Of a DNA stretch of 64,000 nt, positions 1 through 64,000 are shown in pieces (within the stretch, counting starts at the first letter, position 1; the number at the start of each line of letters is the position of its first letter). Below the pieces are notes generated by a model. It was not told the DNA's origin and did not search any database. It worked only from the letters and a program-made list of their open reading frames with translations. Both the position numbers and the translations under genes were made by a program. This DNA is from Bythopirellula polymerisocia (GTDB taxonomy: Bacteria; Planctomycetota; Planctomycetia; Pirellulales; Lacipirellulaceae): the NCBI RefSeq assembly GCF_007860015.1, contig NZ_SJPS01000001.1, positions 248,001-312,000 of the forward strand, written 5' to 3'.

Positions 1-210
1 GTATGGCTCAGTGACTCCGACGGCCAGCGACGTGGCAATTGCCGCATCGATCACATTGCCTCCGTTGCGTAAGACTTCTAGTCCAACGGCAGTGGCGGAA
101 GGGTGCCCACTGGCGACGGCATACTTCTCGGCCTCGACCTCCTGCTGAGCATTGGCACTCGCAATAGAAAACACGATTATGAACATCACGAACAGCTTCG
201 CGAAAGTCAT
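1..210 (-). CDS. ggt: Gamma-glutamyltransferase, N-terminal part (cut by window edge)
   Basis: Seventy codons are visible, starting at the ATG at 210. The first 20 or so residues form a signal peptide (MTFAKLFVMFIIVFSIASAN). The following segment has the start of the gamma-glutamyltranspeptidase fold: ASGHPSATAVGLEVLRNGGN, then VIDAAIAT and a G-V-T-E-P turn, matching the conserved block in which a hydrophobic helix follows GGNAxDAA. Members are exported, cleave themselves into two subunits at an internal threonine, and hydrolyse or transfer the gamma-glutamyl group of glutathione. The self-cleavage site lies outside the window, so activity cannot be judged. Assignment rests on this N-terminal block only, but the block is distinctive. 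Confidence 0.82.
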   Translation of the reverse strand, partial: MTFAKLFVMFIIVFSIASANAQQEVEAEKYAVASGHPSATAVGLEVLRNGGNVIDAAIATSLAVGVTEPY

Positions 211-243
211 TTCTAGTCCCAAAACTAATTGTTGAGTTACTCT

Positions 244-330
244 GTAGGCCGGAACGAGTTATACGAGTTCCGGCATTGCAGTGCTAATTGTGACATTCTG
301 CCGGAACTCGCGTTGCTGGTTCCGGCCTAC
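244..330. repeat. Nested palindromic intergenic repeat, copy 1
   Basis: An outer inverted pair (GTAGGCCGGAAC and GTTCCGGCCTAC) encloses an inner inverted pair (CGAGTTCCGGCA and TGCCGGAACTCG-like). The same architecture recurs at 15411-15499, and a half copy starting GTTAGCCGGAACGAG lies near 60089. All three are intergenic. The structure could form a two-armed cruciform or RNA hairpin and resembles a REP-type element. Confidence 0.75.
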
Positions 331-338
331 AATTCAAA

Positions 339-368
339 CGGGGCTTCGTGCAATTGCGCGAAGCCCCG
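339..368 (-). terminator. Candidate hairpin terminator of the PEP-CTERM gene
   Basis: CGGGGCTTCG and CGAAGCCCCG form a 10-bp perfect stem around a 10-base loop, 46 bases past the stop codon of the minus-strand gene ending at 414. On the minus strand the stem is followed by a short T-rich stretch (GTTTGAATTG), so it is a weak intrinsic-terminator candidate. Confidence 0.5.
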
Positions 369-413
369 AATGGTGAAGCATAAATCAACTAGATCAGATG
401 AAATCTAAATGAA

Positions 414-1217
414 CTAGCCTCTTTGACGACGACCCACTATCCCAACGAGTCCCAAAGCAATCAAAGCTAAGGAAGCCGGCTCAGGGATAACCGACACTGC
501 AAAACGATCTATTAGCAGTCTATCGCCTGTAAAATCTTCGTTGATAACTAGGCGAACGGATTCAATGCCGCGGCTTGGATCTAGAGCACCCGAGCCAGCA
601 GAGATGAATGACGCACCATTGTCTGAGGAATAGAACAGCTCCATAGTGCTGGCACTCAGATTCAAGTCGAGCATAGTCAAGAGATTTCCGCTACTTCCAA
701 AAGTGACCGTTGGTGTGTCGGACGAGCCGGTACCGACCGCATTGCCCACCAACTCTACTGCCGTAGCGGAAGTGCGCGTAAAAAAGATCTCACCAGTAAC
801 AAAAGTGGATCTTGGGTCGAACTGAATCAACGACAAGCGAAATTCTTCATCCTGTGCCGCGTCATAGACATTCTCATCGAAGGCCCAAGACACATCGAAC
901 AACCCGATCACACGCCCGGAAGCAATGCCTGCAATATCGACGTAGTTACTCCCGAAATCAGTATTGTTTTTTCCAGAAGCATCAAGTTGACCCGAACCGT
1001 TTGTAACTACATTGTCAGTATCAGGAGAATCGGAGTCAAAAGACTGACCGCCCGCCGCGGAGTTGACTGTGTTAGGAATCTGGGTGCCGCTGGCATCGCC
1101 GAACTGGAAGTCGGTCACGATCGTGCCGCTATTGAAATCATCCAAGATGGTCGCCTCCGCCACGGAAGCGGCGCAAACCAACGCACAGGCAAGTGAAAAA
1201 CTACATAACTGCTTCAT
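414..1217 (-). CDS. PEP-CTERM sorting domain protein
   Basis: This is an exported protein of 267 residues with an N-terminal signal peptide (MKQLCSFSLACALVCAASV...AEA) and a C-terminal PEP-CTERM tail: VIPEPASLALIALGLVGIVG followed by RRQRG. PEP-CTERM tails are known to be processed by exosortase during export to the envelope or matrix. The middle region (TILDDFNSG onwards) is rich in Asp, Ser, Thr and Gly and is probably a beta-sandwich, with no catalytic motif visible. The start at 1217 was preferred to the longer reading from 1280 because AGGGGA lies 8-13 bases upstream and the signal peptide begins there. Function beyond surface or matrix location is unknown. Confidence 0.8.
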   Translation of the reverse strand: MKQLCSFSLACALVCAASVAEATILDDFNSGTIVTDFQFGDASGTQIPNTVNSAAGGQSFDSDSPDTDNVVTNGSGQLDASGKNNTDFGSNYVDIAGIASGRVIGLFDVSWAFDENVYDAAQDEEFRLSLIQFDPRSTFVTGEIFFTRTSATAVELVGNAVGTGSSDTPTVTFGSSGNLLTMLDLNLSASTMELFYSSDNGASFISAGSGALDPSRGIESVRLVINEDFTGDRLLIDRFAVSVIPEPASLALIALGLVGIVGRRQRG

Positions 1218-1574
1218 TAGACATTCCCCTAAGATGACGGAAACCCTGATCTTGCCCAATCGACCCTCGATTGTTGGCAAGAATCCAAAGTACGACGAAA
1301 CTTACGCACCTTGCAGTTTAGCCACTTTGTGTCGGGTACGCCAAAGAATTCAGCCAAAAATTGCAAAAAACAGCCTTCCGAGTCGACTGGGGTATCCGGA
1401 CCCGGCCAGAGATTTTAGCCAACCCTAGGAGGTAGTTCATGCTTTTTCCCGATTATTTGTCGAAGAACAATTGTGCCTGGTGTCGTAAATTCGTACAATC
1501 CAAGATGGTCCGCACTTTGGGTCACCCGCCTGCAATTGTTCTTTCTGCACGTTTGTTCAGGGGAGATAGCCGCA
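1218..1574. other. Divergent intergenic region, no gene seen
   Basis: This 357-base spacer separates the minus-strand PEP-CTERM gene from the plus-strand DUF1559 gene and should hold both promoters. No convincing -35/-10 pair or operator could be picked by eye. Open frames across it have no ribosome binding site or coding character. Confidence 0.5.
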
Positions 1575-2669
1575 ATGGTTCGTCGCATAGCCCGTTCGCG
1601 AGCGTTTCGTTCGCGCCTCGCTTTCACTTTGGTTGAGCTCTTGGTGGTGATCGCCATCATCGGTGTTTTGGTCGCCCTCTTGTTGCCAGCCATCCAAGCC
1701 GCTCGCGAAGCGGCAAGACGCTCCCAGTGTGTGAACAATTTACACAATATAGCACTGGCAACCCACAATTTTGCCAGTGCTCGAGGCACCCTTCCCCCTG
1801 GCGATGTTCGCGACCCATTCTTCAATGGTGGATCGCAGATTAAATCGATGTATAGCTGGATCACGCTAATCATGCCTTATATTGAAGAGGCGAACGCTCA
1901 AGGAATCATGGATTGGACCCAAGGATTAGAAGTCAATCAAAATTCATCCACTCCAGCGCATCATATTTTTTTGAAGACCTTTGCTTGCCCCTCTGAAGTG
2001 AACCAAGCTGCCGACATCGGTATTGTAAATGATTTCTATGGAGCCCGAGGCAACTATGTTGGCAACGCCGGCCTAGGATGGTTTTGGGCCGACGACATTT
2101 CACCAAACGATCAGCTATCGGGATGGTTGAATGACACGTCTGCGGGCGGAAATCCTCTGAAAGCTCGCCCCAGTCCTACCGGGGTTCACATGACAGCTCT
2201 TGGGACATTTGTGGTCAGCACATTGACCCCTATTAAGGGTCGCAAGTTTGGGGCATTCACGGATGGCACAAGCAATACCGCTGCCATTTGTGAATTGAGA
2301 TTGGTTCCCAATGGAGATGTTGCCGATACGCGTGGTGCGATGCACTTTGGTCCATCTTCACTTTATATGCACGACTGGGTGCCCAACGTGGCCTTTGGCG
2401 CACGAAATGACTTAAATGGTTTCAGGGCTGAGGACTTTACGCGCTGGTGTGATCGTCAAGGAGCGCCGAAAGATATCGCCCCCTGTCGGCCAACTTCCGG
2501 TGGCTACTTGGGATTGTGGCAACACACAGCTCGAAGTTACCACAATGGAGGAGTAAATCTTGCTATGGCAGACGGCTCTACAAGGTTTGTTTCTGACGAT
2601 ATTGATCCCTTAGTTTGGTTAGCCCTCGGCACCTCCGACGGTGGAGAGGTCATTGATTCCAGATTCTAG
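1575..2669 (+). CDS. DUF1559 pseudopilin-like protein
   Basis: The protein has 364 residues. It starts with a basic leader and a class III prepilin signal ([20 protein letters not shown]), followed by [20 protein letters not shown], the hallmark of the DUF1559 family (SBP_bac_10-like), which is greatly expanded in planctomycetes. Near the C-terminus it has the family's H-X9-DG motif ([20 protein letters not shown]). Members are thought to be processed by a prepilin peptidase and held in the cell envelope; their role is not established. The ATG at 1575 has GGGGAGATAG just upstream, so the longer reading from 1473 was rejected. The prepilin cleavage position carries Ala, not Gly, at -1. Confidence 0.88.
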
Positions 2670-3144
2670 ATTCATAATATCAGCCTTTGCTACCCTTGCT
2701 CAGCCCACGCGTAGCGCAGTTGCCTTAATTCTATTTGCAGAGCTTTTCTGTTGGGGTTGCAGTGGCGGGGGACCCCAGCGTTTTGCCCTCAGCGGCCAAG
2801 TCACTTACGATGCTCAACATGTGACGGATGGGACAATCGGGTTTGCGCCTTCCGATACAACCACTCGTAAAGGAATCGCAGCTGATATTGTCGATGGTCA
2901 TTACGACATCCCTGCCTCGCAGGGCCCCGTAGCTGGCACATACACTGTGTGGATCGAAGCCCGCAAGCCAAGTGGCAAAAAGATCCCTAGTGAGGATGGC
3001 TCGCCTCCCACGGACTTCTTAATTCAATACATCCCAGCCGCCTACAACACCGAGAGCACACTCGAAGTCGAGATCACTGACGACAGAGACGAACTCGACT
3101 TTAATCTCGAGAAAGTCGCCCCCACTCCTCGTCGCCGCCGGTAG
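2641..3144 (+). CDS. Small lipoprotein with a carboxypeptidase-regulatory-like beta domain
   Basis: A hydrophobic leader ends in the lipobox-like FCWGC, so the mature protein would begin at Cys and be lipid-anchored. The rest ([20 protein letters not shown]...) resembles the carboxypeptidase-regulatory / transthyretin-like beta domains that planctomycetes often encode next to DUF1559 genes. The C-terminus is basic (PTPRRRR). The reading frame overlaps the end of the DUF1559 gene by 29 bases, which suggests coupled translation. The start is uncertain: GTG at 2641 or TTG at 2653, the latter preceded by GGAGAGG. Function unknown. Confidence 0.72.
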
Positions 3145-3250
3145 TCCTCTGGTTTACCACAACACGGCAGACGGTTGGATCTCGTCAGAGCAGAGCCCAC
3201 ATTCTCCACCGTGGCCCCAAAAATCGCCACTAACTAACGGTCATCTGTTT

Positions 3251-3327
3251 CATATAATGACCCATGAGAGCAAAGCACAGGGTTTTCTTAGAGCCAATGA
3301 GCTGAGAAGTTCGCACCGGTTCAGATG
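3251..3327 (+). repeat. Dispersed ~75-bp repeat, copy 1
   Basis: The sequence from CATATAATGAC to CCGGTTCAGAT recurs in inverted orientation at 59243-59314. The shared core includes AATGAGCTGA-AAGTTCGCACC (one mismatch inside the A/G position) and TATAATGAC at the far end, with a few small gaps between. Both copies are in gene-free DNA. Confidence 0.72.
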
Positions 3328-3551
3328 CAGCGGACCAATCGACAGTTGAATGATCTGGCTAGAGGATGACTGGTGCTGCGTGGAGTTTGCGTGAGAGTTC
3401 GAGCGCTGGGGCGCCCCATTTTTCTAGCGATGAGAAACTACCAATCAATCATTCGATTCCCCCCTGACAACAGTTAGGCTGGGGTTATCTGTATTGAAGG
3501 AGAGGCGACTAAAACAACCAGGCGGAGCCGAAGGGAAGGTGATCGCGTGAA

Positions 3552-3572
3552 GGGTTTTGTGTTACAAAACTC
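3552..3572. repeat. Short hairpin GTTTTGT-GTT-ACAAAAC
   Basis: A 7-bp perfect stem with a 3-base loop and extra outer G-C pairing. A closely similar, longer hairpin is at 59856-59888. It could be a terminator remnant or a small dispersed repeat. Confidence 0.5.
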
Positions 3573-3830
3573 CGGACCGCCGAGGGCGTTGTGTTTTACG
3601 CAAGACTCGACTCGCTAACGGGTTGAAGCAATTCGGACCGACGAAAAGTGAGGGGGTTTTTTAATAAAAAAAACGAATTTCGATAAATGAGGCGTGACAA
3701 AACCCCTGCCCCGGTGCGCAGAAGCGAGCAGAGATTGCTAGGTTTACGCAAGCTGCGGTCCCCCAGCGGACAATTCTGTGGGATCGACTTTGATATTCTG
3801 TTCGCGTTTCAGAATGGCCTAAATAATCAC

Positions 3831-3872
3831 CTTTCGCTCCGCAAAAGTAGCGCTACTTTCGCGGAGCGAAAG
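3831..3872. repeat. 42-bp near-perfect palindrome
   Basis: The left arm starts CTTTCGCTCCGC and the right arm ends GCGGAGCGAAAG; the two 21-base arms meet without a spacer and differ at one position (a G-T pair if transcribed). It lies about 110 bases past the stop of the minus-strand His-rich gene, so it could act in termination, but no T-run follows. Confidence 0.8.
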
Positions 3873-3979
3873 GCGACAAAAAGTGCCGAAAACAACCAAT
3901 GAGGGAATGTGTCAAAGCTGCCCGCGTGCAGTATAGGAGAGGCGTGGCAGACCGGACTAACTCATTACGCCAAACGGGC

Positions 3980-4303
3980 TCAATTCCCGTGATCCCAGTG
4001 GCCGGTCTGGTGGTAATCGTAGTGACCGGGGACATAATCAAAGTGGTTGTAGTGTCGCACGTAACCACCCGGATGATAGTCGTAGTGGCTGGTGTCGTGG
4101 TAAAAATGCCCACCACCCCAATGGCCCGGGTGATGCACCCGATAATTGTTTCCGTAGAACCCTCGGTAATTCCCGTCATTCCAACCGCCGTGATGGCGTG
4201 ACTGTCCTACGCTAATGTAAAGTCCCTGGCCATTGGCTTCACTCGCATATCCTGCGACATAGCTGGTGACCAATACCGCTCCAATCAACATGACACTCTT
4301 CAT
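3980..4303 (-). CDS. Secreted His/Tyr/Gly-rich protein
   Basis: This protein of 107 residues has a signal peptide (MKSVMLIGAVLVTSYVAGYA, then SEANG) and a mature part dominated by His, Tyr, Gly and Asp, with repeated H-Y-D-Y-H and G-H-Y/W units (for example PGHYDYHQTGHWDHGN at the C-terminus). The His spacing suggests binding of transition metals, which is inference from composition only. GGGGAAA lies upstream of the ATG at a suitable distance. No enzyme family is recognised. Confidence 0.75.
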   Translation of the reverse strand: MKSVMLIGAVLVTSYVAGYASEANGQGLYISVGQSRHHGGWNDGNYRGFYGNNYRVHHPGHWGGGHFYHDTSHYDYHPGGYVRHYNHFDYVPGHYDYHQTGHWDHGN

Positions 4304-4544
4304 TTCTGGTTTCCCCTTTTGCAGAACTCAATGACCAAATGGTCGAGGAAAAACCAATGCGAAATGCGTGCCGAAAAGATAGATTCGAAGAGAAATCGGC
4401 AAAAACTGCCGATTCATCGCTTGTAGTGTTTGAAAAGAGCCCTGGCATGAGATCGAAATTTGGACGAACGTGTCGTCGAAGTGATCTGTGAGATAAGAGA
4501 AAATACGGCTACTCTGCTCCCGTCGGCTCATTGTTTCCTGAGCC

Positions 4545-5780
4545 TCAACTTGGGACCAACGTCTCATCTGCAATCGAGTTTTGAGAATCACCTTGGCTCA
4601 AAGAACTCAGATAGTCTTCCAGGTTGGGTACCAGTGAGTCCGTGAGATAGTTGATAACGCTTGCCACGGTTCCATCCAGCAGAGAGCCATTCGCGCGAGC
4701 AAAGCTGCAGGCAGCCACCGAAGGTTTCAACGCAAGTTCTTCCGTTTTCTCTACAAGCAGATCGAATAGCTTAGGGCATGCTTCAAAGACTCGCCCGTAA
4801 ATGAAAAACGTACCAGGGTTAAGTATATTCACGACGTGTGCCACGCCGATGGCCAGGTAGTCACACATCCTTTCCAATTCCTGCATGACTTCCAGATTGC
4901 CCCCCTGCGCCAATTCCAGCACTTCGGAAATCTGAACAGGTCGCCCTAAGAGCTTTGAGACACGTTCTTCCACCGCCCATTCGCTGGCCACAGTTTCCAG
5001 GCAACCCTTCTTCCCACATTTGCACAACTCGCCATCAAGGACGACAGGAGAGTGGCCAATTTCACCTGCGAATCCACTATCCCCGGTCAAAAATCTCCCT
5101 TCCACCATCAGACCCAAGCCAATACCGATACAATGATCGAGCATCACAAAATTGGAAAGTTCCTTTGCGTTTCCATGCAGACGTTCCGAAAGAGACAGTG
5201 CATGCGAATCGTGGATGATCACACACTCGTGCCCCAAAAGGTTTTGGATGTCTTTACCAATCGACTTGCCGTTCACGAGCGGCAGGTTGGCAGACATGAT
5301 GGCAACTTGCTTACCGTAGTCAATCACGGCGGGGACGCTCACTCCCACACCTAGCGTTGACTTGCCACTGCTGGAAATAAAACTCTTTGCACAAGTCTCT
5401 ATTTCGGCGAGTAGTAATTCATAAGTTGCAGGAGTGGGAAAACGGAGGACACTCTCTTTGTGTACGGTGCCATTCAAGTCGCCGGCAACGACAGTGCATT
5501 CGTCTCCGCTAAGTGTGATACCGATGACTTGAGAGTTTTCGCTTGCTAGGCGAAGTCGCTTGGCCGGGCGACCAGGGCCTGCTGAGGCATCGTCAATCTC
5601 TTCGAGGAGTTGCGACTCCAGGAGAGACGAAACGGCTTTAGCAACCGTGGGGAAAGTAACACCAATGTACTTGGACATCTCCGAGCGTGTGGAAGGGCCT
5701 CGTTCTTGGATCATCCTCAAGACCAGACGTTCGTTGATCTTGCTGAGAAGTTTGGGCTGAAAGGGAGAAACATTGCTCAT
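4545..5780 (-). CDS. ROK-family transcriptional regulator / sugar kinase homologue
   Basis: The N-terminal 70 residues form a winged helix (RSEMSKYIGVTFPTVAKAV), as in NagC/Mlc/XylR-type ROK repressors. The rest is the ROK actin-like sugar-kinase fold. It has the ROK signature G-E-I-G-H followed by the zinc-binding cluster CKCGKKGCLETVAS. The usual job is to bind operators and release them on binding a sugar or sugar phosphate. ATG at 5780 is chosen over the GTG at 5795; neither has a strong ribosome binding site. No sugar transport or catabolic genes are adjacent, so the ligand and targets cannot be guessed from context. Confidence 0.85.
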   Translation of the reverse strand: MSNVSPFQPKLLSKINERLVLRMIQERGPSTRSEMSKYIGVTFPTVAKAVSSLLESQLLEEIDDASAGPGRPAKRLRLASENSQVIGITLSGDECTVVAGDLNGTVHKESVLRFPTPATYELLLAEIETCAKSFISSSGKSTLGVGVSVPAVIDYGKQVAIMSANLPLVNGKSIGKDIQNLLGHECVIIHDSHALSLSERLHGNAKELSNFVMLDHCIGIGLGLMVEGRFLTGDSGFAGEIGHSPVVLDGELCKCGKKGCLETVASEWAVEERVSKLLGRPVQISEVLELAQGGNLEVMQELERMCDYLAIGVAHVVNILNPGTFFIYGRVFEACPKLFDLLVEKTEELALKPSVAACSFARANGSLLDGTVASVINYLTDSLVPNLEDYLSSLSQGDSQNSIADETLVPS

Positions 5781-6322
5781 GAGTTTGTCACACACTTTGC
5801 TTCAATAGGGAGATACTACAAAAACGGCTTGCTCAGCGACCTATGTCTTCGCAAATATCTGACGGTCTACTAGAAAATTCCCTCTGCTTCAGTCGGCGTT
5901 ACCTCATCGATTCCATCTGTATCTAATGACCAGCAGGTTTATAGATGTGGGCACCATTCAATGGGGCTTGGAAGTCTGCGAGCCACGAATCCGTTCTTGA
6001 GGTTAAACTTAAGAACCACTGCCTATTTTAAGTGGCGTTAAATTAAGGTGTCAAGCTTCATAGGATACGAAGCTAACATTCGCTGCTTTGCCGGCAATCC
6101 AACCAAAAAATACGCGAGATATAGCTTCTCGGCTCACAAAGAGAATTGCAGGCTAAGCATTTATTCGAGTGCAAAAGCTGCTTGCAGGATCGTTCGAGAC
6201 AGCTGCAGTAAACGTGGTAACCGGATTACGGAGTGCGCAAGTGAGCTATCCAGAACAAGTATTTGACGGTCCAACAAAGTTTTTGCGGAGTCAAGGAGTG
6301 AGAAGTAAGACAACCGATTCGA
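5781..6322. other. Intergenic region, no gene seen
   Basis: About 540 bases upstream of the ROK regulator gene and downstream of the next minus-strand gene. It should contain the ROK gene promoter. A small hairpin (AGCTTC at 6054, GAAGCT at 6069) is visible. Short frames here lack ribosome binding sites. Confidence 0.45.
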
Positions 6323-7423
6323 TCAGTTGTCCATCCGCGAGTTAATGGCCGACAGCAATTCACGCAACTCGGCAATCTGTTCGGCTTGGGCTCCGTCGAT
6401 GGAACCGAGGAAGTCGGAATCAAGCGACGCTTCGTAGCGATCAAGCTGGCGATCAACTTCTCGGAGAGTGGCACTCAGAGGACGGGGTTCCAAGATAGAC
6501 CGTTGTTCCGCTTCAGTCAGTGACTCGTAATAAAGCTTCAAGAACCGATAGTCGCGGGTCATTGCGTAGAGGCGATTTGCTTGCTCGGCAACTAAGGTCA
6601 AATTCGCACTGTCGGCACGTAGCAGTGACGTCTCGATCTCATCAAGCACGTCGTGATATCCGGCAACGCGGGCCGCAAGTTCCGTGAGATTGACGGTGAC
6701 TGGTTCGGCTACGGGTGGCTCAGCAACGGGAATCGGTTGCTCGGCTGGACTGGTTTCATCAATTGTGTCAAAGCTCACAAGGGACGACCCAGGCAGAGGG
6801 GCCGGTGGCCAGGTTGCCGACGTTGCGTTGCGTTTGTTGACGGCCCTTTGTTGAGTCGGGATCACGGAAGGTGGTTGCTCTAGAGCCGCTATTTTTTTCG
6901 GGGCCTCGGAGGGGGTCTCTTCAATCTCTGCAAACGGGTCATAGGGGGTCGGTGTGATTTGCCTCTCAAGAGGTGCTGTTCCACTCAGTAATTTCGGGAT
7001 CAATAGGGGAGGGGTTAAAACCTGTCGAGGCAACACTGTTGATTGCGACTGCGCGAGATTATTGGATTCGCGCCCGCTGAATTCTGGAGCCGATGGCAAG
7101 TCGTTGATACTACCAGGTATAGATCGTACGGCCGTCTCGGAGAGCCAATCGATCAGCAGCTCGCGATCGCTGTCGCTCTGCGTGGATTCTTTCCAAGCAG
7201 CCATGACGGCTTCCACTTCGGCCAGACGTTCATCGCGCTTGCGAGCGTCGTGGCGGAAAACCGTTTTGATTTGATAACGTACGTCTGACTCCCACTGTTC
7301 TGGTTCATTGCTGGAGGAAGAATCGTTCTGCCGGGCTGTCACTCCAGCAGCGAGAATTGCAATGGCAACCAGTGTGCAGACAATGGTCGTTAAGCGTTCG
7401 TTATTTTCTTTAGAATGAGCCAT
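6323..7423 (-). CDS. Membrane-anchored protein of unknown function with Pro-rich linker
   Basis: The protein has 366 residues: a short cytoplasmic start, one N-terminal membrane helix (LTTIVCTLVAIAILAAGV), a charged segment (residues about 40-100), a long Pro/Ala-rich low-complexity linker (about 105-230), and a C-terminal helical domain with heptad-like Leu spacing (NLTELAARVAGYHDVLDEIE and LREVDRQLDRYEASLD). It looks like an extracytoplasmic protein with a flexible stalk. No family is recognised and no neighbour gives a clue. It is divergent from the VTT-domain gene at 7566. Confidence 0.7.
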   Translation of the reverse strand: MAHSKENNERLTTIVCTLVAIAILAAGVTARQNDSSSSNEPEQWESDVRYQIKTVFRHDARKRDERLAEVEAVMAAWKESTQSDSDRELLIDWLSETAVRSIPGSINDLPSAPEFSGRESNNLAQSQSTVLPRQVLTPPLLIPKLLSGTAPLERQITPTPYDPFAEIEETPSEAPKKIAALEQPPSVIPTQQRAVNKRNATSATWPPAPLPGSSLVSFDTIDETSPAEQPIPVAEPPVAEPVTVNLTELAARVAGYHDVLDEIETSLLRADSANLTLVAEQANRLYAMTRDYRFLKLYYESLTEAEQRSILEPRPLSATLREVDRQLDRYEASLDSDFLGSIDGAQAEQIAELRELLSAINSRMDN

Positions 7424-7565
7424 CCGCCAGTGAGTTCCTTACCGTGAGGTTGGCACGCTTGCCTCCGGCTTGCGGCTAAACGAAATATGGATCGATCTTC
7501 TTGCACGATGCCCTACAATGGCATCGACCTAAGTGGAAAACAGGATTTAATGTAGTCTCACCACC

Positions 7566-8216
7566 ATGAATAATCCGCTCATCAAGCCCCTGCTTCTGAT
7601 ATCGCTTGTGCTGGTTTTACCGCTGGTGCTACTTGCGCTGCGAGGTGAGAGCTTCCAATCACTTGTCGATCGTTGGCAGACAGGTCCACCCGAACGTTGG
7701 CAAATGTTCGTCGTCGTTACGGCAGTACTAGCCAGCGATGTCTTTCTACCTGTTCCGTCGGGGCCAATCAGCACCCTAGCCGGAAGTCAACTTGGATTTT
7801 TGCTGGGAACCGCCGCTTCGACACTCGGCATGACTTTGGGAGGGGTGGTTGCGTTTGGTTTGGCTCGGCGCTGGGGCATGCCACTGGCTGAGCGGCTCGC
7901 TTCCAAAGAACATTTGCGTAACATGTCGCAAGCCACCTCACAGCAGGGCGGGTGGATGGTGCTGCTGACGAGACCCCTGCCTATCCTGGCTGAGGCTTGC
8001 GTTCTCTTGGTGGGCACATTGCAAATGCGCTGGAGAAAGTTCCTGCCGGCACTCGTGGGAAGCAATCTCGTCGTGGCGGGTATCTACTCAGCTCTGGGGC
8101 AATCCGCCGGAAACCACGGCTGGCTCCCTGCGGCCGTGTGCACGTCTATTGCCCTGCCAGGGCTAATTGCTTGGTGGATGAGGGAATTCCTGGCCAAGCA
8201 CCGGAGCAAGGACTAA
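7566..8216 (+). CDS. VTT-domain (DedA/TMEM64-like) membrane protein
   Basis: The protein has 216 residues and about five hydrophobic segments. The VTT-type core is visible: a short re-entrant motif with P (FLPVPSGPISTLAGSQLG), a glycine-rich helix (FLLGTAASTLGMTLGGVVAF) ending in the conserved basic G-x-A-R-R-W-G, and a later segment with R-P-L-P (LLTRPLPILAEACVLLVG), like the R-x-x-P element of DedA/SNARE-associated proteins. The family includes lipid scramblases and undecaprenyl-phosphate flippases. The substrate here is unknown. Confidence 0.75.
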   Translation: MNNPLIKPLLLISLVLVLPLVLLALRGESFQSLVDRWQTGPPERWQMFVVVTAVLASDVFLPVPSGPISTLAGSQLGFLLGTAASTLGMTLGGVVAFGLARRWGMPLAERLASKEHLRNMSQATSQQGGWMVLLTRPLPILAEACVLLVGTLQMRWRKFLPALVGSNLVVAGIYSALGQSAGNHGWLPAAVCTSIALPGLIAWWMREFLAKHRSKD

Positions 8217-8408
8217 GTCATCAAGAATTCCCCCCAATTCGGGCGCAGTTGACAGCCGGGATAAGAAACTCCCACAATTGAATGTCGGGACACGATTTCT
8301 GAGAAACTCGCCCTTGTCGGCGGGGTTGCATGTGCGGAAGCTTTGCGTGTAGGCGAAGTAGCTGCTTCCTCATGTTGCCCGCTATTCTTAATTTTGAGGA
8401 GAAAAGTC

Positions 8409-9254
8409 ATGTTATGCCGTTTGCTTCTGATCGCTGTGTTGTTTGGCGGATTTACGGCAATGGCCGTGGCTCAAAATCCTGATGAAGATGCCTTTGGTGG
8501 TTCCTCTGACAATGATGGTGCTCCCCGTGATCGTGGGGATCGTGGCCGGGGGGATAGCGGTGATCGAGGCGACAGGGGTGACCGAGGCAGGGGCCGGGGA
8601 CCTGCCCCTAATCTCATGTTCGAGGCCATTGATATCGATGGTGACGGCACTATTACCGCCAAAGAACTCAAACGAGCCATCGTCGGACTGAAAAAACTCG
8701 ATACCGACGGTGACGGCAATCTCACACTCGATGAAGTGACGCCCCAGCGAGGGCCCGGTGGACCCGGCGGCGACCCAAATCAATTCATCGACCGCATCAT
8801 GGAAAACGACCTCAATGGCGACGGACTGTTAACTCCTGACGAAGTCCCCGAGCAGTTAGCACGCATGTTGACTGGTGCGGACTTGAATGCCGACGGTGCA
8901 ATTGATCGCGCAGAACTCGGACAGGCAATGCAATCGATGCGCGATCGCCGGGGTGGGCCCGGTGGGCCAGGTGGATTTGGTGGTCGCGGTGCAGCGAGTA
9001 ATCCGGAAGATATGACTAAGCAACTCATGGCCGGTGACCGAAACGGCGATGGCATGCTTTCGCCTGACGAAGTATCCCCGCAAGCCCTTGGTATGTTGCG
9101 CGATGCAGATACCAACGGCGACGGCCATTTGAATGCCAAGGAAGTCCGGCAAGCGATGGAAACCGCGCGCGGGCGGATGCAGCGCTTTCAAGGAGGGCAG
9201 GGCCAAGGTGGGTTTGACCCCAGCGAGCGTGCGCGACGCCGGCCGCAGCAATGA
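8409..9254 (+). CDS. Secreted EF-hand protein with six calcium loops
   Basis: The protein has 281 residues. A signal peptide (MLCRLLLIAVLFGGFTAMAV, then AQ) is followed by an Arg/Asp/Gly-rich spacer with repeated R-G-D units, then six EF-hand loops: DIDGDGTITAKEL, DTDGDGNLTLDEV, DLNGDGLLTPDEV, DLNADGAIDRAEL, DRNGDGMLSPDEV and DTNGDGHLNAKEV, separated by Gly/Pro-rich linkers. All keep D at positions 1, 3 and 5 or close substitutes and an acidic residue at 12, so calcium binding is likely. GAGGAGA lies upstream of ATG 8409; the longer reading from 8343 would put non-signal residues before the leader. Role unknown; extracellular calcium binding is inferred. Confidence 0.85.
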   Translation: MLCRLLLIAVLFGGFTAMAVAQNPDEDAFGGSSDNDGAPRDRGDRGRGDSGDRGDRGDRGRGRGPAPNLMFEAIDIDGDGTITAKELKRAIVGLKKLDTDGDGNLTLDEVTPQRGPGGPGGDPNQFIDRIMENDLNGDGLLTPDEVPEQLARMLTGADLNADGAIDRAELGQAMQSMRDRRGGPGGPGGFGGRGAASNPEDMTKQLMAGDRNGDGMLSPDEVSPQALGMLRDADTNGDGHLNAKEVRQAMETARGRMQRFQGGQGQGGFDPSERARRRPQQ

Positions 9255-9266
9255 GGTGAATAGTAA

Positions 9267-10211
9267 CTAATTCACCGTTGCCACGGTTTCTGCTCCGTTC
9301 ATGGTGCCAAGGGCTTGGTAGACATCGAACTCAATGTTTTCGTCGACCGAGTGGACCGAGCCATCGCAGAGCAGAAACTGAGCAACGCCTGCGTGTGGGG
9401 CTGCCACATCGCGGTCGTCACTCTCGGGATGGTTCGGTGTGTGGCCGGTCTGAAAGAGGACCATGTGACCATGGTCGTCTGTGGGGTCAGTAATTTCGCG
9501 GACCGCGCCAGCCCAAGTCGTTTCGTATTCGACATGTACGCCATGCACACCTGCGGTGCGGAAGGGTCCGTTTTGCCGCTCGCCGAGCATGAGAGTGTTA
9601 GAAGTGCCGTCGGAGATTTCTGCCAGCCTCGTTTCACTATTGCGATAAAAGGGCGCCCAAGCTCCTTGAAAGGGTCCAAATGGATTTGTGTCCCCCAGCG
9701 TTTGCTCCTGATCGTCGTCCAGATCGGGCGCGCCGAAATTCGCCACATAGCAGGCCATCGCATAGCGCTCGTTTTCTTGCATCTCGACAAAGTTGGTGGG
9801 TGACAAGTCATCAGTTGGGCAAAGTAGCGTTTCGATGTGCTGTTCCCGCACCATGGCGTTGACATTGTCGAATATCGGTTTGTCGAAATCGAATTGATCG
9901 TACATGGTGCGAAGCTCCATGAATGGTAAGAGCCATGCGCCCCACGAGTAGCCGCGATCATTGCCCTCAGGACCTTGCAGATATTCGTAGCCCGGTGGCA
10001 GATGGCGCAGGGAGGATTCATAGTTGTGCATCGCCAAGCCCACCTGCCGCAGGTTGTTCTTGCATGAGTTCTTGCGCGCCGCTTCACGGGCCGCTTGGAC
10101 GGCAGGAAGCAAGAGTGCCACGAGTACGCCGATGATGGCGATCACGACCAAAAGTTCTACCAGGGTAAAACCGCGAAGAGTGATTTGAGGTTGATCTGAC
10201 TTACGAAGCAT
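9267..10211 (-). CDS. DUF1559 pseudopilin-like protein
   Basis: This 314-residue protein opens with a prepilin signal ([20 protein letters not shown]), here with the usual Gly at -1, then [20 protein letters not shown] and the family's C-terminal H-X9-DG element (PHAGVAQFLLCDGSVHSVDE). It follows the His-rich lipoprotein gene by five bases on the same strand, so the two are probably co-transcribed, repeating the pairing of DUF1559 with a small lipoprotein at 1575-3144. Confidence 0.88.
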   Translation of the reverse strand: MLRKSDQPQITLRGFTLVELLVVIAIIGVLVALLLPAVQAAREAARKNSCKNNLRQVGLAMHNYESSLRHLPPGYEYLQGPEGNDRGYSWGAWLLPFMELRTMYDQFDFDKPIFDNVNAMVREQHIETLLCPTDDLSPTNFVEMQENERYAMACYVANFGAPDLDDDQEQTLGDTNPFGPFQGAWAPFYRNSETRLAEISDGTSNTLMLGERQNGPFRTAGVHGVHVEYETTWAGAVREITDPTDDHGHMVLFQTGHTPNHPESDDRDVAAPHAGVAQFLLCDGSVHSVDENIEFDVYQALGTMNGAETVATVN

Positions 10212-10216
10212 TTGTT

Positions 10217-10477
10217 TTATCTTTCGTGATTCTCAGTGTCCGCAACTGGGGTTTCGTTTATTTGTGGTTCATCTTCTGTGTTACGCTGGTGCAGGTGTGC
10301 GTGGGTGTGGGCGGTTGATTGGGTGAGTTCGTGATCATGGTCGTGAGCGATTTCTGCTCCATGAACGTGATAATGTGTGTGGTCGTCGTCGACCATAGTT
10401 GGGGAGTTGTCCTCCTGCATACTGCAGCCCAAGAGCAAGATTAACATCAAGGATCTTAGGAGTTTGAGCGGGATCAT
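10217..10477 (-). CDS. His-rich lipoprotein
   Basis: A short leader ends in a lipobox (LILLLGC, then SMQED), followed by about 60 residues with many His and acidic residues: DDDHTHYHVHG, HDHDHE and HTHAHLHQ. Such tracts are typical of zinc- or nickel-binding segments, so metal capture or sensing in the envelope is plausible but inferred from composition. An in-frame GTG lies two codons upstream of the chosen ATG, and neither has a clear ribosome binding site. The gene precedes the DUF1559 gene by five bases. Confidence 0.68.
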   Translation of the reverse strand: MIPLKLLRSLMLILLLGCSMQEDNSPTMVDDDHTHYHVHGAEIAHDHDHELTQSTAHTHAHLHQRNTEDEPQINETPVADTENHER

Positions 10478-10755
10478 ATTCACAACTCGAGCAAAGTCAA
10501 TTCTTCCAAAGATTTACTCCATTGTTGGTGAGCTGGCTTACATTTGGCAAGGGTTCGTTTCTCTGGATGGGTTCGCATTGGCTGCTCCCAAGATACTACC
10601 CGAGTTGGAGAGGAGTTGGATTTGGGTTTCTTCCATATGGGGAGATAATCCAGGTGACAAATTGTCATTTTTGTGCTGCGCGGGGAAGTTCCGCGCTCCG
10701 CTGCGCCGAGCTCAACTCGACTACCGCGTTGCGGCTAACAAATCTTGAAATCTGC

Positions 10756-10784
10756 TTGACAGGCACGAAGTGTCGTGTTACCGT
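10756..10784 (+). promoter_or_regulatory. Candidate sigma70-type promoter of the GntR-ABC operon
   Basis: TTGACA at 10756-10761 matches the -35 consensus exactly. With 17 bases spacing the -10 would be TACCGT (10779-10784), a weak match. It lies about 70 bases before the gntR start and overlaps the inverted repeat at 10783-10800. Confidence 0.5.
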
Positions 10785-10800
10785 ACTATCTCAGTAGTAC
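10783..10800. promoter_or_regulatory. Inverted repeat GTACTA-N6-TAGTAC, putative GntR operator
   Basis: A perfect 6-bp dyad with a 6-base spacer sits directly downstream of the candidate -35/-10 pair and 50 bases before the gntR start. YtrA-type regulators usually repress their own operon from such sites. The assignment is inferred from position and symmetry. Confidence 0.55.
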
Positions 10801-10850
10801 AGTTAACTTATTTTTCGTATAGTTCACAGGCTGGAAGCCTGCGCCACAAG

Positions 10851-11240
10851 ATGTTTCTCCATATCGAAACCGATAACGGTCTGGCCGTTTACGATCAAAT
10901 AGTCCGGCAGGTGAAATTTGCCGTGGCCGACGGGGCGCTCTCTGCCGGCGAGATGGTCTCCAGTGTAAGGGAGTTAGCCAAGGAGCTGGCGATCAATCCT
11001 AACACGGTCGCCCGGGCTTATCGGCAGTTGCAGGACGACGGGGTTCTCTCCCAGGTGCGAGGTACAGGGCTCGTTGTTGAGAATGGCGCTAAGCGGGCCT
11101 GCATGGCCGAGCGAAAACGACTCATTCGCGCCCGTTTGCACGACGTACTTGTTGAAGCGCATCAGAGTGGGCTCGATGAATCTCAGATTCAGGAACTTAT
11201 CCAAGATGAATTGCAGGCCGCGCGTCGGCCAGCCAAATGA
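10851..11240 (+). CDS. GntR-family regulator, YtrA subfamily
   Basis: The protein has 129 residues, the short length typical of YtrA-type GntR proteins that lack a large effector domain. The winged helix covers residues about 8-75: AVYDQIVRQVKFAVADGALS, then SVRELAKELAINPNTVARAY and LQDDGVLSQVRGTGLVV. The C-terminal 50 residues are helical, as expected for the small dimerisation part. The ATG at 10851 begins the conserved domain; the longer frame from 10770 would run over the candidate promoter. It is 8 bases upstream of the ABC ATPase gene, so it probably controls its own ABC transporter. Confidence 0.88.
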   Translation: MFLHIETDNGLAVYDQIVRQVKFAVADGALSAGEMVSSVRELAKELAINPNTVARAYRQLQDDGVLSQVRGTGLVVENGAKRACMAERKRLIRARLHDVLVEAHQSGLDESQIQELIQDELQAARRPAK

Positions 11241-11248
11241 GGTGATCT

Positions 11249-12190
11249 ATGAATCCAGTCATTGAAATCTCGCGCGTCACTAAACGATTTGGTAGCCACA
11301 CGGCACTCTCAGATGTGTCGCTCACCGTGCCAACGGGGACGGTATTTGCACTATTGGGTGAAAACGGCGCCGGCAAGACGACCACGATCAAACTCCTCCT
11401 TGGACTCGAAGAGGCCGACTGCGGCTCGCTACGCGTGCTGGGACTCGACTGCCGGCGAGAGGCCGAGGAAATTCGCCGCCGGGTCGGATACGTTCCTGAG
11501 CAACCCGCACTCTACGACTGGATGACAGCGAGCGAAATTGGGTGGTTTACGGCTGGATTTTATCCAGAGCCCTACGAACAGGAATATCGCAAACTGCTCG
11601 AACGGTTTCGTGTGCCGTTGGGAAGGAAGATCTCGCAAATGTCCAAAGGAATGCGGGCGAAGGTCTCGCTGTCGCTCTCCCTGGCCCATCAACCGGAGCT
11701 TTTGATTCTCGATGAACCGACCTCAGGACTCGATACGTTGGTGCGGCGCGAGTTTCTCGAGAGTATGGTCGACATTGCCGCCGCGGGGCGTACAGTACTC
11801 CTCTCCAGCCATCAGATCGGCGAGGTGGAACGCGTAGCCGACATCGTGGCGATTGTTCGCGAAGGGGAACTCTTGGTGGTCGAATCGCTCGACACGCTCA
11901 AGTGCCAAATCCGTGAGTTGACTATCACGATGAGCGGCAGCCGTCCACCGGAATTGCCTTGTGATACTCTCTCTCGTCGGCAAAGGGGCCGGCAATGGCA
12001 GTTCTTGGTTCGCACACTGCAGAACACCGATTTCGACGACCTCAGCAAACAGCCGGAAGTCGTCGCCGTCGAAACCCGCACTCCTTCGCTCGAAGAAATT
12101 TTCGTGGCTTACATGCAGAGTGACAAACGAGAAGGAAGCAATGTGGAGGAAGAGTCGCGAAATTACGACCCGGCGGAGGTGCAACCATGA
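11249..12190 (+). CDS. ABC transporter ATP-binding protein
   Basis: The protein has 313 residues with all ABC ATPase motifs: Walker A GENGAGKTT (about residue 38), Q-loop region YVPEQPALYDWM, signature MSKGMRAKVSLSLSLAH in place of LSGGQ as is usual in this subfamily, Walker B LLILDEPTSGLD and H-loop LSSHQ. A C-terminal domain of about 90 residues follows, as in YtrB- and CcmA-like proteins. It should energise the permease encoded next, whose start overlaps this stop by four bases (ATGA). Confidence 0.92.
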   Translation: MNPVIEISRVTKRFGSHTALSDVSLTVPTGTVFALLGENGAGKTTTIKLLLGLEEADCGSLRVLGLDCRREAEEIRRRVGYVPEQPALYDWMTASEIGWFTAGFYPEPYEQEYRKLLERFRVPLGRKISQMSKGMRAKVSLSLSLAHQPELLILDEPTSGLDTLVRREFLESMVDIAAAGRTVLLSSHQIGEVERVADIVAIVREGELLVVESLDTLKCQIRELTITMSGSRPPELPCDTLSRRQRGRQWQFLVRTLQNTDFDDLSKQPEVVAVETRTPSLEEIFVAYMQSDKREGSNVEEESRNYDPAEVQP

Positions 12191-15100
12191 GCAGCTTGGC
12201 GCTTGCCGAAACGACTCGTCCACCTGACAAGGCCCAACTCAACAAAGCATTGTGGGTACGCTTCGCCTGGAAAGAGTACCGCATGTTGCGCGGATTCTGG
12301 CTGGCGATTTTGGTGCTCGGCGCGGTGGGGCAATGGGTCTCAACGCTGATGATGATAAATGATTACCTTATTCCCAGCTGGTTGTTTAGTTCTGCGTGGG
12401 GAGCGGCGGCGCTGTATGCCGTGGGGGCGGCGGTCACACTGTTTGGGGCTGAGAACGAAGAGCGGACGCGGGGCTTTTTGCAACTTCTGCCGGGTCTCTG
12501 GCAGCCGATATTTTTTGCCAAGCTGGCGGTCGCTGTTGGTAGCGCGGTATTGCTCGCTGGAGTGTTGTGCCTCACCGGTTGGATGATCGCGGGTTTTGTT
12601 TGGCCCGCCGCGGAACAGTGCATACTCTCGCTCACTGTTGCCGGAGTGGCGATCGTGGAAGCCACTGTTTGGGGCTTGCTGTTCTCACTTCTATGGAAAC
12701 AACCACTCATGGCGGCAGTCGCGGCAATGGCAGTTGCTTCTTTCGGTTCGCAGTTGGCGGTTCTAGCCACGCCCCTTGCACGAGACTCGTTCAGTGCCGA
12801 ATCCTATCAAGCGGCCATACCGATGCGACTGGCGATTTGTCTGGTAGTATTCGTTGTGGATGTATTGATTGGAAGTCAGTGGCTTGCACCGTTGGGACTA
12901 GTGGGAAAGCGGCGGAAAGAGGCTTCCAGCGAGTTTTCTCTGGTCACCGCTAAGTCGCAAGCGGCTGTGAAATCGGAGTTTCAGCCATGGCGGCGACGGA
13001 TGTTTGTGCGGTTGTTATGGCAGACGTGGCGAGAGTCGCGGGTAGCGATTCTGACCGCGACTGGGCTCGGTCTCTTGCTGACCGTTTCCTGCTTTATACC
13101 TGCAACACTACTCGGTCAGGGAGGTTCTTCTCCACCTTGGCAGATTTTCTTTTTGCTAATCCTCCCCGCGTTGTTCGGGGCGTTGGTGTTCCGCGGTGAT
13201 CAGAAGCGGAACCATCGGCTCTTTTTGGCAACACATTCCGCGCGTCCGCGACTGGTGTGGCTGGCGCGACAGATCGTGTGGCTGGGAGCACTCCTCATCG
13301 TATTGCATGTGATTCGATTTAGCTTTTGGAGGATTATCCCAATGGAGACAGCCAGGCAGATCGCTTCCTCTCTCGCAGAATTTGGAAGTAATTTTGAATT
13401 TCGAGGAGACTATTACAAAGTATCAGAGTGGTTGCAAAGGTGGTGGCATGGTCAAGTGATAGGCGCAAACCGCAGGATGGCTTTAGGGGCTTGGAGTGCA
13501 GTGTTGGCAGCATACAGTTTGGGTCAGTTCTTTTCGCTGACATTTAAGCGGGAGGTTCTGGCTGGTTTTCTTGCGATATTGTTCTCAGTCTTGCTGGCTG
13601 CGTGGTCGCTGGTGGTCTTCGTTTGGCAGTTGAATCCTCTTGCGTTTGTGCTGCCACTTGCAGTCGCATCGCTGGCCGCAACATTGTTGCGGATGCCTTA
13701 CTGGCTCGTGGAAAGAGGGTCGCTACGGTATTGGCTGTTGCCGGCCCTATCGCTGGGTTTGCCCTTACTGTTTATTTCGCTCTATCTCCCTTTAGCACGG
13801 TTGCGGCAAATCGACTTGCCTATGCCGCGATTTCGTTTTCAACAGGCACCATTTGAAGCTACTCTGAAAATCTATGAACAAGGCCAACTTGATCGTCAAG
13901 AGTCAATTGTTCGCTTCGAACGGATTGCAGGAATTGCTGAGGAGGAGCTTGAAGCAGAATCTATTCGAATGCAGAGCTTCGCTGAAATCACCGTTGATGG
14001 AAAGACCTTTGAAGAATTCGGCATCAGTCCTACTGAAGTGGAAGAATACAGTTTCGGTAGTAAGAAATCGCTGGAGCCTAGTGTGAGGAAAACCTTAAAT
14101 AGATTCGAGCATAAAAAACGTGAATCTTACCAAGCTTTTAAAGAAGCACATCTGGCAATTGTTGTGGAAAAGCTCCAAGAAGTGGAGTTTCCAGTACCGC
14201 TTTATAATGCGAAGAAGCAAAATCGAAATCTTCCTAGTGCGAATTTACTTTTGAATCTTGTCGAAGATGTCGAGCGACGAATGGAAGCAAATGAGCTCGA
14301 GGATGCATGGATACGCTTGCAATTCGTTCTTTCCATCGACTCCGAAGATTTTCTCGAAAGGAAATGGTTCGAGAATAAACTCCGCGATTGGGCATCGCAT
14401 CCTCAGCAAACCAGTGAACGAATTAAGTTTGCAGTAGCTGGGTTAGAGAGCATCTTTTCAGCACTACCGCATCCCCAAGATTATATTCTGCAGGACTATC
14501 TGAAAACGCGTGATGTGATACTTGAAAAGCAACTACCGCAATATTTGAATGACCGGAATTCCCAATATTTCGCTTTCTTGGCAAACAAATTTCCCTGGGA
14601 GAGCGAACGAGCCTTGCAGGCACTCGATTATTTCGCGAGGCAAGCCCTGAACTATTGCGATGCCGTCGTGACACTTCCCAACGGGATGTCAACTGGTGCG
14701 GATGTCACGCCTAGATCGATCCGAGATCTCTTACTGAAAGCGCCCTACTCCAAACTCTTTGCCATAAATAGGGGTGTATTCGAGGACGATTGGCAAGAAT
14801 TTGCCAGGGCTTGTAACTTGACCTACGTCGGATATACGAGCTTTCTCGCCGCAAAGGAATTCGGCAACAGCGGTGATTTCCATCATTTGCTAAATGATTG
14901 GGCCATTGCAGAAACCAAGCGGCGGGCACTCTTGATCGAACTTGCGCTACTCGCCTATCGACTTGATCATCGGGAGTACCCCGAGAAGCTTGCCGAGTTG
15001 GTCCCAGAGTATCTCGCGAAGATGCAATTGGATCCGTATTCTGGTGAAGATTTTCAGTATCGACCGGAAGGGTTGAAACATCCGTTACTTTATCATGCAG

Positions 15101-15414
15101 ATGAAAGCACAGTTTTGAGTGAATTACCTGCAGAGTCACCGCTGTTTTGGAGTGTCGGGATCTTCGATTGCCGATTGGAAAAACTGTCAAACTATGCTGA
15201 TCTCTCCAGCTACTACGAAAAAGAGTTTGGTATGAGCGGTGGTTATGGTGGCGATGGGAGCTATGGTGAAGTCAACGTCGAAGAACCAGAGAATATCGAG
15301 CCACTTCCTGAAGGCCACATCGTTTATCAATTTCGCGGGAAAAACTCTGAGGAGTACAATCCGCACAATCTAGTATTTCCCTTGTCTAGGAAGCAAGCGG
15401 AGCAGAACCCGTAA
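12187..15414 (+). CDS. Very large ABC-2 type permease with soluble C-terminal region
   Basis: The protein has 1075 residues. The first 530 or so contain many membrane helices in two blocks (from FWLAILVLGAVGQWVSTLMM on, then after a basic cytoplasmic stretch near residue 260, and a last pair near 510), the pattern of an ABC-2 permease duplicated or extended. After residue about 550 the chain is soluble and charged, about 500 residues long, with helical segments, and a C-terminal part (ETKRRALLIELALLAYRLDH, then REYPEKLAELVPEYL and LDPYSGEDFQYR) of a kind often seen in planctomycete proteins. Its substrate is unknown. It is two to three times longer than ordinary ABC-2 permeases. Confidence 0.8.
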   Translation: MSSLALAETTRPPDKAQLNKALWVRFAWKEYRMLRGFWLAILVLGAVGQWVSTLMMINDYLIPSWLFSSAWGAAALYAVGAAVTLFGAENEERTRGFLQLLPGLWQPIFFAKLAVAVGSAVLLAGVLCLTGWMIAGFVWPAAEQCILSLTVAGVAIVEATVWGLLFSLLWKQPLMAAVAAMAVASFGSQLAVLATPLARDSFSAESYQAAIPMRLAICLVVFVVDVLIGSQWLAPLGLVGKRRKEASSEFSLVTAKSQAAVKSEFQPWRRRMFVRLLWQTWRESRVAILTATGLGLLLTVSCFIPATLLGQGGSSPPWQIFFLLILPALFGALVFRGDQKRNHRLFLATHSARPRLVWLARQIVWLGALLIVLHVIRFSFWRIIPMETARQIASSLAEFGSNFEFRGDYYKVSEWLQRWWHGQVIGANRRMALGAWSAVLAAYSLGQFFSLTFKREVLAGFLAILFSVLLAAWSLVVFVWQLNPLAFVLPLAVASLAATLLRMPYWLVERGSLRYWLLPALSLGLPLLFISLYLPLARLRQIDLPMPRFRFQQAPFEATLKIYEQGQLDRQESIVRFERIAGIAEEELEAESIRMQSFAEITVDGKTFEEFGISPTEVEEYSFGSKKSLEPSVRKTLNRFEHKKRESYQAFKEAHLAIVVEKLQEVEFPVPLYNAKKQNRNLPSANLLLNLVEDVERRMEANELEDAWIRLQFVLSIDSEDFLERKWFENKLRDWASHPQQTSERIKFAVAGLESIFSALPHPQDYILQDYLKTRDVILEKQLPQYLNDRNSQYFAFLANKFPWESERALQALDYFARQALNYCDAVVTLPNGMSTGADVTPRSIRDLLLKAPYSKLFAINRGVFEDDWQEFARACNLTYVGYTSFLAAKEFGNSGDFHHLLNDWAIAETKRRALLIELALLAYRLDHREYPEKLAELVPEYLAKMQLDPYSGEDFQYRPEGLKHPLLYHADESTVLSELPAESPLFWSVGIFDCRLEKLSNYADLSSYYEKEFGMSGGYGGDGSYGEVNVEEPENIEPLPEGHIVYQFRGKNSEEYNPHNLVFPLSRKQAEQNP

Positions 15415-15499
15415 GCCGGAAGGAGTTCTGCGAGTTCCGGCATATTTTGGGCGTAAACCTTGGCAATGCCGGAACTGCCTAGAGCTTGTTCCGGCCTAC
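15411..15499. repeat. Nested palindromic intergenic repeat, copy 2
   Basis: It has the same outer (GTAAGCCGGAA / TTCCGGCCTAC) and inner (CGAGTTCCGGCA / TGCCGGAACT) arms as 244-330, with a differing central loop. It overlaps the permease stop codon and may be transcribed as its 3' end. Confidence 0.75.
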
Positions 15500-15545
15500 A
15501 GCTTGCGTTCCGCTCCGACTCGCTAGTGGCGTCGCGGCAAACAAG

Positions 15546-15576
15546 GAGCCGGGTCGAAGCTTATGCGACCCGGCTC
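15546..15576 (-). terminator. Terminator hairpin of pckG
   Basis: GAGCCGGGTCG and CGACCCGGCTC form an 11-bp perfect stem with a 9-base loop, 12 bases past the pckG stop. On the minus strand it is followed by CTTGTTTG, a moderate T-rich tail. Confidence 0.7.
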
Positions 15577-15587
15577 GCTCATCACTC

Positions 15588-17456
15588 TTACTTTTCTTCG
15601 TCCTTGCTGCTGGATTCCCAGTGCTCGGGCGAACGCCACAGGCCGGAGAGCAAAAGCTCGCGAATGAAGGTCATTTCCTTAGGCAGGCGGTCGTACAGCT
15701 TGAAGAACAGTTCGTCGTGGGAAGCGATCTCCTTCATCCAATCGCCCCGATCGACGCTCATCAGTTGTTTGAACTGCTCCTCGGAGAAGTCCAGTCCTTT
15801 CCATTCGAGGTCCTTATAACGGGGCATCCAACCCAAGGGGCATTCGATGCTGGCGGCTTTTCCCTGAGATCGCTCGACGACCCATTGCAGGATTCGCATG
15901 TTGTCGCCAAAGCCGGGCCAGAGAAAGTTGCCTTCCGCATCCTTCCGGAACCAGTTCACATTGAAAATCCGTGGTGGATTCGGGAGTTTGCGGCCAAAAT
16001 CCAACCAGTGGCCCAGGTAATCTCCCATGTGGTAGCCACAGAACGGGAGCATTGCAAAAGGATCGCGCCGGACTTCGCCGAGTTGACCAAAGGCAGCAGC
16101 GGTCATTTCCGAACCCATCGTGGCACCCGTGTAGACACCAAAAGCCCAATTAAAGGACTGGTAGACCAGCGGCAACACGGTGCTGCGTCGGCCACCAAAG
16201 ATGAATGCCGAGATCGGCACGCCCTTGGGATTGTCGTACTCGGGGTCGGCACAGGGGCATTGTGAGAGCGGGGCAGTGAAGCGGCTGTTGGCATGGGCCG
16301 CCTTCTTGTCGCTCTTTGGTGTCCAGTCGTTCCCTTGCCAGTCGATGGCATGCGCGGGGGGCGGGCCGTCCATTCCTTCCCACCAGATGTCACCATCGTC
16401 TTTGAGGGCCACGTTGGTAAAGATCGTGTTTTCGCGGATCGATGCCATCGCATTGGGGTTGGTCTTTTCGTTGGTTCCTGGGGCTACGCCAAAGAAGCCC
16501 GCCTCCGGATTGATCGCATAGATCTGCCCGTCATCGCTTGGCTTGATCCAGGCAATATCATCGCCGACGCAAGTGACTTCCCAGCCATCATCTTGAAATT
16601 CCTTGGGAGGAATCAGCATGGCAAAATTGGTTTTGCCACACGCGCTGGGGAATGCCGCGGCGACGTAGGTCTTCCTGCCTTCGGGATTCTTGACCCCGGT
16701 GATGAGCATGTGCTCGGCGAGCCACCCTTGCTCGCGGGCCAAGACCGACGCGATTCGCAGAGCGAAACATTTCTTGCCCAAGAGGGCGTTGCCGCCGTAA
16801 CCGGAACCGTAACTCCATATCGCTCTTTCTTCGGGGAAATGGACGATGTATTTGTTCTGGGGATCGGGACTGCATGGCCATGCAACATCTTCCACTCCTG
16901 GGTTGAGAGGCATGCCGACCGAGTGCATACACTTGATATAATCCCCCTCCCCCAGAGCCTCGAGCACCGCAGTTCCCATGCGGGTCATGATCCGCATGTT
17001 AGTAACGACATATGGGGAATCGGTAATCTGAATGCCGATGTGGGCGATAGGCGAACCGATGGGACCCATGCTGAAAGGAATCACATAAAGCGTGCGTCCC
17101 TTCATGCACCCCTCGAATTTTGGGGTCAAGAGGGCCTTCATCTCCTTGGGGGCCATCCAGTTGTTGGTTGGGCCAGCATCGTTCTTGCTGAGTGAGCAGA
17201 TATAGGTGCGATCTTCGACCCGGGCGACGTCGCTCGGATGGCTGCGAGCCAGAAATGAATTGGGACGCAAATCAGGATTCAAGCGGATGAACGTGCCACT
17301 CTCGACCATTTCTTCACAGAGCCGGTCATATTCCTCCTGAGTGCCATCACACCATTGCACCTCTTCCGGCTGGCACAGAGCGACCATTTTGTCGACCCAT
17401 TTGATTAATTCGTTGTTCTTGACTGCATGGGGAACTTCGACCGTGGCAGTAGACAT
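15588..17456 (-). CDS. pckG: Phosphoenolpyruvate carboxykinase (GTP)
   Basis: The protein has 622 residues, the usual length for the GTP-dependent family. It interconverts oxaloacetate plus GTP with phosphoenolpyruvate, CO2 and GDP, the first committed step of gluconeogenesis. Visible hallmarks are the P-loop with reactive Cys, [16 protein letters not shown]; the metal/substrate region [14 protein letters not shown]; the substrate Arg region [14 protein letters not shown]; and [13 protein letters not shown]. The start at 17456 has AGGAGAAA upstream; a longer reading from 17492 is less likely. The gene is single, with its own terminator. Confidence 0.97.
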
Positions 17457-17709
17457 CGCCGTTTCTCCTGATATTGAGTTGACAGACCGCATCCAAACGC
17501 TGTGCGTTAATTGATTGATTTGCAGACTTAATTGTGACGTTTCCGTTGGTTGTAACGCAACTCCCAGGCCAAAAGGAAAATTGCCCAGAAGTCGAATATT
17601 CTGGTAGAAGGAATTCCTGCGGGTGCTGTTTCGCCCGGATCTGGCACTAGAGTGTGCGGATATGGCACAGTGTGCAGATTTGAATCAGTAATAAAGATGA
17701 ATCGCGCAG
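17457..17709. other. Intergenic region, no gene seen
   Basis: The 253 bases upstream of pckG presumably hold its promoter. A minus-strand frame at 17528-17713 has no coding features. Confidence 0.45.
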
Positions 17710-19026
17710 TCAATTGCCGAGGCGACGCACAGCAATCATTGATCCTACTATGAATAACAGCAAGCTAATCGCCGCTGGTTCCGGCACTGCAAGTGTTGTC
17801 GCTGAGAGCGGGGCAGGGTAGGCGGACTGCCAGAAAGTCAGATCGTCGATATCGACATCGCCGTCGCGGTCGGCGTCTCCGTCAGAGTGAGCGGCACCGA
17901 TTGATTTCCCGAAGCCGCGTTGCCAGGCGAGAAAATCTTGGCCATCGATGTCGCCATCGATGTCGAAATCAGCCGAGGGGTTTGCGGAGAGCGGGAAGGC
18001 GACGATAGTATTCAAGCTCACGGGATCACCATTATCCACGACCCCCAGCAGGACCCAATCGCCATTAGCCAAACGCGGGCCCAAGGTGAGTCCTTCGAGA
18101 TTCTGGCCGTTGGTGTTGTCTGCCGCTCCGGACCAAAGTTGCTCTTTGCTAACTGGGTTAAAAATCTGTCCGATGAGTCCGGCATCGAAGGGCGTGGCAC
18201 TCACGTCTGTGGCTGCCGTGAGATCAATTTCATAGATCCGATTGAGGTATAGCGGCGAAGTGAATGCCACGGACCGTTCCAATGCCAGCAGTGTGCCGTC
18301 AGGAAGCGAAACCAGATCACTCAAGCCACTCTGAGGCGAACCAAAAGTACTCGTGCCATGAATTTTATCAACGTGGTAGGCATACTGCTCGGCAGCAGTG
18401 ACGCTGTTGCCAGCCACTTCCATCCGCATTAGCCGCACTGTTGTACCAGCGGCGGCCGACGACACATCTCCGTCGACCGTAAGGGCTTGCTCGTTGGCCG
18501 TCCACATTGTCGTGCCGTCTGGGCTGCGTGCAAGAGACTCAAATCCGCGATTGGCTCGGCGATTGGCAAACACACTGGGGATAGCAACACTTTGCAATTG
18601 TGCGCCATTTGCCAAACTGTATTCGCGAATGCCCGGGGTTCCTTCTTCAGCAAGAAACACACTGTTACGAGTGGGATTGGTGTAAGCAGTCCCTTCAAAG
18701 TCGAGACTCATTGACAAGGTTTGCGCGCTGACCGCTGTGGCGGAGAGCAAAGTTCCCGTCGGAGAGAGTGCCACATCAATCGTTAGCAAGACGCCGCCAG
18801 TATTCTGGACTGCTGCGAAGCGATGTAACCCGGCCGTCGGAGAGGGCCCCAAGTAGGTTACGCCGCTCATTTCGCCGATGGTACCCACTGCGGTCGTATC
18901 GAGCAATTGGTTACTGGGTGCACCGACGTTCCAGTGGGCTGCCCAACACTCGGCAGACCATCCAGATAACAACACTGTGACAAACAAGATTGCACGATTT
19001 AGTAGCAAGGCCGAATCACTTATCAT
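17710..19026 (-). CDS. Exported esterase-like (phytase-like) protein with PEP-CTERM tail
   Basis: The protein has 438 residues. A signal peptide (LLLNRAILFVTVLLSGWSAE) leads into a beta-propeller-like region with GEMSGVTYLGPSPTAGLHRF, GFESLARSPDGTTMWTANE and QSGLSDLVSLPDGTLLALER, typical of the esterase-like/phytase-like family (PF13449). It is followed by two dockerin-like calcium repeats (DIDGDIDGQDFLAWQRGFG and DRDGDVDIDDLTFWQSAYP) and a PEP-CTERM anchor (VPEPAAISLLLFIVGSMIAV). ATG at 19026 overlaps the upstream gene's end by 11 bases, so translation may be coupled. A longer reading from 19173 would lie inside that gene. Substrate unknown. Confidence 0.82.
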   Translation of the reverse strand: MISDSALLLNRAILFVTVLLSGWSAECWAAHWNVGAPSNQLLDTTAVGTIGEMSGVTYLGPSPTAGLHRFAAVQNTGGVLLTIDVALSPTGTLLSATAVSAQTLSMSLDFEGTAYTNPTRNSVFLAEEGTPGIREYSLANGAQLQSVAIPSVFANRRANRGFESLARSPDGTTMWTANEQALTVDGDVSSAAAGTTVRLMRMEVAGNSVTAAEQYAYHVDKIHGTSTFGSPQSGLSDLVSLPDGTLLALERSVAFTSPLYLNRIYEIDLTAATDVSATPFDAGLIGQIFNPVSKEQLWSGAADNTNGQNLEGLTLGPRLANGDWVLLGVVDNGDPVSLNTIVAFPLSANPSADFDIDGDIDGQDFLAWQRGFGKSIGAAHSDGDADRDGDVDIDDLTFWQSAYPAPLSATTLAVPEPAAISLLLFIVGSMIAVRRLGN

Positions 19027-22000
19027 CGTTCTCGATCGCTTTTGGAGGAGCAGGCTTAGCAGGAGGAGAGTCAGCTTTGGCGGATTCAATAGGGGCTGGC
19101 GTAGGGGGTTCGCCACTGTCGACGAGTATGTAGCCGGCCCAGAAGAAAGGGAAGCTGGCCGTGGGTGGATCATCCCCTACCGCGCTACTCACGCGAGGTT
19201 CCAGGGCCGGTTCCAACTGGAGCTCTTTGGCAACTTCAATACATCGTTGCCACGCGTCGGCTGCCGAAGTGCGATGCAACTCTTGGACGAATTCCCGTAC
19301 GATCTCCAGGGTCGATTGCCCGCCAACGCGCCAGCGGCTTAGAAGAATCGTCTGCGCCCCGGTCGACATCAAGCCACAACTAGCCAGGAACAGTTCGCTC
19401 CCCGGCATATCTTGACTTGCACGGCGTCGAGATGTCTTGCCTCCGTTTTCGGCGATGGTGTGCGCGCCTGGAAAGATAAGCCGCTGAGGACCCATGATGG
19501 GCAACGCCAACCAGGCGGCAAGTTCCCCGTCGTGTCCCTCGCGGGCATTGGGAATCGGCGACCAAGCGAGTGGTTCAGTCCGTTCGATGTCGAATTCATC
19601 AAGCACTACCAACCCTTCCAGCAGCGAGGCAAGCACGGGCGACGCCACGGGCGACGGGTCGGGTAGCTTAATCAAATTCGGCATCGCCGTTTTGAGCGGT
19701 TCGAGCACCTCTGCTTTCGTTTCCTCCTTGTCGCCGGGTACGAGTTCATCGCCAACGATGCTTGAGTGCTGGACGCGACGCCAAGGCTGCGCATGACCGT
19801 AGGCCAAACCCATGGTCGGTACCACTCGGACTCGCGATAGCGAAGTGAGCGGAACGACTTTGCCTTCGAGATTGATCGGCAAGGCATGCAGAGGCACGTA
19901 CCAGACCAGCCCATCCGGTACAACGACCAATTCCTCCATCGAATCGGGATCGATCGACGAGCCATCGAAGAGAGCATGAAACAACGCCTGACCTGACTCA
20001 AGCCAGGCGGTCGATTCAAGTTGCTTCTCGTCGAGCGGACTATTGCGATCGTTACTCCCCAGATCGCGCAGAAACTGACTCAGCAAGCGAGCAATTGCTC
20101 CATTCGGACCACAGTTCCAGCTTGTCGATGCCCGATCGGTTATTAGAAAGCCAAGCAACCCGCCACCGGTCTCGTGAAACACAACCACTGCCTGACCGGG
20201 TTGGAGCAGGCCCTGCAACTGCTCCGCTGTCACGAATTGGGGAAAGCCATACTGGCTGGATACTCGAGTCAAACTCGTTCTTCCCAACATGCCTTCGCGT
20301 TCGGCGAGATTGTCGGACCATTTTTTCCAGAGCTTGCCGAGTTCCTGTTGGTCATCCTTGCTCATCTCGGGTTTCCACTCGGCTCGGAGTTGGCTCTGAA
20401 TTTGCTTGCCCTTTAGGTGAATGTCTCGGTAATCGGGATATCGTAAGAGGAGATCATCGCGCAAAGTGCGCTCTGCGGGGGTGAGCGTGATGGTCGGAGT
20501 TTCAAGCGTCTCGCGGAGTGCTGCCAGGCGTCCCCCCAGCATCAGCGAATTGTAGTAGCGGCGACGCTTGGCCAGATCGGTTACTTCCAAGGCACCATGT
20601 CGATCTTTACGCTCCTGAAGTGCCACCAGCCACCGGTCGAATGAGCCATCCAACGGCGTCTTCATCAGTGCCATTGTCTCCAATGGTCGCAAAGCCCAGT
20701 CGGCTTTTTGGGGATCGCTCAGCAATTGGTTATAAACTTCGTTGGCAGAACTTGCCCTTAACTGTTGCTGATCGAACCACCGATCGGTCAACTGCAATTG
20801 CAACGTGCGATTGGACATGCCGATTTGGTTAGCAAGAGCACTCTCGAGGACGCTGATAGCCGTAGGTTTGCCTAGCTCGGCAAGCACGCGGGCCTCCAGA
20901 TACTGCGACCAGTTTCCTAACAATCCTGTGCGAGCATCCCCCAATTGCGACTGTCCGGTTTGCAACACGGAGGCAGCCTGGCGCCAATTACCTGCGTTCA
21001 TCCATTCCTCAGCCCGCGCGAAACTCAGCCGAGCGAAGATATGGGCAAACCGCTCACGCCGAGCCCATGCCGCGGCATTGTCGAGCGCTGGGATGGGAAC
21101 AGGATTGTGCGAGGCGAGCCGATTTTGACTAGCCAGCCGGAAGGCCTCATCGATAACTCCGGCATCTTCGTAGTAGAAGGCAGAATAGCTGGCTTCGGCG
21201 AGCAATTGGTCTGCCAGGTCCGTCTTACCCGCTTCCATGGCCAAGCGACCTTGCTCCAAGAGGGCCACACACGTCAGTGGGTGATCGAGTCGGCCTGCAA
21301 GTCGTTCAGAACGTTGCAACAGGCTATTGGCTTGATCCAGATTTCCCTGACCGGCATAGGCGATTCCCAGTAGGAGATCGGCCCAGGCGTTTGACCAATG
21401 GTTAGGGGGGGCGATGCCACTGGAAAGCTTGTTGACCATATCGCGGGAAATCGGGTCATGGGCAGCCAGCGGTCCCAATATCTCGTTGCGGCGTCGGATG
21501 GCAAGCGCCGTGGCTCGCACAATTTCCACCACGTCGATCTGCCACATTTGCAATTGGCGCAACACGCCTCCCTGCTGCGCGACTTGGCTCTGAGTAGCAT
21601 AGTCATCTCCCATTTGGATCGACATCTGCTCGGGGACGTCACCCAAGATGAATTGTCGGGTACTGGTTCCCCAAGGGACTACCTTGCGGGCCAAGCTTGT
21701 GTCGGGCCGCGGATCAGAATTGAATCTGACCTGTAACAACCATTTAGGATCAACCAGATACATCGAGCAGGCTTGATCGAATTGCTCCAATGCGAGGGCA
21801 GGCTGACCGGCCTGATAGAGCACCTCACCCCACATCGCATGATAGCAGATCGAGTCGATCCACCTCTCGGTTACTCCCAAGCGTACTGACCCGCGCGCTT
21901 CGCGGTTGAGAGTCCGCAATGCGTCGCGGTACTCGCCCCGATAGAGATCCTCAATTGCCTGATAGTAGGCTTGACTAGGTATTGTGTTCGTCAGTTGACC

Positions 22001-22093
22001 GGGAAGGACTTGGCCAACGACAGGAGTCAACAAGCTGGCAAGGAGCAAGCATGCTACGAGAGGTAAGATATTTTGTCGCACAGATCGAATCAT
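19016..22093 (-). CDS. TPR protein with C-terminal CHAT-like domain lacking the catalytic pair
   Basis: The protein has 1025 residues, with a signal peptide or anchor (NILPLVACLLLASLLTPVVG) and a long helical TPR-like region (about 40-620). A C-terminal CHAT fold follows: LVVVPDGLVWYVPLHALPIN (the conserved PDG...P block) and AQTILLSRWRVGGQSTLEIV with the late FPFFWAGYILVDSG strand. CHAT domains are caspase-like Cys peptidases. Here the segment aligning with the H-x-THG motif reads GLVVLDEFDIE (about residue 830), and that aligning with LSACETG reads LIFPGAHTIAENGG (about 870), so both His and Cys seem replaced. It is probably a non-catalytic binding or scaffold protein. The ATG at 22093 is preferred over a TTG at 22114. 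Confidence 0.8.
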   Translation of the reverse strand: MIRSVRQNILPLVACLLLASLLTPVVGQVLPGQLTNTIPSQAYYQAIEDLYRGEYRDALRTLNREARGSVRLGVTERWIDSICYHAMWGEVLYQAGQPALALEQFDQACSMYLVDPKWLLQVRFNSDPRPDTSLARKVVPWGTSTRQFILGDVPEQMSIQMGDDYATQSQVAQQGGVLRQLQMWQIDVVEIVRATALAIRRRNEILGPLAAHDPISRDMVNKLSSGIAPPNHWSNAWADLLLGIAYAGQGNLDQANSLLQRSERLAGRLDHPLTCVALLEQGRLAMEAGKTDLADQLLAEASYSAFYYEDAGVIDEAFRLASQNRLASHNPVPIPALDNAAAWARRERFAHIFARLSFARAEEWMNAGNWRQAASVLQTGQSQLGDARTGLLGNWSQYLEARVLAELGKPTAISVLESALANQIGMSNRTLQLQLTDRWFDQQQLRASSANEVYNQLLSDPQKADWALRPLETMALMKTPLDGSFDRWLVALQERKDRHGALEVTDLAKRRRYYNSLMLGGRLAALRETLETPTITLTPAERTLRDDLLLRYPDYRDIHLKGKQIQSQLRAEWKPEMSKDDQQELGKLWKKWSDNLAEREGMLGRTSLTRVSSQYGFPQFVTAEQLQGLLQPGQAVVVFHETGGGLLGFLITDRASTSWNCGPNGAIARLLSQFLRDLGSNDRNSPLDEKQLESTAWLESGQALFHALFDGSSIDPDSMEELVVVPDGLVWYVPLHALPINLEGKVVPLTSLSRVRVVPTMGLAYGHAQPWRRVQHSSIVGDELVPGDKEETKAEVLEPLKTAMPNLIKLPDPSPVASPVLASLLEGLVVLDEFDIERTEPLAWSPIPNAREGHDGELAAWLALPIMGPQRLIFPGAHTIAENGGKTSRRRASQDMPGSELFLASCGLMSTGAQTILLSRWRVGGQSTLEIVREFVQELHRTSAADAWQRCIEVAKELQLEPALEPRVSSAVGDDPPTASFPFFWAGYILVDSGEPPTPAPIESAKADSPPAKPAPPKAIENDDK

Positions 22094-22474
22094 CGCTAGC
22101 ACCGTGGCCTGCAAATAGCTAGTTGAGTGATCAGCCGCATCGCACTAGCGAGCGGTTTCAAAAAACGCATGTCCAAACCCAAGTGCTAGCTCACCACGGC
22201 CAACATATGACAAGAGCGGACGCAAGTTACAACCTTGCCGGACTCATCTCATTCTAGCAAACCCCGAGAAAAAGGCGATTTATCCTCCTCACCAACTTGG
22301 GTCTTCAACCGTGCGAAGTAGCTCCTGCGATGGCAGTAATGCTAGCGTATACGCGACTTTTAGGCCAAATTCTCGGCTGTAGTCAAAGTTTACCGATCAG
22401 GGGGACGATAACGATTGTGCACGCCGATGTATTGGAACCTGCGTGGCAAAGTCCCTCCGGTAGGAGCAACGATT
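22094..22474. other. Divergent intergenic region, no gene seen
   Basis: This 381-base spacer lies between the minus-strand CHAT-like gene and the plus-strand lipoprotein gene. Open frames cross it, but none has a good ribosome binding site or recognisable protein. Confidence 0.45.
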
Positions 22475-22717
22475 GTGAAAACCTTGTCTACGAAAAACCG
22501 CTGCCACATGATCACACTGGGCAGCGGGCTCTTGATGCTGTTATCGCTCTCTGCAATTGGTTGCCAGGCAGAATACGCTGGCCAAACCTTGCCCAGCGCG
22601 TACTACCTGACCGACGACGTGCAGTACTACGCCCCTGGTCCAGAATTCAAATTAGCTCGTGAGGCGGCCGCGCTTAAAGAGCAAGCTGCCAGCACTGTCA
22701 GTGAACCACAACGCTAA
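22475..22717 (+). CDS. Small conserved lipoprotein
   Basis: The protein has 80 residues with a lipobox leader (LLMLLSLSAIGC) and a mature part starting QAEYAGQTLPSAYYLTDDVQ, then YYAPGPEF and an Ala/Lys/Glu-rich helix (AREAAALKEQAAS). Planctomycetes commonly carry such short lipoproteins with a Tyr-rich segment followed by a coiled helix. GTG at 22475 is chosen because TAGGAGC lies about 8 bases upstream. A hairpin at 22728-22751 follows the stop. No function is known. Confidence 0.75.
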   Translation: MKTLSTKNRCHMITLGSGLLMLLSLSAIGCQAEYAGQTLPSAYYLTDDVQYYAPGPEFKLAREAAALKEQAASTVSEPQR

Positions 22718-22727
22718 TCCCGAGCAA

Positions 22728-22751
22728 AGTTGCCGTATTAAGTAGGCAACT
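22728..22751 (+). terminator. Weak candidate terminator hairpin
   Basis: AGTTGCC and GGCAACT form a 7-bp stem with a 10-base loop 10 bases after the lipoprotein stop. No T-run follows. Confidence 0.35.
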
Positions 22752-22862
22752 GGGTTGAAATACGTAAATAGAGTGATAGGTAGAGTACAATTTTTGCCGC
22801 TTGTTGTCGACTACTGCTCCAAGGTCGACGACGAGATAGGGGGGGACGGCACCTCAGTGGCA

Positions 22863-22909
22863 GACGTCTGAGGGGCGCGAACGCAACCGCGTCGCGTGCC
22901 TCAGGCGTC
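22863..22909. repeat. Long imperfect hairpin between converging genes
   Basis: GACGTCTGAGG...CGCGA pairs with TCGCG...CCTCAGGCGTC through 18 positions with three mismatches and an 11-base loop. It lies between the lipoprotein gene and the converging acetyltransferase gene and could be a REP-like element or a two-way terminator. Confidence 0.6.
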
Positions 22910-22980
22910 TTCGCCCGAGGATTTGGAACTACCATGTTCTTGTGACGAACAGATCTAAAAAAATCGAAATTCGTCTTTCG

Positions 22981-24195
22981 TTAGGCAATCGCCGGCTTCG
23001 CTTTTGTTTCTTTCACCGTGCGATCATTCGTCAGCCGCTGCTTGAGCCATTGAGTAAGTCGCACTCCTTGGCCACGCAAGGCATTCCAGGGATAGTAGCA
23101 ATACCGGTAGCTTGTTTCGACATTAGTCCGAAACCGCGACTTGAAGTCATATTCTCCAATGCCTAAATCCAGTGACTGATCCCCCCGTTCGAAGCTGTCT
23201 TCGATAAATTTTGCCAGTAAGAGTTTGCCTACTCCTTTGTCTCGCATTGCAGAGAGATATCCCATCCGTAAGCCAGAAACTTCACCACGAGAAAAATAGT
23301 TGTATTGGAAGGCGACTGGAGTGCCAGCGAATTGCAGGATCGCCATATCCATCATTCCCAGTCGGGCTGCCTGAGCGTGGCAGTCAGTGAGAAACTCCAA
23401 TACGCTATCGTGACAGAGAGTGTTGCCGTTGGTGACCTTCGCCTGCCACCCTCCGCGTGATATTTCTACACATTGGTCGAATAGGTCCCAGCGGGGATCT
23501 CCATCTCCATCGGCAGCAGACTGTGGGCGATGGCGAATAAATTCCACCGTCCCTTCCCGTTGGAGATTTCGAGTCTGTCTTCTTATTTCGTGCCGCCATT
23601 TCTTTGAGAGGCCGCGATGGTAGTCTTCCCAGTTAGTCTCCGAAAAACGGACGACCGAGCTTTCCTGGTGGGGGGCACTTTGGGGCTGCCATCCGGCTGC
23701 AGACATCGCACGACGAGTGGCATCGCCATCTCCTGAAGCACCGGAGGTCCAACATAGGTCGATCACGTCCCATTCACGGTGCGTATTGCGAAGGTGCTGT
23801 AACGCCATAAATAAAGTGGCCGAGCGATTGGGACCTAGCGGCCCATACCACATCCCCCAGTCACTCAAGGGATACGTGAGTACTCGTACAGTCGTGAGCC
23901 GATATTCTTTCTCGACGATACACAGGGGGAGAATGCCGATCGTTGAGTCGCTAGAGCGGACGATTAGCACGCGCATCTGCTGATTTGCCCCGTGATGTCG
24001 CCAAAAGGTGACGAACCAGTCATATGTCTGAAAGAAAGACGCACGTGGAGTTTGCAAGTGCAGGGCATTCCAAGCCAGTTGATAGGGTTGAAGCTCTTCG
24101 AGCGAATTGATTTCGATGACTTCGGCCATTGCGAACCCTGCTGGTAATTCCTGAGAATCGTCGTTGCAGCAAGTATTTCGCAAGGTTTGTGCCAT
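22981..24195 (-). CDS. GNAT-fold acetyltransferase of the BioF2/CelD-like type
   Basis: The protein has 404 residues with two GNAT-like halves. Residues about 55-130 contain SFFQTYDWFVTFWRHHGANQ and IGILPLCIVEKEYRL, the usual entry of the Acetyltransf_6 (PF13480) family. The second half has LSKKWRHEIRRQTRNLQREG, FAGTPVAFQYNYFSRGEVSG, MRDKGVGKLLLAKFIEDSFE and a final DLGIGEYDFKSRF, all characteristic of this family (also called CelD/BcsL-like or FemAB-like). Members are linked to exopolysaccharide or cell-envelope modification. There are no neighbouring polysaccharide genes, so the substrate is open. Confidence 0.8.
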   Translation of the reverse strand: MAQTLRNTCCNDDSQELPAGFAMAEVIEINSLEELQPYQLAWNALHLQTPRASFFQTYDWFVTFWRHHGANQQMRVLIVRSSDSTIGILPLCIVEKEYRLTTVRVLTYPLSDWGMWYGPLGPNRSATLFMALQHLRNTHREWDVIDLCWTSGASGDGDATRRAMSAAGWQPQSAPHQESSVVRFSETNWEDYHRGLSKKWRHEIRRQTRNLQREGTVEFIRHRPQSAADGDGDPRWDLFDQCVEISRGGWQAKVTNGNTLCHDSVLEFLTDCHAQAARLGMMDMAILQFAGTPVAFQYNYFSRGEVSGLRMGYLSAMRDKGVGKLLLAKFIEDSFERGDQSLDLGIGEYDFKSRFRTNVETSYRYCYYPWNALRGQGVRLTQWLKQRLTNDRTVKETKAKPAIA

Positions 24196-24444
24196 TCGTT
24201 GTTTCGAGAGGTGGAACTGATAAGATGCACTGATTGCAAGGTAAGTTTAGCAGCTATTTGCGTAGGGAGGTTCGACTCGCCATGTGGCAATTTGGCATCA
24301 TGTTGTATTCTGGCAACGACTGAATACATCATTAATTCACTTTGCCACAGACTTCGCAGCGAATGCCGAGAAAGCTCTCAATAGTCCGCTTTGCTTTGTG
24401 CACTCGAAGACCATCCCTTTTTTTTTAATTAACTGGACGCACTG
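24196..24444. other. Divergent intergenic region
   Basis: This 249-base spacer between the acetyltransferase and the CinA-like fusion gene includes an AT-rich tract (near 24418-24432). No gene seen. Confidence 0.4.
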
Positions 24445-25602
24445 GTGAAGAATTCCACCTGGAAACAACTGTTGACACAAATTCATTCCAGTGGTCGTCG
24501 CTGTGTGCTTGCCATCACTGGAGGAGGTGGCCAAGCTATTGGCAAGTTACTCTCCACACCTGGAGGTTCGAACTCGCTGCTCGAAGCCGTAGTTCCTTAT
24601 TCCCTGTCGGCCCTGTCTGAGTTTCTCGGTGGAGAACCCGATCAGGCGTGCAGCGAACCGACTGCCCGGGCAATGGCCATGGCTGCCTGGATGCGAGCCA
24701 AAGTTCTAGCCCCAGCTGCGGACCCGCACATGCTTGTCGGAATCGGCACTACCGCGAGCTTGGTGAGCAACTCCCCTAAGCGAGGCGAGCATCGCATCCA
24801 TGTTGCCTTGCAGACCGCAAACCAGACCACATCGCTTTCACTCAAGCTGGTCAAAGCAAAACGGACTCGACAACAAGAAGAACGCCTGGCGGCAAAACTA
24901 CTTCTTGTGGCCTTAGGCGAAGCCTGTGGAGCAAACACGGCTGCCTGTCGTCATTCTCTTGAACAGAGACTCATGCAAGGTGAGCAAATTCTCCGCCGCC
25001 ATCAAGAAGCGGAATCGAAATGGACAGAACTCCTCTTGGGCGAGCAAAGTTTCGTGCAATGGCCCCGAGGAGTCAGCGAGCAATTGCCCAGTGCGATCTT
25101 TCCTGGGGCATTTCATCCCTTGCACCAAGGTCATCGACGCATGGCAGAGATTGCTGCGAAACTCACGGAGTCGGAAGTCGTCTACGAGTTGTCGATCACA
25201 AATGTCGATAAACCCCCGCTCGATTTCGTGGAGATTGCTGACCGGCTTGCTGGCATCGAGAAAAATGATCCTGGAAGCAGGGTGCTACTGACTACAGCTT
25301 CTACCTTTATCAAAAAGGCTGCTTTGCTAGCCGGTTGCACATTTGTCGTGGGAGTGGACACATTGCAACGGATCGCCGACCCGCGCTACTACGGTAACGA
25401 CCAGATAAAGCGCGATTCAGCAATCCACCAGATAGCGACTGCCGACTGTCATTTCCTGGTATTTGGTCGGCAGGTGGAGGGAAAGTTTTGTTCGCTCGGA
25501 GACTTGCAACTTCCTAACGATTTGTTGCGACTCTGCACAGAAGTTCCTGCCAGCGAATTTCGCGAAGATGTTTCGTCGACGGAGTTGAGAAGGGATCCTT
25601 AG
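24445..25602 (+). CDS. CinA-like domain fused to a nucleotidyltransferase
   Basis: The protein has 385 residues. Residues about 10-165 resemble the C-terminal (NMN deamidase-like) domain of CinA: CVLAITGGGGQAIGKLLSTP, GGSNSLLEAVVPYSLSALSE and a later ML-V-G-I-G-T-T-ASL. Residues about 215-385 form a HIGH-type nucleotidyltransferase: IFPGAFHPLHQGHRRMAEIA (H-x-x-x-G-H) and FREDVSSTELRR (the I-S-S-T-x-I-R motif). NadD-like enzymes transfer AMP to nicotinate mononucleotide and CinA-like domains act on NMN, so a role in pyridine nucleotide salvage is inferred. GTG is the only usable start after the in-frame stop at 24430. It converges with hemC with a four-base overlap. Confidence 0.75.
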   Translation: MKNSTWKQLLTQIHSSGRRCVLAITGGGGQAIGKLLSTPGGSNSLLEAVVPYSLSALSEFLGGEPDQACSEPTARAMAMAAWMRAKVLAPAADPHMLVGIGTTASLVSNSPKRGEHRIHVALQTANQTTSLSLKLVKAKRTRQQEERLAAKLLLVALGEACGANTAACRHSLEQRLMQGEQILRRHQEAESKWTELLLGEQSFVQWPRGVSEQLPSAIFPGAFHPLHQGHRRMAEIAAKLTESEVVYELSITNVDKPPLDFVEIADRLAGIEKNDPGSRVLLTTASTFIKKAALLAGCTFVVGVDTLQRIADPRYYGNDQIKRDSAIHQIATADCHFLVFGRQVEGKFCSLGDLQLPNDLLRLCTEVPASEFREDVSSTELRRDP

Positions 25603-26522
25603 GAATTTCGTGCCGCATCGATTAATTGCTGGGCCCCCTGGGCCAACAACTCCTCAGCCACTGTCCTTCCCAATTGCAGCGGATCATCAAGCGAACCGCT
25701 TGCCGCCGCTCGCAGAATCTGTGTTCCATCCAAGCTGGCCACGAGGCCGTCCAAGCGTAGCTTGCCATTCTCAATCCGACCCCAGGCACCGACCGGAGCG
25801 GAACAACCCGCATGCAAGAGGGCCAACATGGAACGCTCAGCGTCGGTGGACGCGCGGGTGTCGGGGTGCTGGATTTGGGCGACAAACTTGAGAAGTAACT
25901 CGTCTGCTAACCGACATTCAATTCCCAGAGTCCCTTGCCCCGGGGCGGGTAGCATTCTTGGTGGAGCGAGTTCTTCGCTAACTTTTTCTGCGAGACCAAG
26001 TCGATTGAGTCCCGCGGAGGCGAGAATGATCGCGTCATACTCACCAGTAGTCAGTTTACTTAGCCGGGTATCCACATTCCCGCGAATTCCCCGCACATTG
26101 ATGTCGGGTCGCATCGCTCGCAGTTGTGCCTGCCGCCGCAGACTACCGGTGCCGACTATAGCCCCTGATGCCAAGGCAGCGAGCTTTTCGCCCGAGGCGG
26201 AGACAATGGCATCGCAGCAATTCTCCCGTTCCGGGACGGCTGCGAGTGTCAGTCCCCAGACCGTTTCCGTGGGAAGATCCTTGAGACTATGCACCGCCAA
26301 GTCGACTTCGCTCCGCAACACGGCGGCTTGAATCTCCTTAGTGAACACTCCTTGCAAACCCAATTCAACAATTGGTCCGCTCTGCTGTCGATCACCCTGC
26401 GTGGTGATCTCAATGATCTCGACCTGTGCCCCAAGCCGCTCAAGCTCAGCGGCAACCCATCGGGCTTGCCAGAGTGCCAGTTGGCTGGAGCGAGTACCAA
26501 TGCGGATGTGAGGGGTGGACAC
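25599..26522 (-). CDS. hemC: Hydroxymethylbilane synthase (porphobilinogen deaminase)
   Basis: The protein has 307 residues, full length. It joins four porphobilinogen units to hydroxymethylbilane in tetrapyrrole (haem) synthesis. Visible features are IRIGTRSSQLALWQARWV at the N-terminus, EIQAAVLRSEVDLAVHSLKD with the catalytic-site Asp/Lys/His region, GTGSLRRQAQL, and the dipyrromethane-cofactor Cys in LLHAGCSAPVGAWG. No other hem gene is adjacent. Confidence 0.97.
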   Translation of the reverse strand: MSTPHIRIGTRSSQLALWQARWVAAELERLGAQVEIIEITTQGDRQQSGPIVELGLQGVFTKEIQAAVLRSEVDLAVHSLKDLPTETVWGLTLAAVPERENCCDAIVSASGEKLAALASGAIVGTGSLRRQAQLRAMRPDINVRGIRGNVDTRLSKLTTGEYDAIILASAGLNRLGLAEKVSEELAPPRMLPAPGQGTLGIECRLADELLLKFVAQIQHPDTRASTDAERSMLALLHAGCSAPVGAWGRIENGKLRLDGLVASLDGTQILRAAASGSLDDPLQLGRTVAEELLAQGAQQLIDAARNS

Positions 26523-26614
26523 AATGAATTAAGCAATGATCGCGGAATGAACTCGAAACGGGAAAGCTCATGGTAAAGATTCCCGAATTGGTCGGCAACC
26601 AGGGGTGCAATGGC

Positions 26615-27544
26615 TCAGAGCCCGTCCGGATTCGACAACCGGGCATGATCGCTTCGTTCGCGCGCTGCCAAGGCATCGGCAAGTTGCTGGGGCGGCACGA
26701 CCACGCCACAACTCACGATGAACTGGAACGCTTGCTCCATCGTAATATTGAGGTCGATCGTCTCACTTTTCTTTACTGTGACAGTAAAACCGGTGAACGG
26801 CATCGGGGAGGTCGGAATCAATACCGAGACGACTGGCTCATTAGCAGCACCACGAATATCCAGTAAGCTCTCGCCGGTGAGGAATGCCACGGTCCAGACG
26901 CCTTTGCGTGGATATTCGACAGCTACAACCCGTGTATATTCGAGCCTAGGCTCGCTGAACATGAAATCGGTCACTTGTTTGACTGACGAGTAAACATTGC
27001 GCACTAGGGGCAGTCTGTGGATAATTCGCTCGATTTGAATCCAAAAAATGCGTCCGACACCAGCCGCTAGAAATTTTCCCAGCAAGTATAAGATCAGTAG
27101 AAATACGCAAAGAAACGTCGGGATCACTATATAAGGTGGCAAGAAACGACGGTTGACGTATGTTCGGATCAGTTCATCCGATGTCTGGGGCATCGGACTA
27201 ACTCCTAGTTCCACTACATAGTCGTAGAAGCTAGAAGGCACGAGTCGATCGTCGGGCATTGGCTGAAAAGGACGCAGGGCATTGACGTCATTACCATCCC
27301 TAATCTCATTCTCTGGGACTTCCTTGCGATTGCGTATATCACCGCGAAAATGACGGGTCAGCAATTGGCGCGTCCCCGATTCCATCGGCGCGAGCAGATA
27401 ATTATTGACCGTGTTTCCCACCCACAGAAATATCACGATGGTCAATAGAGGCGGAAGCAAGACCCCTAGCCCCCGGAGCACGGCCCGGCGGAAGGGGTCG
27501 AGCGCCTTGATCGTCGCATCAGTCTGCGGAGGGATAGGTTCCAT
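26615..27544 (-). CDS. DUF502 family membrane protein
   Basis: The protein has 309 residues and two transmembrane helices (VLLPPLLTIVIFLWVGNTVN and YIVIPTFLCVFLLILYLLG). Next comes the family's conserved core: LPLVRNVYSSVKQVTDFMF, VVAVEYPRKGVWTVAFLTGE and SVLIPTSPMPFTGFTVTVKK. The region between the two helices is extended compared with many members. DUF502 proteins are found across bacteria and plants (COV-like), probably in membrane trafficking or envelope maintenance, but the biochemical role is unknown. Confidence 0.88.
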   Translation of the reverse strand: MEPIPPQTDATIKALDPFRRAVLRGLGVLLPPLLTIVIFLWVGNTVNNYLLAPMESGTRQLLTRHFRGDIRNRKEVPENEIRDGNDVNALRPFQPMPDDRLVPSSFYDYVVELGVSPMPQTSDELIRTYVNRRFLPPYIVIPTFLCVFLLILYLLGKFLAAGVGRIFWIQIERIIHRLPLVRNVYSSVKQVTDFMFSEPRLEYTRVVAVEYPRKGVWTVAFLTGESLLDIRGAANEPVVSVLIPTSPMPFTGFTVTVKKSETIDLNITMEQAFQFIVSCGVVVPPQQLADALAARERSDHARLSNPDGL

Positions 27545-27645
27545 GGGTCCTCATTGTGCGATTCGTTTGCAGGGATACAAGCCGAGTTATCCGGTGTTGG
27601 TCCAGCGAACGGAGCTAGGTGGGATTGGTCGGTGGAATACTTGGG

Positions 27646-28446
27646 TCAAGAGTCTGATGTTCGGCCTACGACCAGTACAGTTACCAGAGAAGCACCTCGC
27701 CTTTTCAGTGTCCGAGCAGCTTCGCTACATGTGGCACCTGTGGTCAGCACATCGTCCACCAGCAGGATGTGGGGGAACTCTAAATGATAGCCCCGGGGAA
27801 CGCTCAGCCCGCCACGAATATTGCGAAATCTCCCCGGACGAGATAAACCGTGCTGCGGCAGGGAGTTACGACGACGGGTCAATAGGTGAGGCAGGTGCAA
27901 CCAGCCCATGGAACTTGCGATTTTCCGGGCAACTACTTCCGGAGGATTCGTTCCCCGAATGAGGCGGCGCAATGGGGTCATGGGAATAGGCACGACAGCG
28001 TCAATCGGCAGGCTCTGGAGCTTCTCCCCCCAGCGCTCCTCTAGCAAGCAGGCAAACAATCGTCCGAGCTTCTCACTCCTTTCGTTTTTCATTCTTAAGA
28101 CCAGATCTCTGAGCAGACCCTCGTAGGGTCCTAAGGCAAATGTGTTATCAAAGTGTAGTTTGTCTGTTTCACACCTCGGACACGTTTCCATCGATCCGCT
28201 CAACTCTGGTACTCTGGCACCGCACCGAAGGCAAACATTATCCAGTGGAGCCAACAGCTCAGCTCGACAATCCAAACAGAGGCCACTGGAAGTCGACTGC
28301 TCCATTTCGGCAGCGCAACTCAGGCAACTGGGAGGAAACAACAGATCGAGCGATCGGTCCCCGAGTCGATGCAGCCAGTTTGTTGTCGAGATTCGCATCG
28401 GTGATTGAACTGCAAATTGGAATTTCCGCCTTGGATTGGAACTCAT
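27646..28446 (-). CDS. comF: ComF family phosphoribosyltransferase-like protein
   Basis: The protein has 266 residues. It has an N-terminal zinc-finger region with paired Cys (PPSCLSCAAEM, LCLDC, CLRCG, CPRC), then the phosphoribosyltransferase fold with the PRPP loop HILLVDDVLTTGAT. The intermediate Q-H-G-L-S-R-P-G-R-F-R-N motif matches the QxxLxxxxRxxN block of ComF/GntX. ComF proteins work in DNA uptake (ComFC) or have undefined roles. It may be relevant that a type IV pilus-like cluster starts 2 kb away, although no other competence gene is seen. Confidence 0.88.
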   Translation of the reverse strand: MSSNPRRKFQFAVQSPMRISTTNWLHRLGDRSLDLLFPPSCLSCAAEMEQSTSSGLCLDCRAELLAPLDNVCLRCGARVPELSGSMETCPRCETDKLHFDNTFALGPYEGLLRDLVLRMKNERSEKLGRLFACLLEERWGEKLQSLPIDAVVPIPMTPLRRLIRGTNPPEVVARKIASSMGWLHLPHLLTRRRNSLPQHGLSRPGRFRNIRGGLSVPRGYHLEFPHILLVDDVLTTGATCSEAARTLKRRGASLVTVLVVGRTSDS

Positions 28447-28564
28447 GATACACTTTGCCAGCAGTGCCGTCAGTAGGTGAGAGACAGCTCTCTTGACGCT
28501 AGCAAACTGGCTCCGTTACTCTTCCGACCCACTGCTTTCCCCCAACCGACCACGATTCTCGACG

Positions 28565-29698
28565 ATGACTATCCTCGACCGCTATGTTCTGAGACAGTTC
28601 GTGCAGATTTTCCTAATTTGCTTTCTCAGCTTGGGCGGGCTGTATGTGGTGATCGATGCTTTCCAGCATCTCGATAGTTTTTCTTCTTACGCGGAAGAAA
28701 AAGGGAGTCTGCTGGGTGCCATCAGCGAATACTACGCCTATCAATCATTCGATCTCTTTGATCGCACCGCTGGGATCCTGGCAATGATTTCCGCTATGTT
28801 CACCGTGACTTGGCTGCAACGACATCATGAACTGACCGCGATGATGGCTGCAGGTATTTCTAAGTTCCGTTCGATCCGCCCGATCTTGTTCGCAGCGCTT
28901 GCGGTTAGTGTATTAGGAATGTTGAACCGAGAGATCGTAATCCCCCAGATTCGCAATGAGTTGACTCGCGACACTAAAGACCTGGGGGGGAGCGAACTAC
29001 GCGACTTGGAACCCCGTTTCGACGGGCAAACCGAAATCGTTTTAGGAGGCGACAAGACAGTCGCTAAAGAACTACGAATCGTCAAACCAACTTTTGTTTT
29101 GCCGGACTCGCTGTCAAAATACGGCAAGCAACTGGTCGCCGAAAATGGTTTCTATCTTAGTCCCACAGCAGATCACCCGGCTGGATACCTACTTGATAAA
29201 GTCAGCGTTCCAGGAAATATCAACAAAGTTTCGTCATTGCGCAGTGAAGGTCGCGCAGTTGTTGTTACGCGAAAGGATGCACCGTGGCTCAAGCCCGGGC
29301 AGGTATTTGTGGTCTCGCAAGTTCCCTTCGAATTGCTGGCCAACGGGTCAACGTGGAGACGCTACGCATCGATCGGAGAAATGGTTCGTGAATTGAACGA
29401 GCCAAGTACCGAGCCGGGGACCGATCTTAGAGTTGCTGTTCACACGCGTATCTTGCAGCCGTTTATGGATTCGACGATGCTTATGCTGGGATTGCCCCTC
29501 ATGTTTTCTCGACGCAACAGGAACGTTTTTGTGTCTATCGGAATCTGCCTCTTGGCCGGGATTTCATTCTCGCTTGTGACGCTCATCTGCCAATCTCTCG
29601 GTGGACTAAGCCTCTTGCGACCCACTCTTGCTGCCTGGCTACCGCTGATGGTATTCGTGCCCATTGCCGTCGCTCTGGGGCATTCATTTCGCACCTGA
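28565..29698 (+). CDS. LptF/LptG family permease
   Basis: The protein has 377 residues. It has the family pattern of three N-terminal helices (LDRYVLRQFVQIFLICFLSL; a second around AGILAMISAMFTVTWLQRHH, with the E-L-T-A-M-M-A-A-G-I-S motif; and a third), a periplasmic beta domain, and three C-terminal helices (MFSRRNRNVFVSIGICLLAG). LptF and LptG form the inner-membrane part of the LPS exporter with LptB. Only one is here and no lptB is adjacent. The ATG at 28565 matches the normal family N-terminus, and an upstream frame from 28493 adds unrelated residues. Confidence 0.85.
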   Translation: MTILDRYVLRQFVQIFLICFLSLGGLYVVIDAFQHLDSFSSYAEEKGSLLGAISEYYAYQSFDLFDRTAGILAMISAMFTVTWLQRHHELTAMMAAGISKFRSIRPILFAALAVSVLGMLNREIVIPQIRNELTRDTKDLGGSELRDLEPRFDGQTEIVLGGDKTVAKELRIVKPTFVLPDSLSKYGKQLVAENGFYLSPTADHPAGYLLDKVSVPGNINKVSSLRSEGRAVVVTRKDAPWLKPGQVFVVSQVPFELLANGSTWRRYASIGEMVRELNEPSTEPGTDLRVAVHTRILQPFMDSTMLMLGLPLMFSRRNRNVFVSIGICLLAGISFSLVTLICQSLGGLSLLRPTLAAWLPLMVFVPIAVALGHSFRT

Positions 29699-29826
29699 AA
29701 TCGACGATCTTCCGCAAGCAGGGGTTGCGAAAGCTGCCCTCCGCTGCCATCTTGGGGTCTTCGTCTGGCTCAGCAATTGCGATGGCCATGGACCGCTTCA
29801 TATTCTAGTAAGGACGGGATGACAGG

Positions 29827-30261
29827 ATGAAAGTCGCCACAATCACCACCAATCGCGGGGATATCCGTATTGAGTTGCATGAAGACAAGACGCCGAAGAC
29901 GGTGGCAAATTTCGTCAAGCTCGCCGGCGATGGCTTTTACGATGGACTCAAATTCCATCGCGTGATCGACGACTTCATGGTGCAGGGAGGTTGCCCGGAA
30001 GGGACGGGATCTGGAGGTCCTGGCTACAAGTTCGAAGACGAATTTCATGCCGACTTGAAGCACGACGGACCGGGGGTCTTATCGATGGCTAATTCCGGCC
30101 CCAATACAAACGGGTCCCAGTTTTTTATCACTCACGTTGCTACCCCGTGGCTCGACGGTAAACATTCGGTGTTTGGCCGGGTACTTGATGATGGCCAAGA
30201 AGTTGTCGACGTGATCCAGCAAGGGGATAAGATCGAGAAAGTCGTCATCAGCGACGAATGA
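29827..30261 (+). CDS. Cyclophilin-type peptidyl-prolyl cis-trans isomerase
   Basis: The protein has 144 residues, a compact bacterial cyclophilin without signal peptide, so it is cytoplasmic. Motifs are [34 protein letters not shown] with the catalytic Arg, [20 protein letters not shown] and [20 protein letters not shown]. It speeds up proline isomerisation during protein folding. It is preceded by AGGATGA at 29824 or so and stands alone. Confidence 0.95.
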
Positions 30262-30361
30262 TCAGTTTACCGAATTGCTAGTTCGATAGCACCACTTTGA
30301 GTGTGCGCCGTTGGCAGAGCAAGAAACTCGTAGCGCAGGCGAGGTCTATTCAGATGACGTA

Positions 30362-30538
30362 TCAGCTGATGTCATCTGCACGACGGCCCGTCCCATGACG
30401 CCGGTCGTGGGCAGGCTGATCGCATTGTGCGTCCGTCGAGGACTTTTTCTCGCCAGCCAATTCCTGCTGACGACGGTCCTTTTCCCGTTTTTCAATTAAC
30501 AGTTCCAGTTCTTCTGGAAGATTCAAGCGATTAGGCAT
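30362..30538 (-). CDS. Small charged protein of 58 residues
   Basis: The protein begins MPNRLNLPEELELLIEKREK, continues DRRQQELAGEKKSSTD and ends GRRADDIS. It has AGGGAGAA 9-16 bases upstream of the ATG. It is dominated by charged helix-forming residues with a polar C-terminal half, and has no Cys pair, signal peptide or membrane segment. No family is recognised. It precedes the PilQ gene's end region on the same strand, so it may be transcribed with the tail of the pilus operon. Support is the ribosome binding site plus an amphipathic N-terminus; it is short, so some doubt remains. Confidence 0.62.
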   Translation of the reverse strand: MPNRLNLPEELELLIEKREKDRRQQELAGEKKSSTDAQCDQPAHDRRHGTGRRADDIS

Positions 30539-30590
30539 GGTTACGTTCTCCCTGGGAAAGCGAATTTGGATTCAAAAAGCGTGGGGAGAG

Positions 30591-32471
30591 CTAGTACTGG
30601 TAATCGATTTCTGGCAATGGCTGATTGGGGAAGGCAATCTCTTCAGAGTCTAACTCTGTTGGACAGTCCCAGGTCTCCTCAACAGGAGGTAGCGGCATAG
30701 GCACCATCGAAACCATTGGCACCTCATGATGGGCAGCATGGATCGTGGCAATCGGTCGGCGAGGATTGCGGAAGGTATCGTAAAGTTGCGCTTCGTAAGG
30801 TCGTGGCACGCGCACTAAAGGACCCGTGAGCAAGCGATCATGAGCCGCCTTCATGTAATCATTCGATTCACGAGAATCAATGATAGGATTGTACGGCTGG
30901 ACGTGGGGTACTAAGGTGACGATGATTTCGGTTCGCTTCTTCACGACTTGACGATTCTGGAACAAGATCCCCACATACGGCAAATCACCGAACCAAGGAA
31001 GCTTGCTTTCCGAGAGAGTGTCTTCTTCTTGAATTAATCCCCCGATGACCATACCCTGGCCATCGCTCAGAAGAATACTGCTGTCGACATTCGCAGTTTG
31101 TTTCGAGGGTGTTTGGGTCTCTGCATTGACCTGCCCTTTGGAGACTTCGGGCTTGACTCTCATCAGCACTCGCCCATCGCGAGTGATTCGTGGCACAACG
31201 CGCAGGATGACGCCCGTATCCAGAAACTGAATGTTTTGCTGTGTGGTCTGGTTCACATTCGTGGTGACTTGCGAATAACCGAGTTGGTCGCCAATCTGAA
31301 TACTGGACTCTTGACCGCTCACCGAAAGAATTTTCGGCGAGGCGAGCGTTTTGGCGTCAAGTGTCGTCTGCAGAATCTGGACGAAGCCATTCAGAGCCGT
31401 GCCATCGACTGAGATAAACGAAGTGGAATTCGTGGGTGCTGCATTTGCGCTACCCGATGGATTGGTGAAGCCTCCTGAGAGAAATCCAAAACCAACCTGA
31501 TTGTTGTAGAAGCTGGTGATCTGCTCAAAATTGACGCCACTGCGGCAATCATCATTCAGTGTTACTTGCAGAATATTGGCTTCTATCAAGACCTGCCGAG
31601 GAGGCTGATCCATCTGGCAGATGTAATCGCTGATCCGCGCGACATTTGCCGGGTAATCAAAAACAGCTACCACTTCGCGGGTGCGGCGATTGTCATCCGA
31701 ACTCGTTTCGACCAGCCAACTATTGCCAGCAGGGGAGAGCAGGCCTTTCACCGTATTGTCGACATCCACGGCAGCGGCAAAGTCGAGTTCAAAAACTTCT
31801 ACGACTCTACCCCCTGCTTGCGGTGAAACATAGTCAGCCGCTTCGATATTTGTGACGTAAATGATTCCCTCGTTCATATGCCACGTGTGGCCCGAGATAG
31901 AAAGCAGGGCTTCCATCACTTGTTGCCACGGCATGCGGTCGAAGGAAGCGGTGACGGGTACTTCGGCTGGTGATGCGAACACGATATTCAGCTTTTGCGT
32001 CTCAGCCACCAGTGCAATTACTTGCCTCAAAGGAGCATCGCGAACCATCAACGAGATCAGTCCAGCATCTTCCTGGACTTGGATGTTTTCAGCAGCAACC
32101 TCGCCCAGGGGAAGTGTCCGACGGTTTGGCAAATCCTCTGGATTGCTCGGTGGTGCCGCAAGCGTATCAGTTCCTGTCTTCCCTGCCCCAACTGCCTGGC
32201 GTAAGGCGTCCAGATTCACGGATGTCCATGGTGAAGAGGGTGCCACCGGGGCAGCTTCCGGGGAAACTGCTGGCTGTTGTTCTACTACAGGATTAGCTGG
32301 CTGAGCGCCAATTGTACGCTCTAGTTTGCTTTGGCCCGACCAAGCCTGAGTCTCCGGAGCCGATTGTCCCCAGACGGGTACCGAACAGAGTGCGCACACC
32401 AACCAGCAGACAACCGGTCTATAGGCCCGGCGCCTCATTTGTGAGCCGCACTGTTCTCCCCCCAAATTCAT
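30591..32471 (-). CDS. pilQ: PilQ/GspD-type secretin
   Basis: The protein has 626 residues and forms the outer-membrane channel of type IV pilus or type II secretion machines. It has a signal peptide (VVCWLVCALCSVPVWG), a Pro/Ala-rich linker to about 120, an STN-like domain (137-208, LISLMVRDAPLRQVIALVAE), an N1-type domain (222-295) and the secretin core (295-525). The core has the signature LPWFGDLPYVGILF (491-504) and EIIVTLVPHVQPYNP. It is the last gene of the operon. An internal ATG at 32438 is an alternative start that would place the signal peptide nearer the N-terminus. Confidence 0.92.
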   Translation of the reverse strand: MNLGGEQCGSQMRRRAYRPVVCWLVCALCSVPVWGQSAPETQAWSGQSKLERTIGAQPANPVVEQQPAVSPEAAPVAPSSPWTSVNLDALRQAVGAGKTGTDTLAAPPSNPEDLPNRRTLPLGEVAAENIQVQEDAGLISLMVRDAPLRQVIALVAETQKLNIVFASPAEVPVTASFDRMPWQQVMEALLSISGHTWHMNEGIIYVTNIEAADYVSPQAGGRVVEVFELDFAAAVDVDNTVKGLLSPAGNSWLVETSSDDNRRTREVVAVFDYPANVARISDYICQMDQPPRQVLIEANILQVTLNDDCRSGVNFEQITSFYNNQVGFGFLSGGFTNPSGSANAAPTNSTSFISVDGTALNGFVQILQTTLDAKTLASPKILSVSGQESSIQIGDQLGYSQVTTNVNQTTQQNIQFLDTGVILRVVPRITRDGRVLMRVKPEVSKGQVNAETQTPSKQTANVDSSILLSDGQGMVIGGLIQEEDTLSESKLPWFGDLPYVGILFQNRQVVKKRTEIIVTLVPHVQPYNPIIDSRESNDYMKAAHDRLLTGPLVRVPRPYEAQLYDTFRNPRRPIATIHAAHHEVPMVSMVPMPLPPVEETWDCPTELDSEEIAFPNQPLPEIDYQY

Positions 32472-32489
32472 AGCCTGCTCAAAGTGTTC

Positions 32490-33020
32490 TCAGCGATGGA
32501 TCTCCGTGAGGACAATTCCATCCGTATTAATTTCAGTAATCTCATAGCCTGCGACGGTGTCGCCAACTCTAAAACTTTCATCTCCGAAAGTGGCGATGCG
32601 TTCTCCGTTGGAAATCACGACTATCATCCTCTGCTCGTTGCGAAGTTTTTCCAGCAGCTGTTCGGTTTGTGAAGCTATTTCACCACTACTTTGCGATGGA
32701 TCAACGATCGTCGCCAGGTACCACGCTGGCATCGCAAAGGGATCATTTTTTACTACCCTTTCAAGCGGCATCTGCGGCCACTTCAAGGGTATTTGTTCTT
32801 TCGACTCGGCATCGACTTTTTGGGAGACAAGGTTCTTATTCGCGACTTCTGCTTGTTGATTAGGAGGCGATTGAGGAGTACTTCTGGAGACCAATGTCTC
32901 GTCGGTACCATCTGTCTGCTGATTCCATAGTACGAAGACAAGTCCAACCGCCAGGCAGACCACCAGTGCTAGCTTGCGTGGTGTCGCACCTGATTTCTGC
33001 ATCCAAGTGCGCTCACTCAT
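32490..33020 (-). CDS. PilP/GspC-like inner-membrane protein
   Basis: The protein has 176 residues with one N-terminal membrane helix (LALVVCLAVGLVFVLWNQQT), a Gln/Asn-rich linker and a C-terminal beta domain: ERIATFGDESFRVGDTVAGY and EITEINTDGIVLTEI. This is the shape of the HR domain of GspC or the globular part of PilP, which connect the inner-membrane complex to the secretin. Sequence similarity is too weak to choose between them. The start overlaps the PilO stop by four bases, and the secretin gene follows 18 bases later. Confidence 0.7.
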   Translation of the reverse strand: MSERTWMQKSGATPRKLALVVCLAVGLVFVLWNQQTDGTDETLVSRSTPQSPPNQQAEVANKNLVSQKVDAESKEQIPLKWPQMPLERVVKNDPFAMPAWYLATIVDPSQSSGEIASQTEQLLEKLRNEQRMIVVISNGERIATFGDESFRVGDTVAGYEITEINTDGIVLTEIHR

Positions 33021-33607
33021 AGGACTTCCCCTCTCATACTTCTATCGTGGGAATTTCCCCCAAAATACAAGACAAAATTTACCTGAATAGGATACCTTTC
33101 CAAATACTTATCCGATTCGATCTCCAACTGGGAAACTTCCGTAAGCCTGGGGAGATGGTCAATCCCATGCAGGAATCGACAGATGCTGGCAAAGCTACCT
33201 TTGCATTGGAAAGTTACGTACGCTTTCGAGTAGCTTTCCAGCCGTTCCGTCAGGCCACTCTGGTGGCCCACAATCTTGACACCTGAAGCCAGGGCGACCG
33301 AGTTGACCTGCTCAATAAACTCATTCTCATCGAGTTCCGCTGGGAGCCGGAGCAAGGTTTCCTCGACCGAGGCTTTCAAGGCCTGTAGCTCTGCTTTGCT
33401 CTGACTGTAAGCTGAACGGACTTGAGGGGCTCGCTTGAGCACTTCTTTTAGTTGCGCAACTCTGCTGGTACTTTGATCCAACTGGGTATTGAGAGGTCGG
33501 GTCACCAGTGCAAAATAGGCCCCCACAAAGACAAGGACCACCAGGACCCCTGCAACATGAAGCGCCCACCCAAGCGAAGCAACTTGTTTTTCTTGGTAAT
33601 TTCTCAC
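33017..33607 (-). CDS. pilO: PilO-like alignment-complex protein
   Basis: The protein has 196 residues: one N-terminal helix (LGWALHVAGVLVVLVFVGAY), a coiled coil (TRPLNTQLDQSTSRVAQLKE, then VLKRA), and a ferredoxin-like C-terminal domain with a charged turn near LPRLTEVSQLEIE. The Pro-Ala-Glu-Leu (LRLPAELDENEFIEQVNSVA) stretch matches the P-x-E-x-E/x-x-x-L-x-x-x-x-x-A pattern of PilO/GspM. The order PilM-PilN-PilO-PilP-PilQ supports the call. It stands 11 bases after pilN. Confidence 0.85.
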   Translation of the reverse strand: MRNYQEKQVASLGWALHVAGVLVVLVFVGAYFALVTRPLNTQLDQSTSRVAQLKEVLKRAPQVRSAYSQSKAELQALKASVEETLLRLPAELDENEFIEQVNSVALASGVKIVGHQSGLTERLESYSKAYVTFQCKGSFASICRFLHGIDHLPRLTEVSQLEIESDKYLERYPIQVNFVLYFGGNSHDRSMRGEVL

Positions 33608-33618
33608 GGTTTGAACCT

Positions 33619-34200
33619 CTAATTCTGGAAAGTACCGTGCAAGGCGAAATTGTGCATCAATAGATTGTTGATGCGTGTCTCTTTATTCGTCGTCACGTCC
33701 ACCTTTCCTGCTGGGATCGAGGATTGCAACTCTTCGGCAACCTGAATTGCGGCCGCTTTGTTGTCGGCAATGCCGGCAATATCCAACACCATCGGTGAGT
33801 TCGTCTGAGGGTAATCGGTTCGTCCGGAACTAGATAACTCGATCTTCTCAAAGAATACTCTGTCGCCGACTTTTGCCACCGCACTCCCCAAAAGTCCTAA
33901 CACAGTTACGGTATGATTTTCGCTGGATAGGGCCAGGACAAATTGCTCCTCATCGCGTATAGCCGCTATTTGCTTAGCGAGCCGTTTATTTGCCTCTTTG
34001 AGGTGATTGATCGGCTCAAGCATAGTTTCCAACAATTGTTGTTCGAGACCAATTTGCCGAACGTAGTAGTAGTGAGCAGACGTCACCAGTGCTAATACCA
34101 GAAACAGGGCGCTAGTGATCTTCAGCCATTGTCTCAACCGGGCACGGTAAATCTCGCGGCGTCGGGCATACGGTGTCATGAGGTTGATTGTGCGACTCAT
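33619..34200 (-). CDS. pilN: PilN-like alignment-complex protein
   Basis: The protein has 193 residues. It begins with the short cytoplasmic PilN motif (MSRTINLMTPYARRREIYRA; canonical is I-N-L-L-P) that binds PilM, then a helix (WLKITSALFLVLALVTSAHY), a coiled coil and a ferredoxin-like domain (TVLGLLGSAVAKVGDRVFFE). The ATG at 34200 overlaps the PilM stop in an ATGA, which decides it against the longer frame from 34263. The I-N-L-M-T-P motif supports interaction with the preceding PilM. Confidence 0.87.
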   Translation of the reverse strand: MSRTINLMTPYARRREIYRARLRQWLKITSALFLVLALVTSAHYYYVRQIGLEQQLLETMLEPINHLKEANKRLAKQIAAIRDEEQFVLALSSENHTVTVLGLLGSAVAKVGDRVFFEKIELSSSGRTDYPQTNSPMVLDIAGIADNKAAAIQVAEELQSSIPAGKVDVTTNKETRINNLLMHNFALHGTFQN

Positions 34201-35279
34201 GCGTTCTCCCAGGCCAAAGCCGACAAAGCGAGAGCCGGACCAAACAGGCATTGGTTTTCGCATTCTGAGGAATCGTAAACAGACGGATCAGGATTCAATC
34301 CCCACACCCGCGATTCAATTTTCAATTGGCGAGTCAGGTAATTAGTCACACCCCGAATGAGACCGCCACCGCCGAAGACATAGACTTGTTGCGGCTTGAT
34401 CGACCGGCGTAAACCATTCACATACGATATGGTCCGTGAAAGTTCATGTTCCAATTGATTCAAGGGTTCCTTGATGAGTTCCGCAACTAGAACGGCCATC
34501 TCGTCGGCGTTGCGCGACTTCAAACCGCTTAGACCATAACGGGACAGCAGTCCATACGCCTGCTCGGTTCGTATACCGAGTCCCTGAGCCAGCGAACACA
34601 TTATTCGATCTAGACCGCAGTCCTTTAGCATCCTCGCATAGACAGGACTCCCATCTTGCACGATGCAAAAAGTTGCCTGACTGGATCCCCAGTCGAGCGT
34701 CGCCACTGGCAATGTAAGGGGGGTGGGGAGGCCCAATCCAACCGCCCTGGCTAGGGAGTGCGGCAGCCCGTCGATTCTTTGGCAGGCAAAACCATTCTTG
34801 ACCACATCCCAATAGAGTTGGTCAGACCACGGTCTTGCCACCGCCATCACATTCCACCGCAATGGTTGGTCTTTGCCGTCAACGGACTCTGCCGGCCATA
34901 GATCGAATTGCAGATGTTCCGCCGAAGCTTGGGTAGCCGTTTCGACAGCTCGCCGTACGACTGAATCAAGGTCGTCAGAAACGTCGCTCAAACTATCCAG
35001 GTGGTGAATGTCGCAGAGCCCCATGGGCATCGTGAGGGCGGCTTGCCTCCCACGAAGCCCACCCGCCAAAGCTACGGCGGCGCCAATCTCTCCGGAAGCC
35101 GACCAACGGGATTCGTTTTCCGTCTCTGCGTCCTCACTGATTTCGGGCGCAGAACGCGGCACGATGGCTCGCGCGATGATACGCAGTTTACCATCGAACT
35201 GCGCAAGTTGCGCGACCTTGACAGTAGCACTGCCAATGTCGATTCCAATCCAACCGTTTTTTTGTTGACGGAACATCAC
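34197..35279 (-). CDS. pilM: PilM actin-like protein
   Basis: The protein has 360 residues with the ASKHA fold. The phosphate-1 loop is WIGIDIGSATVKVAQLAQFD. The phosphate-2 region (LDWGSSQATFCIVQDG) and adenosine motif (VYVFGGGGLIRGVTNYL) are both present. PilM is a cytoplasmic ring protein that binds the N-terminus of PilN and links the motor to the envelope complex. Spacing to the upstream pilC is 21 bases. Confidence 0.9.
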   Translation of the reverse strand: MMFRQQKNGWIGIDIGSATVKVAQLAQFDGKLRIIARAIVPRSAPEISEDAETENESRWSASGEIGAAVALAGGLRGRQAALTMPMGLCDIHHLDSLSDVSDDLDSVVRRAVETATQASAEHLQFDLWPAESVDGKDQPLRWNVMAVARPWSDQLYWDVVKNGFACQRIDGLPHSLARAVGLGLPTPLTLPVATLDWGSSQATFCIVQDGSPVYARMLKDCGLDRIMCSLAQGLGIRTEQAYGLLSRYGLSGLKSRNADEMAVLVAELIKEPLNQLEHELSRTISYVNGLRRSIKPQQVYVFGGGGLIRGVTNYLTRQLKIESRVWGLNPDPSVYDSSECENQCLFGPALALSALAWENA

Positions 35280-35300
35280 TATTGATTTTCTTTCGAAGTA

Positions 35301-36497
35301 TTAGTGTCCACGATTGGCAAGGCTGGAAAGATCGAACACCGGCAACATCACTGCTAGGACGACAATCGCAATGACGAGCCCCATACCCACTGTCAGAGCT
35401 GGCTCGATCATGCCCACTAGTTGCCGCATCTTTGCCTCGGCTTCTTCCTCGTAATAGTCCCCCAGCAATCTGCTCACTTCAGCTACGTTGCCAGTGCTTT
35501 CGGCAGTCACAAGCATATCGCGGGCTGATATCGGAATGATCTCGGCGGTTTGCAGAACACTCGCCAGGTTGCGACCGTTCACCACGGAGTCTTCGAGTCT
35601 TATCAACAAGGCTCGGTACAATGAATTCTCAACTGCATCGCGAGTTAGTCGTAAGGTCTCCAGTAACGGCACACCGTTGGACAACATTATTCCCATCAAC
35701 CGACAGATCCTTCCTGTCAAGCGAGCACGGCAAACGTCTCTAATTCCGGCGGTATTGACCCACATTGCATCCAATGTCTGTCTCCCTGCTACCGACTTAC
35801 GCCATACAAGCCCCCCTCCGACGAACGCGATTGCAAGCGGCCCCCAGAGCCACCAACGTCCGCGCAACTCATCAGCGAAGGAAATCAACATTTGGGTTAT
35901 AATTGGCAGGGCAACATCATATTGCGCGAATATTCCTGAGAAACGCGGTAGGACAAAAATTACCAATCCAGCGACCACTGAGGTCGACACCGCCAAGAGT
36001 AGGACCGGATAGGTCATCAATGCCCGCATAGTTCGACGATTGCGGAGTTCGTTGCGTTGCATCTGAGATAACTGAACTAAAACGTCTGCCAAAGAACCCG
36101 ACGCCTCACCGGCGGCAACCGTGGCAACGAATGCAGCATCGAAGACCGATCCGTGGCGACGGAGGGATTCCGAAAGGGTGGTACCTGCTAGAACCGACTG
36201 ATGGACTCGCAGCAGCACGTCGGCAAGCTGCGAATTTTGGCTTTGTGCTACCAAAGAACCGAGCGCTGTCGAGACATCGATTCCTGATTTCAGCATAATT
36301 GAGAGTTGGGCGGTGAACTCGGCGATGTGCTGCAAGGGTACCGACTTGCGGCGTTTTAACGCTTGCTTCTCGATAGACGTCGAGGCAGACTTCCAGCGGA
36401 TAAGATCCGCAGTTTCCAGCCCAGAACGTTTGCCGGCACGCTCGGGTTGAGCGGACGACTGCTCCTGCATTCCAAAGGTGGTGTTGTATGCATTCAT
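35301..36497 (-). CDS. pilC: PilC/GspF-type inner-membrane platform protein
   Basis: The protein has 398 residues with two GspF repeats. The first has EFTAQLSIMLKSGIDVSTAL and a conserved GEASGSLADVLVQLSQM; the second has RLMGIMLSNGVPLLETLRLT and AESTGNVAEVSRLLGDYYEE. Three membrane helices are seen (YPVLLLAVSTSVVAGLVIFV; GPLAIAFVGGGLVW; VGMGLVIAIVVLAVMLPVFD). PilC is the platform that turns ATPase motion into pilin insertion. Gene order downstream of pilB supports the call. Confidence 0.93.
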   Translation of the reverse strand: MNAYNTTFGMQEQSSAQPERAGKRSGLETADLIRWKSASTSIEKQALKRRKSVPLQHIAEFTAQLSIMLKSGIDVSTALGSLVAQSQNSQLADVLLRVHQSVLAGTTLSESLRRHGSVFDAAFVATVAAGEASGSLADVLVQLSQMQRNELRNRRTMRALMTYPVLLLAVSTSVVAGLVIFVLPRFSGIFAQYDVALPIITQMLISFADELRGRWWLWGPLAIAFVGGGLVWRKSVAGRQTLDAMWVNTAGIRDVCRARLTGRICRLMGIMLSNGVPLLETLRLTRDAVENSLYRALLIRLEDSVVNGRNLASVLQTAEIIPISARDMLVTAESTGNVAEVSRLLGDYYEEEAEAKMRQLVGMIEPALTVGMGLVIAIVVLAVMLPVFDLSSLANRGH

Positions 36498-36539
36498 AAT
36501 GAATTAATCGCCGTTTGCAATTGTGTTCATTCAGGTGGA

Positions 36540-38327
36540 CTATTCAACAAATGCGACCCGAGCAACTTCTTCCAGACTGGTCATTTCATCTTCCGCCAGC
36601 CCTAACCCACATTGCAAGAGATCGGGTAACCCCTTCCCTTGAAACCACTGTCGCACGGATTCCAATGAGGCACCTTCGCCAATGAGTCTCCGTAATTCTG
36701 CTTCTGCAGGAAGGACTTCATAAATACCTATGCGTCCTTGAAAACCTGTGTCAAAACATTCTCGGCACCCCTGGCCGCGAGAGAAGCTCCGTCGCTTGTC
36801 TCCCCGATATTTCAATGCCTCCAAGTATTCTGCACTTGGATAGTAGGAGCTGCGACAATGCGGACAGATTGTGCGCACAAGACGTTGGGCTATGACCCCC
36901 TGCAAGGCCGCAGCAAGCTTGTATCCTTCGATTCCCATATCGGTCATTCTTGTGATAGCGCTGACACTGTCATTTGTATGAAGCGTGCTCAATACAAGGT
37001 GCCCGGTCAAAGCTGCTTGCACAGCGACTTTGGCTGTCTCGGCATCGCGAATCTCACCAACCATAATCACGTCGGGATCTTGGCGCAGGATCGACCGTAG
37101 TGCGGTGGCGAAGTTGACGTTCCGACTGGAATCGACCTGTACCTGATTGACCAGCTCGATCTGATACTCGACCGGATCTTCTACAGTTACGATGTTGTGG
37201 TGTACGGACTTGATTAGCTCTAGAGCGGAGTACAGCGTCGTCGTCTTACCGCTACCTGTTGGTCCAGTGACTAAAACCAACCCGTAAGGTTTCTTCAGGA
37301 GAGCCTTGACCATGGTCAAGACGTCATCGGGAATTCCGAGGCGCTCAAGGTTAAAAGTGAGTCGGGCTTTGTCGAGAACACGAATCACGACTTTCTCACC
37401 CAAAACGGTCGGTAGCGTCGAAACGCGCAGGTCCACTTCCTTGCCATCGGCGACCACTTGGCAGCGGCCGTCTTGTGGAGTCCGCTGTTCAGCTATGTCG
37501 AGTTTGGCCATGACCTTGATACGAGACACGATCGCCGGAAAAATATCACGGCGAGGTCGCAACATCTCAATCAATTGACCGTCGATGCGAAATCGCACCG
37601 TTCCAAACTTGCGATTTGGCTCAATATGGATGTCGCTGGCTTGCTTGCGGATTGCCTGCAGGATCAAATAGTTAACCAGATTGATTACCGGACTTCCATC
37701 CACCAGATTGTGGACCGAGGCGACATCCATGTCGGCACTGTCAAGCTGGAGTTCGACTGCCGATTCGTCCATATCTGCTGTTACGGTGTCGACATGGAAC
37801 CCTTCTTCATAGGCGCGCTGTAGTATGCGAGTGATCGATGCCCGAAATGCAAACACGGGACGAACGTCGAAGCCTGTGACTTTTTCAATGCAGTCGATTA
37901 CGTCCAGATTAGATGGGTCATCCATTGCCACAGCAAGTTGGTTCCGTACTCGGAAGAGGGCCAGAACCCCCAACTTTTCCGCCAATGGCCTCGGAATTAT
38001 TTGTACTGCAACTGGATCGAGCATTCCTTCCCGAAGTCGTACTCCAGCTACGCCGATTTGAGTTTCCACGAACGGCAAAAGTTGCTCTTCGCTGGCGAAT
38101 CCTAATTCCAGGAGTGATTCACCCAACTTGTGGCCATTCTCCACCTGGTGACGCAATGCCGACTCAAGCTCCTCTTCACCTATAAGATCAGCACTGAGAA
38201 GTCGCTGGCCCAAAGGACCTCGACTTGACAGCGGATTCAAAGCCGGATCGTCGCTGTCAACGCCCAACGGAACTGTATATTGCTCGATCTGATCTTCTTG
38301 CCGATCTGATACGATAATGGCACTCAT
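36540..38327 (-). CDS. pilB: PilB/GspE-type assembly ATPase
   Basis: The protein has 595 residues. The N-terminal part (about 38-95) looks like a MshE N-domain with two tandem helices (LGQRLLSADLIGEEELESAL and KLGESLLELGFASEEQL). The middle domain is ASDIHIEPNRKFGTVRFRID. The ATPase core has Walker A GPTGSGKT (355-362), Asp box TVEDPVEYQIELVNQVQVDS, Walker B VIMVGEIRDAETAKVAVQAA, His box STLHTNDS and the Zn motif CPHCRSSY plus CRECFDTGF. It drives pilin extension or secretion. The start overlaps the STAS stop by four bases. Confidence 0.94.
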   Translation of the reverse strand: MSAIIVSDRQEDQIEQYTVPLGVDSDDPALNPLSSRGPLGQRLLSADLIGEEELESALRHQVENGHKLGESLLELGFASEEQLLPFVETQIGVAGVRLREGMLDPVAVQIIPRPLAEKLGVLALFRVRNQLAVAMDDPSNLDVIDCIEKVTGFDVRPVFAFRASITRILQRAYEEGFHVDTVTADMDESAVELQLDSADMDVASVHNLVDGSPVINLVNYLILQAIRKQASDIHIEPNRKFGTVRFRIDGQLIEMLRPRRDIFPAIVSRIKVMAKLDIAEQRTPQDGRCQVVADGKEVDLRVSTLPTVLGEKVVIRVLDKARLTFNLERLGIPDDVLTMVKALLKKPYGLVLVTGPTGSGKTTTLYSALELIKSVHHNIVTVEDPVEYQIELVNQVQVDSSRNVNFATALRSILRQDPDVIMVGEIRDAETAKVAVQAALTGHLVLSTLHTNDSVSAITRMTDMGIEGYKLAAALQGVIAQRLVRTICPHCRSSYYPSAEYLEALKYRGDKRRSFSRGQGCRECFDTGFQGRIGIYEVLPAEAELRRLIGEGASLESVRQWFQGKGLPDLLQCGLGLAEDEMTSLEEVARVAFVE

Positions 38328-38662
38328 TGTACAAAGCTCCTTACGGCAGCCTTGTCGTCGGGGAATACCTCAAAATGTTCTGCTACCCCAGTTATTCTCA
38401 AGATGTCTTGACTCAACGGAGTTAGCGAAGCGAGCTTGACACTCCCGCCACGCTCGCGAACCGTATCACGGATATCTAGCAACGATTCCAGGCCGTCACT
38501 GTCTATCAGGGGTACGTCATGTAGGTTGAGTACCACCATTGGCAGCCCGTTAGAACTACAATGCTCAATGGTTTCGCGCAGCTCGTCGGCGTGTTCGCCC
38601 GTGAGTGGCACGTTGGGAACTATCACCTCGACGGCACCTTGGCATCTGATCGCGAACATCAA
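38324..38662 (-). CDS. STAS domain protein (anti-sigma factor antagonist-like)
   Basis: The protein has 112 residues and is a single STAS domain with the pattern PMVVLNLHDVPLIDSDGLES: the conserved phospho-accepting Ser follows Asp in D-S-D-G. Such proteins switch partners on phosphorylation. Four-base ATGA overlaps with both the histidine kinase upstream and pilB downstream make this a tightly linked unit. No anti-sigma factor or RsbW-like kinase is nearby, so the partner may be another protein of this operon. Confidence 0.88.
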   Translation of the reverse strand: MMFAIRCQGAVEVIVPNVPLTGEHADELRETIEHCSSNGLPMVVLNLHDVPLIDSDGLESLLDIRDTVRERGGSVKLASLTPLSQDILRITGVAEHFEVFPDDKAAVRSFVQ

Positions 38663-40476
38663 GTTGCTCCTTCAAGTGGAATCGTAACCAAGAAGGTCGA
38701 GCCCTGATTGAGGACGCTTTCGACGCTGATTTCGCCGCCGTGCATCTCTACTATTTCCTGTGCTAACGAGAGCCCTAAGCCCGTCCCCACTTCCTCTTGC
38801 ACGCGCTCGTCGGCACTGCGGAAGAATTTGTCGAACACTTTTGGTAGTTCTTCAGCGGCGATTCCCACACCCGTGTCCACAACAGCAACTTCCAGCGATC
38901 TCTGGTCTAGCTTGACACGCAACGTGACGTGGCCGCCAGCTGGGGTATATTTGGCTGCATTGCCTAGTAAATTCACCAGCACAGCGACAATTTTGTCTTT
39001 GTCCAACTTGATTTCAGTAAGCTTTTCTGGCAACTCCTTGATGAAAGCAATCTGCTTTTGTTGCATCAAAGGTTCAACTTTTTCGAACACTTCTGAAAAC
39101 AATCTCGCCGTATCAACTTTCTGTCGGTCAATACTCAGCGATCCCATTTCCATACTACTAATACTCAATAGGTCATCAACAAACCGTGCCAAACGGGTTA
39201 CTTCGCTATTGATGATGTTACAGAATTCTTTCTGCTGTTCGACGTCAATGGCATCGCCAGTAACTAACGTTTCTGCATAAGCTTTGATATTCGACAGTGG
39301 CGTGCGCAGCTCATGAGTTGCTGTGTCGATAAACTGATCTCGCATCTTATCGGAGAGTTTTTGCTGAGTAACATCACGCAAGCACCAAATTTGGCCTGGC
39401 CGTTGAGTACTTTGCATCCCTTGTCTCGATACACGAATCACACGTTCAGTGAGATTGCCTTTTCGGTGGATCTCGCACACATTTGCATGGTTCTCGCTAG
39501 GAGAATCAGTCAAGTGTTTTGCATTGTTGTCCATCTCTGCCAGTAGTTGTTGGATTGCGACTCCTTCGGTCGCATCGTCGCCCAACAAGGCTGCCACAGC
39601 TCGATTGGCAAATGTAATGCGGCCCTCTGCATCGGTCATCGCAATGCCGTCTGGAATACTCTCCAGGATCTCACGGTCCTGGTTGGCTCGCCTCGCAGCA
39701 GTCGCTTCTAGTAACTTTGACTCTAGGGCTTGGTTTTCAGGATTAGCCTTTTGATGCTCTAATAGAGTGGCGAGGCGGTTCCAGCCTAAGGAGAGTGCAT
39801 CACGAACTGGAATCTTCGTGATTACTTCTGGATCTTCCGGCGCGAGTGCTGCAATGTGCTGGAGTTGGTTGCTGATTTCTCCTAAGGGACTCGTCATACG
39901 TGAAAGTACAAATCCACCCAGTCCTATAAGCACAAGCGGTACAAAGATGGCTACCGGAGCGAGAGGTGCCACCTCAGCCAATGTTCGCCATAACTCGGGT
40001 TCCACGACACCTATGTGAAGTGTTCCAATGGGTTGATCGTTAACAATCAATGGCAAGCGATATTCACTGACTTGTGCTCCATTTGAGTCTCTATAACGAA
40101 TCCCCTTGAGTCCCCCCCATTGAAGATGGCTTCCCTCGCGTTCGGGAGGTGCCTGACCAAGAAATTTGGTTTTCGTGTGGCTACAGTAGAGCCCGTCGTT
40201 TGAGACAATGGCACAGAAGTCGAGTCTTGACTCAGACTTGGCCCGCATCAAGAGTGGCTGAAGGTTCTTCGTACCACTGTGAAGATACTCAAGCTCGATT
40301 GCCGCCGAGAGCTTGTCTAGCTTTGACAGGCACGAACCGATAGTTTGGCTATTAAGAACTGTGTGAGTCGTAACCAGTACACCTACAGTCAACCAAGCTA
40401 CGGGAATAATACAAAAGAGCAAATAATAGGAAACAACCTTACGCGGAAAGCCCAGATTGGGACGAAACACTTTCAT
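38659..40476 (-). CDS. Membrane sensor histidine kinase with PAS domain
   Basis: The protein has about 605 residues. Two helices (KVVSYYLLFCIIPVAWLTVG; EVAPLAPVAIFVPLVLIGLG) enclose a 150-residue extracytoplasmic sensor (single-Cache-like). It is followed by a HAMP-like linker, a PAS region (LESIPDGIAMTDAEGRITFA), the HisKA box (TATHELRTPLSNIKAYAETL) and the HATPase (NLLGNAAKYTPAGG, DTGVGIAAEELPKVFDKFFR, GTGLGLSLAQEIV). All catalytic motifs are present. It is placed between the response regulator and the STAS gene. ATG at 40476 begins the cytoplasmic leader; a reading from 40506 adds ten residues. Confidence 0.92.
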   Translation of the reverse strand: MKVFRPNLGFPRKVVSYYLLFCIIPVAWLTVGVLVTTHTVLNSQTIGSCLSKLDKLSAAIELEYLHSGTKNLQPLLMRAKSESRLDFCAIVSNDGLYCSHTKTKFLGQAPPEREGSHLQWGGLKGIRYRDSNGAQVSEYRLPLIVNDQPIGTLHIGVVEPELWRTLAEVAPLAPVAIFVPLVLIGLGGFVLSRMTSPLGEISNQLQHIAALAPEDPEVITKIPVRDALSLGWNRLATLLEHQKANPENQALESKLLEATAARRANQDREILESIPDGIAMTDAEGRITFANRAVAALLGDDATEGVAIQQLLAEMDNNAKHLTDSPSENHANVCEIHRKGNLTERVIRVSRQGMQSTQRPGQIWCLRDVTQQKLSDKMRDQFIDTATHELRTPLSNIKAYAETLVTGDAIDVEQQKEFCNIINSEVTRLARFVDDLLSISSMEMGSLSIDRQKVDTARLFSEVFEKVEPLMQQKQIAFIKELPEKLTEIKLDKDKIVAVLVNLLGNAAKYTPAGGHVTLRVKLDQRSLEVAVVDTGVGIAAEELPKVFDKFFRSADERVQEEVGTGLGLSLAQEIVEMHGGEISVESVLNQGSTFLVTIPLEGAT

Positions 40477-40518
40477 GGTTTTTCTGCAATCTGAGCATGT
40501 GAGCAATCAATTCGATGC

Positions 40519-40896
40519 CTAAACGCAGACACCTAGGAGTTCTTTGATTTCATTGACAATGGCGGCCGGGCTAAAAGGCTTGCAGAACACTGCGTTGATC
40601 CCCAGTTCCTCCCGCAATTTGGGCAGCTCTAATTCCAAGCCTTTGGCGGTCAGCAGGAGCAGAGGACAATCGACATAATCCGGCAACTCTCGTAGCGCCC
40701 GACATAACTCAGTGCCAGACATGACGGGCATTTGTTGATCGGTAACTACAACATCAAATTGAAACTCTTGGGCCAGCTCGAGTGCAACTTGGCCATTCTT
40801 GGCTACTTGTGTCTCAAAGCCAGCGCGATCCAGAGCGAACTGGGTCACCCGCGCTAGGGCAATGTTGTCGTCGACGATCAGTGCTCGTAATTTCAT
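40519..40896 (-). CDS. Single-domain response regulator
   Basis: The protein has 125 residues, a CheY-like receiver with no output domain. The acidic pocket is D9/D10 (LIVDDN), the phospho-acceptor D53 (VVVTDQQMPVMSG), T83 (LLLLTAKG) and K106 (AVFCKPFSP). It precedes the histidine kinase gene by 42 bases and is likely its phosphorylation partner. The lack of a DNA-binding domain implies protein-protein control, plausibly of the machine or of the STAS protein. The prepilin gene is 61 bases upstream on the same strand. Confidence 0.93.
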   Translation of the reverse strand: MKLRALIVDDNIALARVTQFALDRAGFETQVAKNGQVALELAQEFQFDVVVTDQQMPVMSGTELCRALRELPDYVDCPLLLLTAKGLELELPKLREELGINAVFCKPFSPAAIVNEIKELLGVCV

Positions 40897-40957
40897 GGTT
40901 CTCGATATTCCTTGGCCAACCTATTCCCAAAAGTGGCTTTCAATAAACGTTTGAAAC

Positions 40958-41398
40958 TTACAGTGCATCATACGTTACTGCACCATTCGTCGGTGTAGCC
41001 GAGGTGCTATTGCAGATGAATTCACCCGTCGTCGGATTGTACATCCATCCTGTGGTATCATCTGCAACAACAGGGTCGACCGCGGATACCTTGATTAAGT
41101 TGTCTTTTGTTCCCACGGGGCAAGTGGGAAAGTCTCCACGAATGTAAGTCTTCATCAAATCGTGGAAATTGCCTGCACCAGTTCCGTCCCCAGTACAAGT
41201 GGGAAAACTGCCAGCATTGTCGGCGGAATAAAGTTCAATTCCATCTCGAACCACTGACAACGTCTGGCGCAGTCCGTTCTCGGTCGCAACTCCTGAAGTC
41301 GAAAAGAGCTTCGGTGCTCCCACTCCAGCGAGAATTCCAAGAATCAAAATCACAACCACAAGTTCGATCAGCGTGAATGCATTTTTCTGGTGAGACAT
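40958..41398 (-). CDS. Major prepilin/pseudopilin
   Basis: The protein has 146 residues. It has a short leader MSHQKNA, then FTLIELVVVILILGILAGVG, the class III signal with the conserved Glu+5. The mature part has PilA/GspG-like features: FSTSGVATENGLRQTLSVVR, Cys pairs and a conserved GTxDN-like region. The -1 residue is Ala rather than Gly, as in three of the four other pilin-like proteins here. It is the first gene of the minus-strand operon, and may be the major pilin, but other prepilins could exist elsewhere. Confidence 0.87.
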   Translation of the reverse strand: MSHQKNAFTLIELVVVILILGILAGVGAPKLFSTSGVATENGLRQTLSVVRDGIELYSADNAGSFPTCTGDGTGAGNFHDLMKTYIRGDFPTCPVGTKDNLIKVSAVDPVVADDTTGWMYNPTTGEFICNSTSATPTNGAVTYDAL

Positions 41399-41736
41399 GT
41401 GTAAGTCCTCTTATCTTTTTCAATTACAATACTTTGTGAACTTTTTGCCAATTGCGGCACTATTAACTTAGCTTGCAAATTGGCCAATCAGAGAAAGGTA
41501 GTGAATTAATTCACACGAATCTGCCTGTACTAAGAAATAAATAGCACATCTTCTCGTCGTGATGTACAAGATTTTGCAAGGCTTACATGGCATTATCCTC
41601 ATATTCCTCACTTGCCCTACACTCGGATAAATGCCTGTAAGCTAGTATTTGAAAAACACATTTCTGAGCTATTCTTCGAAATATGAATACTTATATGAAT
41701 CCCTGAAGTGGACTCACTATAAGAAGTTTGCTTTGC
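41399..41736. other. Divergent promoter region of the two pilus operons
   Basis: The 338-base AT-rich spacer separates the minus-strand prepilin operon from the plus-strand HD-GYP operon. It includes the palindrome at 41501-41514. A TTGAAA at 41649 with a weak TATTCT at 41670 could form a plus-strand promoter, but spacing is short (15 bases). No sigma54 motif with correct spacing was found. Confidence 0.5.
41501..41514. promoter_or_regulatory. 14-bp perfect palindrome GTGAATTAATTCAC, putative operator
   Basis: A perfect dyad lies between the two divergent pilus operons, 103 bases upstream of the prepilin start. Symmetry and site suggest a regulator binding site shared by both operons. This is inferred; the binding protein is unknown. 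Confidence 0.5.
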
Positions 41737-43422
41737 ATGAGAAACCTACTGGAATTGCGACCAGAATCGTTCAGCGTTGGCCGGAGTTGTCGTCCCATGA
41801 CTATTGACCTTTTAGCGAAGCCTCCGAGTGCGCGTACTGGATCTCAGCATCTTCGTGAACTCGAAGATGCGCTTGGAACGCATTTCGATACTTGGGTAAA
41901 AGTAGGTGATCAATGGGAATGCCGCTCTGCTGATTACGATTACAAGGATCTATCTCACGAACTGATTTATGCAGCATGCTCTGCGGTTTGGAATACGCGG
42001 CGCCCTGTCGTGAAGGAATTAGAGGTTGGAGTTACCCTTGTCGCGTTCCCATGGAAAGACTCGGCAACAAGATCCACCCAGGTCCTCGCCACAATAATCG
42101 CCTCTGCATCTAGTAAGTTGTTGCTATTCGCGCTAAACCAGACTCTCAAAGCGGAACAGCAACAGGAAGAATTGGAGGGGCTTCGCGATGAAAATCTTGC
42201 TTTCTTGCGACAAGTGACCGAAGATTTCGAGGAACTCACGTTCCTGCGGTCCATGGCCGAGCAACTTACTTTGGAAAACAGCAGCCAGGGGCTCAATCAC
42301 CTTACCAACTATACATTGTCACTGTTGGGTCAGCTGGTAGGCATCGAGCAACTGTACTATCTCGAAAATGTGAAGGGCAAATCACATGTCAGTGCAGTGT
42401 GGAACGAATTTGAAGAGACGACTAATTCACTGAGCAACTGGCAAATTGAATCCGTCGTCGATGGTTTTTCTGGTCAGTTGAATGGAAAACCGCTCGTAAG
42501 GAACAAGGTCAAACCCCTTGAATTGGGCAATGGCATTCGCACGATAAAAGAACTGATAATTGTACCGGTATCGACTACGCGCACGCGAATTGGTTGGTTG
42601 GTCGCAATTAACCGCAAAAAGAACAACACCGAAAATCGGGCGGAACCAAAATGGAATCTCAGTCAGAACGAACTCGGTTCTCGTGAAACTTCACTTCTGA
42701 CCACTGCTGCAGCAATGTTGGGTTCTCATTCAAACAACCTCGCTCTGTTTGACGAACGAGAAAAACTGCTAGTCAATGTGGTGCGCACGCTGGTTTCGGC
42801 TATTGATTCGCGCGATCCGTATACCTGCGGCCACAGTGAGCGGGTAGCCCTTTATGCCAAGAGACTTGCAAGTGAGATCGGGCTCAGTGATGAAGCCTGC
42901 GAGAAAATCTATCTGACTGGCTTGCTGCATGACTTAGGAAAAATCGGCATTCAGGACTCAGTCCTCAAGAAGGATGGGCCACTCACTCCAAAGGAGTATG
43001 CCGAGATTCAGCAGCATCCCGACTTTGGCTGGAGTATTTTGCAGGACCTCGAACAGTTCAACTATGTTCTGCCAGGTGTACTTCACCACCACGAACGCTA
43101 TGACGGTCAAGGATATCCAGACCAACTTCACGGAGATGAAACTCCTTTGGAAGGTCGACTCTTGGCGGTCGTGGATGCATTCGACGCGATGACTTCCACT
43201 CGAACTTATCGACCGAGTATGCCCCTGGAAAAAGCAATCAACATTCTCGCCGAAGGAGCTGGCACTCAATGGGATTCCGATATCGTCGATGCCTTCTTGC
43301 GAGTCATGCCTGAAATCCAGGAAATCCGCGATTCATACCGTCGACCTCCCCTGCCCAAGCGAACACAACACGCTACTTCTTCCCTCGTCGAAACGACAAC
43401 CGAAGTACCCGTCGCCGTTTGA
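41737..43422 (+). CDS. HD-GYP cyclic-di-GMP phosphodiesterase with N-terminal sensory region
   Basis: The protein has about 561 residues. A helical/coiled N-terminal part with a GAF-like middle (LNHLTNYTLSLLGQLVGIEQ) precedes an intact HD-GYP domain: CGHSERVALYAKRLASEIGL, LTGLLHDLGKIGIQDSVLKK (HD near 398) and HHHERYDGQGYPDQLHGDE (HHExxDGxGYP near 450). All metal-binding and GYP residues are present, so c-di-GMP hydrolysis is expected. The start is uncertain: ATG at 41737 or 41797 (the latter with GGAG 10 bases upstream). It leads the plus-strand operon with the minor pseudopilins. Confidence 0.9.
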   Translation: MRNLLELRPESFSVGRSCRPMTIDLLAKPPSARTGSQHLRELEDALGTHFDTWVKVGDQWECRSADYDYKDLSHELIYAACSAVWNTRRPVVKELEVGVTLVAFPWKDSATRSTQVLATIIASASSKLLLFALNQTLKAEQQQEELEGLRDENLAFLRQVTEDFEELTFLRSMAEQLTLENSSQGLNHLTNYTLSLLGQLVGIEQLYYLENVKGKSHVSAVWNEFEETTNSLSNWQIESVVDGFSGQLNGKPLVRNKVKPLELGNGIRTIKELIIVPVSTTRTRIGWLVAINRKKNNTENRAEPKWNLSQNELGSRETSLLTTAAAMLGSHSNNLALFDEREKLLVNVVRTLVSAIDSRDPYTCGHSERVALYAKRLASEIGLSDEACEKIYLTGLLHDLGKIGIQDSVLKKDGPLTPKEYAEIQQHPDFGWSILQDLEQFNYVLPGVLHHHERYDGQGYPDQLHGDETPLEGRLLAVVDAFDAMTSTRTYRPSMPLEKAINILAEGAGTQWDSDIVDAFLRVMPEIQEIRDSYRRPPLPKRTQHATSSLVETTTEVPVAV

Positions 43423-43444
43423 TTGGAACCTTGGGAGAGTGGCA

Positions 43445-43957
43445 ATGGACAACATAATGAAGACTTCTCGGTGGTCATATTTGCGTACGCGATGTTTTGC
43501 CCAACCGATATGCCGTTCGGCCTTCTCGCTTGTCGAGCTGACTATAGTTGTCTTGGTCGTAGGTATCGTTACAGCAATTGCAGCTCCAAAGTTCGACAAT
43601 GCGTTGAAATTAGCTCGTGTTCGCTCGGCAGCAAAATGGATCAAAAGTGATCTCTCCTTCGCGCAGCGACATGCGAGCCGAACTTCTTCTAACCAAACAG
43701 TGAATTTCGACACATCGACTCATTCGTATGCCCTGACTGGGGTGTCGGATATTAATCGACGCGGCCAAAGCTACGTGATCTATCTCAACGATAGTAAGTT
43801 TAATGCACAACTGGTTTCTGCCGACTTCGGCGGCAGTAGCAGCGTGACCTTCAACATTCACGGTCAGCCTGACAATGCTGGAACGGTTGTTGTTAGGTCA
43901 GGCAATACGACTAAGACAATAGTGATGAACTCCCTCGGACAAGTAACGATTCCTTAA
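43445..43957 (+). CDS. GspH/FimT-like minor pseudopilin
   Basis: The protein has 170 residues, with a leader ending RSA, then FSLVELTIVVLVVGIVTAIA and the FimT/GspH-like middle (AAKWIKSDLSFAQRHASRTS). ATG at 43445 has GGGAGAG upstream, so the much longer frame from 43289 (inside the HD-GYP gene) was not used. It is a minor pseudopilin likely to prime pilus assembly. The next gene starts six bases after its stop. Confidence 0.82.
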   Translation: MDNIMKTSRWSYLRTRCFAQPICRSAFSLVELTIVVLVVGIVTAIAAPKFDNALKLARVRSAAKWIKSDLSFAQRHASRTSSNQTVNFDTSTHSYALTGVSDINRRGQSYVIYLNDSKFNAQLVSADFGGSSSVTFNIHGQPDNAGTVVVRSGNTTKTIVMNSLGQVTIP

Positions 43958-43962
43958 ATCAG

Positions 43963-45051
43963 ATGGCCCAGAACTTCAACATGCAGCGACACGCCTTCAG
44001 TTTACTGGAGCTGATGATAGCCTTGGGGACGAGTTCTCTACTCGTCGCGGGACTAGCCTCGTCGTTGTATATTTCTAGCCAGGCACTCAGTGATAACCCG
44101 AACTCTTCAGAGCAATCGCGCACGTCGGCAATTGTGCTCCACGACTTGGCAGCCGATCTCAACAAGGCGATTTCATTCTCGGAGCGCACCGCTACGGCCC
44201 TCACGTTTACCGTCCCTGATCGCAACGGGGACGGTACATCGGAGACTATCCGTTATGCCTGGTCTGGCAGTCCGGGTGATCCTCTGACATATCAATACAA
44301 CGGCGGAGCGATAGTCAACGTCGCCACTGATGTGCAAAGTTTCAATACGACTGCACTCACTCGTGAGATGATGGCCGATTCGGTGGTGGCATCGGTGGGA
44401 GGCGAGGTTGTCTTCGAAGAATTTAGTTCTGCAAAATTAGCGAGCAATGGCACCTCGATCGTGATTGCAAAACCTCCCGGCACCTCGGAGGGCGACTTGT
44501 TGATAGCCGCCGTATCCACCGATGGAAACGCTACCACTTCGCTCGCGGGCCCCGCTGGATGGTCTCTGATCACCATTGGTCCAACCTCAGGTTCAATTCG
44601 GCAGACTTTTGGTGTGTGGTGGAAGATCGCGTCCTCCTCGGAGCCGAGCAGCTACCAATTCAGTTGGGCACCCTCCGAACAAGCCTTCGGATGGATCATG
44701 CGATTTACTGGCCACGATTTAATAACTCCGATCAATGCTTTTGCAACTGAGTCCGGCTACGCGATCCTTACGGCCTCGAGCCCGGCAGTTATCAGCTCAG
44801 TGGGGAATGCCATGATCCTGCGATTGGCTGGATTCGACAATCGCCTCGTGTCAACTGATCTGCCCGGCTTGCTCGGCCATACTCCTATCAACATGGATTC
44901 AAGTAGTACAAGTTCAAGCGCGGCCTCAGGAGGTGCGGGTTACTTGATTCAAACTGCTGCAGGCGATAGTGGATCCTCAAGCTTTAATCTGACCGGCGCT
45001 GAAGAATTCACGAGTGTCACCATTGCGATTGCTCCGGAGGTGAACCCATGA
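43963..45051 (+). CDS. PilW/GspJ-like minor pseudopilin with extra C-terminal domain
   Basis: The protein has 362 residues. The leader ends RHA, with the signal FSLLELMIALGTSSLLVAGL, followed by a PilW-like segment (IVLHDLAADLNKAISFSERT). Residues about 150-360 are an added domain rich in Ser/Thr/Gly (GWSLITIGPTSGSIRQTFGV) that resembles a beta-sandwich adhesin-like module. Such tip-exposed extra domains occur in minor pilins of adhesive or substrate-binding pili, which is a known theme and not proof. The end overlaps the next gene by four bases. Confidence 0.78.
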   Translation: MAQNFNMQRHAFSLLELMIALGTSSLLVAGLASSLYISSQALSDNPNSSEQSRTSAIVLHDLAADLNKAISFSERTATALTFTVPDRNGDGTSETIRYAWSGSPGDPLTYQYNGGAIVNVATDVQSFNTTALTREMMADSVVASVGGEVVFEEFSSAKLASNGTSIVIAKPPGTSEGDLLIAAVSTDGNATTSLAGPAGWSLITIGPTSGSIRQTFGVWWKIASSSEPSSYQFSWAPSEQAFGWIMRFTGHDLITPINAFATESGYAILTASSPAVISSVGNAMILRLAGFDNRLVSTDLPGLLGHTPINMDSSSTSSSAASGGAGYLIQTAAGDSGSSSFNLTGAEEFTSVTIAIAPEVNP

Positions 45052-45701
45052 CTAAGCTTCGCATACATCGTTGTGGGACCCGTTCACACCTCAGGCATGG
45101 CATTAGCCTGTTGGAAGTTGCAATATCATCACTGCTGGTCGGTGTAACTTTGGTCGCATCGTTGCAAACCGTAGGTGCCGTGTACCGGACCCAACGGCTC
45201 AACGCTTCAAGGCTGACGGGTTCCAGCTTGGCCATGGAACTCATGACCGAAATTCTTGCGATGCCTTACGAAGACCCGGACATCAATAGTCTCACTCTCG
45301 GGAGAGAATCCGGTGAATCCGCCGTCAATCGGTTGGATTTTGATGACGTGGATGATTACAAGAATCTTAACTCTCTGGGAGTCAAGTCAAAGGATGGAAC
45401 TGCAATAGCCGACCTCACAGCCTGGCGCCGCCAGGTCGATGTAAATTGGTTTGATCCGTTGACGGGTCTCAATGCGATCTTGGATTCTAAACTCAAAAAA
45501 ATCGTTGTCACTGTCACCAGCCCCGTGGGGGACGTTACAACATTGACTGCCTACCGTTCGAAATGGGGGATGTTGGAACAAACCCCAGTCGTCGATACGA
45601 CTGCCGTTACTTGGATTGGAGCCACTTTGCAAGTGGGAGTCGGAAATCCATCCACCTACATTGGCACTCAAATAACGAACCTTGCTAGCGATGCACCCTG
45701 A
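45048..45701 (+). CDS. PilV/GspI-like minor pseudopilin
   Basis: The protein has 217 residues. A leader with basic residues ends RHG, then ISLLEVAISSLLVGVTLVAS, with Glu in place. The GspI/PilV type is suggested by the L-E-V-A-I-S-S motif and later ELMTEILAMPYEDPD. It starts by a four-base overlap (ATGA) with the preceding pseudopilin, so the two are translationally coupled. Here the residue before the cleavage site is Gly. Confidence 0.8.
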   Translation: MTKLRIHRCGTRSHLRHGISLLEVAISSLLVGVTLVASLQTVGAVYRTQRLNASRLTGSSLAMELMTEILAMPYEDPDINSLTLGRESGESAVNRLDFDDVDDYKNLNSLGVKSKDGTAIADLTAWRRQVDVNWFDPLTGLNAILDSKLKKIVVTVTSPVGDVTTLTAYRSKWGMLEQTPVVDTTAVTWIGATLQVGVGNPSTYIGTQITNLASDAP

Positions 45702-45727
45702 TGAATGGGTAAATGAAGGGATAGGGT

Positions 45728-47011
45728 ATGGAAGAAATAATAATTCGAAGACGCACTTCCTGCATGCGCGGTGGCACGGTCTATGTGGCCGTGATGGGCG
45801 TCTCGCTGATTGTGGCAGTTATCAGTATCGCCGCTATTCACGTTGCCCGGATTGAGATGAGCGAAGTCACTGCAGTGAATGAAATCTCGCGCGCTCGACT
45901 GATGGCCGAGTCTGGCATCGAATTCGCTATCTGCAAGATCAAATCTAATCCACTTTGGAGGACCGATTACACTAGCGGCGTTACGAATATACTCAGCGTC
46001 GCACTCGGTTCGCTCAACGGCTCAGGACAATTCGATTTCACGCTTACTGACACCGACGGCGATTTGAGCGACGATGATCAAGACACAGTTACCCTCCGTT
46101 CGGTGGGCACCGCGGGTAGCGCTATAAGCGTAGTCGAAGTGTTGCTACAACCCACTGGTTCAGGGCTTAGCTGTTTGGAATCATCTTTTCATAGTTCCGG
46201 GACGTGTATTGTTCAAGCCACGATGAATACTGATCAAATTATCAGCGCGAATGCTCTGATTGATGCCACCCATTCCTTGGCCAACGTACAAGGAGATGCC
46301 TGGTCGACCAATGCAGTCAATGGGAACGTATCGGGTACGAAGTACCAAAACCAAGCTCCACCCCGAGAGATGCCAGACCCTCTAAGTGTATTCGAATACT
46401 ATGTTGCAAACGGCACAGCAATTAGCGCTGGCAGCATTGGCTCACGAATTGAACTCTGCGTACTCTCTCCTGGAAATAATCCTTACGGGTCAGGTGCAAC
46501 GAATTCACAAGGCATCTATGTGATTGATTGTTTAGGAGGGAGTATGAATGTGCACAACTGTCGCATCGAGGGAACTTTAGTATTTCTCAATGCTCCTGGC
46601 GGAGTGAAGCTTGAAAACTCCATCAATTGGAAACCTGCAATTTCGAATTTTCCTGCACTAATGGTGCAAGGCCCCGTTCAGATGGATTGGGACCGAAATT
46701 CAGCACTTTCGGAAGCAGCTTTGGGGATCAATTTCAATTCCGCAAATTCGCCAGATAACGGCATTTCGGACAATGACACCACCGATACTTATCTCGGGAA
46801 CATCAGTGGGGTCATTTACATTGACGGCAACCTAGCGATTACACGTAGTTCAAGCTTCACTGGAGTCGTTGTTGTAGAGGGATCTGTTCAAGTGGATGCA
46901 AGCACGAATTTGAACTATCAATCGACATTCTTAAATAATGCGCCACCAGGTTTTGCTTCTGGAACGGACATGCAGATCGTTCCCGGCACCTGGAAACGAG
47001 TAGCATATTGA
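45728..47011 (+). CDS. PilX-like pilus-associated protein
   Basis: The protein has 427 residues. A hydrophobic N-terminal helix (VYVAVMGVSLIVAVISIAAI) is followed by the PilX_N/GspK-like motif VNEISRARLMAESGIEFAI. The rest, about 330 residues, is Ser/Thr/Gly/Asn-rich (IDCLGGSMNVHNCRIEGTLV) and looks like a beta-helix or adhesin. It has no Glu+5 prepilin motif at the start. Gene order after the minor pseudopilins fits a tip or secretion-associated role. Confidence 0.72.
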   Translation: MEEIIIRRRTSCMRGGTVYVAVMGVSLIVAVISIAAIHVARIEMSEVTAVNEISRARLMAESGIEFAICKIKSNPLWRTDYTSGVTNILSVALGSLNGSGQFDFTLTDTDGDLSDDDQDTVTLRSVGTAGSAISVVEVLLQPTGSGLSCLESSFHSSGTCIVQATMNTDQIISANALIDATHSLANVQGDAWSTNAVNGNVSGTKYQNQAPPREMPDPLSVFEYYVANGTAISAGSIGSRIELCVLSPGNNPYGSGATNSQGIYVIDCLGGSMNVHNCRIEGTLVFLNAPGGVKLENSINWKPAISNFPALMVQGPVQMDWDRNSALSEAALGINFNSANSPDNGISDNDTTDTYLGNISGVIYIDGNLAITRSSSFTGVVVVEGSVQVDASTNLNYQSTFLNNAPPGFASGTDMQIVPGTWKRVAY

Positions 47012-47043
47012 GGGCTGAAGAATTTAAGCGAAGGAAATGAAAA

Positions 47044-47074
47044 GGAACGGGAGAAAATTAGATCCTCCCGTTCC
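47044..47074. terminator. Bidirectional terminator hairpin
   Basis: GGAACGGGAG and CTCCCGTTCC form a 10-bp stem with an 11-base loop between the converging plus-strand pilus operon and minus-strand surface-protein gene. A T-rich stretch follows on the plus strand (AATTCTTAATTTT). Confidence 0.7.
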
Positions 47075-47094
47075 AGGAATTCTTAATTTTCGCC

Positions 47095-48264
47095 TTACAC
47101 AACGAATTCTTCCAACATCTCGAAGGCAAGGTCGAGTTCCAAGTTGATGTCGTTACCACCCAAATCTACTAGGGAATCATATCCTTGGCCACCGTTAAGC
47201 AAAGCCAACTTAGAAACAACAACTTCTTCAAGTGCAAGGACATCATCACCTTTGCCAAGTTTTACGAACAGCAACTCAAACGCCGAATCGAATATCTCTA
47301 CCTCATCATTTCCGTCCCCTGTAGAGATCGACAAAATGCCTGTGGAGCTAGCGTCTATACCCACAACATCATTCCCATTAGTTGTCACGATAGTTATGAA
47401 TGAGGTGGCCGTGACCTCTCCAAGCCCGATGTCATTGGTCCCGGAACCAACCACTGACAGAGTACGTCCAGCATCGAACAATGAGAGACTTAAGAAGTCG
47501 TTGCCATTTCCTAGGCTCACTAATGTAGAGCCACTGACTGTCGTGAGAAGCCCATTCACAATATCATCACCGCCATCGACTGAAACGAGCAAGTTGTCAT
47601 TTACTATGGCACGGTTGATAGAGATGTCGTCGTTTCCACTTCCCATGACGATGGTAAAATCGTCACCCACGGACGTCGACTCATCGCTATCTTGATATAT
47701 CGGAAATGGCAAAGTCAGAGTATTAGAACCTTGTGTGTCAACCACAGTGAAATCGTCAGCAACTCGGACAGCAGTAAACTCGAAATAGTCATCTCCTGTT
47801 CCGCCCTCGACGATCAAGTCGTCAGAAATTGACAATGGCAATTGGGAATCAGGGTTCGATAGGGAACTGCCCATAGCCAATTCGTCATCTCCGTCTCCCA
47901 AATCGATCCTCAAGTCGCCCGGAAATATAAGGGGATCCAGGTCATCTGTATTCGACCCACCGAAAATGCGGACCGAGTCGTCTCCGCTTCCGGTGTTGAT
48001 AAGGACGTTGCCCGTAATTCCGGAGTAAAGAGTATTAAATGCGTCCGGCACCTCGTTATTAATTGTATCTCCGGCGATACCCAATTCGAACTTAAACTGT
48101 CCACCATCTGCCACTCCACTGCGAAGAACAAATGAATTGGGCTCGGCGTCACCAGTGATGACAAGATCGCCATCAATCACCGCGACAGTCAGGTCAGCGG
48201 CGAGCAATTGCTTTTTTTCAAGGCTTTCAAAACGCAGACGCTTTTCCATGCGATTGTGAAACAT
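47095..48264 (-). CDS. Surface protein with planctomycete N-terminal leader and RTX-like repeats
   Basis: The protein has 389 residues. The N-terminus (RLRFESLEKKQLLAAD) is the planctomycete surface-leader type in which L-E-x-x-x-L-L-A-A follows basic residues. The mature part is many short G-D-G-D/N-D and GxGxD repeats (LGDGDDELAMG, GGTGDDYFEF, GDGNDEVEIF, GKGDDVLALE) of the haemolysin-type, calcium-binding beta-roll family. ATG at 48264 with GGAGA upstream was chosen; readings from 48300 (TTG) or ATG 48291 and 48249 are possible. It lies next to the pilus operon and could be secreted by it, but this is not shown. Confidence 0.75.
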   Translation of the reverse strand: MFHNRMEKRLRFESLEKKQLLAADLTVAVIDGDLVITGDAEPNSFVLRSGVADGGQFKFELGIAGDTINNEVPDAFNTLYSGITGNVLINTGSGDDSVRIFGGSNTDDLDPLIFPGDLRIDLGDGDDELAMGSSLSNPDSQLPLSISDDLIVEGGTGDDYFEFTAVRVADDFTVVDTQGSNTLTLPFPIYQDSDESTSVGDDFTIVMGSGNDDISINRAIVNDNLLVSVDGGDDIVNGLLTTVSGSTLVSLGNGNDFLSLSLFDAGRTLSVVGSGTNDIGLGEVTATSFITIVTTNGNDVVGIDASSTGILSISTGDGNDEVEIFDSAFELLFVKLGKGDDVLALEEVVVSKLALLNGGQGYDSLVDLGGNDINLELDLAFEMLEEFVV

Positions 48265-48833
48265 GTTACTTTCGATCTCCAAAAATGACATTGGGTGCAA
48301 AGATTTCCCCGAACAACTTTCAAACGTGCCGGGTTTAACAAGAGTACCAAGTTAGGTATTTCTAATCAGTACGATTCTGGGCGAACAACCATTATAGACA
48401 GAGTTCCAGGCCTTATAAAAGAGCACTCGTGCGATTTTCCAGTTATTCAAATAGTTCTGCTTCTGATGAATCTGTCAAAGAATCTGTGTGGCACTGACTG
48501 GACTGGCTTCGACGCTTAGCTAAGGATGCTACAGACGGCTTATTCGGCCCCCTAACATGAGGGGAGTTGCTCTCCACTTGAATTCATTCTGCATAGAGAG
48601 ATTCCCAAGAGGAATGGTTCCAACTGTGGCGATTTGGCAGCTAGCATACTCATGAAAGTGTCGAGTTTCACAGGTGGTACCTCACACTTTTCGCATCTGT
48701 AGCCTAACCTTTAATAGGTAAAATGTGAGGGCCGTGATGCCTCACAATCCATCTATTCGTCCCGTTGCCTTTGTCCGTTGCCCCAAACTGTTCGACGGAT
48801 TTGCTGGCAGCCACGATCCAGATAATCTGATAA
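48265..48833. other. Intergenic region with a hairpin, no gene seen
   Basis: About 570 bases lie upstream of the surface-protein and diguanylate cyclase genes. An imperfect hairpin (CCTCACACTTTT at 48680, AAAATGTGAGG at 48720) sits 100 bases before the cyclase start. It does not match a GEMM riboswitch. Confidence 0.5.
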
Positions 48834-50330
48834 ATGCTTAGCTTCCTACCAAATATCTCCTCGATCACTGTAAAGCGAGCTTCTCTGCTCGAGTACGCAC
48901 TCCTGCTTGCCGTGGGTATGATCACACTGGTTATGTCGAAATCTGAGCATCATGACATACTACTGCATCTGTATTACCTCCCTACTCTGATTACAGGATT
49001 CTTTCTTGGCTCTTATCGGTCACGGTTTATGGCGCTGCTGTGTATTCTCTCAGCAACCTTAGCCTTGATACCAGGAATATGGACTTCGTCAGCGAAGCTT
49101 CCAGAACCCCTGTTGCTGTCATACAGTATCTGGGCCGCCACGATCCTTTTGGTCGCCATTCTCGTGGGAAAACTTAGCGACGGCTGGCGAGATGCTTTGG
49201 AAAGTCTTCGCCGCGAACATCAGAAAGATGTTCTCACGGATTCACTCACAGGAATTGCCAATCGCAGGGCCTATGAATTTGAACTCAACCGTCGCATCTC
49301 TCAATGGGAGCGAGATGGAACTCCCGTGACACTGATATTGCTCGATATCGACTTGTTTAAGAAACTCAATGATCGCTATGGCCATCCTGCCGGAGATTCT
49401 GTTTTGAAGGGCGTGGCTGAGGTTCTCCAGTCTCTCATTCGCAAAGCCGACCTCTGCTGCCGCTATGGTGGCGAAGAGTTTAGTATCATCCTGCCCGGCA
49501 TAAGTATTGCAGAAGCTGCGGAGGTTGCGGACCGGGCCCGCACACTTATTGAGGAACGCCGATTTTCTTTCAATGGGCTTCTGTTGCGAACTACCGTAAG
49601 TGTGGGTTTTGCTCAGGTTCAACCCTGTGAGGAGTCGAGTTCGTTGATGAAACGGGCAGATGCAGCTTTATATTCTTCTAAAGAGTCAGGCAGAAACCGT
49701 ATTTTCTTTCATGATGGGATCGCATGTCATCAGAAAGGCACAGGATCTGCGATCCCAGCTAATGTTGCAACTCCCTTCGAACGTCTTTCTACAACACCGG
49801 TGGAAGCCTATGCCGATGAAACAACGGGGCTACCTAGTCAGAGAGTTTTAGTCGAAGAATTGCGCCGGCGGGCAGCCGAACGTAGTCGCTATGGGACAGA
49901 TCTTGTCATGGCACTTGTGCGAGTTGAACACCATAACTCCACCCCTGAGTGCCAGATACACACCAAGAAAAATCTATTGGCTATTACCGCCAGGCTGATT
50001 TGTTCGCAACTTCGTGAGACCGATTTAGTGGTTCGCTATGGGATAGATACTTTTGGAATCTTAATGCCCTCCACGACTGTTCAGGGGGCCACTATTCCTC
50101 TGGAAAAAATCTGCAATCAAGCCAACACTTATCGAGACGATCAGTACCCAAGTCTTTCCTACTCGGTCAGCATTGGAGCTACTGAAGTTGCTCGTAACGA
50201 AAATCCTGGCTCAACGATTGATAATGCCGATAAGGCATTACAAATCGCAGCTGAGGGCTGCGTCGAGTACTATCATCCAGCAAGCTTCTTGGAAAAATCT
50301 TCCTTGACTTCTTCTTCGCTCATTTCTTGA
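48834..50330 (+). CDS. Membrane diguanylate cyclase with a second, degenerate GGDEF domain
   Basis: The protein has 498 residues. Residues 15-125 contain four or so helices (LEYALLLAVGMITLVMSKSE; FMALLCILSATLALIPGIW; SIWAATILLVAILVGKLSD). A first GGDEF domain follows with LTDSLTGIANRRAYEFEL, GGEEF at 212-216, and the inhibitory I-site R-K-A-D at 203-206. A second GGDEF-like domain (about 325-485) has GIDTF at 403-407 in place of GGDEF, so it cannot catalyse, but it keeps R-E-T-D at 394-397, which could bind c-di-GMP. Expected reaction: two GTP to c-di-GMP. Confidence 0.9.
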   Translation: MLSFLPNISSITVKRASLLEYALLLAVGMITLVMSKSEHHDILLHLYYLPTLITGFFLGSYRSRFMALLCILSATLALIPGIWTSSAKLPEPLLLSYSIWAATILLVAILVGKLSDGWRDALESLRREHQKDVLTDSLTGIANRRAYEFELNRRISQWERDGTPVTLILLDIDLFKKLNDRYGHPAGDSVLKGVAEVLQSLIRKADLCCRYGGEEFSIILPGISIAEAAEVADRARTLIEERRFSFNGLLLRTTVSVGFAQVQPCEESSSLMKRADAALYSSKESGRNRIFFHDGIACHQKGTGSAIPANVATPFERLSTTPVEAYADETTGLPSQRVLVEELRRRAAERSRYGTDLVMALVRVEHHNSTPECQIHTKKNLLAITARLICSQLRETDLVVRYGIDTFGILMPSTTVQGATIPLEKICNQANTYRDDQYPSLSYSVSIGATEVARNENPGSTIDNADKALQIAAEGCVEYYHPASFLEKSSLTSSSLIS

Positions 50331-50352
50331 GCTTCGCCAGGGTGGGTTGTGC

Positions 50353-51255
50353 TTACCAGTTGCGAAATGTCGTAGTGAGTCCCCGCGAAAAAGGCCGGAA
50401 ACCAAGTTGCCGCGTGTTATGGGTAAGCTCATTACTAAAAAAACGACTTCCCTCGTAGTATTGGAGTTGTTCTCGAAACGGGTTTAAAGTCCGCAAGTCT
50501 ACCGGAACACTGGCCTCAAAATTACCAGTCCCAGGAATTCCCAGACGCACGTTGACTAGTGCAGTTGTGCAGAGGGCGAGGTCGAATTCGGGGCGGATCT
50601 GTCGAAAACGCAAGGATACCCCTGCCACGCCGTCGGCAAACATCGAATCTGCAATTCTCGAATTCCAACTTTCCAATTCCAGAAAGCTCACTCGACCCGT
50701 GTGCTGGTCGAATAGCTCACCCAGCAAACGCACAGATACGTTTCCACACACAGGCACTATTCGTCCGTGTGCATCAAGAGGTGATACTGCTAAAACAATT
50801 CCGTCAGGTTCAACTGTGCGGTCAAGATTAGCCAATCGCGCACCGATCTCCAAGCTGGCCACTCGAGGAAGTAGCCCATACTCTGGAACAACTCGCTCAA
50901 TGATCTGACTCTCTTGAGCCAAGACCTCGTATTCAGTCAGAAATCCTTCTGGGCCGTTAGACCCTAGATGGGAAACCTGAGAGGCGAGTTCCATCTTTGC
51001 AATTTCTTTTCCGTCGAGTCGTGTCGAGATTATTTCTGTCCAAGGTACGGCTGTGGTGAGAATGATGCCAGAGTCTCTATAGCGTATCCACATCGTTTGC
51101 GCATCGCTCTGCGCGTCGATCTCGCCGTTTAACACGCGACCATCCGTTGTCATGACCTCAATTGCTGCTTGGGAAGATCCAGCCGAGCAAACAATAATGA
51201 GGAACGCACACAGCTCGGTAGCGAGGTTTCGGAGGTATTGAGAAGTTCTAGATTT
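50353..51255 (-). CDS. Exported protein of unknown function
   Basis: The protein has 300 residues. A signal peptide (LRNLATELCAFLIIVCSAGS, SQA) is followed by a small beta-barrel-like start (IEVMTTDGRVLNGEIDAQSD, with W-T-E-I-I-S) reminiscent of SH3/LSm-like modules in planctomycete proteins, then a segment with no recognised motif, ending SRGLTTTFRNW. It is convergent with the diguanylate cyclase gene and divergent from the GYF ATPase gene. A longer reading from 51318 adds a non-signal stretch. Function unknown. Confidence 0.7.
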   Translation of the reverse strand, partial: KSRTSQYLRNLATELCAFLIIVCSAGSSQAAIEVMTTDGRVLNGEIDAQSDAQTMWIRYRDSGIILTTAVPWTEIISTRLDGKEIAKMELASQVSHLGSNGPEGFLTEYEVLAQESQIIERVVPEYGLLPRVASLEIGARLANLDRTVEPDGIVLAVSPLDAHGRIVPVCGNVSVRLLGELFDQHTGRVSFLELESWNSRIADSMFADGVAGVSLRFRQIRPEFDLALCTTALVNVRLGIPGTGNFEASVPVDLRTLNPFREQLQYYEGSRFFSNELTHNTRQLGFRPFSRGLTTTFRNW

Positions 51256-51553
51256 CATGAGAAAACCGGGCAAAAGTGGCAATTGGCCCAAGGAGCGTGG
51301 TGAAGTGGTTAACTCCATTTTCCTTGCCAGCTATCAGGCATTCCACAAGAAAATCCGGTCGTCGTGATAAATGCCGACAAGAAGTTCCATCTAACCGATA
51401 CAACCGAGCCTCTGAAAAGCACTCAAAGACTTGGCGAAATTCACCGGTTCTACCGCCCGCAGGAAAGTTGGAATAGAATGAAGCGGTCTTTCCTCTTGGT
51501 GGGATGCTCTCGTTTCATTATCTCAACGGCAAGTGTTACCGGAATTCTTTTCG

Positions 51554-53023
51554 ATGAATGACCAATGGTTTTTCGAGATTGGCGACGGCAATACCTATGG
51601 GCCCTACCCATTGGAAAAGCTCCAGAAATGGGCCGAGGCGGGCAACTTGATGCCCACGCATCGGGTGCGCAACGTCGATTCCTCGGAATGGGTTATTGCC
51701 GCTTATGTACCAGGACTTGAACTGACGACGGTCATTCCTGACTCCGTTGAGCAGGGCGAAAAGACTGAGCAAGCTCCGAGCAACTCCTTGGGCACCCTGG
51801 TGCGCGGTTTAGGTCGCAAGCACAAAGAGGGGAATGGAAAAAAATCAGTACCGACGGATCCCCCTGACATCGTTGCGATGTGCAACGAAATGCTGAAGAT
51901 TGCCTTTCTGCGGGGCGCATCGGATCTACACATTGATCCTGAACGCAATGTCACACTAGTGCAGATTCGCGTTGATGGCGAACTGGAAACGATCCGTAAG
52001 CTTCCCAAGAATCTGCACAATCCAGTTGTGAGTCGCTGCAAGGTGCTCTCCAACATGGACATCGCCGAGCGTCGTTTGCCACAGGATGGGCGATTCGTTC
52101 ACAGCTTCGATGAAGAAAAACGCAAAGTGAGCATCCGGGCTGCCTGCCTCCCAACGACCCACGGCGAGCGCATGACCCTGCGACTCCTGGCACTCGAAAC
52201 AGAGGAATTGACTCTTAATCGGTTGGGCATGTCCCGCAGGACCTACGATACTTTTGTAAAATACGCCAGCCAGCAGCAAGGCATGATCTTGATGACTGGG
52301 CCCACAGGGAGCGGCAAGTCAACGACACTCTACGCTGCACTTCGTCATCGTCTGGCAAACTACCCTGGACGAATTATTACGGTTGAAGATCCCGTGGAAT
52401 TCGACATCGTAGGTGTTGCCCAGGCTGAAGTAGATACAGCGGACAAGGTGCAGTTTACAACCGTCCTTCGCAATATTCTTCGTAGCGATCCTGACGTTAT
52501 TATGATCGGGGAGATACGCGATTTTGAATCGGTCGACATAGCCATCAAGGCCGCCCTCACGGGGCATTTGGTGTTCAGTTCACTGCATACCAACTCTGCA
52601 GCAGGTGTCGTCACACGGCTAATTGACATGGGGGTGAAATCATATCAAGTTGCCGCAACATTACGACTGTGTGTCGCCCAGCGGCTTGTCAAACGACTCT
52701 GCTCGCAATGCCGCAAGCCCCGAAATCTCACGGCGGTTGAAGCAGCCAATCTAGGCAACCCAACCTTGGAGGGGAGCATTATCTACGAACCGGGTCGGTG
52801 CGAGCGTTGCAACGAGCGCGGATTTCATGGCCGAGTCGGCATCTTCGAAATGCTTCCCGTCGATGACGAACTCATCCGGCGCATTGTCGCGAATTGTGAT
52901 GAAAGCCAAATTGTGGATTATATGCGAGAGTGCAAAATGCCACGTCTACGAGACGACGCTGTAGACAAACTTTTAGCCGGAGCCACCAGCCTCGATGAAA
53001 TTCTTGGCATCCTTATTTGGTAA
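51554..53023 (+). CDS. PilB/GspE-type ATPase fused to a GYF_2 domain
   Basis: The protein has 489 residues. Residues 3-55 are a GYF_2 (DUF4339) module (WFFEIGDGNTYGPYPLEKLQ, ..., RVRNVDSSEWVIAA). The rest is a full secretion ATPase: SDLHIDPERNVTLVQIRVDG, Walker A GPTGSGKS (249-256), TVEDPVEFDIVGVAQAEVDT, Walker B VIMIGEIRDFESVDIA, SLHTNS and a C-x-x-C pair (CSQC, CERCNERGF). It lacks the MshE-like N-domain of the PilB encoded at 36540. ATG 51554 is used; the upstream GTG adds seven residues. It could be a retraction or second assembly motor. Confidence 0.88.
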   Translation: MNDQWFFEIGDGNTYGPYPLEKLQKWAEAGNLMPTHRVRNVDSSEWVIAAYVPGLELTTVIPDSVEQGEKTEQAPSNSLGTLVRGLGRKHKEGNGKKSVPTDPPDIVAMCNEMLKIAFLRGASDLHIDPERNVTLVQIRVDGELETIRKLPKNLHNPVVSRCKVLSNMDIAERRLPQDGRFVHSFDEEKRKVSIRAACLPTTHGERMTLRLLALETEELTLNRLGMSRRTYDTFVKYASQQQGMILMTGPTGSGKSTTLYAALRHRLANYPGRIITVEDPVEFDIVGVAQAEVDTADKVQFTTVLRNILRSDPDVIMIGEIRDFESVDIAIKAALTGHLVFSSLHTNSAAGVVTRLIDMGVKSYQVAATLRLCVAQRLVKRLCSQCRKPRNLTAVEAANLGNPTLEGSIIYEPGRCERCNERGFHGRVGIFEMLPVDDELIRRIVANCDESQIVDYMRECKMPRLRDDAVDKLLAGATSLDEILGILIW

Positions 53024-53034
53024 CGCGGAAACTA

Positions 53035-55104
53035 TCAGCCAAAAATAATGCGCAGGATGTATCCCACGAGTGGAATGCCAACTGCCACGACAGCTGTCAC
53101 AGCCGGATGGCGGTTTAATTCACGCTCCAAAAATCTGCGACCGCTTTGGAATTCTCGTAGTTGGTTGGCGATCTGTCGCCCTTTTTCCGCTACATCATTG
53201 AATCGCTTCAGATCGCGCTTAACCTCTGCCTTGCCCACCTCTGCCAGTGCGTCCAGCTGTGTCCCTCCTATGAGTACCTTACGAGCCTGAGCGATCTTGA
53301 ATCGACGAAGGGCCGCTTCACTTGCCAGCTTGGCATCCTCGATGGAAACTCCATGCTCCGGCTTATACCTGAATGAATTGACCACGGTCTCACGCCAACT
53401 CAAGAGCTCCAAGGTCAATTCCGGACTCAGCATGGGTACTCCCATCAGTTTCACATCGTCAACATCCCAGGCGGATTCGACGCCGTAGGATTCCAATACG
53501 GAAAGGATTGAAAACGTCAGGCCAGGAATCCGAGCAACATTATCTTGCAGTAGCTGTCCCGCCAAGTAGCGATTCAGTTGTGCTGTTCGCTGAATGGCGA
53601 GCACGTCTTGCAATTGGTCTTCTTCCGACTGGTAAATCTCGTAGGCTTTCTTGAGATCTGCGACCGAAGCATTAAACTGGCGCTTGCGACTTTGATATTT
53701 GGCCATTATCAGCCTTGCCCCCTTGGCAAGCTGCGCCTGATTATCCTCCAGTTTTCCTAAAAGTTTTCCACCACGTTCCCGCTGTTCACGACCCGCTTTG
53801 CTAAAGATCAAGTATGCGGCAGCCCCGAAAGAAGCAATCGCCCCGAGACCAAGCGCAGGTAACCATTTGATGCCAAGCAAACACAGACTTGCCGCTACCA
53901 CCATCCCACTGGCTGCCACGTCAGAAAGAGTGGCAGGTGGGGATTTCGATAACTTTTTGGGTTTAAGCACGCTGGGCAGTTTTAACTGGCCTGGAGACAA
54001 ATCGACGAACTCTGGGATAAGTAAACGTTGTATTTTCTGATCCAGGGCTTCCAGGCGACCTACGGAAATCTTCGAGACGCCACCGTCTGTGAAGAAAAAT
54101 GCCGGTCCTCCCCCGTCTTCTATACGGCACCAAGGGCATTCCTTGAGTTGATTGAAGTAAATGTGCGAATGGTCGTAGGAGCAAATACTTCGTTGTTTAA
54201 TGAGCAATTCGAGTTGCTCAACCCACTGGGGGGGAGCGGGACGACTCTGCTGGTCGCCGTTGCTACGGAAAGCAGCCTCAAACATCTCCGCTAAAGGAGT
54301 CGGAAGATCGTTAAGCAAGAGCGAAGCAGGAGGAGGATCGACTTGAGTTTCCTCTCGATGCCGTGAGAAAGCGAAGCGGCGCTCGGCGATGGCAGATTCG
54401 ATGGTCAAATCCCCTTCGCCAAGGTACCTACCAGCAAATGGATGGCGACCCACATAAAGCAGGTGAAAGATGACAATTGCCAACCCGAACGCATCGTGAT
54501 CGATCGTGCGTTGGACATTTCGTAGCTTCAGTGACTGTAACTCCGGAGGTGTGAAATGAGGTGTCCCTACCGGACAAGGAAAGACCTGTCCGCCATGCTC
54601 AAATTGAAACGAATCGCAGTCAATAAAGCGAACGCACATATTTTTGTCGACAAGCATGTTACCCTGGTTTACGTCCCCGACAATCATGCCTGCGGAATGG
54701 AGCGTTTCGAATGCTGCCGCGACATTACGTGCTGCCAAAAGCAGATGATGCCAGCGAGCTTCGGGAAATTGGCGCCGCCGATTGGCCGTGCCATAGAGAT
54801 CATGCAAATGGTACGAGTCGGCTACCCGCGGCATGATGATCCCGAGTACGTCGCGACTTCGCGGATCATGGATCAGCGATCGTGGCCACGCGGAGATGGA
54901 ATCCAATTCTGAGGTCCGCAACGAGACCATGGCCCGAATTTTGGCGAGCATCTCATTAGATAAGGGTCGCTGGTGGTAGAGCTTGGCAACAAGAGAGTCT
55001 TCGCCCTCAATATCGTAAACGCTCCCCTCACCCCCTTTACCGATGGCCTCCCCGAGAAGTATCTCGCGACCCTGGGAATCAAAAAGTTTTGGGGAGTTAG
55101 TCAT
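53035..55104 (-). CDS. YegI-type Ser/Thr protein kinase with C-terminal helix-hairpin-helix
   Basis: The protein has 689 residues. The kinase (about 18-310) has the Gly-loop GKGGEGSVYDIEG, Lys in LVAKLYHQRP, catalytic loop GMIVGDVNQGNMLVD and a D-C-D-S-F motif in place of DFG, with CPVGTPHFTPPELQ after it. A small Cys motif (CPWC near 337) follows, then two membrane helices (about 398-440), a coiled coil, and an HhH segment (LQDNVARIPGLTFSILSVLE). This architecture matches E. coli YegI. The start is the ATG at 55104, overlapping the PP2C stop by eight bases. It is the third gene of the triad. Confidence 0.9.
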   Translation of the reverse strand: MTNSPKLFDSQGREILLGEAIGKGGEGSVYDIEGEDSLVAKLYHQRPLSNEMLAKIRAMVSLRTSELDSISAWPRSLIHDPRSRDVLGIIMPRVADSYHLHDLYGTANRRRQFPEARWHHLLLAARNVAAAFETLHSAGMIVGDVNQGNMLVDKNMCVRFIDCDSFQFEHGGQVFPCPVGTPHFTPPELQSLKLRNVQRTIDHDAFGLAIVIFHLLYVGRHPFAGRYLGEGDLTIESAIAERRFAFSRHREETQVDPPPASLLLNDLPTPLAEMFEAAFRSNGDQQSRPAPPQWVEQLELLIKQRSICSYDHSHIYFNQLKECPWCRIEDGGGPAFFFTDGGVSKISVGRLEALDQKIQRLLIPEFVDLSPGQLKLPSVLKPKKLSKSPPATLSDVAASGMVVAASLCLLGIKWLPALGLGAIASFGAAAYLIFSKAGREQRERGGKLLGKLEDNQAQLAKGARLIMAKYQSRKRQFNASVADLKKAYEIYQSEEDQLQDVLAIQRTAQLNRYLAGQLLQDNVARIPGLTFSILSVLESYGVESAWDVDDVKLMGVPMLSPELTLELLSWRETVVNSFRYKPEHGVSIEDAKLASEAALRRFKIAQARKVLIGGTQLDALAEVGKAEVKRDLKRFNDVAEKGRQIANQLREFQSGRRFLERELNRHPAVTAVVAVGIPLVGYILRIIFG

Positions 55105-55864
55105 TAGTGAGCGAGGCTAAGAGGAGTGTCTTGTCGTCGTCGCTTCGGCTTGCAACGGAGGATGACCGGAGAAAAATTTCTAATTTTTCGCCTAGGCTCT
55201 GCCAATCCGGAAGCGTTCGTAATGCTTGAAACAACGGCCCAAAAAAAGGGGGATGCGGGGTTCGGGTGTCAAATCGAAGTGCGATACGTTCGATACCGTC
55301 AGTGAATAATGCCACGTTGTGGAAGGCATCAGATGTAACATAGGACTGAATACGATCACGATATTCTTTGGAGGTCAGGAATGTCGTTGTATTGATATAT
55401 TCCCCAGATTCAGGCCAAAATACGACGCCACAAATACCTGCCTTTTCGAGCACGATCGCTCCATCACCGATCTGGAAGAAACATGAACCGGTAGGAGACA
55501 GAATAGCCGCACAGATGGTAGTAGCGAATTCTGCTGACAAGGATTCACGAAGTTTGGCTTCCTCTTCGATTCGTCCACGGGCAACTTCACACCACTGCAG
55601 AATGTGTGACTCTTCTACGTTTGCAATCGTGCCATGCTTCTCCATATACGCATCTATGCATTCGACGATCGCGCTACAAGCCACTAGCGATCCGACCGCA
55701 CTATGCTTTGCAGACCCTGCTCCATCCGCTACGCAAGCAACCAGTGTACCATCGGATTTCCCATCCAGAATGCGCACCCTGCTATTGTCTTGACAGGGGA
55801 TCTCGTCCGCCAAATGTGAAGCACCTTGCACGCTGCGAAAAATTGGACGCCAGACGCTTGCCAT
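55097..55864 (-). CDS. PP2C-type protein phosphatase
   Basis: The protein has 255 residues. All metal-coordinating motifs of the PP2C family are visible: QDNSRVRILDG, ACVADGAGSAKHSAVGS (the D-G-x-G motif), FFQIGDGAIVL, ALFTDGIERIAL, and SRSDDDKTLLLASL. It should dephosphorylate Ser/Thr, probably the partner kinase. ATG 55864 lies one base past the vWA stop; a longer reading from 56029 lies inside the vWA gene. It ends eight bases into the kinase start. It corresponds to PphC/YegK of E. coli. Confidence 0.92.
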   Translation of the reverse strand: MASVWRPIFRSVQGASHLADEIPCQDNSRVRILDGKSDGTLVACVADGAGSAKHSAVGSLVACSAIVECIDAYMEKHGTIANVEESHILQWCEVARGRIEEEAKLRESLSAEFATTICAAILSPTGSCFFQIGDGAIVLEKAGICGVVFWPESGEYINTTTFLTSKEYRDRIQSYVTSDAFHNVALFTDGIERIALRFDTRTPHPPFFGPLFQALRTLPDWQSLGEKLEIFLRSSSVASRSDDDKTLLLASLTND

Positions 55865-55865
55865 A

Positions 55866-56549
55866 TCAGATTTGAGCCCAACCACGTGGGCCAGTAGTGG
55901 GATCTTCCAGAGGGACTTCGTCGCCGGGCGACGAACGCGAGACCGCCTGCTGTGAGTTGGATAGCCAACTGAATAGCTCGCAGAATTTCGTTCCCTGCAG
56001 CCAGAGAGGCTTGCGCACACTGATTTCATCGAGAACCGTCATATTGGCTCCCTCGACCCCAACGGCAAAGAAGCAAAATGACTTTTGCTGTTCTCCGCTG
56101 TGGACTCGCGAAATGACTGGTTTCCAATGATCGTTCGGCTCGCCATCGGTGATCAAGAAGGCCCAGGGACGATAGTAGGCGATGCCGTTATCTCGATAGC
56201 TTGCCTTACGCTCTTCGATCATGTCCAGGGCCAAGCTGATCGCTTCTCCCATTGGCGTTCCGCCGATCACGTTCAGTTTGGGAGGGTTAAAATCCAGTGC
56301 TGTGGCAAATTCCACTAAACGAGTAACCCGACCGCCGAAGGTGACGATTGCCACCTCTACCCTCTTAGCCGCCAAGGGGTCGGCCAGCAGTTCATTCCGA
56401 TAGGTTTCCAGTCCCTTATTTAGCTCCGCGATTCGTGGGCCGTGCATGGACGTAGAAGTATCCAGGATCAGCACGCAAGGAACCCGAGGTTCGGGATTCT
56501 CAGCGAATTCCACCGAATCAAACGCGTTTTCAGCAGAGATTTGGTCCAT
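55866..56549 (-). CDS. vWA-domain protein (TerY/YegL-like)
   Basis: The protein has 227 residues and is a single von Willebrand A domain with an intact MIDAS metal site: PCVLILDTSTSMHGPRIAEL (DxSxS), the T in NVIGGTPMGEAISLALDM, and D in AFLITDGEPNDHW. The C-terminal 30 residues are polar. It opens the triad with the phosphatase and kinase. It could start at GTG 56570, seven codons earlier; ATG 56549 is chosen because GGGGGTGG precedes it closely. YegL- and TerY-like proteins are thought to work with PP2C and kinase partners. Confidence 0.9.
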   Translation of the reverse strand: MDQISAENAFDSVEFAENPEPRVPCVLILDTSTSMHGPRIAELNKGLETYRNELLADPLAAKRVEVAIVTFGGRVTRLVEFATALDFNPPKLNVIGGTPMGEAISLALDMIEERKASYRDNGIAYYRPWAFLITDGEPNDHWKPVISRVHSGEQQKSFCFFAVGVEGANMTVLDEISVRKPLWLQGTKFCELFSWLSNSQQAVSRSSPGDEVPLEDPTTGPRGWAQI

Positions 56550-56837
56550 TTCCACCCCCAACTTTCGCACCGGGCCGAAGGAACGCTAGCAAACTGGGAC
56601 CGCCCCCAAAGGCGACCAGTTCGCAGTGACAAGAAGCCCAGTATGCACGGATTGCTAGCACGTTTCAAGCCATAGCGACAATCTGAAAGTCCCTAAATTA
56701 ACCTCTAATCGGATTGACCTATACTGCTTGCAATCGTGAGAACCGCCGTTTACCGAGCCTTTCGATGTTCGTATTCTCCCTAGTCGTGCGAAGCAGATTT
56801 CGCACCCCGCAAGAAAACTCTCCTAGGGAGCATGACC
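56550..56837. other. Divergent intergenic region
   Basis: This spacer of nearly 290 bases separates the minus-strand triad from the plus-strand gene at 56838. It should hold the triad promoter. No motif could be placed with confidence. Confidence 0.4.
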
Positions 56838-57650
56838 ATGCAAGTTCGCTTTTCCTTCTTTAATTCATCCCAATTCAGCTGGTTCGCACTCCTGGCAGCG
56901 GTAACCTTTGCTTATCCAGCCATAAATTGTATTGCACAAGAATTGCGGATCGAGACAGATATCTTTGCTGAGGATGAAGAAGAACCCTTAAGCCGGACAG
57001 TCACGCTCTTTGATTCGAATACGGTATTCGATTTCACAGAGAATCCCCCTGCGGTTGCCGTGTTCCGCCCACCCTCTCCCTCACATGAGGGCCAATTCAT
57101 CTTGCTCGATTTGCAGTCGGAGAAGCGTACCGAGGTTTCTACGCAGCGTATTACGGGACTCATCGACAAACTGGTGCGCTGGGCGCGGGATCAGAAAGAT
57201 CCCTTGCTAAAATTCTGTGCGGATCCACAGTTTGAAGAATCCTTTGATGCCTCCACAGGTATGCTCAGTCTTACCAGCGAGATGTGGAATTACCACGTCG
57301 CGACGGTTCCAGCTGATGATCCCACCACATTAAAGCGTTATCGCGAGTTCACCGATTGGTACACACGACTCAATACCATGATGCATAGCACTCCCCCTCC
57401 CGGACCACGGTTGGAACTCAACAAGGCCTTGGAAAAGCACGGTGTTGTGCCCGTCGAGATCCGTCGCACCGTGGATTCCAGTGGCTCAACTCTCCGAGCA
57501 GTCCACCTATTTACTTGGCGGCTGTCACGGGAAGACCGCGCAAGATTGGAAGAGGTACGTCGCCACCTTGCTACCTTTGAGAAGGTAGACAATGCGAAAT
57601 TCATTGCGCAACGTTTTGAGTCGGAACTGGTTCGCGGGCAATCTGAGTAA
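56838..57650 (+). CDS. Secreted protein of unknown function
   Basis: The protein has 270 residues with a signal peptide (FSWFALLAAVTFAYPAINCI, AQ). The mature protein begins ELRIETDIFAEDEEEPLSRT and has a helical middle with conserved-looking W-A-R-D-Q-K-D and a C-terminal part (FTWRLSREDRARLEEVRRHL). No catalytic motif is visible and I do not recognise the family. ATG 56838 is chosen because AGGGAG ends seven bases upstream; ATG 56832 is too close to it. Confidence 0.68.
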   Translation: MQVRFSFFNSSQFSWFALLAAVTFAYPAINCIAQELRIETDIFAEDEEEPLSRTVTLFDSNTVFDFTENPPAVAVFRPPSPSHEGQFILLDLQSEKRTEVSTQRITGLIDKLVRWARDQKDPLLKFCADPQFEESFDASTGMLSLTSEMWNYHVATVPADDPTTLKRYREFTDWYTRLNTMMHSTPPPGPRLELNKALEKHGVVPVEIRRTVDSSGSTLRAVHLFTWRLSREDRARLEEVRRHLATFEKVDNAKFIAQRFESELVRGQSE

Positions 57651-57699
57651 CGAACTCTCGCCCGAATTCCAAGCCTACGCGGTAATGAGTTCCAATTCC

Positions 57700-58563
57700 C
57701 TAAGCAGCGTGTGGGAAGGCCTTGATTGCCGGCTTGTCCGTTTCTTCTTCGTCGACCGCTGGATGAACTCGCAGGGCAAACTTCGGCGGGCTACGGCGTT
57801 CCTGGACGAAGCCACGGGTTCCGACGCGGAAGAACTCGGCGAATTCAGCAGCAACGCCCACAGGAAAACGGCCTTCCAGAGCAGAGACCATCTCGCGGAA
57901 CGTAAGCCCTTCTCGATAGATCAGGCGGTAGGCTGCCTTCAGTTCCAGCACCTCTTCACGAGAGAAACCGGCTCGTTGAAGTCCAACTTTGTTGAGCCCG
58001 ACGATGAGAGCTGTCGCTCCATCGGTAAGTACAAACGGTGGTAAGTCCTGTACCACCTTGGTGCAACCTCCCACCATTGCCAGGCGGCCTATGCGACAAT
58101 GCTGATGCACAGCGGCATTCCCGCCGAGGCAGGCTCGATCCCCTACCTCTACGTGCCCACCTAGCATGACGCCATTAGTGAGTATCACGCGATTGCCGAC
58201 CCGGCAATCGTGAGCCACATGGGCACCTACCATGAGCATGCAATCATCACCGATGGTAGTGGTTTGATCTGCTTGAATCGCACGATGCACCGTGGAATGC
58301 TCGCGAATGATGTTTCGTGAGCCGATCATTACGCGGCCCGAATTCGGAGGACGATTCGCGTGCTGTGCAAACCCACCCAGCACGGCTCCTTCGCAAACGG
58401 TATTGTCCGCGCCCAGGGTAGTGCCACTCTTAATTGTGACATGGCCAGCTAGCTTGGTTCTGTCTCCAAGAACTACGTCAGCTTCGACGATGGAGAAAGG
58501 GCCGATCTCAACATCGGCACCAACTTGGGCCAGCTCACTGACGATTGCGGTTGAGTGAATCAT
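57700..58563 (-). CDS. lpxA: Acyl-[ACP]-UDP-N-acetylglucosamine O-acyltransferase
   Basis: The protein has 287 residues, slightly longer than the E. coli enzyme. The N-terminal two-thirds are a left-handed beta-helix of hexapeptide repeats (IHSTAIVSELAQVGADVEIG; IGPFSIVEADVVLGDRTKLA). The catalytic His region reads MLMVGAHVAHDCRVGNRVIL. The C-terminal helical cap follows from about 190 (GFSREEVLELKAAYRLIYRE). It starts lipid A synthesis by adding a 3-hydroxyacyl chain to UDP-GlcNAc. Other lpx genes are absent here. Its presence fits an LPS-like outer membrane. Confidence 0.93.
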   Translation of the reverse strand: MIHSTAIVSELAQVGADVEIGPFSIVEADVVLGDRTKLAGHVTIKSGTTLGADNTVCEGAVLGGFAQHANRPPNSGRVMIGSRNIIREHSTVHRAIQADQTTTIGDDCMLMVGAHVAHDCRVGNRVILTNGVMLGGHVEVGDRACLGGNAAVHQHCRIGRLAMVGGCTKVVQDLPPFVLTDGATALIVGLNKVGLQRAGFSREEVLELKAAYRLIYREGLTFREMVSALEGRFPVGVAAEFAEFFRVGTRGFVQERRSPPKFALRVHPAVDEEETDKPAIKAFPHAA

Positions 58564-58865
58564 AGAAGTTGGGTCCTTGTGTGGGCCGGATCATAGCAAG
58601 GTGTGCGATTTAGCGAAACGTCGAGCGGAGCCAGCAATTGGGGGGCAAAGTTGGCAGATTGCCCTCTCCCTGGTAGTATCGGATGGGAGGGTTATGACGG
58701 GTTAGGTTCACTGGCATAACCGGTCCATTTTGACAGGAGGGGTACGTGACGAGTCCCGAGCCCCTGGGCTAAGCGTGCTATCGTGCATTACACTCAGGTG
58801 GTCGGGCGAATCCAACTGCTAGCACTACCCTATAGCCCAGCTTTCACACAGGAGCACCGAGAGCC
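58564..58865. other. Divergent intergenic region
   Basis: The 302 bases between lpxA and the TPR gene have no visible gene. It probably holds both promoters. Confidence 0.4.
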
Positions 58866-59195
58866 ATGAGCGATGAAGTACGTCTCTATGACGAGGCCGA
58901 CCAACTTAAAGCCGCTGGGGAATTGGAAGAGGCAGCTAAGAAGCTAGGCGAAGCGATCGCCATCAACGACGAGTACGCGTTGGCCCACTCAGCACTGGCC
59001 GTGGTCTTGCAGAGGATGGGCAAACATGAAGAAGCCCTTGAGCACGCTCGCAAGGTAAGCGAGCTGGAGCCGATGGATCCCTTCAGTTTCACCGCCCTGA
59101 GCGTCACCTATCAACGTGCCTACGCCGGCACTGGCAATATGGACTACATCCGTCTTGCCGAAGAAGCAATGGAGCGCAGTCGGCAATTGGGTTAG
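58866..59195 (+). CDS. Small TPR protein
   Basis: The protein has 109 residues with two to three tetratricopeptide units: YDEADQLKAAGELEEAAKKL, the pattern AIAINDEYALAHSALAVVLQ and MGKHEEALEHARKVSELEPM. The final part (YAGTGNMDYIRLAEEAMERS) repeats the fold. AGGAG lies 12 bases upstream of the ATG. It is a cytoplasmic scaffold with an unknown partner. It is the last gene before the repeat-rich gene-free stretch. Confidence 0.85.
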   Translation: MSDEVRLYDEADQLKAAGELEEAAKKLGEAIAINDEYALAHSALAVVLQRMGKHEEALEHARKVSELEPMDPFSFTALSVTYQRAYAGTGNMDYIRLAEEAMERSRQLG

Positions 59196-59242
59196 AGTCG
59201 AGGGAAAAGTGTAAGTCGAGCAGGATGCGATAGCTTCCAGAC

Positions 59243-59314
59243 GGTTCTGAACTGGTGCGAACTTTTCAGCTCATTGAGTCTAGAAAAACCAGTGCCTTGC
59301 GTTCGTCATTATAT
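59243..59314 (-). repeat. Dispersed ~75-bp repeat, copy 2 (inverted)
   Basis: Read on the minus strand it matches 3251-3327: TATAATGAC, a CAAG/AGCAC-GGTTTT core, CAATGAGCTGAAAAGTTCGC and ACCAGTTCAGA. The two copies differ by small gaps and about one base in five. Confidence 0.72.
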
Positions 59315-59541
59315 CTTTTCGGGGTGGTGTGTTTAGAGACTATTTTTGGGCCAAAGTAGTTTCGAGTGGCCAGGCGCGAGGCGCTAGTCAGAATTATGAT
59401 TCTCTGCGCCGAGGGAAAAATGACCGAAATCATTCCGCAAACTGTATTCCCCCTAGCCTCTGCCCTCTAACATCTAGCCTCTATTTTGTTGAGGGCTGGG
59501 GGAAGATTTTCACTGCGGAGTCGCAGGGTCGCAGAGGGGAG

Positions 59542-59611
59542 GATGGGTGGTTCTGCTGGCTGAGGGATACTCAACGCTTCGGAAGTATGTCGGCCAGCAG
59601 GTTCACCCATC
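59542..59611. repeat. Imperfect inverted repeat with 19-base arms
   Basis: GATGGGTG-GTT-CTGCTGGC and GCCAGCAG-GTT-CACCCATC pair through 8+8 bases with a three-base mismatch between; the loop is 32 bases. Confidence 0.55.
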
Positions 59612-59855
59612 TGAATTGGCCTACGCATCGAAAGATGGGTGCAAGCACGCCATCCTACGAAAGACCCTAGCGACGATTGGCTTGCCGCGAAGGTAGGTGA
59701 CCGGACGGATGTAGCCACAGCATTCCCCCCGGTAGACGGGCTTATTTTTGTGTAAACGTTTTTTTATTAAATAACCCCCTCCATTTTCAAGAGACTCACT
59801 CGCTTCAAATCATTGGCAGATAACGACTTACGTAGCATGCGGCCGTTCAGTTTCT

Positions 59856-59888
59856 GGGGAGTTTTGTAAAACAAAACTCGACTCCCCC
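59856..59888. repeat. Hairpin GAGTTTTGT-AAA-ACAAAACTC
   Basis: A 9-bp perfect stem with a 3-base loop, extended by outer GGG/CCC. It is related to the hairpin at 3552-3572. Confidence 0.55.
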
Positions 59889-60223
59889 GCGAAAAAACTC
59901 CATGTGCTTCGCGCCATCGGAGGCCAGGCGCTCTACCGACGGATCTCTAGCCCAGTCGCCGGTCTTGGGCAACAATAAAACAATTCGATTATCAAGGTAC
60001 TTGCCTGGTGGATGGCAAGACACATTGTACTAACCAGAGTGGCACAATTTCTACTAAAAAAGTGACGAGTGGAGAGAGGGGGAAAGCCGTTAGCCGGAAC
60101 GAGTAATCCAGAGCGGGACCTAGCCGTAACCAAAATTCGTGGAACAGGAGTTAACCAAGCTAACAGAGTAAATGCAAGTAATAAAGAAAGAAGCACTTAT
60201 TTCCGCTAATTTTCACTAACCTG

Positions 60224-60253
60224 GATTAGCGCTGATTAGCGTGGATTAGTGTT
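60224..60253. repeat. Three tandem 10-bp units GATTAGCGCT / GATTAGCGTG / GATTAGTGTT
   Basis: Three direct copies of a 10-base unit beginning GATTAG, without spacer. No coding context. Confidence 0.65.
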
Positions 60254-60504
60254 CCTGATTCTATCCTTTCCATTCCCTCCGTTTTCTTTGTTACCTCATG
60301 TTCAATAAATTGATGCAAGCTGCCAAGATTTGTATCATTACTCCCACGGAAATAGAAGGAATAGGAGGAATTGGGGAATGGAGGAATGTTCATACTACGG
60401 CTACAACCGAGTTCTCATCCGTTAGGGTGAACACCATCATGCAGGCTCAAAGTGAAAACAGTTGCCGAGCCAGTAATTTGAATCCACGGTGTTTGCTGCT
60501 TCAG

Positions 60505-60600
60505 GCTTATTAGCTATTAGCTGTTAGCATTTAGCCAGAAAAAAGGCGAAACTGCGGCGATCTCTGGCTAAAAACTAATAGCTAACGGCTAACAGCTTAC
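60505..60600. repeat. Inverted repeat built of TTAGC/GCTAA words
   Basis: The left side (TTAGCTATTAGCTGTTAGCA, TTTAGCCAGA) and the right side (TCTGGCTAAAAACTAATAGC, TAACGGCTAACAGC) are imperfectly complementary around a 20-base spacer. Confidence 0.5.
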
Positions 60601-60941
60601 TTTGAGATTCTAACAAATCGCGCGGCCAAAAACTTGCGCAAAGTTACGACAAACTGCCTCTCCCAATACCCTCCCCCGGGAGGGTCGGACGCGGTAGCGG
60701 CCGGGGAGGGGATTGGAGAAATCTTGGTATTGGGTTAGGCCCTGACTGCCAAAGCAGAAAATACAGCCACTCACGCCCAGGTATCGGAACGACCCCAATG
60801 CGATGAACCCAGCGCTTGCTTCACTCAGATGAACCCTATTTGGCTGGATAGAAGGAGGCAAACCAGGGGACCGCCTCCGACGATTCACACAGGTCCGATA
60901 CTGCCCCCCCGCAGGAGGGTATTTGGGGGGCAGCCCATCCA

Positions 60942-61020
60942 GATTTATCTAGCGGCGGACGAGAAAACCGAGGGACTTAGCGAACTGCCGTTTCTGGCGG
61001 CGGTTGTGCACGCAGACTGC
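60942..61020 (-). repeat. GC-rich hairpin repeat, inverted copy
   Basis: On the minus strand it reads GCGTGCACAACCGCCGCC (exact to 62128-62145) and TCGTCCGCCGCTAGATAAA (exact to 62992-63010). It is a partial member of the repeat family that separates the following genes. Confidence 0.65.
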
Positions 61021-61159
61021 TCATATGTGTGCGTCAAGGTGTAGTCACTTCGATTACGCTTTTCACTGACGCGAACTCGCTGAGGCGTCGGCCGAGGCGA
61101 GACACCTCCAGCAGTTCGCCAAAGTCCTAAACCGCCGCGGCTGATGCATCCTCAGCAGG

Positions 61160-61210
61160 TTTGGAAGGACCGTTCCTCACAGCGGTCAGATTCCCAGCCG
61201 TTAGTTAATA
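61160..61210 (+). repeat. Degenerate copy of the GC-rich repeat
   Basis: CAGCAGGTTTGG, then CAGCGGTCAGATTCCC and AGCC resemble the second half of the copies at 62177 and 63031, with an internal deletion. It ends about 120 bases before the next gene. Confidence 0.45.
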
Positions 61211-61331
61211 GAAACACTCAAAATAGACTACTGGGCGATCTTAATTGCGTGATTGGGGGATTTGGAGGATAACAGAGATGTGCTTGTTCTTGACTCTATC
61301 CTGAATTGTGAGCAATGGGGGGTACAATAAT

Positions 61332-62051
61332 ATGACTCAGAGAATTGAGCTACTCGTAAGCGTTGCGATTGTGCTCGTACTAGCCAGTTCTGCGATAGGT
61401 GGAACTGCTTGGAATGTCGATTTCCAGGGCGATAGAGACCACCTCAGACTATTTGGCCAAACCAACCCCGTTGACCATACAGAACTTGGCATCTTTTGGA
61501 ACACGTTTGAAGTTCAGGCATTCAATTCGACGACCAACAGTGAATTCGAATCGAATACTTCGATGACACTTCTAGATGCCTTTGGAAACGACGAGGGTGT
61601 AGCTCTGGCATTTTCTGGAGACCTCGTTGGGTGGGCCGGTTCATCCGGGGCCGACTCGCTTGTTGGTGATTACCTGATTCTTGCTTCATTTGCCGGTATC
61701 GACACGAGTTCTGTTTCGTGGACAGTATCGGGCCTGGACGCGAATACCGAATACGATCTGACTTTTTACGCACATAGCACGGGAGGCACGGGGAGCCCTG
61801 TCCGAGGCATAGACTATGCGATGAACGGAGGAGTGTCCTTCACACAAACGAATGCCGACGCTCCAGTCACGGTACGAGTGCTGACAGAGGTTAATGGAAA
61901 AATTTTTGGGACCGCAATGAATATGCTGGAACCAGACGCGGAAGGAAACTGGGCAGGGTTGCAGATTGAGCGAGTCCCCGAACCCTCCACCCTTGCCCTA
62001 GCAACCCTCACTCTCCTCGGCATGAGTTACTGTAGCCGCAAACACACATAG
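61332..62051 (+). CDS. PEP-CTERM sorting domain protein
   Basis: The protein has 239 residues. It has a signal peptide (LLVSVAIVLVLASSAIGGTA), a Thr/Ser/Gly-rich beta domain (with SWTVSGLDANTEYDLTFYAH, typical of exported PEP-CTERM proteins), and the C-terminal anchor VPEPSTLALATLTLLGMSYC followed by SRKHT. ATG 61332 with GGGGGG upstream is preferred to the reading from 61308. It is the first of four plus-strand genes separated by related repeats. Confidence 0.8.
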   Translation: MTQRIELLVSVAIVLVLASSAIGGTAWNVDFQGDRDHLRLFGQTNPVDHTELGIFWNTFEVQAFNSTTNSEFESNTSMTLLDAFGNDEGVALAFSGDLVGWAGSSGADSLVGDYLILASFAGIDTSSVSWTVSGLDANTEYDLTFYAHSTGGTGSPVRGIDYAMNGGVSFTQTNADAPVTVRVLTEVNGKIFGTAMNMLEPDAEGNWAGLQIERVPEPSTLALATLTLLGMSYCSRKHT

Positions 62052-62123
62052 ACTAAATCACAGTTACTCCGCTTACAAAAGGGATGGGGCCGTTAAAAAG
62101 TCTGTGGCTAACTCGCAGTTTCC

Positions 62124-62240
62124 TGCGGCGTGCACAACCGCCGCCGCTTCAAATGGCAGCCCCGTCCAAGTACAGCGGTTTGGCACGCCGCCGCGTCCTG
62201 GACTTTGCCGTATCTGGCGGCGGGCAGATTCACGCCACAC
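62124..62240 (+). repeat. GC-rich hairpin repeat, copy A
   Basis: The left arm GCGGCGTGCACAACCGC (62125-62141) pairs with GCGGTTTGGCACGCCGC (62175-62191) through 15 of 17 positions, enclosing a 33-base loop. A further block (GTCCTGGACTTTGCCGTATC, then TGGCGGCGG) follows. From 62177, 52 bases match copy B with about two changes. Confidence 0.8.
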
Positions 62241-62436
62241 TCAAAGTGTCGTGTCTAACTGTGGACGAAACGGCTCAATAGTGAGGATGACCGGCGTGAC
62301 TTATTGCTAAAGGTCTCATCGTATCGGACGATGTATCCTGCAAATTTGGTGCACATGCTGTTACAATGGACGGCGTTCTGAAACTAGAGCGTTCCCAGAC
62401 CGGACCCGAATTGGAAATCCCGGATTGAGAGGCCGA

Positions 62437-62841
62437 ATGCGTGTAATCGCAGCCATTCATGTCGCTGTGGCACTTGGTCTGGTAGTAGCGATCGGTGGTC
62501 TATGGAATTGGGGCGATCCGTCGGAGGCCATTTGCTGGGGTTTCCCAACGATTCTGCTGCTCACAATGGCCTGGGGTCTGTGGAGACGTCAGGCTTGGGC
62601 TCTTGATGTTGTATCGATCGCTTACCGACCAATGTTTGACGTAGGAATTGTACCCTTACTTTTATGTCTCTCATACTATTTTCTAGTTCCGGCTAGGGGG
62701 ATCGCAGTCTTGCACGTTTTCGCGGCTTTAGGGATTCTTCTTCTGTTCCCAGCCGTACTCGTTACGGGCTCGACAGTTTGGTTCTTGAAACGGCGAACGT
62801 CCAGTGAACAGAAGAAGGGACAGGACGATTTGATGGAGTAG
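62437..62841 (+). CDS. Small membrane protein of unknown function
   Basis: The protein has 134 residues with four hydrophobic segments: VIAAIHVAVALGLVVAIGGL; ICWGFPTILLLTMAWGLW; VGIVPLLLCLSYYFL; VLHVFAALGILLLFPAVLV. It ends with a charged tail (KRRTSSEQKKGQDDLME). ATG 62437 has GAGAGG upstream. No family is recognised. It lies between two copies of the GC-rich repeat. Confidence 0.7.
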   Translation: MRVIAAIHVAVALGLVVAIGGLWNWGDPSEAICWGFPTILLLTMAWGLWRRQAWALDVVSIAYRPMFDVGIVPLLLCLSYYFLVPARGIAVLHVFAALGILLLFPAVLVTGSTVWFLKRRTSSEQKKGQDDLME

Positions 62842-63384
62842 GGCGAAGAAAGCAGCTATAATCTTCGTTGAAGGCAGCCTTGGTCTAGGTGAACTTTTCT
62901 CGGTGAAGCTCTCGAAACTAATATCGCCATCATAAAGCGGCGTGAAAAAAATCTGGGCTATAACAGCTTGCTGCTAAGTTCAACGCCATTATCGTCCGCC
63001 GCTAGATAAAGCACCTTGGCTAAGTTCCGAGGTTTGGCACGCCGCCGCGTCCTGGCCTTTGCCGTATCTGGCGGCGGTCAGGTTCCCCGCCGCACTTTGA
63101 CTGTGTACGTAAAATGCATTCGTTAAGCATCACAGATTCGGCTCATCGGAGCCGAACAAGGGGCAACGGCCAAGAACAGCCTTGAAAATTGTTGCAATTT
63201 AAAGGCTCTGGGAGGAGAAATGTGAGAATGGGGTGTGAATTAACCCAATACAGGTTCAGATTAGAACCAAATGGCATATCTGATATAATGCGTAAGGGCA
63301 CAAGGACGGCAGATTCTGGGCCGTGAGTGCCAGACCACATGGCGTCGAGAGACTTCGTTTCCTTCATTTAGAGGAGTGAGTCCG
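62842..63384. other. Intergenic region holding repeat copy B
   Basis: These 543 bases hold no gene. They contain repeat copy B (62990-63100) and, at 63371, GAGGAG, the ribosome binding site of the next gene. Confidence 0.5.
62990..63100 (+). repeat. GC-rich hairpin repeat, copy B
   Basis: TCGTCCGCCGCTAGATAAA, then a variable loop, then AGTTCCGAGGTTTGGCACGC and a block matching copy A. The left arm found in copies A and C is decayed here. The loop between CCGCCGCT and GTTCCG is variable among copies. Confidence 0.75.
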
Positions 63385-63672
63385 ATGTGGAAAGTCGTGG
63401 CAACCTTAGCTTCAATGGTAGTCTGCGGAGCTGTAACTCTGTTTGTGACGGCCCTCGTTCTGATGGAACTAGGCTCACAACATCATAATAACAAGGACTA
63501 CTACGGTAGCCATCCAGCGTTGGTCTTGGGACCCGCGGTCCTGGGCTTCCTAGTCCCGTGGGCATTGGTGTGGTTGCTCGACAAGTTCGTAAACCAAGAA
63601 GCATGGAAAGTCGGACTTCTGGTCTTCGTGTCGCTGGTGCTATGTTTAGCGATAAGAGTATCGCTGGGTTAA
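63385..63672 (+). CDS. Small membrane protein of unknown function
   Basis: The protein has 95 residues with three hydrophobic segments: VATLASMVVCGAVTLFVTAL; LVLGPAVLGFLVPWALVWLL; VGLLVFVSLVLCLAIRVSL. A polar loop (GSQHHNNKDYYGSHP) lies between the first two. ATG 63385 has GAGGAG 8 bases upstream; a GTG three codons earlier overlaps that site. No family is recognised. It is followed 34 bases later by repeat copy C. Confidence 0.68.
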   Translation: MWKVVATLASMVVCGAVTLFVTALVLMELGSQHHNNKDYYGSHPALVLGPAVLGFLVPWALVWLLDKFVNQEAWKVGLLVFVSLVLCLAIRVSLG

Positions 63673-63705
63673 GTTGCTGTGGAGACATACAGTCTACTGA
63701 CTCTC

Positions 63706-63780
63706 TTGCGGCGGCGTGCACAGCCGCTGAAGAAAACTGTGTTCCAACTAGTTCCGCGGTTTGGCACGCCGACGCTGGAT
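63706..63780 (+). repeat. GC-rich hairpin repeat, copy C
   Basis: GCGGCGTGCACAGCCGC pairs with GCGGTTTGGCACGCCG as in copy A. The intervening AGTTCCGCGGTTTGGCACGC is shared. The downstream block of copies A and B is missing. Confidence 0.72.
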
Positions 63781-63934
63781 AAGTGCTGGCCCCTTTATTT
63801 GGAGTAGGTACAATCTAGTGAGGTGACTGGTCATCCACACTCACTCGGCGAACGCTGGGAGGGCTTTTCGTTGGTTTCGTGCCGTCCACTTCTGCAGACG
63901 CTCACGATTAGCATTTTTCACGAGAGGTAAGTAA

Positions 63935-64000
63935 ATGAAATCCGGCTTAATCCTTGGTCTGGCCACCGCCGTTCCGGCATTTCTTGTTCTCTTGATTCCT
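63935..64000 (+). CDS. N-terminus of an exported or membrane protein (cut by window edge)
   Basis: Twenty-two codons are visible: MKSGLILGLATAVPAFLVLL, then IP. This is a hydrophobic leader, either a signal peptide or a first membrane helix. GAGAGG lies 9 bases upstream of the ATG. It is the fourth gene in the repeat-separated series. Nothing more can be said. Confidence 0.6.
   Translation, partial: MKSGLILGLATAVPAFLVLLIP

Follow-up and report, generated by a model that had tools for sequence, protein, structure and literature searches.

The window, the whole stretch of 64,000 nucleotides of Bythopirellula polymerisocia DNA analysed here, ends in a gene array. As the earlier note had described, four plus-strand ORFs start at 61332, 62437, 63385 and 63935, and copies A, B and C of a repeat lie between them. 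The features are as follows, in window positions unless a contig is named.

60945–61013, minus strand: inverted site, composed of a u1 unit (60945–60977) and of sequence with full identity to copy A's left arm
61045–61156, no strand assigned: separate repeat of 112 bp, common to two places in the same-genus genome G005
61332–62051, plus strand: unit 1 gene, ORF of 239 aa with a PEP-CTERM sorting motif
62125–62231, plus strand: site copy A, with a left arm, the core at 62177–62194 and an inverted u1 to the right
62437–62841, plus strand: unit 2 gene, ORF of 134 aa, no Pfam family
62973–63085, plus strand: site copy B, with u1 (62977–63008), the core at 63031–63048 and an inverted u1 to the right
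63385–63672, plus strand: unit 3 gene, ORF of 95 aa, no Pfam family
63706–63784, plus strand: site copy C, with a left arm and the core at 63758–63775, and a 17-position hairpin
63935–64000, plus strand: start of the unit 4 gene, which runs past the window end; on the longer contig it encodes 256 aa (L038 5936–6706)
C1:312713–312763, outside the window: next site after unit 4

The unit 1 protein matches PF07589 with 21.7 bits against the Pfam cut-off of 20.7. The ORF length of unit 2 is reached in 16 of 100 shuffles and so is not beyond chance. The opposite strand of the unit 3 gene holds a longer ORF (117 aa), which is reached in 8 of 100 shuffles, and ORF length by itself does not place unit 3 beyond chance either. 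The ribosome binding sites of the window genes were inspected by eye only.

Copies A and B agree at 91% over a stretch of 64 nt, and a 26-nt block is common to all three copies. A 20-nt block to the right of the core occurs three times in the window versus none in 100 shuffles. The cores of A and C are profile matches with E values of 9.7e-9 (flank class U0/R2) and 9.1e-10, respectively, and copy B has profile matches too. The typed full-length query, built after copy B, matches that copy with 93% identity over 98 nt.

An inverted copy had been reported near 60942–61020 and is indeed there, as 38 nt are 82% complementary to B and 18 nt are 100% complementary to A. It carries a u1 profile match on the minus strand (L038 2946–2978). 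The supposed degenerate copy near 61160 turned out to be a different repeat, the one at 61045–61156, with 90–92% identity to G005 C1:2034895–2035006 and 4105103–4105213. An inverted u1 unit adjoins this 112-bp repeat in all three places. Rfam over the region gave one sub-threshold match, to a plant microRNA family, on an inverted repeat at 60504–60597.

The hairpin arms described for A and C do exist, those of A at 62125–62141 and 62175–62191 with 88% complementarity. Among the three copies, however, only C folds better than its shuffles (z of −3.4 versus −0.2 for A and −1.0 for B). We rejected the hairpin as a family feature because 7 of 8 folded places have z of −1.02 or above and the 59 sites average −0.67. 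It is a peculiarity of a few copies rather than a property of the repeat family.

The array continues beyond the window, and dozens of further repeat copies lie elsewhere in the genome. The site core is GGTTTGGCACGCCGmCGC and its relatives, counted at no fewer than 58 sites in this genome (G000) and at 22 in G005. The directed motif of about 26 nt has the consensus TAAGTTCCGrGGTTTGGCACGCCGmCGC, and the related units include u1 (..GGCTTTATCGaCCGCCGCTA) and u3 (..GGAGTTTCACGCCGACGC). Each site is pieced together from short units, some of them in inverted orientation, and the shared motif measures only about 25–45 bp. Because u1, u2 and u3 follow one another in tandem at a spacing of about 47 bp, and some pieces within sites are inverted, the boundaries are less clean than those of an integron. 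Left and right core flanks combine freely: in 47 core copies, the left types A, B, C and D/E each pair with right R1 and with unassigned right flanks, some of those classed as 'other' resembling weak R1.

The 58 sites are a lower bound because the best 40 of 54, 40 of 139 and 40 of 98 candidates were scored in the searches, the first being the G000 search with the typed full-length query (51 matches). Four matches to inverted or reverse sub-units inside other sites were left out of the site list (C1:308965–309003, C1:308986–309004, C2:722639–722658 and C2:873638–873655). From the 40 core matches, five were dropped (C7:173839, C2:559836, C1:806665, C3:633700 and C3:815962), and two G005 sites were taken from profile matches on extracted stretches.

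Random scatter of the copies, which the earlier note held would speak against an array, is absent, as both place and orientation are non-random. In G000, 30 neighbouring site pairs lie within 2 kb, where 2000 draws from a uniform null average 1.1 and never exceed 6, so random dispersal is rejected. The close pairs are co-oriented in 29 of 30 cases in G000 and 7 of 7 in G005, together 36 of 37, and the inverted site at 60945–61013 is the sole opposite member in this genome. We also rejected a marker of replication direction since on C1 a minus cluster at 1.04 Mb is flanked by plus clusters at 0.91 and 1.39 Mb. The three clusters of G005 are all minus, and its single sites take both orientations.

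Wide spread of the motif is rejected as well, the core and u1 being concentrated in G000 and G005. The core 18-mer, with one mismatch allowed, occurs in 10 of 59 genomes including its own, with 35 copies in G000, 8 in G005 and at most two elsewhere. The u1 unit occurs in 4 of the 59, with 29 copies in G000, 13 in G005 and one each in G029 and G042. The exact core gave 44 single matches in a set of 84,980 species genomes, counted on the core alone.

The same-orientation intervals between sites (n = 37) have a median of 923 bp. The limits of their sites were drawn manually on the basis of profile matches, two further u1 matches in L238 being unused, and the count leaves out one opposite-orientation pair and one interval above 2.6 kb. 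Genes were called by ORF length against shuffles because several ORFs of the arrays had escaped an in-house coding score. The longest ORF is reached by at most 5 of 100 shuffles in 29 intervals, and the other 8, two of them in the window, are without a clear gene. A second non-overlapping ORF of at least 80 aa is absent from 31 intervals and present in 6. The gene strand relative to the site is random, 16 genes being on the same strand and 13 on the opposite.

Each of four units was seen in two different contexts, and for three of these units the two contexts are in different species, in a comparison of one genome per species. A dockerin-protein unit is found twice within G000 (84–90%) and a glyoxalase unit in G000 and G005 (95% over 771 bp), and the similarity of both stops at the motif at both ends. 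The IS-fragment unit (94.5% over 238 bp) and the SRAP-like unit (82% over 908 bp), both common to G000 and G005, have one end at the motif. At the far end, no motif was noticed for the former, and the latter ends near the start of its own gene, without motif.

One chromosomal slot holds different genes in the two species, in the arrays at G000 C7:150–170k and G005 C1:5368–5387k. At the isolated site at C3:334k, the left flank is syntenic with G005 and the synteny stops before the site, with the best 40 of 98 candidates scored, so this comparison yielded no clean empty site. The left flank of the window array is syntenic in G005 too. The same four genes in the same order in distant relatives would have counted against the earlier reading, and none of the 41 G005 matches listed for the array region covers the genes, only the repeat, with the best 40 of 139 candidates scored. 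Spread by phages or plasmids is rejected, as neither 72,556 plasmid nor 50,697 phage records contain a match to one 6.7-kb array (C21). A single core match in a viral contig sits in unrelated GC-rich sequence.

The motifs thus stand head-to-tail, and units occur in different contexts with similarity ending at the motif. Judging from sequence comparison, we moderately favour the view that the arrays consist of lineage-specific strings of single-gene units, or cassettes, exchanged by site-specific recombination at the directed end motif. Each unit would end in a directed motif, on which a site-specific recombinase would act as double-stranded DNA. Excision of a unit would yield a circle carrying one motif, which would then be inserted at a second motif. 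As the motif is asymmetric, all insertions would point one way, irrespective of which strand carries the inner gene, and each gene would carry its own promoter.

Alternatively, a REP/BIME- or MITE-like repeat may have been spread by transposition, and the genes swapped by homologous recombination or gene conversion with no dedicated recombinase. Intergenic repeats would likewise leave about one gene per interval, and this spread fits both the partly inverted mosaics and the two moved units with only one end at the motif. However, it leaves unexplained why 36 of 37 pairs are co-oriented while the gene strand splits 16:13, and the shortness of the shared motif also speaks against it. RAYT-kind Y1 transposase genes are present in both genomes, but every one of their matches, 6 in G000 and 15 in G005, is more than 13 kb away from the listed sites, and we set a RAYT driver aside for lack of adjacency. 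We hold such repeat spread to be rather unlikely.

One-ended or rolling-circle transposition of the IS91/ISCR kind is improbable. Each round would take a neighbouring gene and insert at the same terminal sequence, making co-oriented arrays, which accounts for the ends and the random gene strand alike. The IS91/ISCR elements target GTTC/GAAC, and GTTC directly precedes the conserved block in many cores. However, no transposase was noticed recurring between sites. The Y2_Tnp model (PF04986) has no match in G000 and G005, and we set the IS91 driver aside; 14 control genomes are equally silent, so that the absence is unproven.

The earlier note had proposed an integron-like or other recombinational array. 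The recombinational part is borne out by the clustered co-oriented repeats, the mostly one gene per interval, the free mixing of flanks and the four units in two contexts. The integron part is not, with IntI below the cut-off, ends and folds of the attC type at the background level and genes on either strand. A genome-wide search for an IntI-type integrase, as then suggested, gave none above the cut-off in G000 (TIGR02249 best 79.1 bits versus 265; genome 94.8% complete), whereas two pass it in G005 and one in G011.

Of the 59 sites, 2 have end pairs of the attC kind, compared with 49 among 724 background windows and 4 among five attC controls. These controls were picked by eye from G005, one of their matches perhaps not being the true pair, and the looser rule used here replaced stricter ones that were insensitive (1 of 5, then 0 of 5 controls). 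The mean fold z of the sites is close to that of control windows (−0.32), and the five attC reach −1.2 to −3.0. In integrons, cassette genes are mostly on the strand of the site, which is not seen here. The integron label for the arrays is not supported.

A CALIN lacks IntI by definition. The arrays could be degenerate integron arrays with diverged attC, their IntI lost or outside the incomplete assembly. G005 has true integrons with two near-identical IntI, and single-gene intervals and co-oriented sites are what an integron or CALIN would show. The hairpin of copy C also fits, as do folds with z below −2 at 8 of 59 sites versus 5 of 59 control windows. Yet the above end pairs, mean folds, IntI score and gene strands all argue against it, as do the sequence conservation of the motif and the attC sites of G005, which are unlike it by eye. 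We regard this degeneration as very improbable. The array system works like an integron, yet tests negative as one.

For the favoured site-specific exchange, a tRNA-linked tyrosine recombinase (417–436 aa) of the phage type (PF00589, phrog_1) is the leading, though weak, enzyme candidate. G000 has 17 PF00589 matches in all, and copies of this recombinase lie at C1:469495, C3:473910 and C2:870497. It directly follows a tRNA gene in 7 of 13 copies in the three genomes examined. In 3 of 7 long G000 copies, an exact core lies 972–1070 bp downstream on the same strand. In an integron attI adjoins the integrase, whereas the recombinase here is not an IntI. These three loci are not independent events because they have a common 1-kb stretch, 89–96% identical. 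Outside these three loci, no copy has a core within 2.5 kb where the sequence reaches that far, and none follows the recombinase in the 5 G005 copies or in three others (G001, G009 and G010) with enough downstream sequence. A known recombinase is absent beside most arrays examined, and a second tRNA-end copy was not found at the one locus searched (L054).

It is conceivable, though we would not bet on it, that this is a second, non-integron cassette platform. A tRNA-resident phage-type tyrosine recombinase would act on a directed motif in double-stranded form, capture there circles of one gene with its promoter, and stack them head-to-tail at many chromosomal sites. Integrons are the standard example of exchangeable single-gene cassette arrays. 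If one chromosome has dozens of cassette junctions that are neither attC-like nor alternating as in dif modules, whose sites are 28-bp XerC/XerD binding sites, cassette exchange would have arisen more than once. Integron finders would then miss such arrays, and the traded genes would need to share neither promoter nor strand.

The arrays resemble a sedentary chromosomal integron or CALIN in their mostly single-gene units, one-way sites, many genes without known family and units common to two species in new contexts. They differ in that attC-type folds and end pairs do not exceed the background and no IntI in this genome passes the cut-off, and in genes on either strand and many small arrays scattered over the chromosome. 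REP/BIME are GC-rich short intergenic repeats built as unit mosaics, as the sites here also are. Unlike REP/BIME with RAYT, the sites keep one orientation within clusters, units are exchanged at the repeat and no Y1 gene is nearby. As in tRNA-borne integrative elements, the recombinase before three cores is of the phage type and its copies follow tRNA genes, but its other copies are coreless where 2.5 kb of sequence covers them, and no second copy of the tRNA end turned up at L054, the one locus searched.

The portion of PMC9024848 that deals with attC describes these sites as variable in sequence and conserved in structure, whereas the motif here is conserved in sequence. The dif (pdif) modules of Acinetobacter plasmids and chromosomes, as far as the relevant part of PMC13141974 portrays them, bear genes and have moved between contexts, one of them being without reading frames. 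They are similar to the present units in having a short directed site and gene modules in changing contexts. By that same partial account, dif modules alternate in orientation, whereas nearly all close pairs here point the same way.

The repeat is directed, clustered and lineage-specific. An earlier note had described four plus-strand ORFs split by copies of a GC-rich repeat, and this arrangement is indeed present at the window end (C1:308.9–312.0 kb). With up to one mismatch allowed, the conserved 18-nt core, GGTTTGGCACGCCG, matches the 6.14-Mb genome (G000) at 40 places, versus 3 for the reversed pattern, and a 99-nt query has at least 51 matches (40 of 54 candidates scored). The related unit u1 (GGnTTTATCGwCCGCCGCTA) matches 29 times in G000 and 13 times in G005, a single-contig genome from the same genus. 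With matches within 250 bp merged into sites, the totals are at least 58 in G000 and 22 in G005.

Neighbouring site pairs within 2 kb number 30 in G000, versus a mean of 1.1 and a maximum of 6 under uniform placement (2000 draws). Close pairs are co-oriented in 29 of 30 cases in G000 and all 7 in G005, and the single opposite pair involves an inverted site at window 60945. The largest array found has seven sites on the 11-kb contig C21. The core 18-mer, one mismatch allowed, is present in 10 of 59 genomes including G000, with 35 matches in G000, 8 in G005 and at most 2 in each of the others. Among 84,980 species genomes, the bare core, whatever its flanks, gave 44 single exact matches in many phyla.

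Some sites of both species are variants with GGTATGATGG after GCACG of the core, replacing the usual CCGCCGC (L042 7847–7870, L250 6195 and L252 4527). In G029, from another genus of the family, a lone u1 unit lies immediately 3′ of a stop codon (L243 1500), and the gene ending there reads like one for a PEP-CTERM protein. The long non-coding stretch preceding the window array holds a strong inverted repeat, TTAGCTATTAGCTGTTAGC (60504–60597), with a sub-threshold Rfam microRNA match, and a palindrome, CCCTCCCCCGGGAGGG (60662–60740).

Units, mostly single-gene, have been exchanged at the repeat. The flanks of 47 core copies form families on both sides that are freely combined: left types A, B, C and D/E occur with right type R1 three, three, two and two times and with untyped right flanks six, five, two and five times. 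Four units are present in two contexts each. A dockerin-protein unit is on two G000 contigs (84–90% alike) and a glyoxalase unit is at G000 C4:266k and in a G005 array (95% over 771 bp, compared with about 72–82% for flanking genes of the two genomes). For both, the similarity ends at the motif on both sides and the neighbours are unrelated.

Two further units, named by resemblance, are common to G000 and G005: a putative IS fragment, 94.5% alike over 238 bp, and a putative SRAP-like gene, 82% alike over 908 bp. Their similarity ends at the motif on one side. On the opposite side the SRAP-like unit is without the motif, and for the IS fragment none was noticed there. G000 C7 and G005 C1:5.37 Mb share flanking genes and both have an array, with different genes inside. 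The left flank of the window array (window 50.4–59.2 kb) is syntenic in G005, the synteny stops just short of the array, and none of the 41 matches listed in G005 covers the four window genes. We infer site-specific recombination at the motif.

The 37 same-orientation intervals analysed (30 in G000, 7 in G005) have a median length of 923 bp and a mean G+C of 0.487 versus 0.521 for window 1–57000. In 29 of them the longest ORF was reached by at most 5 of 100 shuffles, on the same strand as the site in 16 and the opposite in 13; the other 8, two of them in the window, have no significant ORF. Six of the 37 carry a second ORF, 80 aa or longer, that does not overlap the first. Fifteen of 36 proteins in or beside arrays passed a Pfam cut-off, with families including glyoxalase, FMN-binding, thioredoxin-like, methyltransferase, sodium/calcium exchanger, DUF1559, DUF998 and leucine-rich repeats. 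Read by eye, a tiny unit of some 300 bp at G000 C3:334 kb (L052 8140–8450) runs from a core-like sequence through a possible 34-residue membrane peptide gene to a full site.

The tests applied do not support an integron, which the earlier note had put forward as one possibility. End pairs resembling those of attC (score of at least 11) occur at 2 of 59 sites, in 49 of 724 background windows and in 4 of 5 attC controls. The mean fold z was −0.67 at 59 sites, 8 of them below −2, versus −0.32 for 59 control windows, of which 5 were below −2. Five attC sites picked by eye from the G005 integron ranged from −1.2 to −3.0. The hairpin geometry claimed for copies A and C is real, since both have a left-arm variant that is complementary to the core, but only C folds beyond shuffles among the eight places folded. 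A search for an IntI-type recombinase had been suggested; the profile search of G000 gave none over cut-off, and the best match (79 bits), in a 316-aa frame, is probably XerC or XerD.

G005 holds a 3.9-kb IntI integron twice, 99.2% identical.

Copies of the IntI integron in G005 (stretches L122–L125)
C1:2048253–2052133, IntI and several attC-type sites
C1:4117389–4121269, IntI and several attC-type sites

Its attC sites are ordinary-looking and by eye unlike the motif. It is bounded by another repeat of 115 bp and looks as though it had moved in one piece.

The stretch that ends in flank family C carries a 417–436-aa tyrosine recombinase (PF00589), for which XerC/D and IntI models score far below cut-off. 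Downstream of this gene, on its strand, an exact core follows at 972–1070 bp in 3 of 7 long G000 copies and in none of 5 G005 copies; outside these two genomes, three of five copies have enough sequence to tell, and none of the three has it. The 1-kb stretch of the core-bearing loci is 89–96% alike in DNA, whereas protein identity to the first recombinase is 53 and 69% for the other two; therefore, this stretch was exchanged too. A fourth C flank (C4:266k) has part of the 1-kb stretch, and a tRNA-Lys lies roughly 0.6 kb ahead of its core, with no room for the recombinase between tRNA and core.

The recombinase is just after a tRNA gene in 7 of 13 copies examined (Arg, Met, Pro, Val, Val, Asn, Pro). 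The tRNAs end about 120–150 bp before the recombinase genes (L168, L169, L170, L176, L178, L180 and L054), which are paralogues of one family in three genomes of the genus. In the C5 array the last u1 site is followed by a different tyrosine recombinase of 384 aa. The link of the 417–436-aa recombinase to the arrays is association rather than proof, and it may be regarded as a candidate enzyme.

In titles and abstract starts, with few subscription papers covered, neither the literature on planctomycete repeats or cassettes nor that on integron-like tyrosine-recombinase arrays was found to describe arrays such as these. Integrons and attC sites are already known in Planctomycetes, as parts of two papers state (PMC2426708, PMC8352920). 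The dif modules alternate in orientation, according to an excerpt of PMC13141974. Here, at each end, 10 of 33 intervals have a TAyrAT box no more than 130 bp from the site, versus 3 of 33 mid-interval. These site-proximal boxes fit unit genes having their own promoters. Most integron cassettes lack promoters, according to a portion of PMC9024848.
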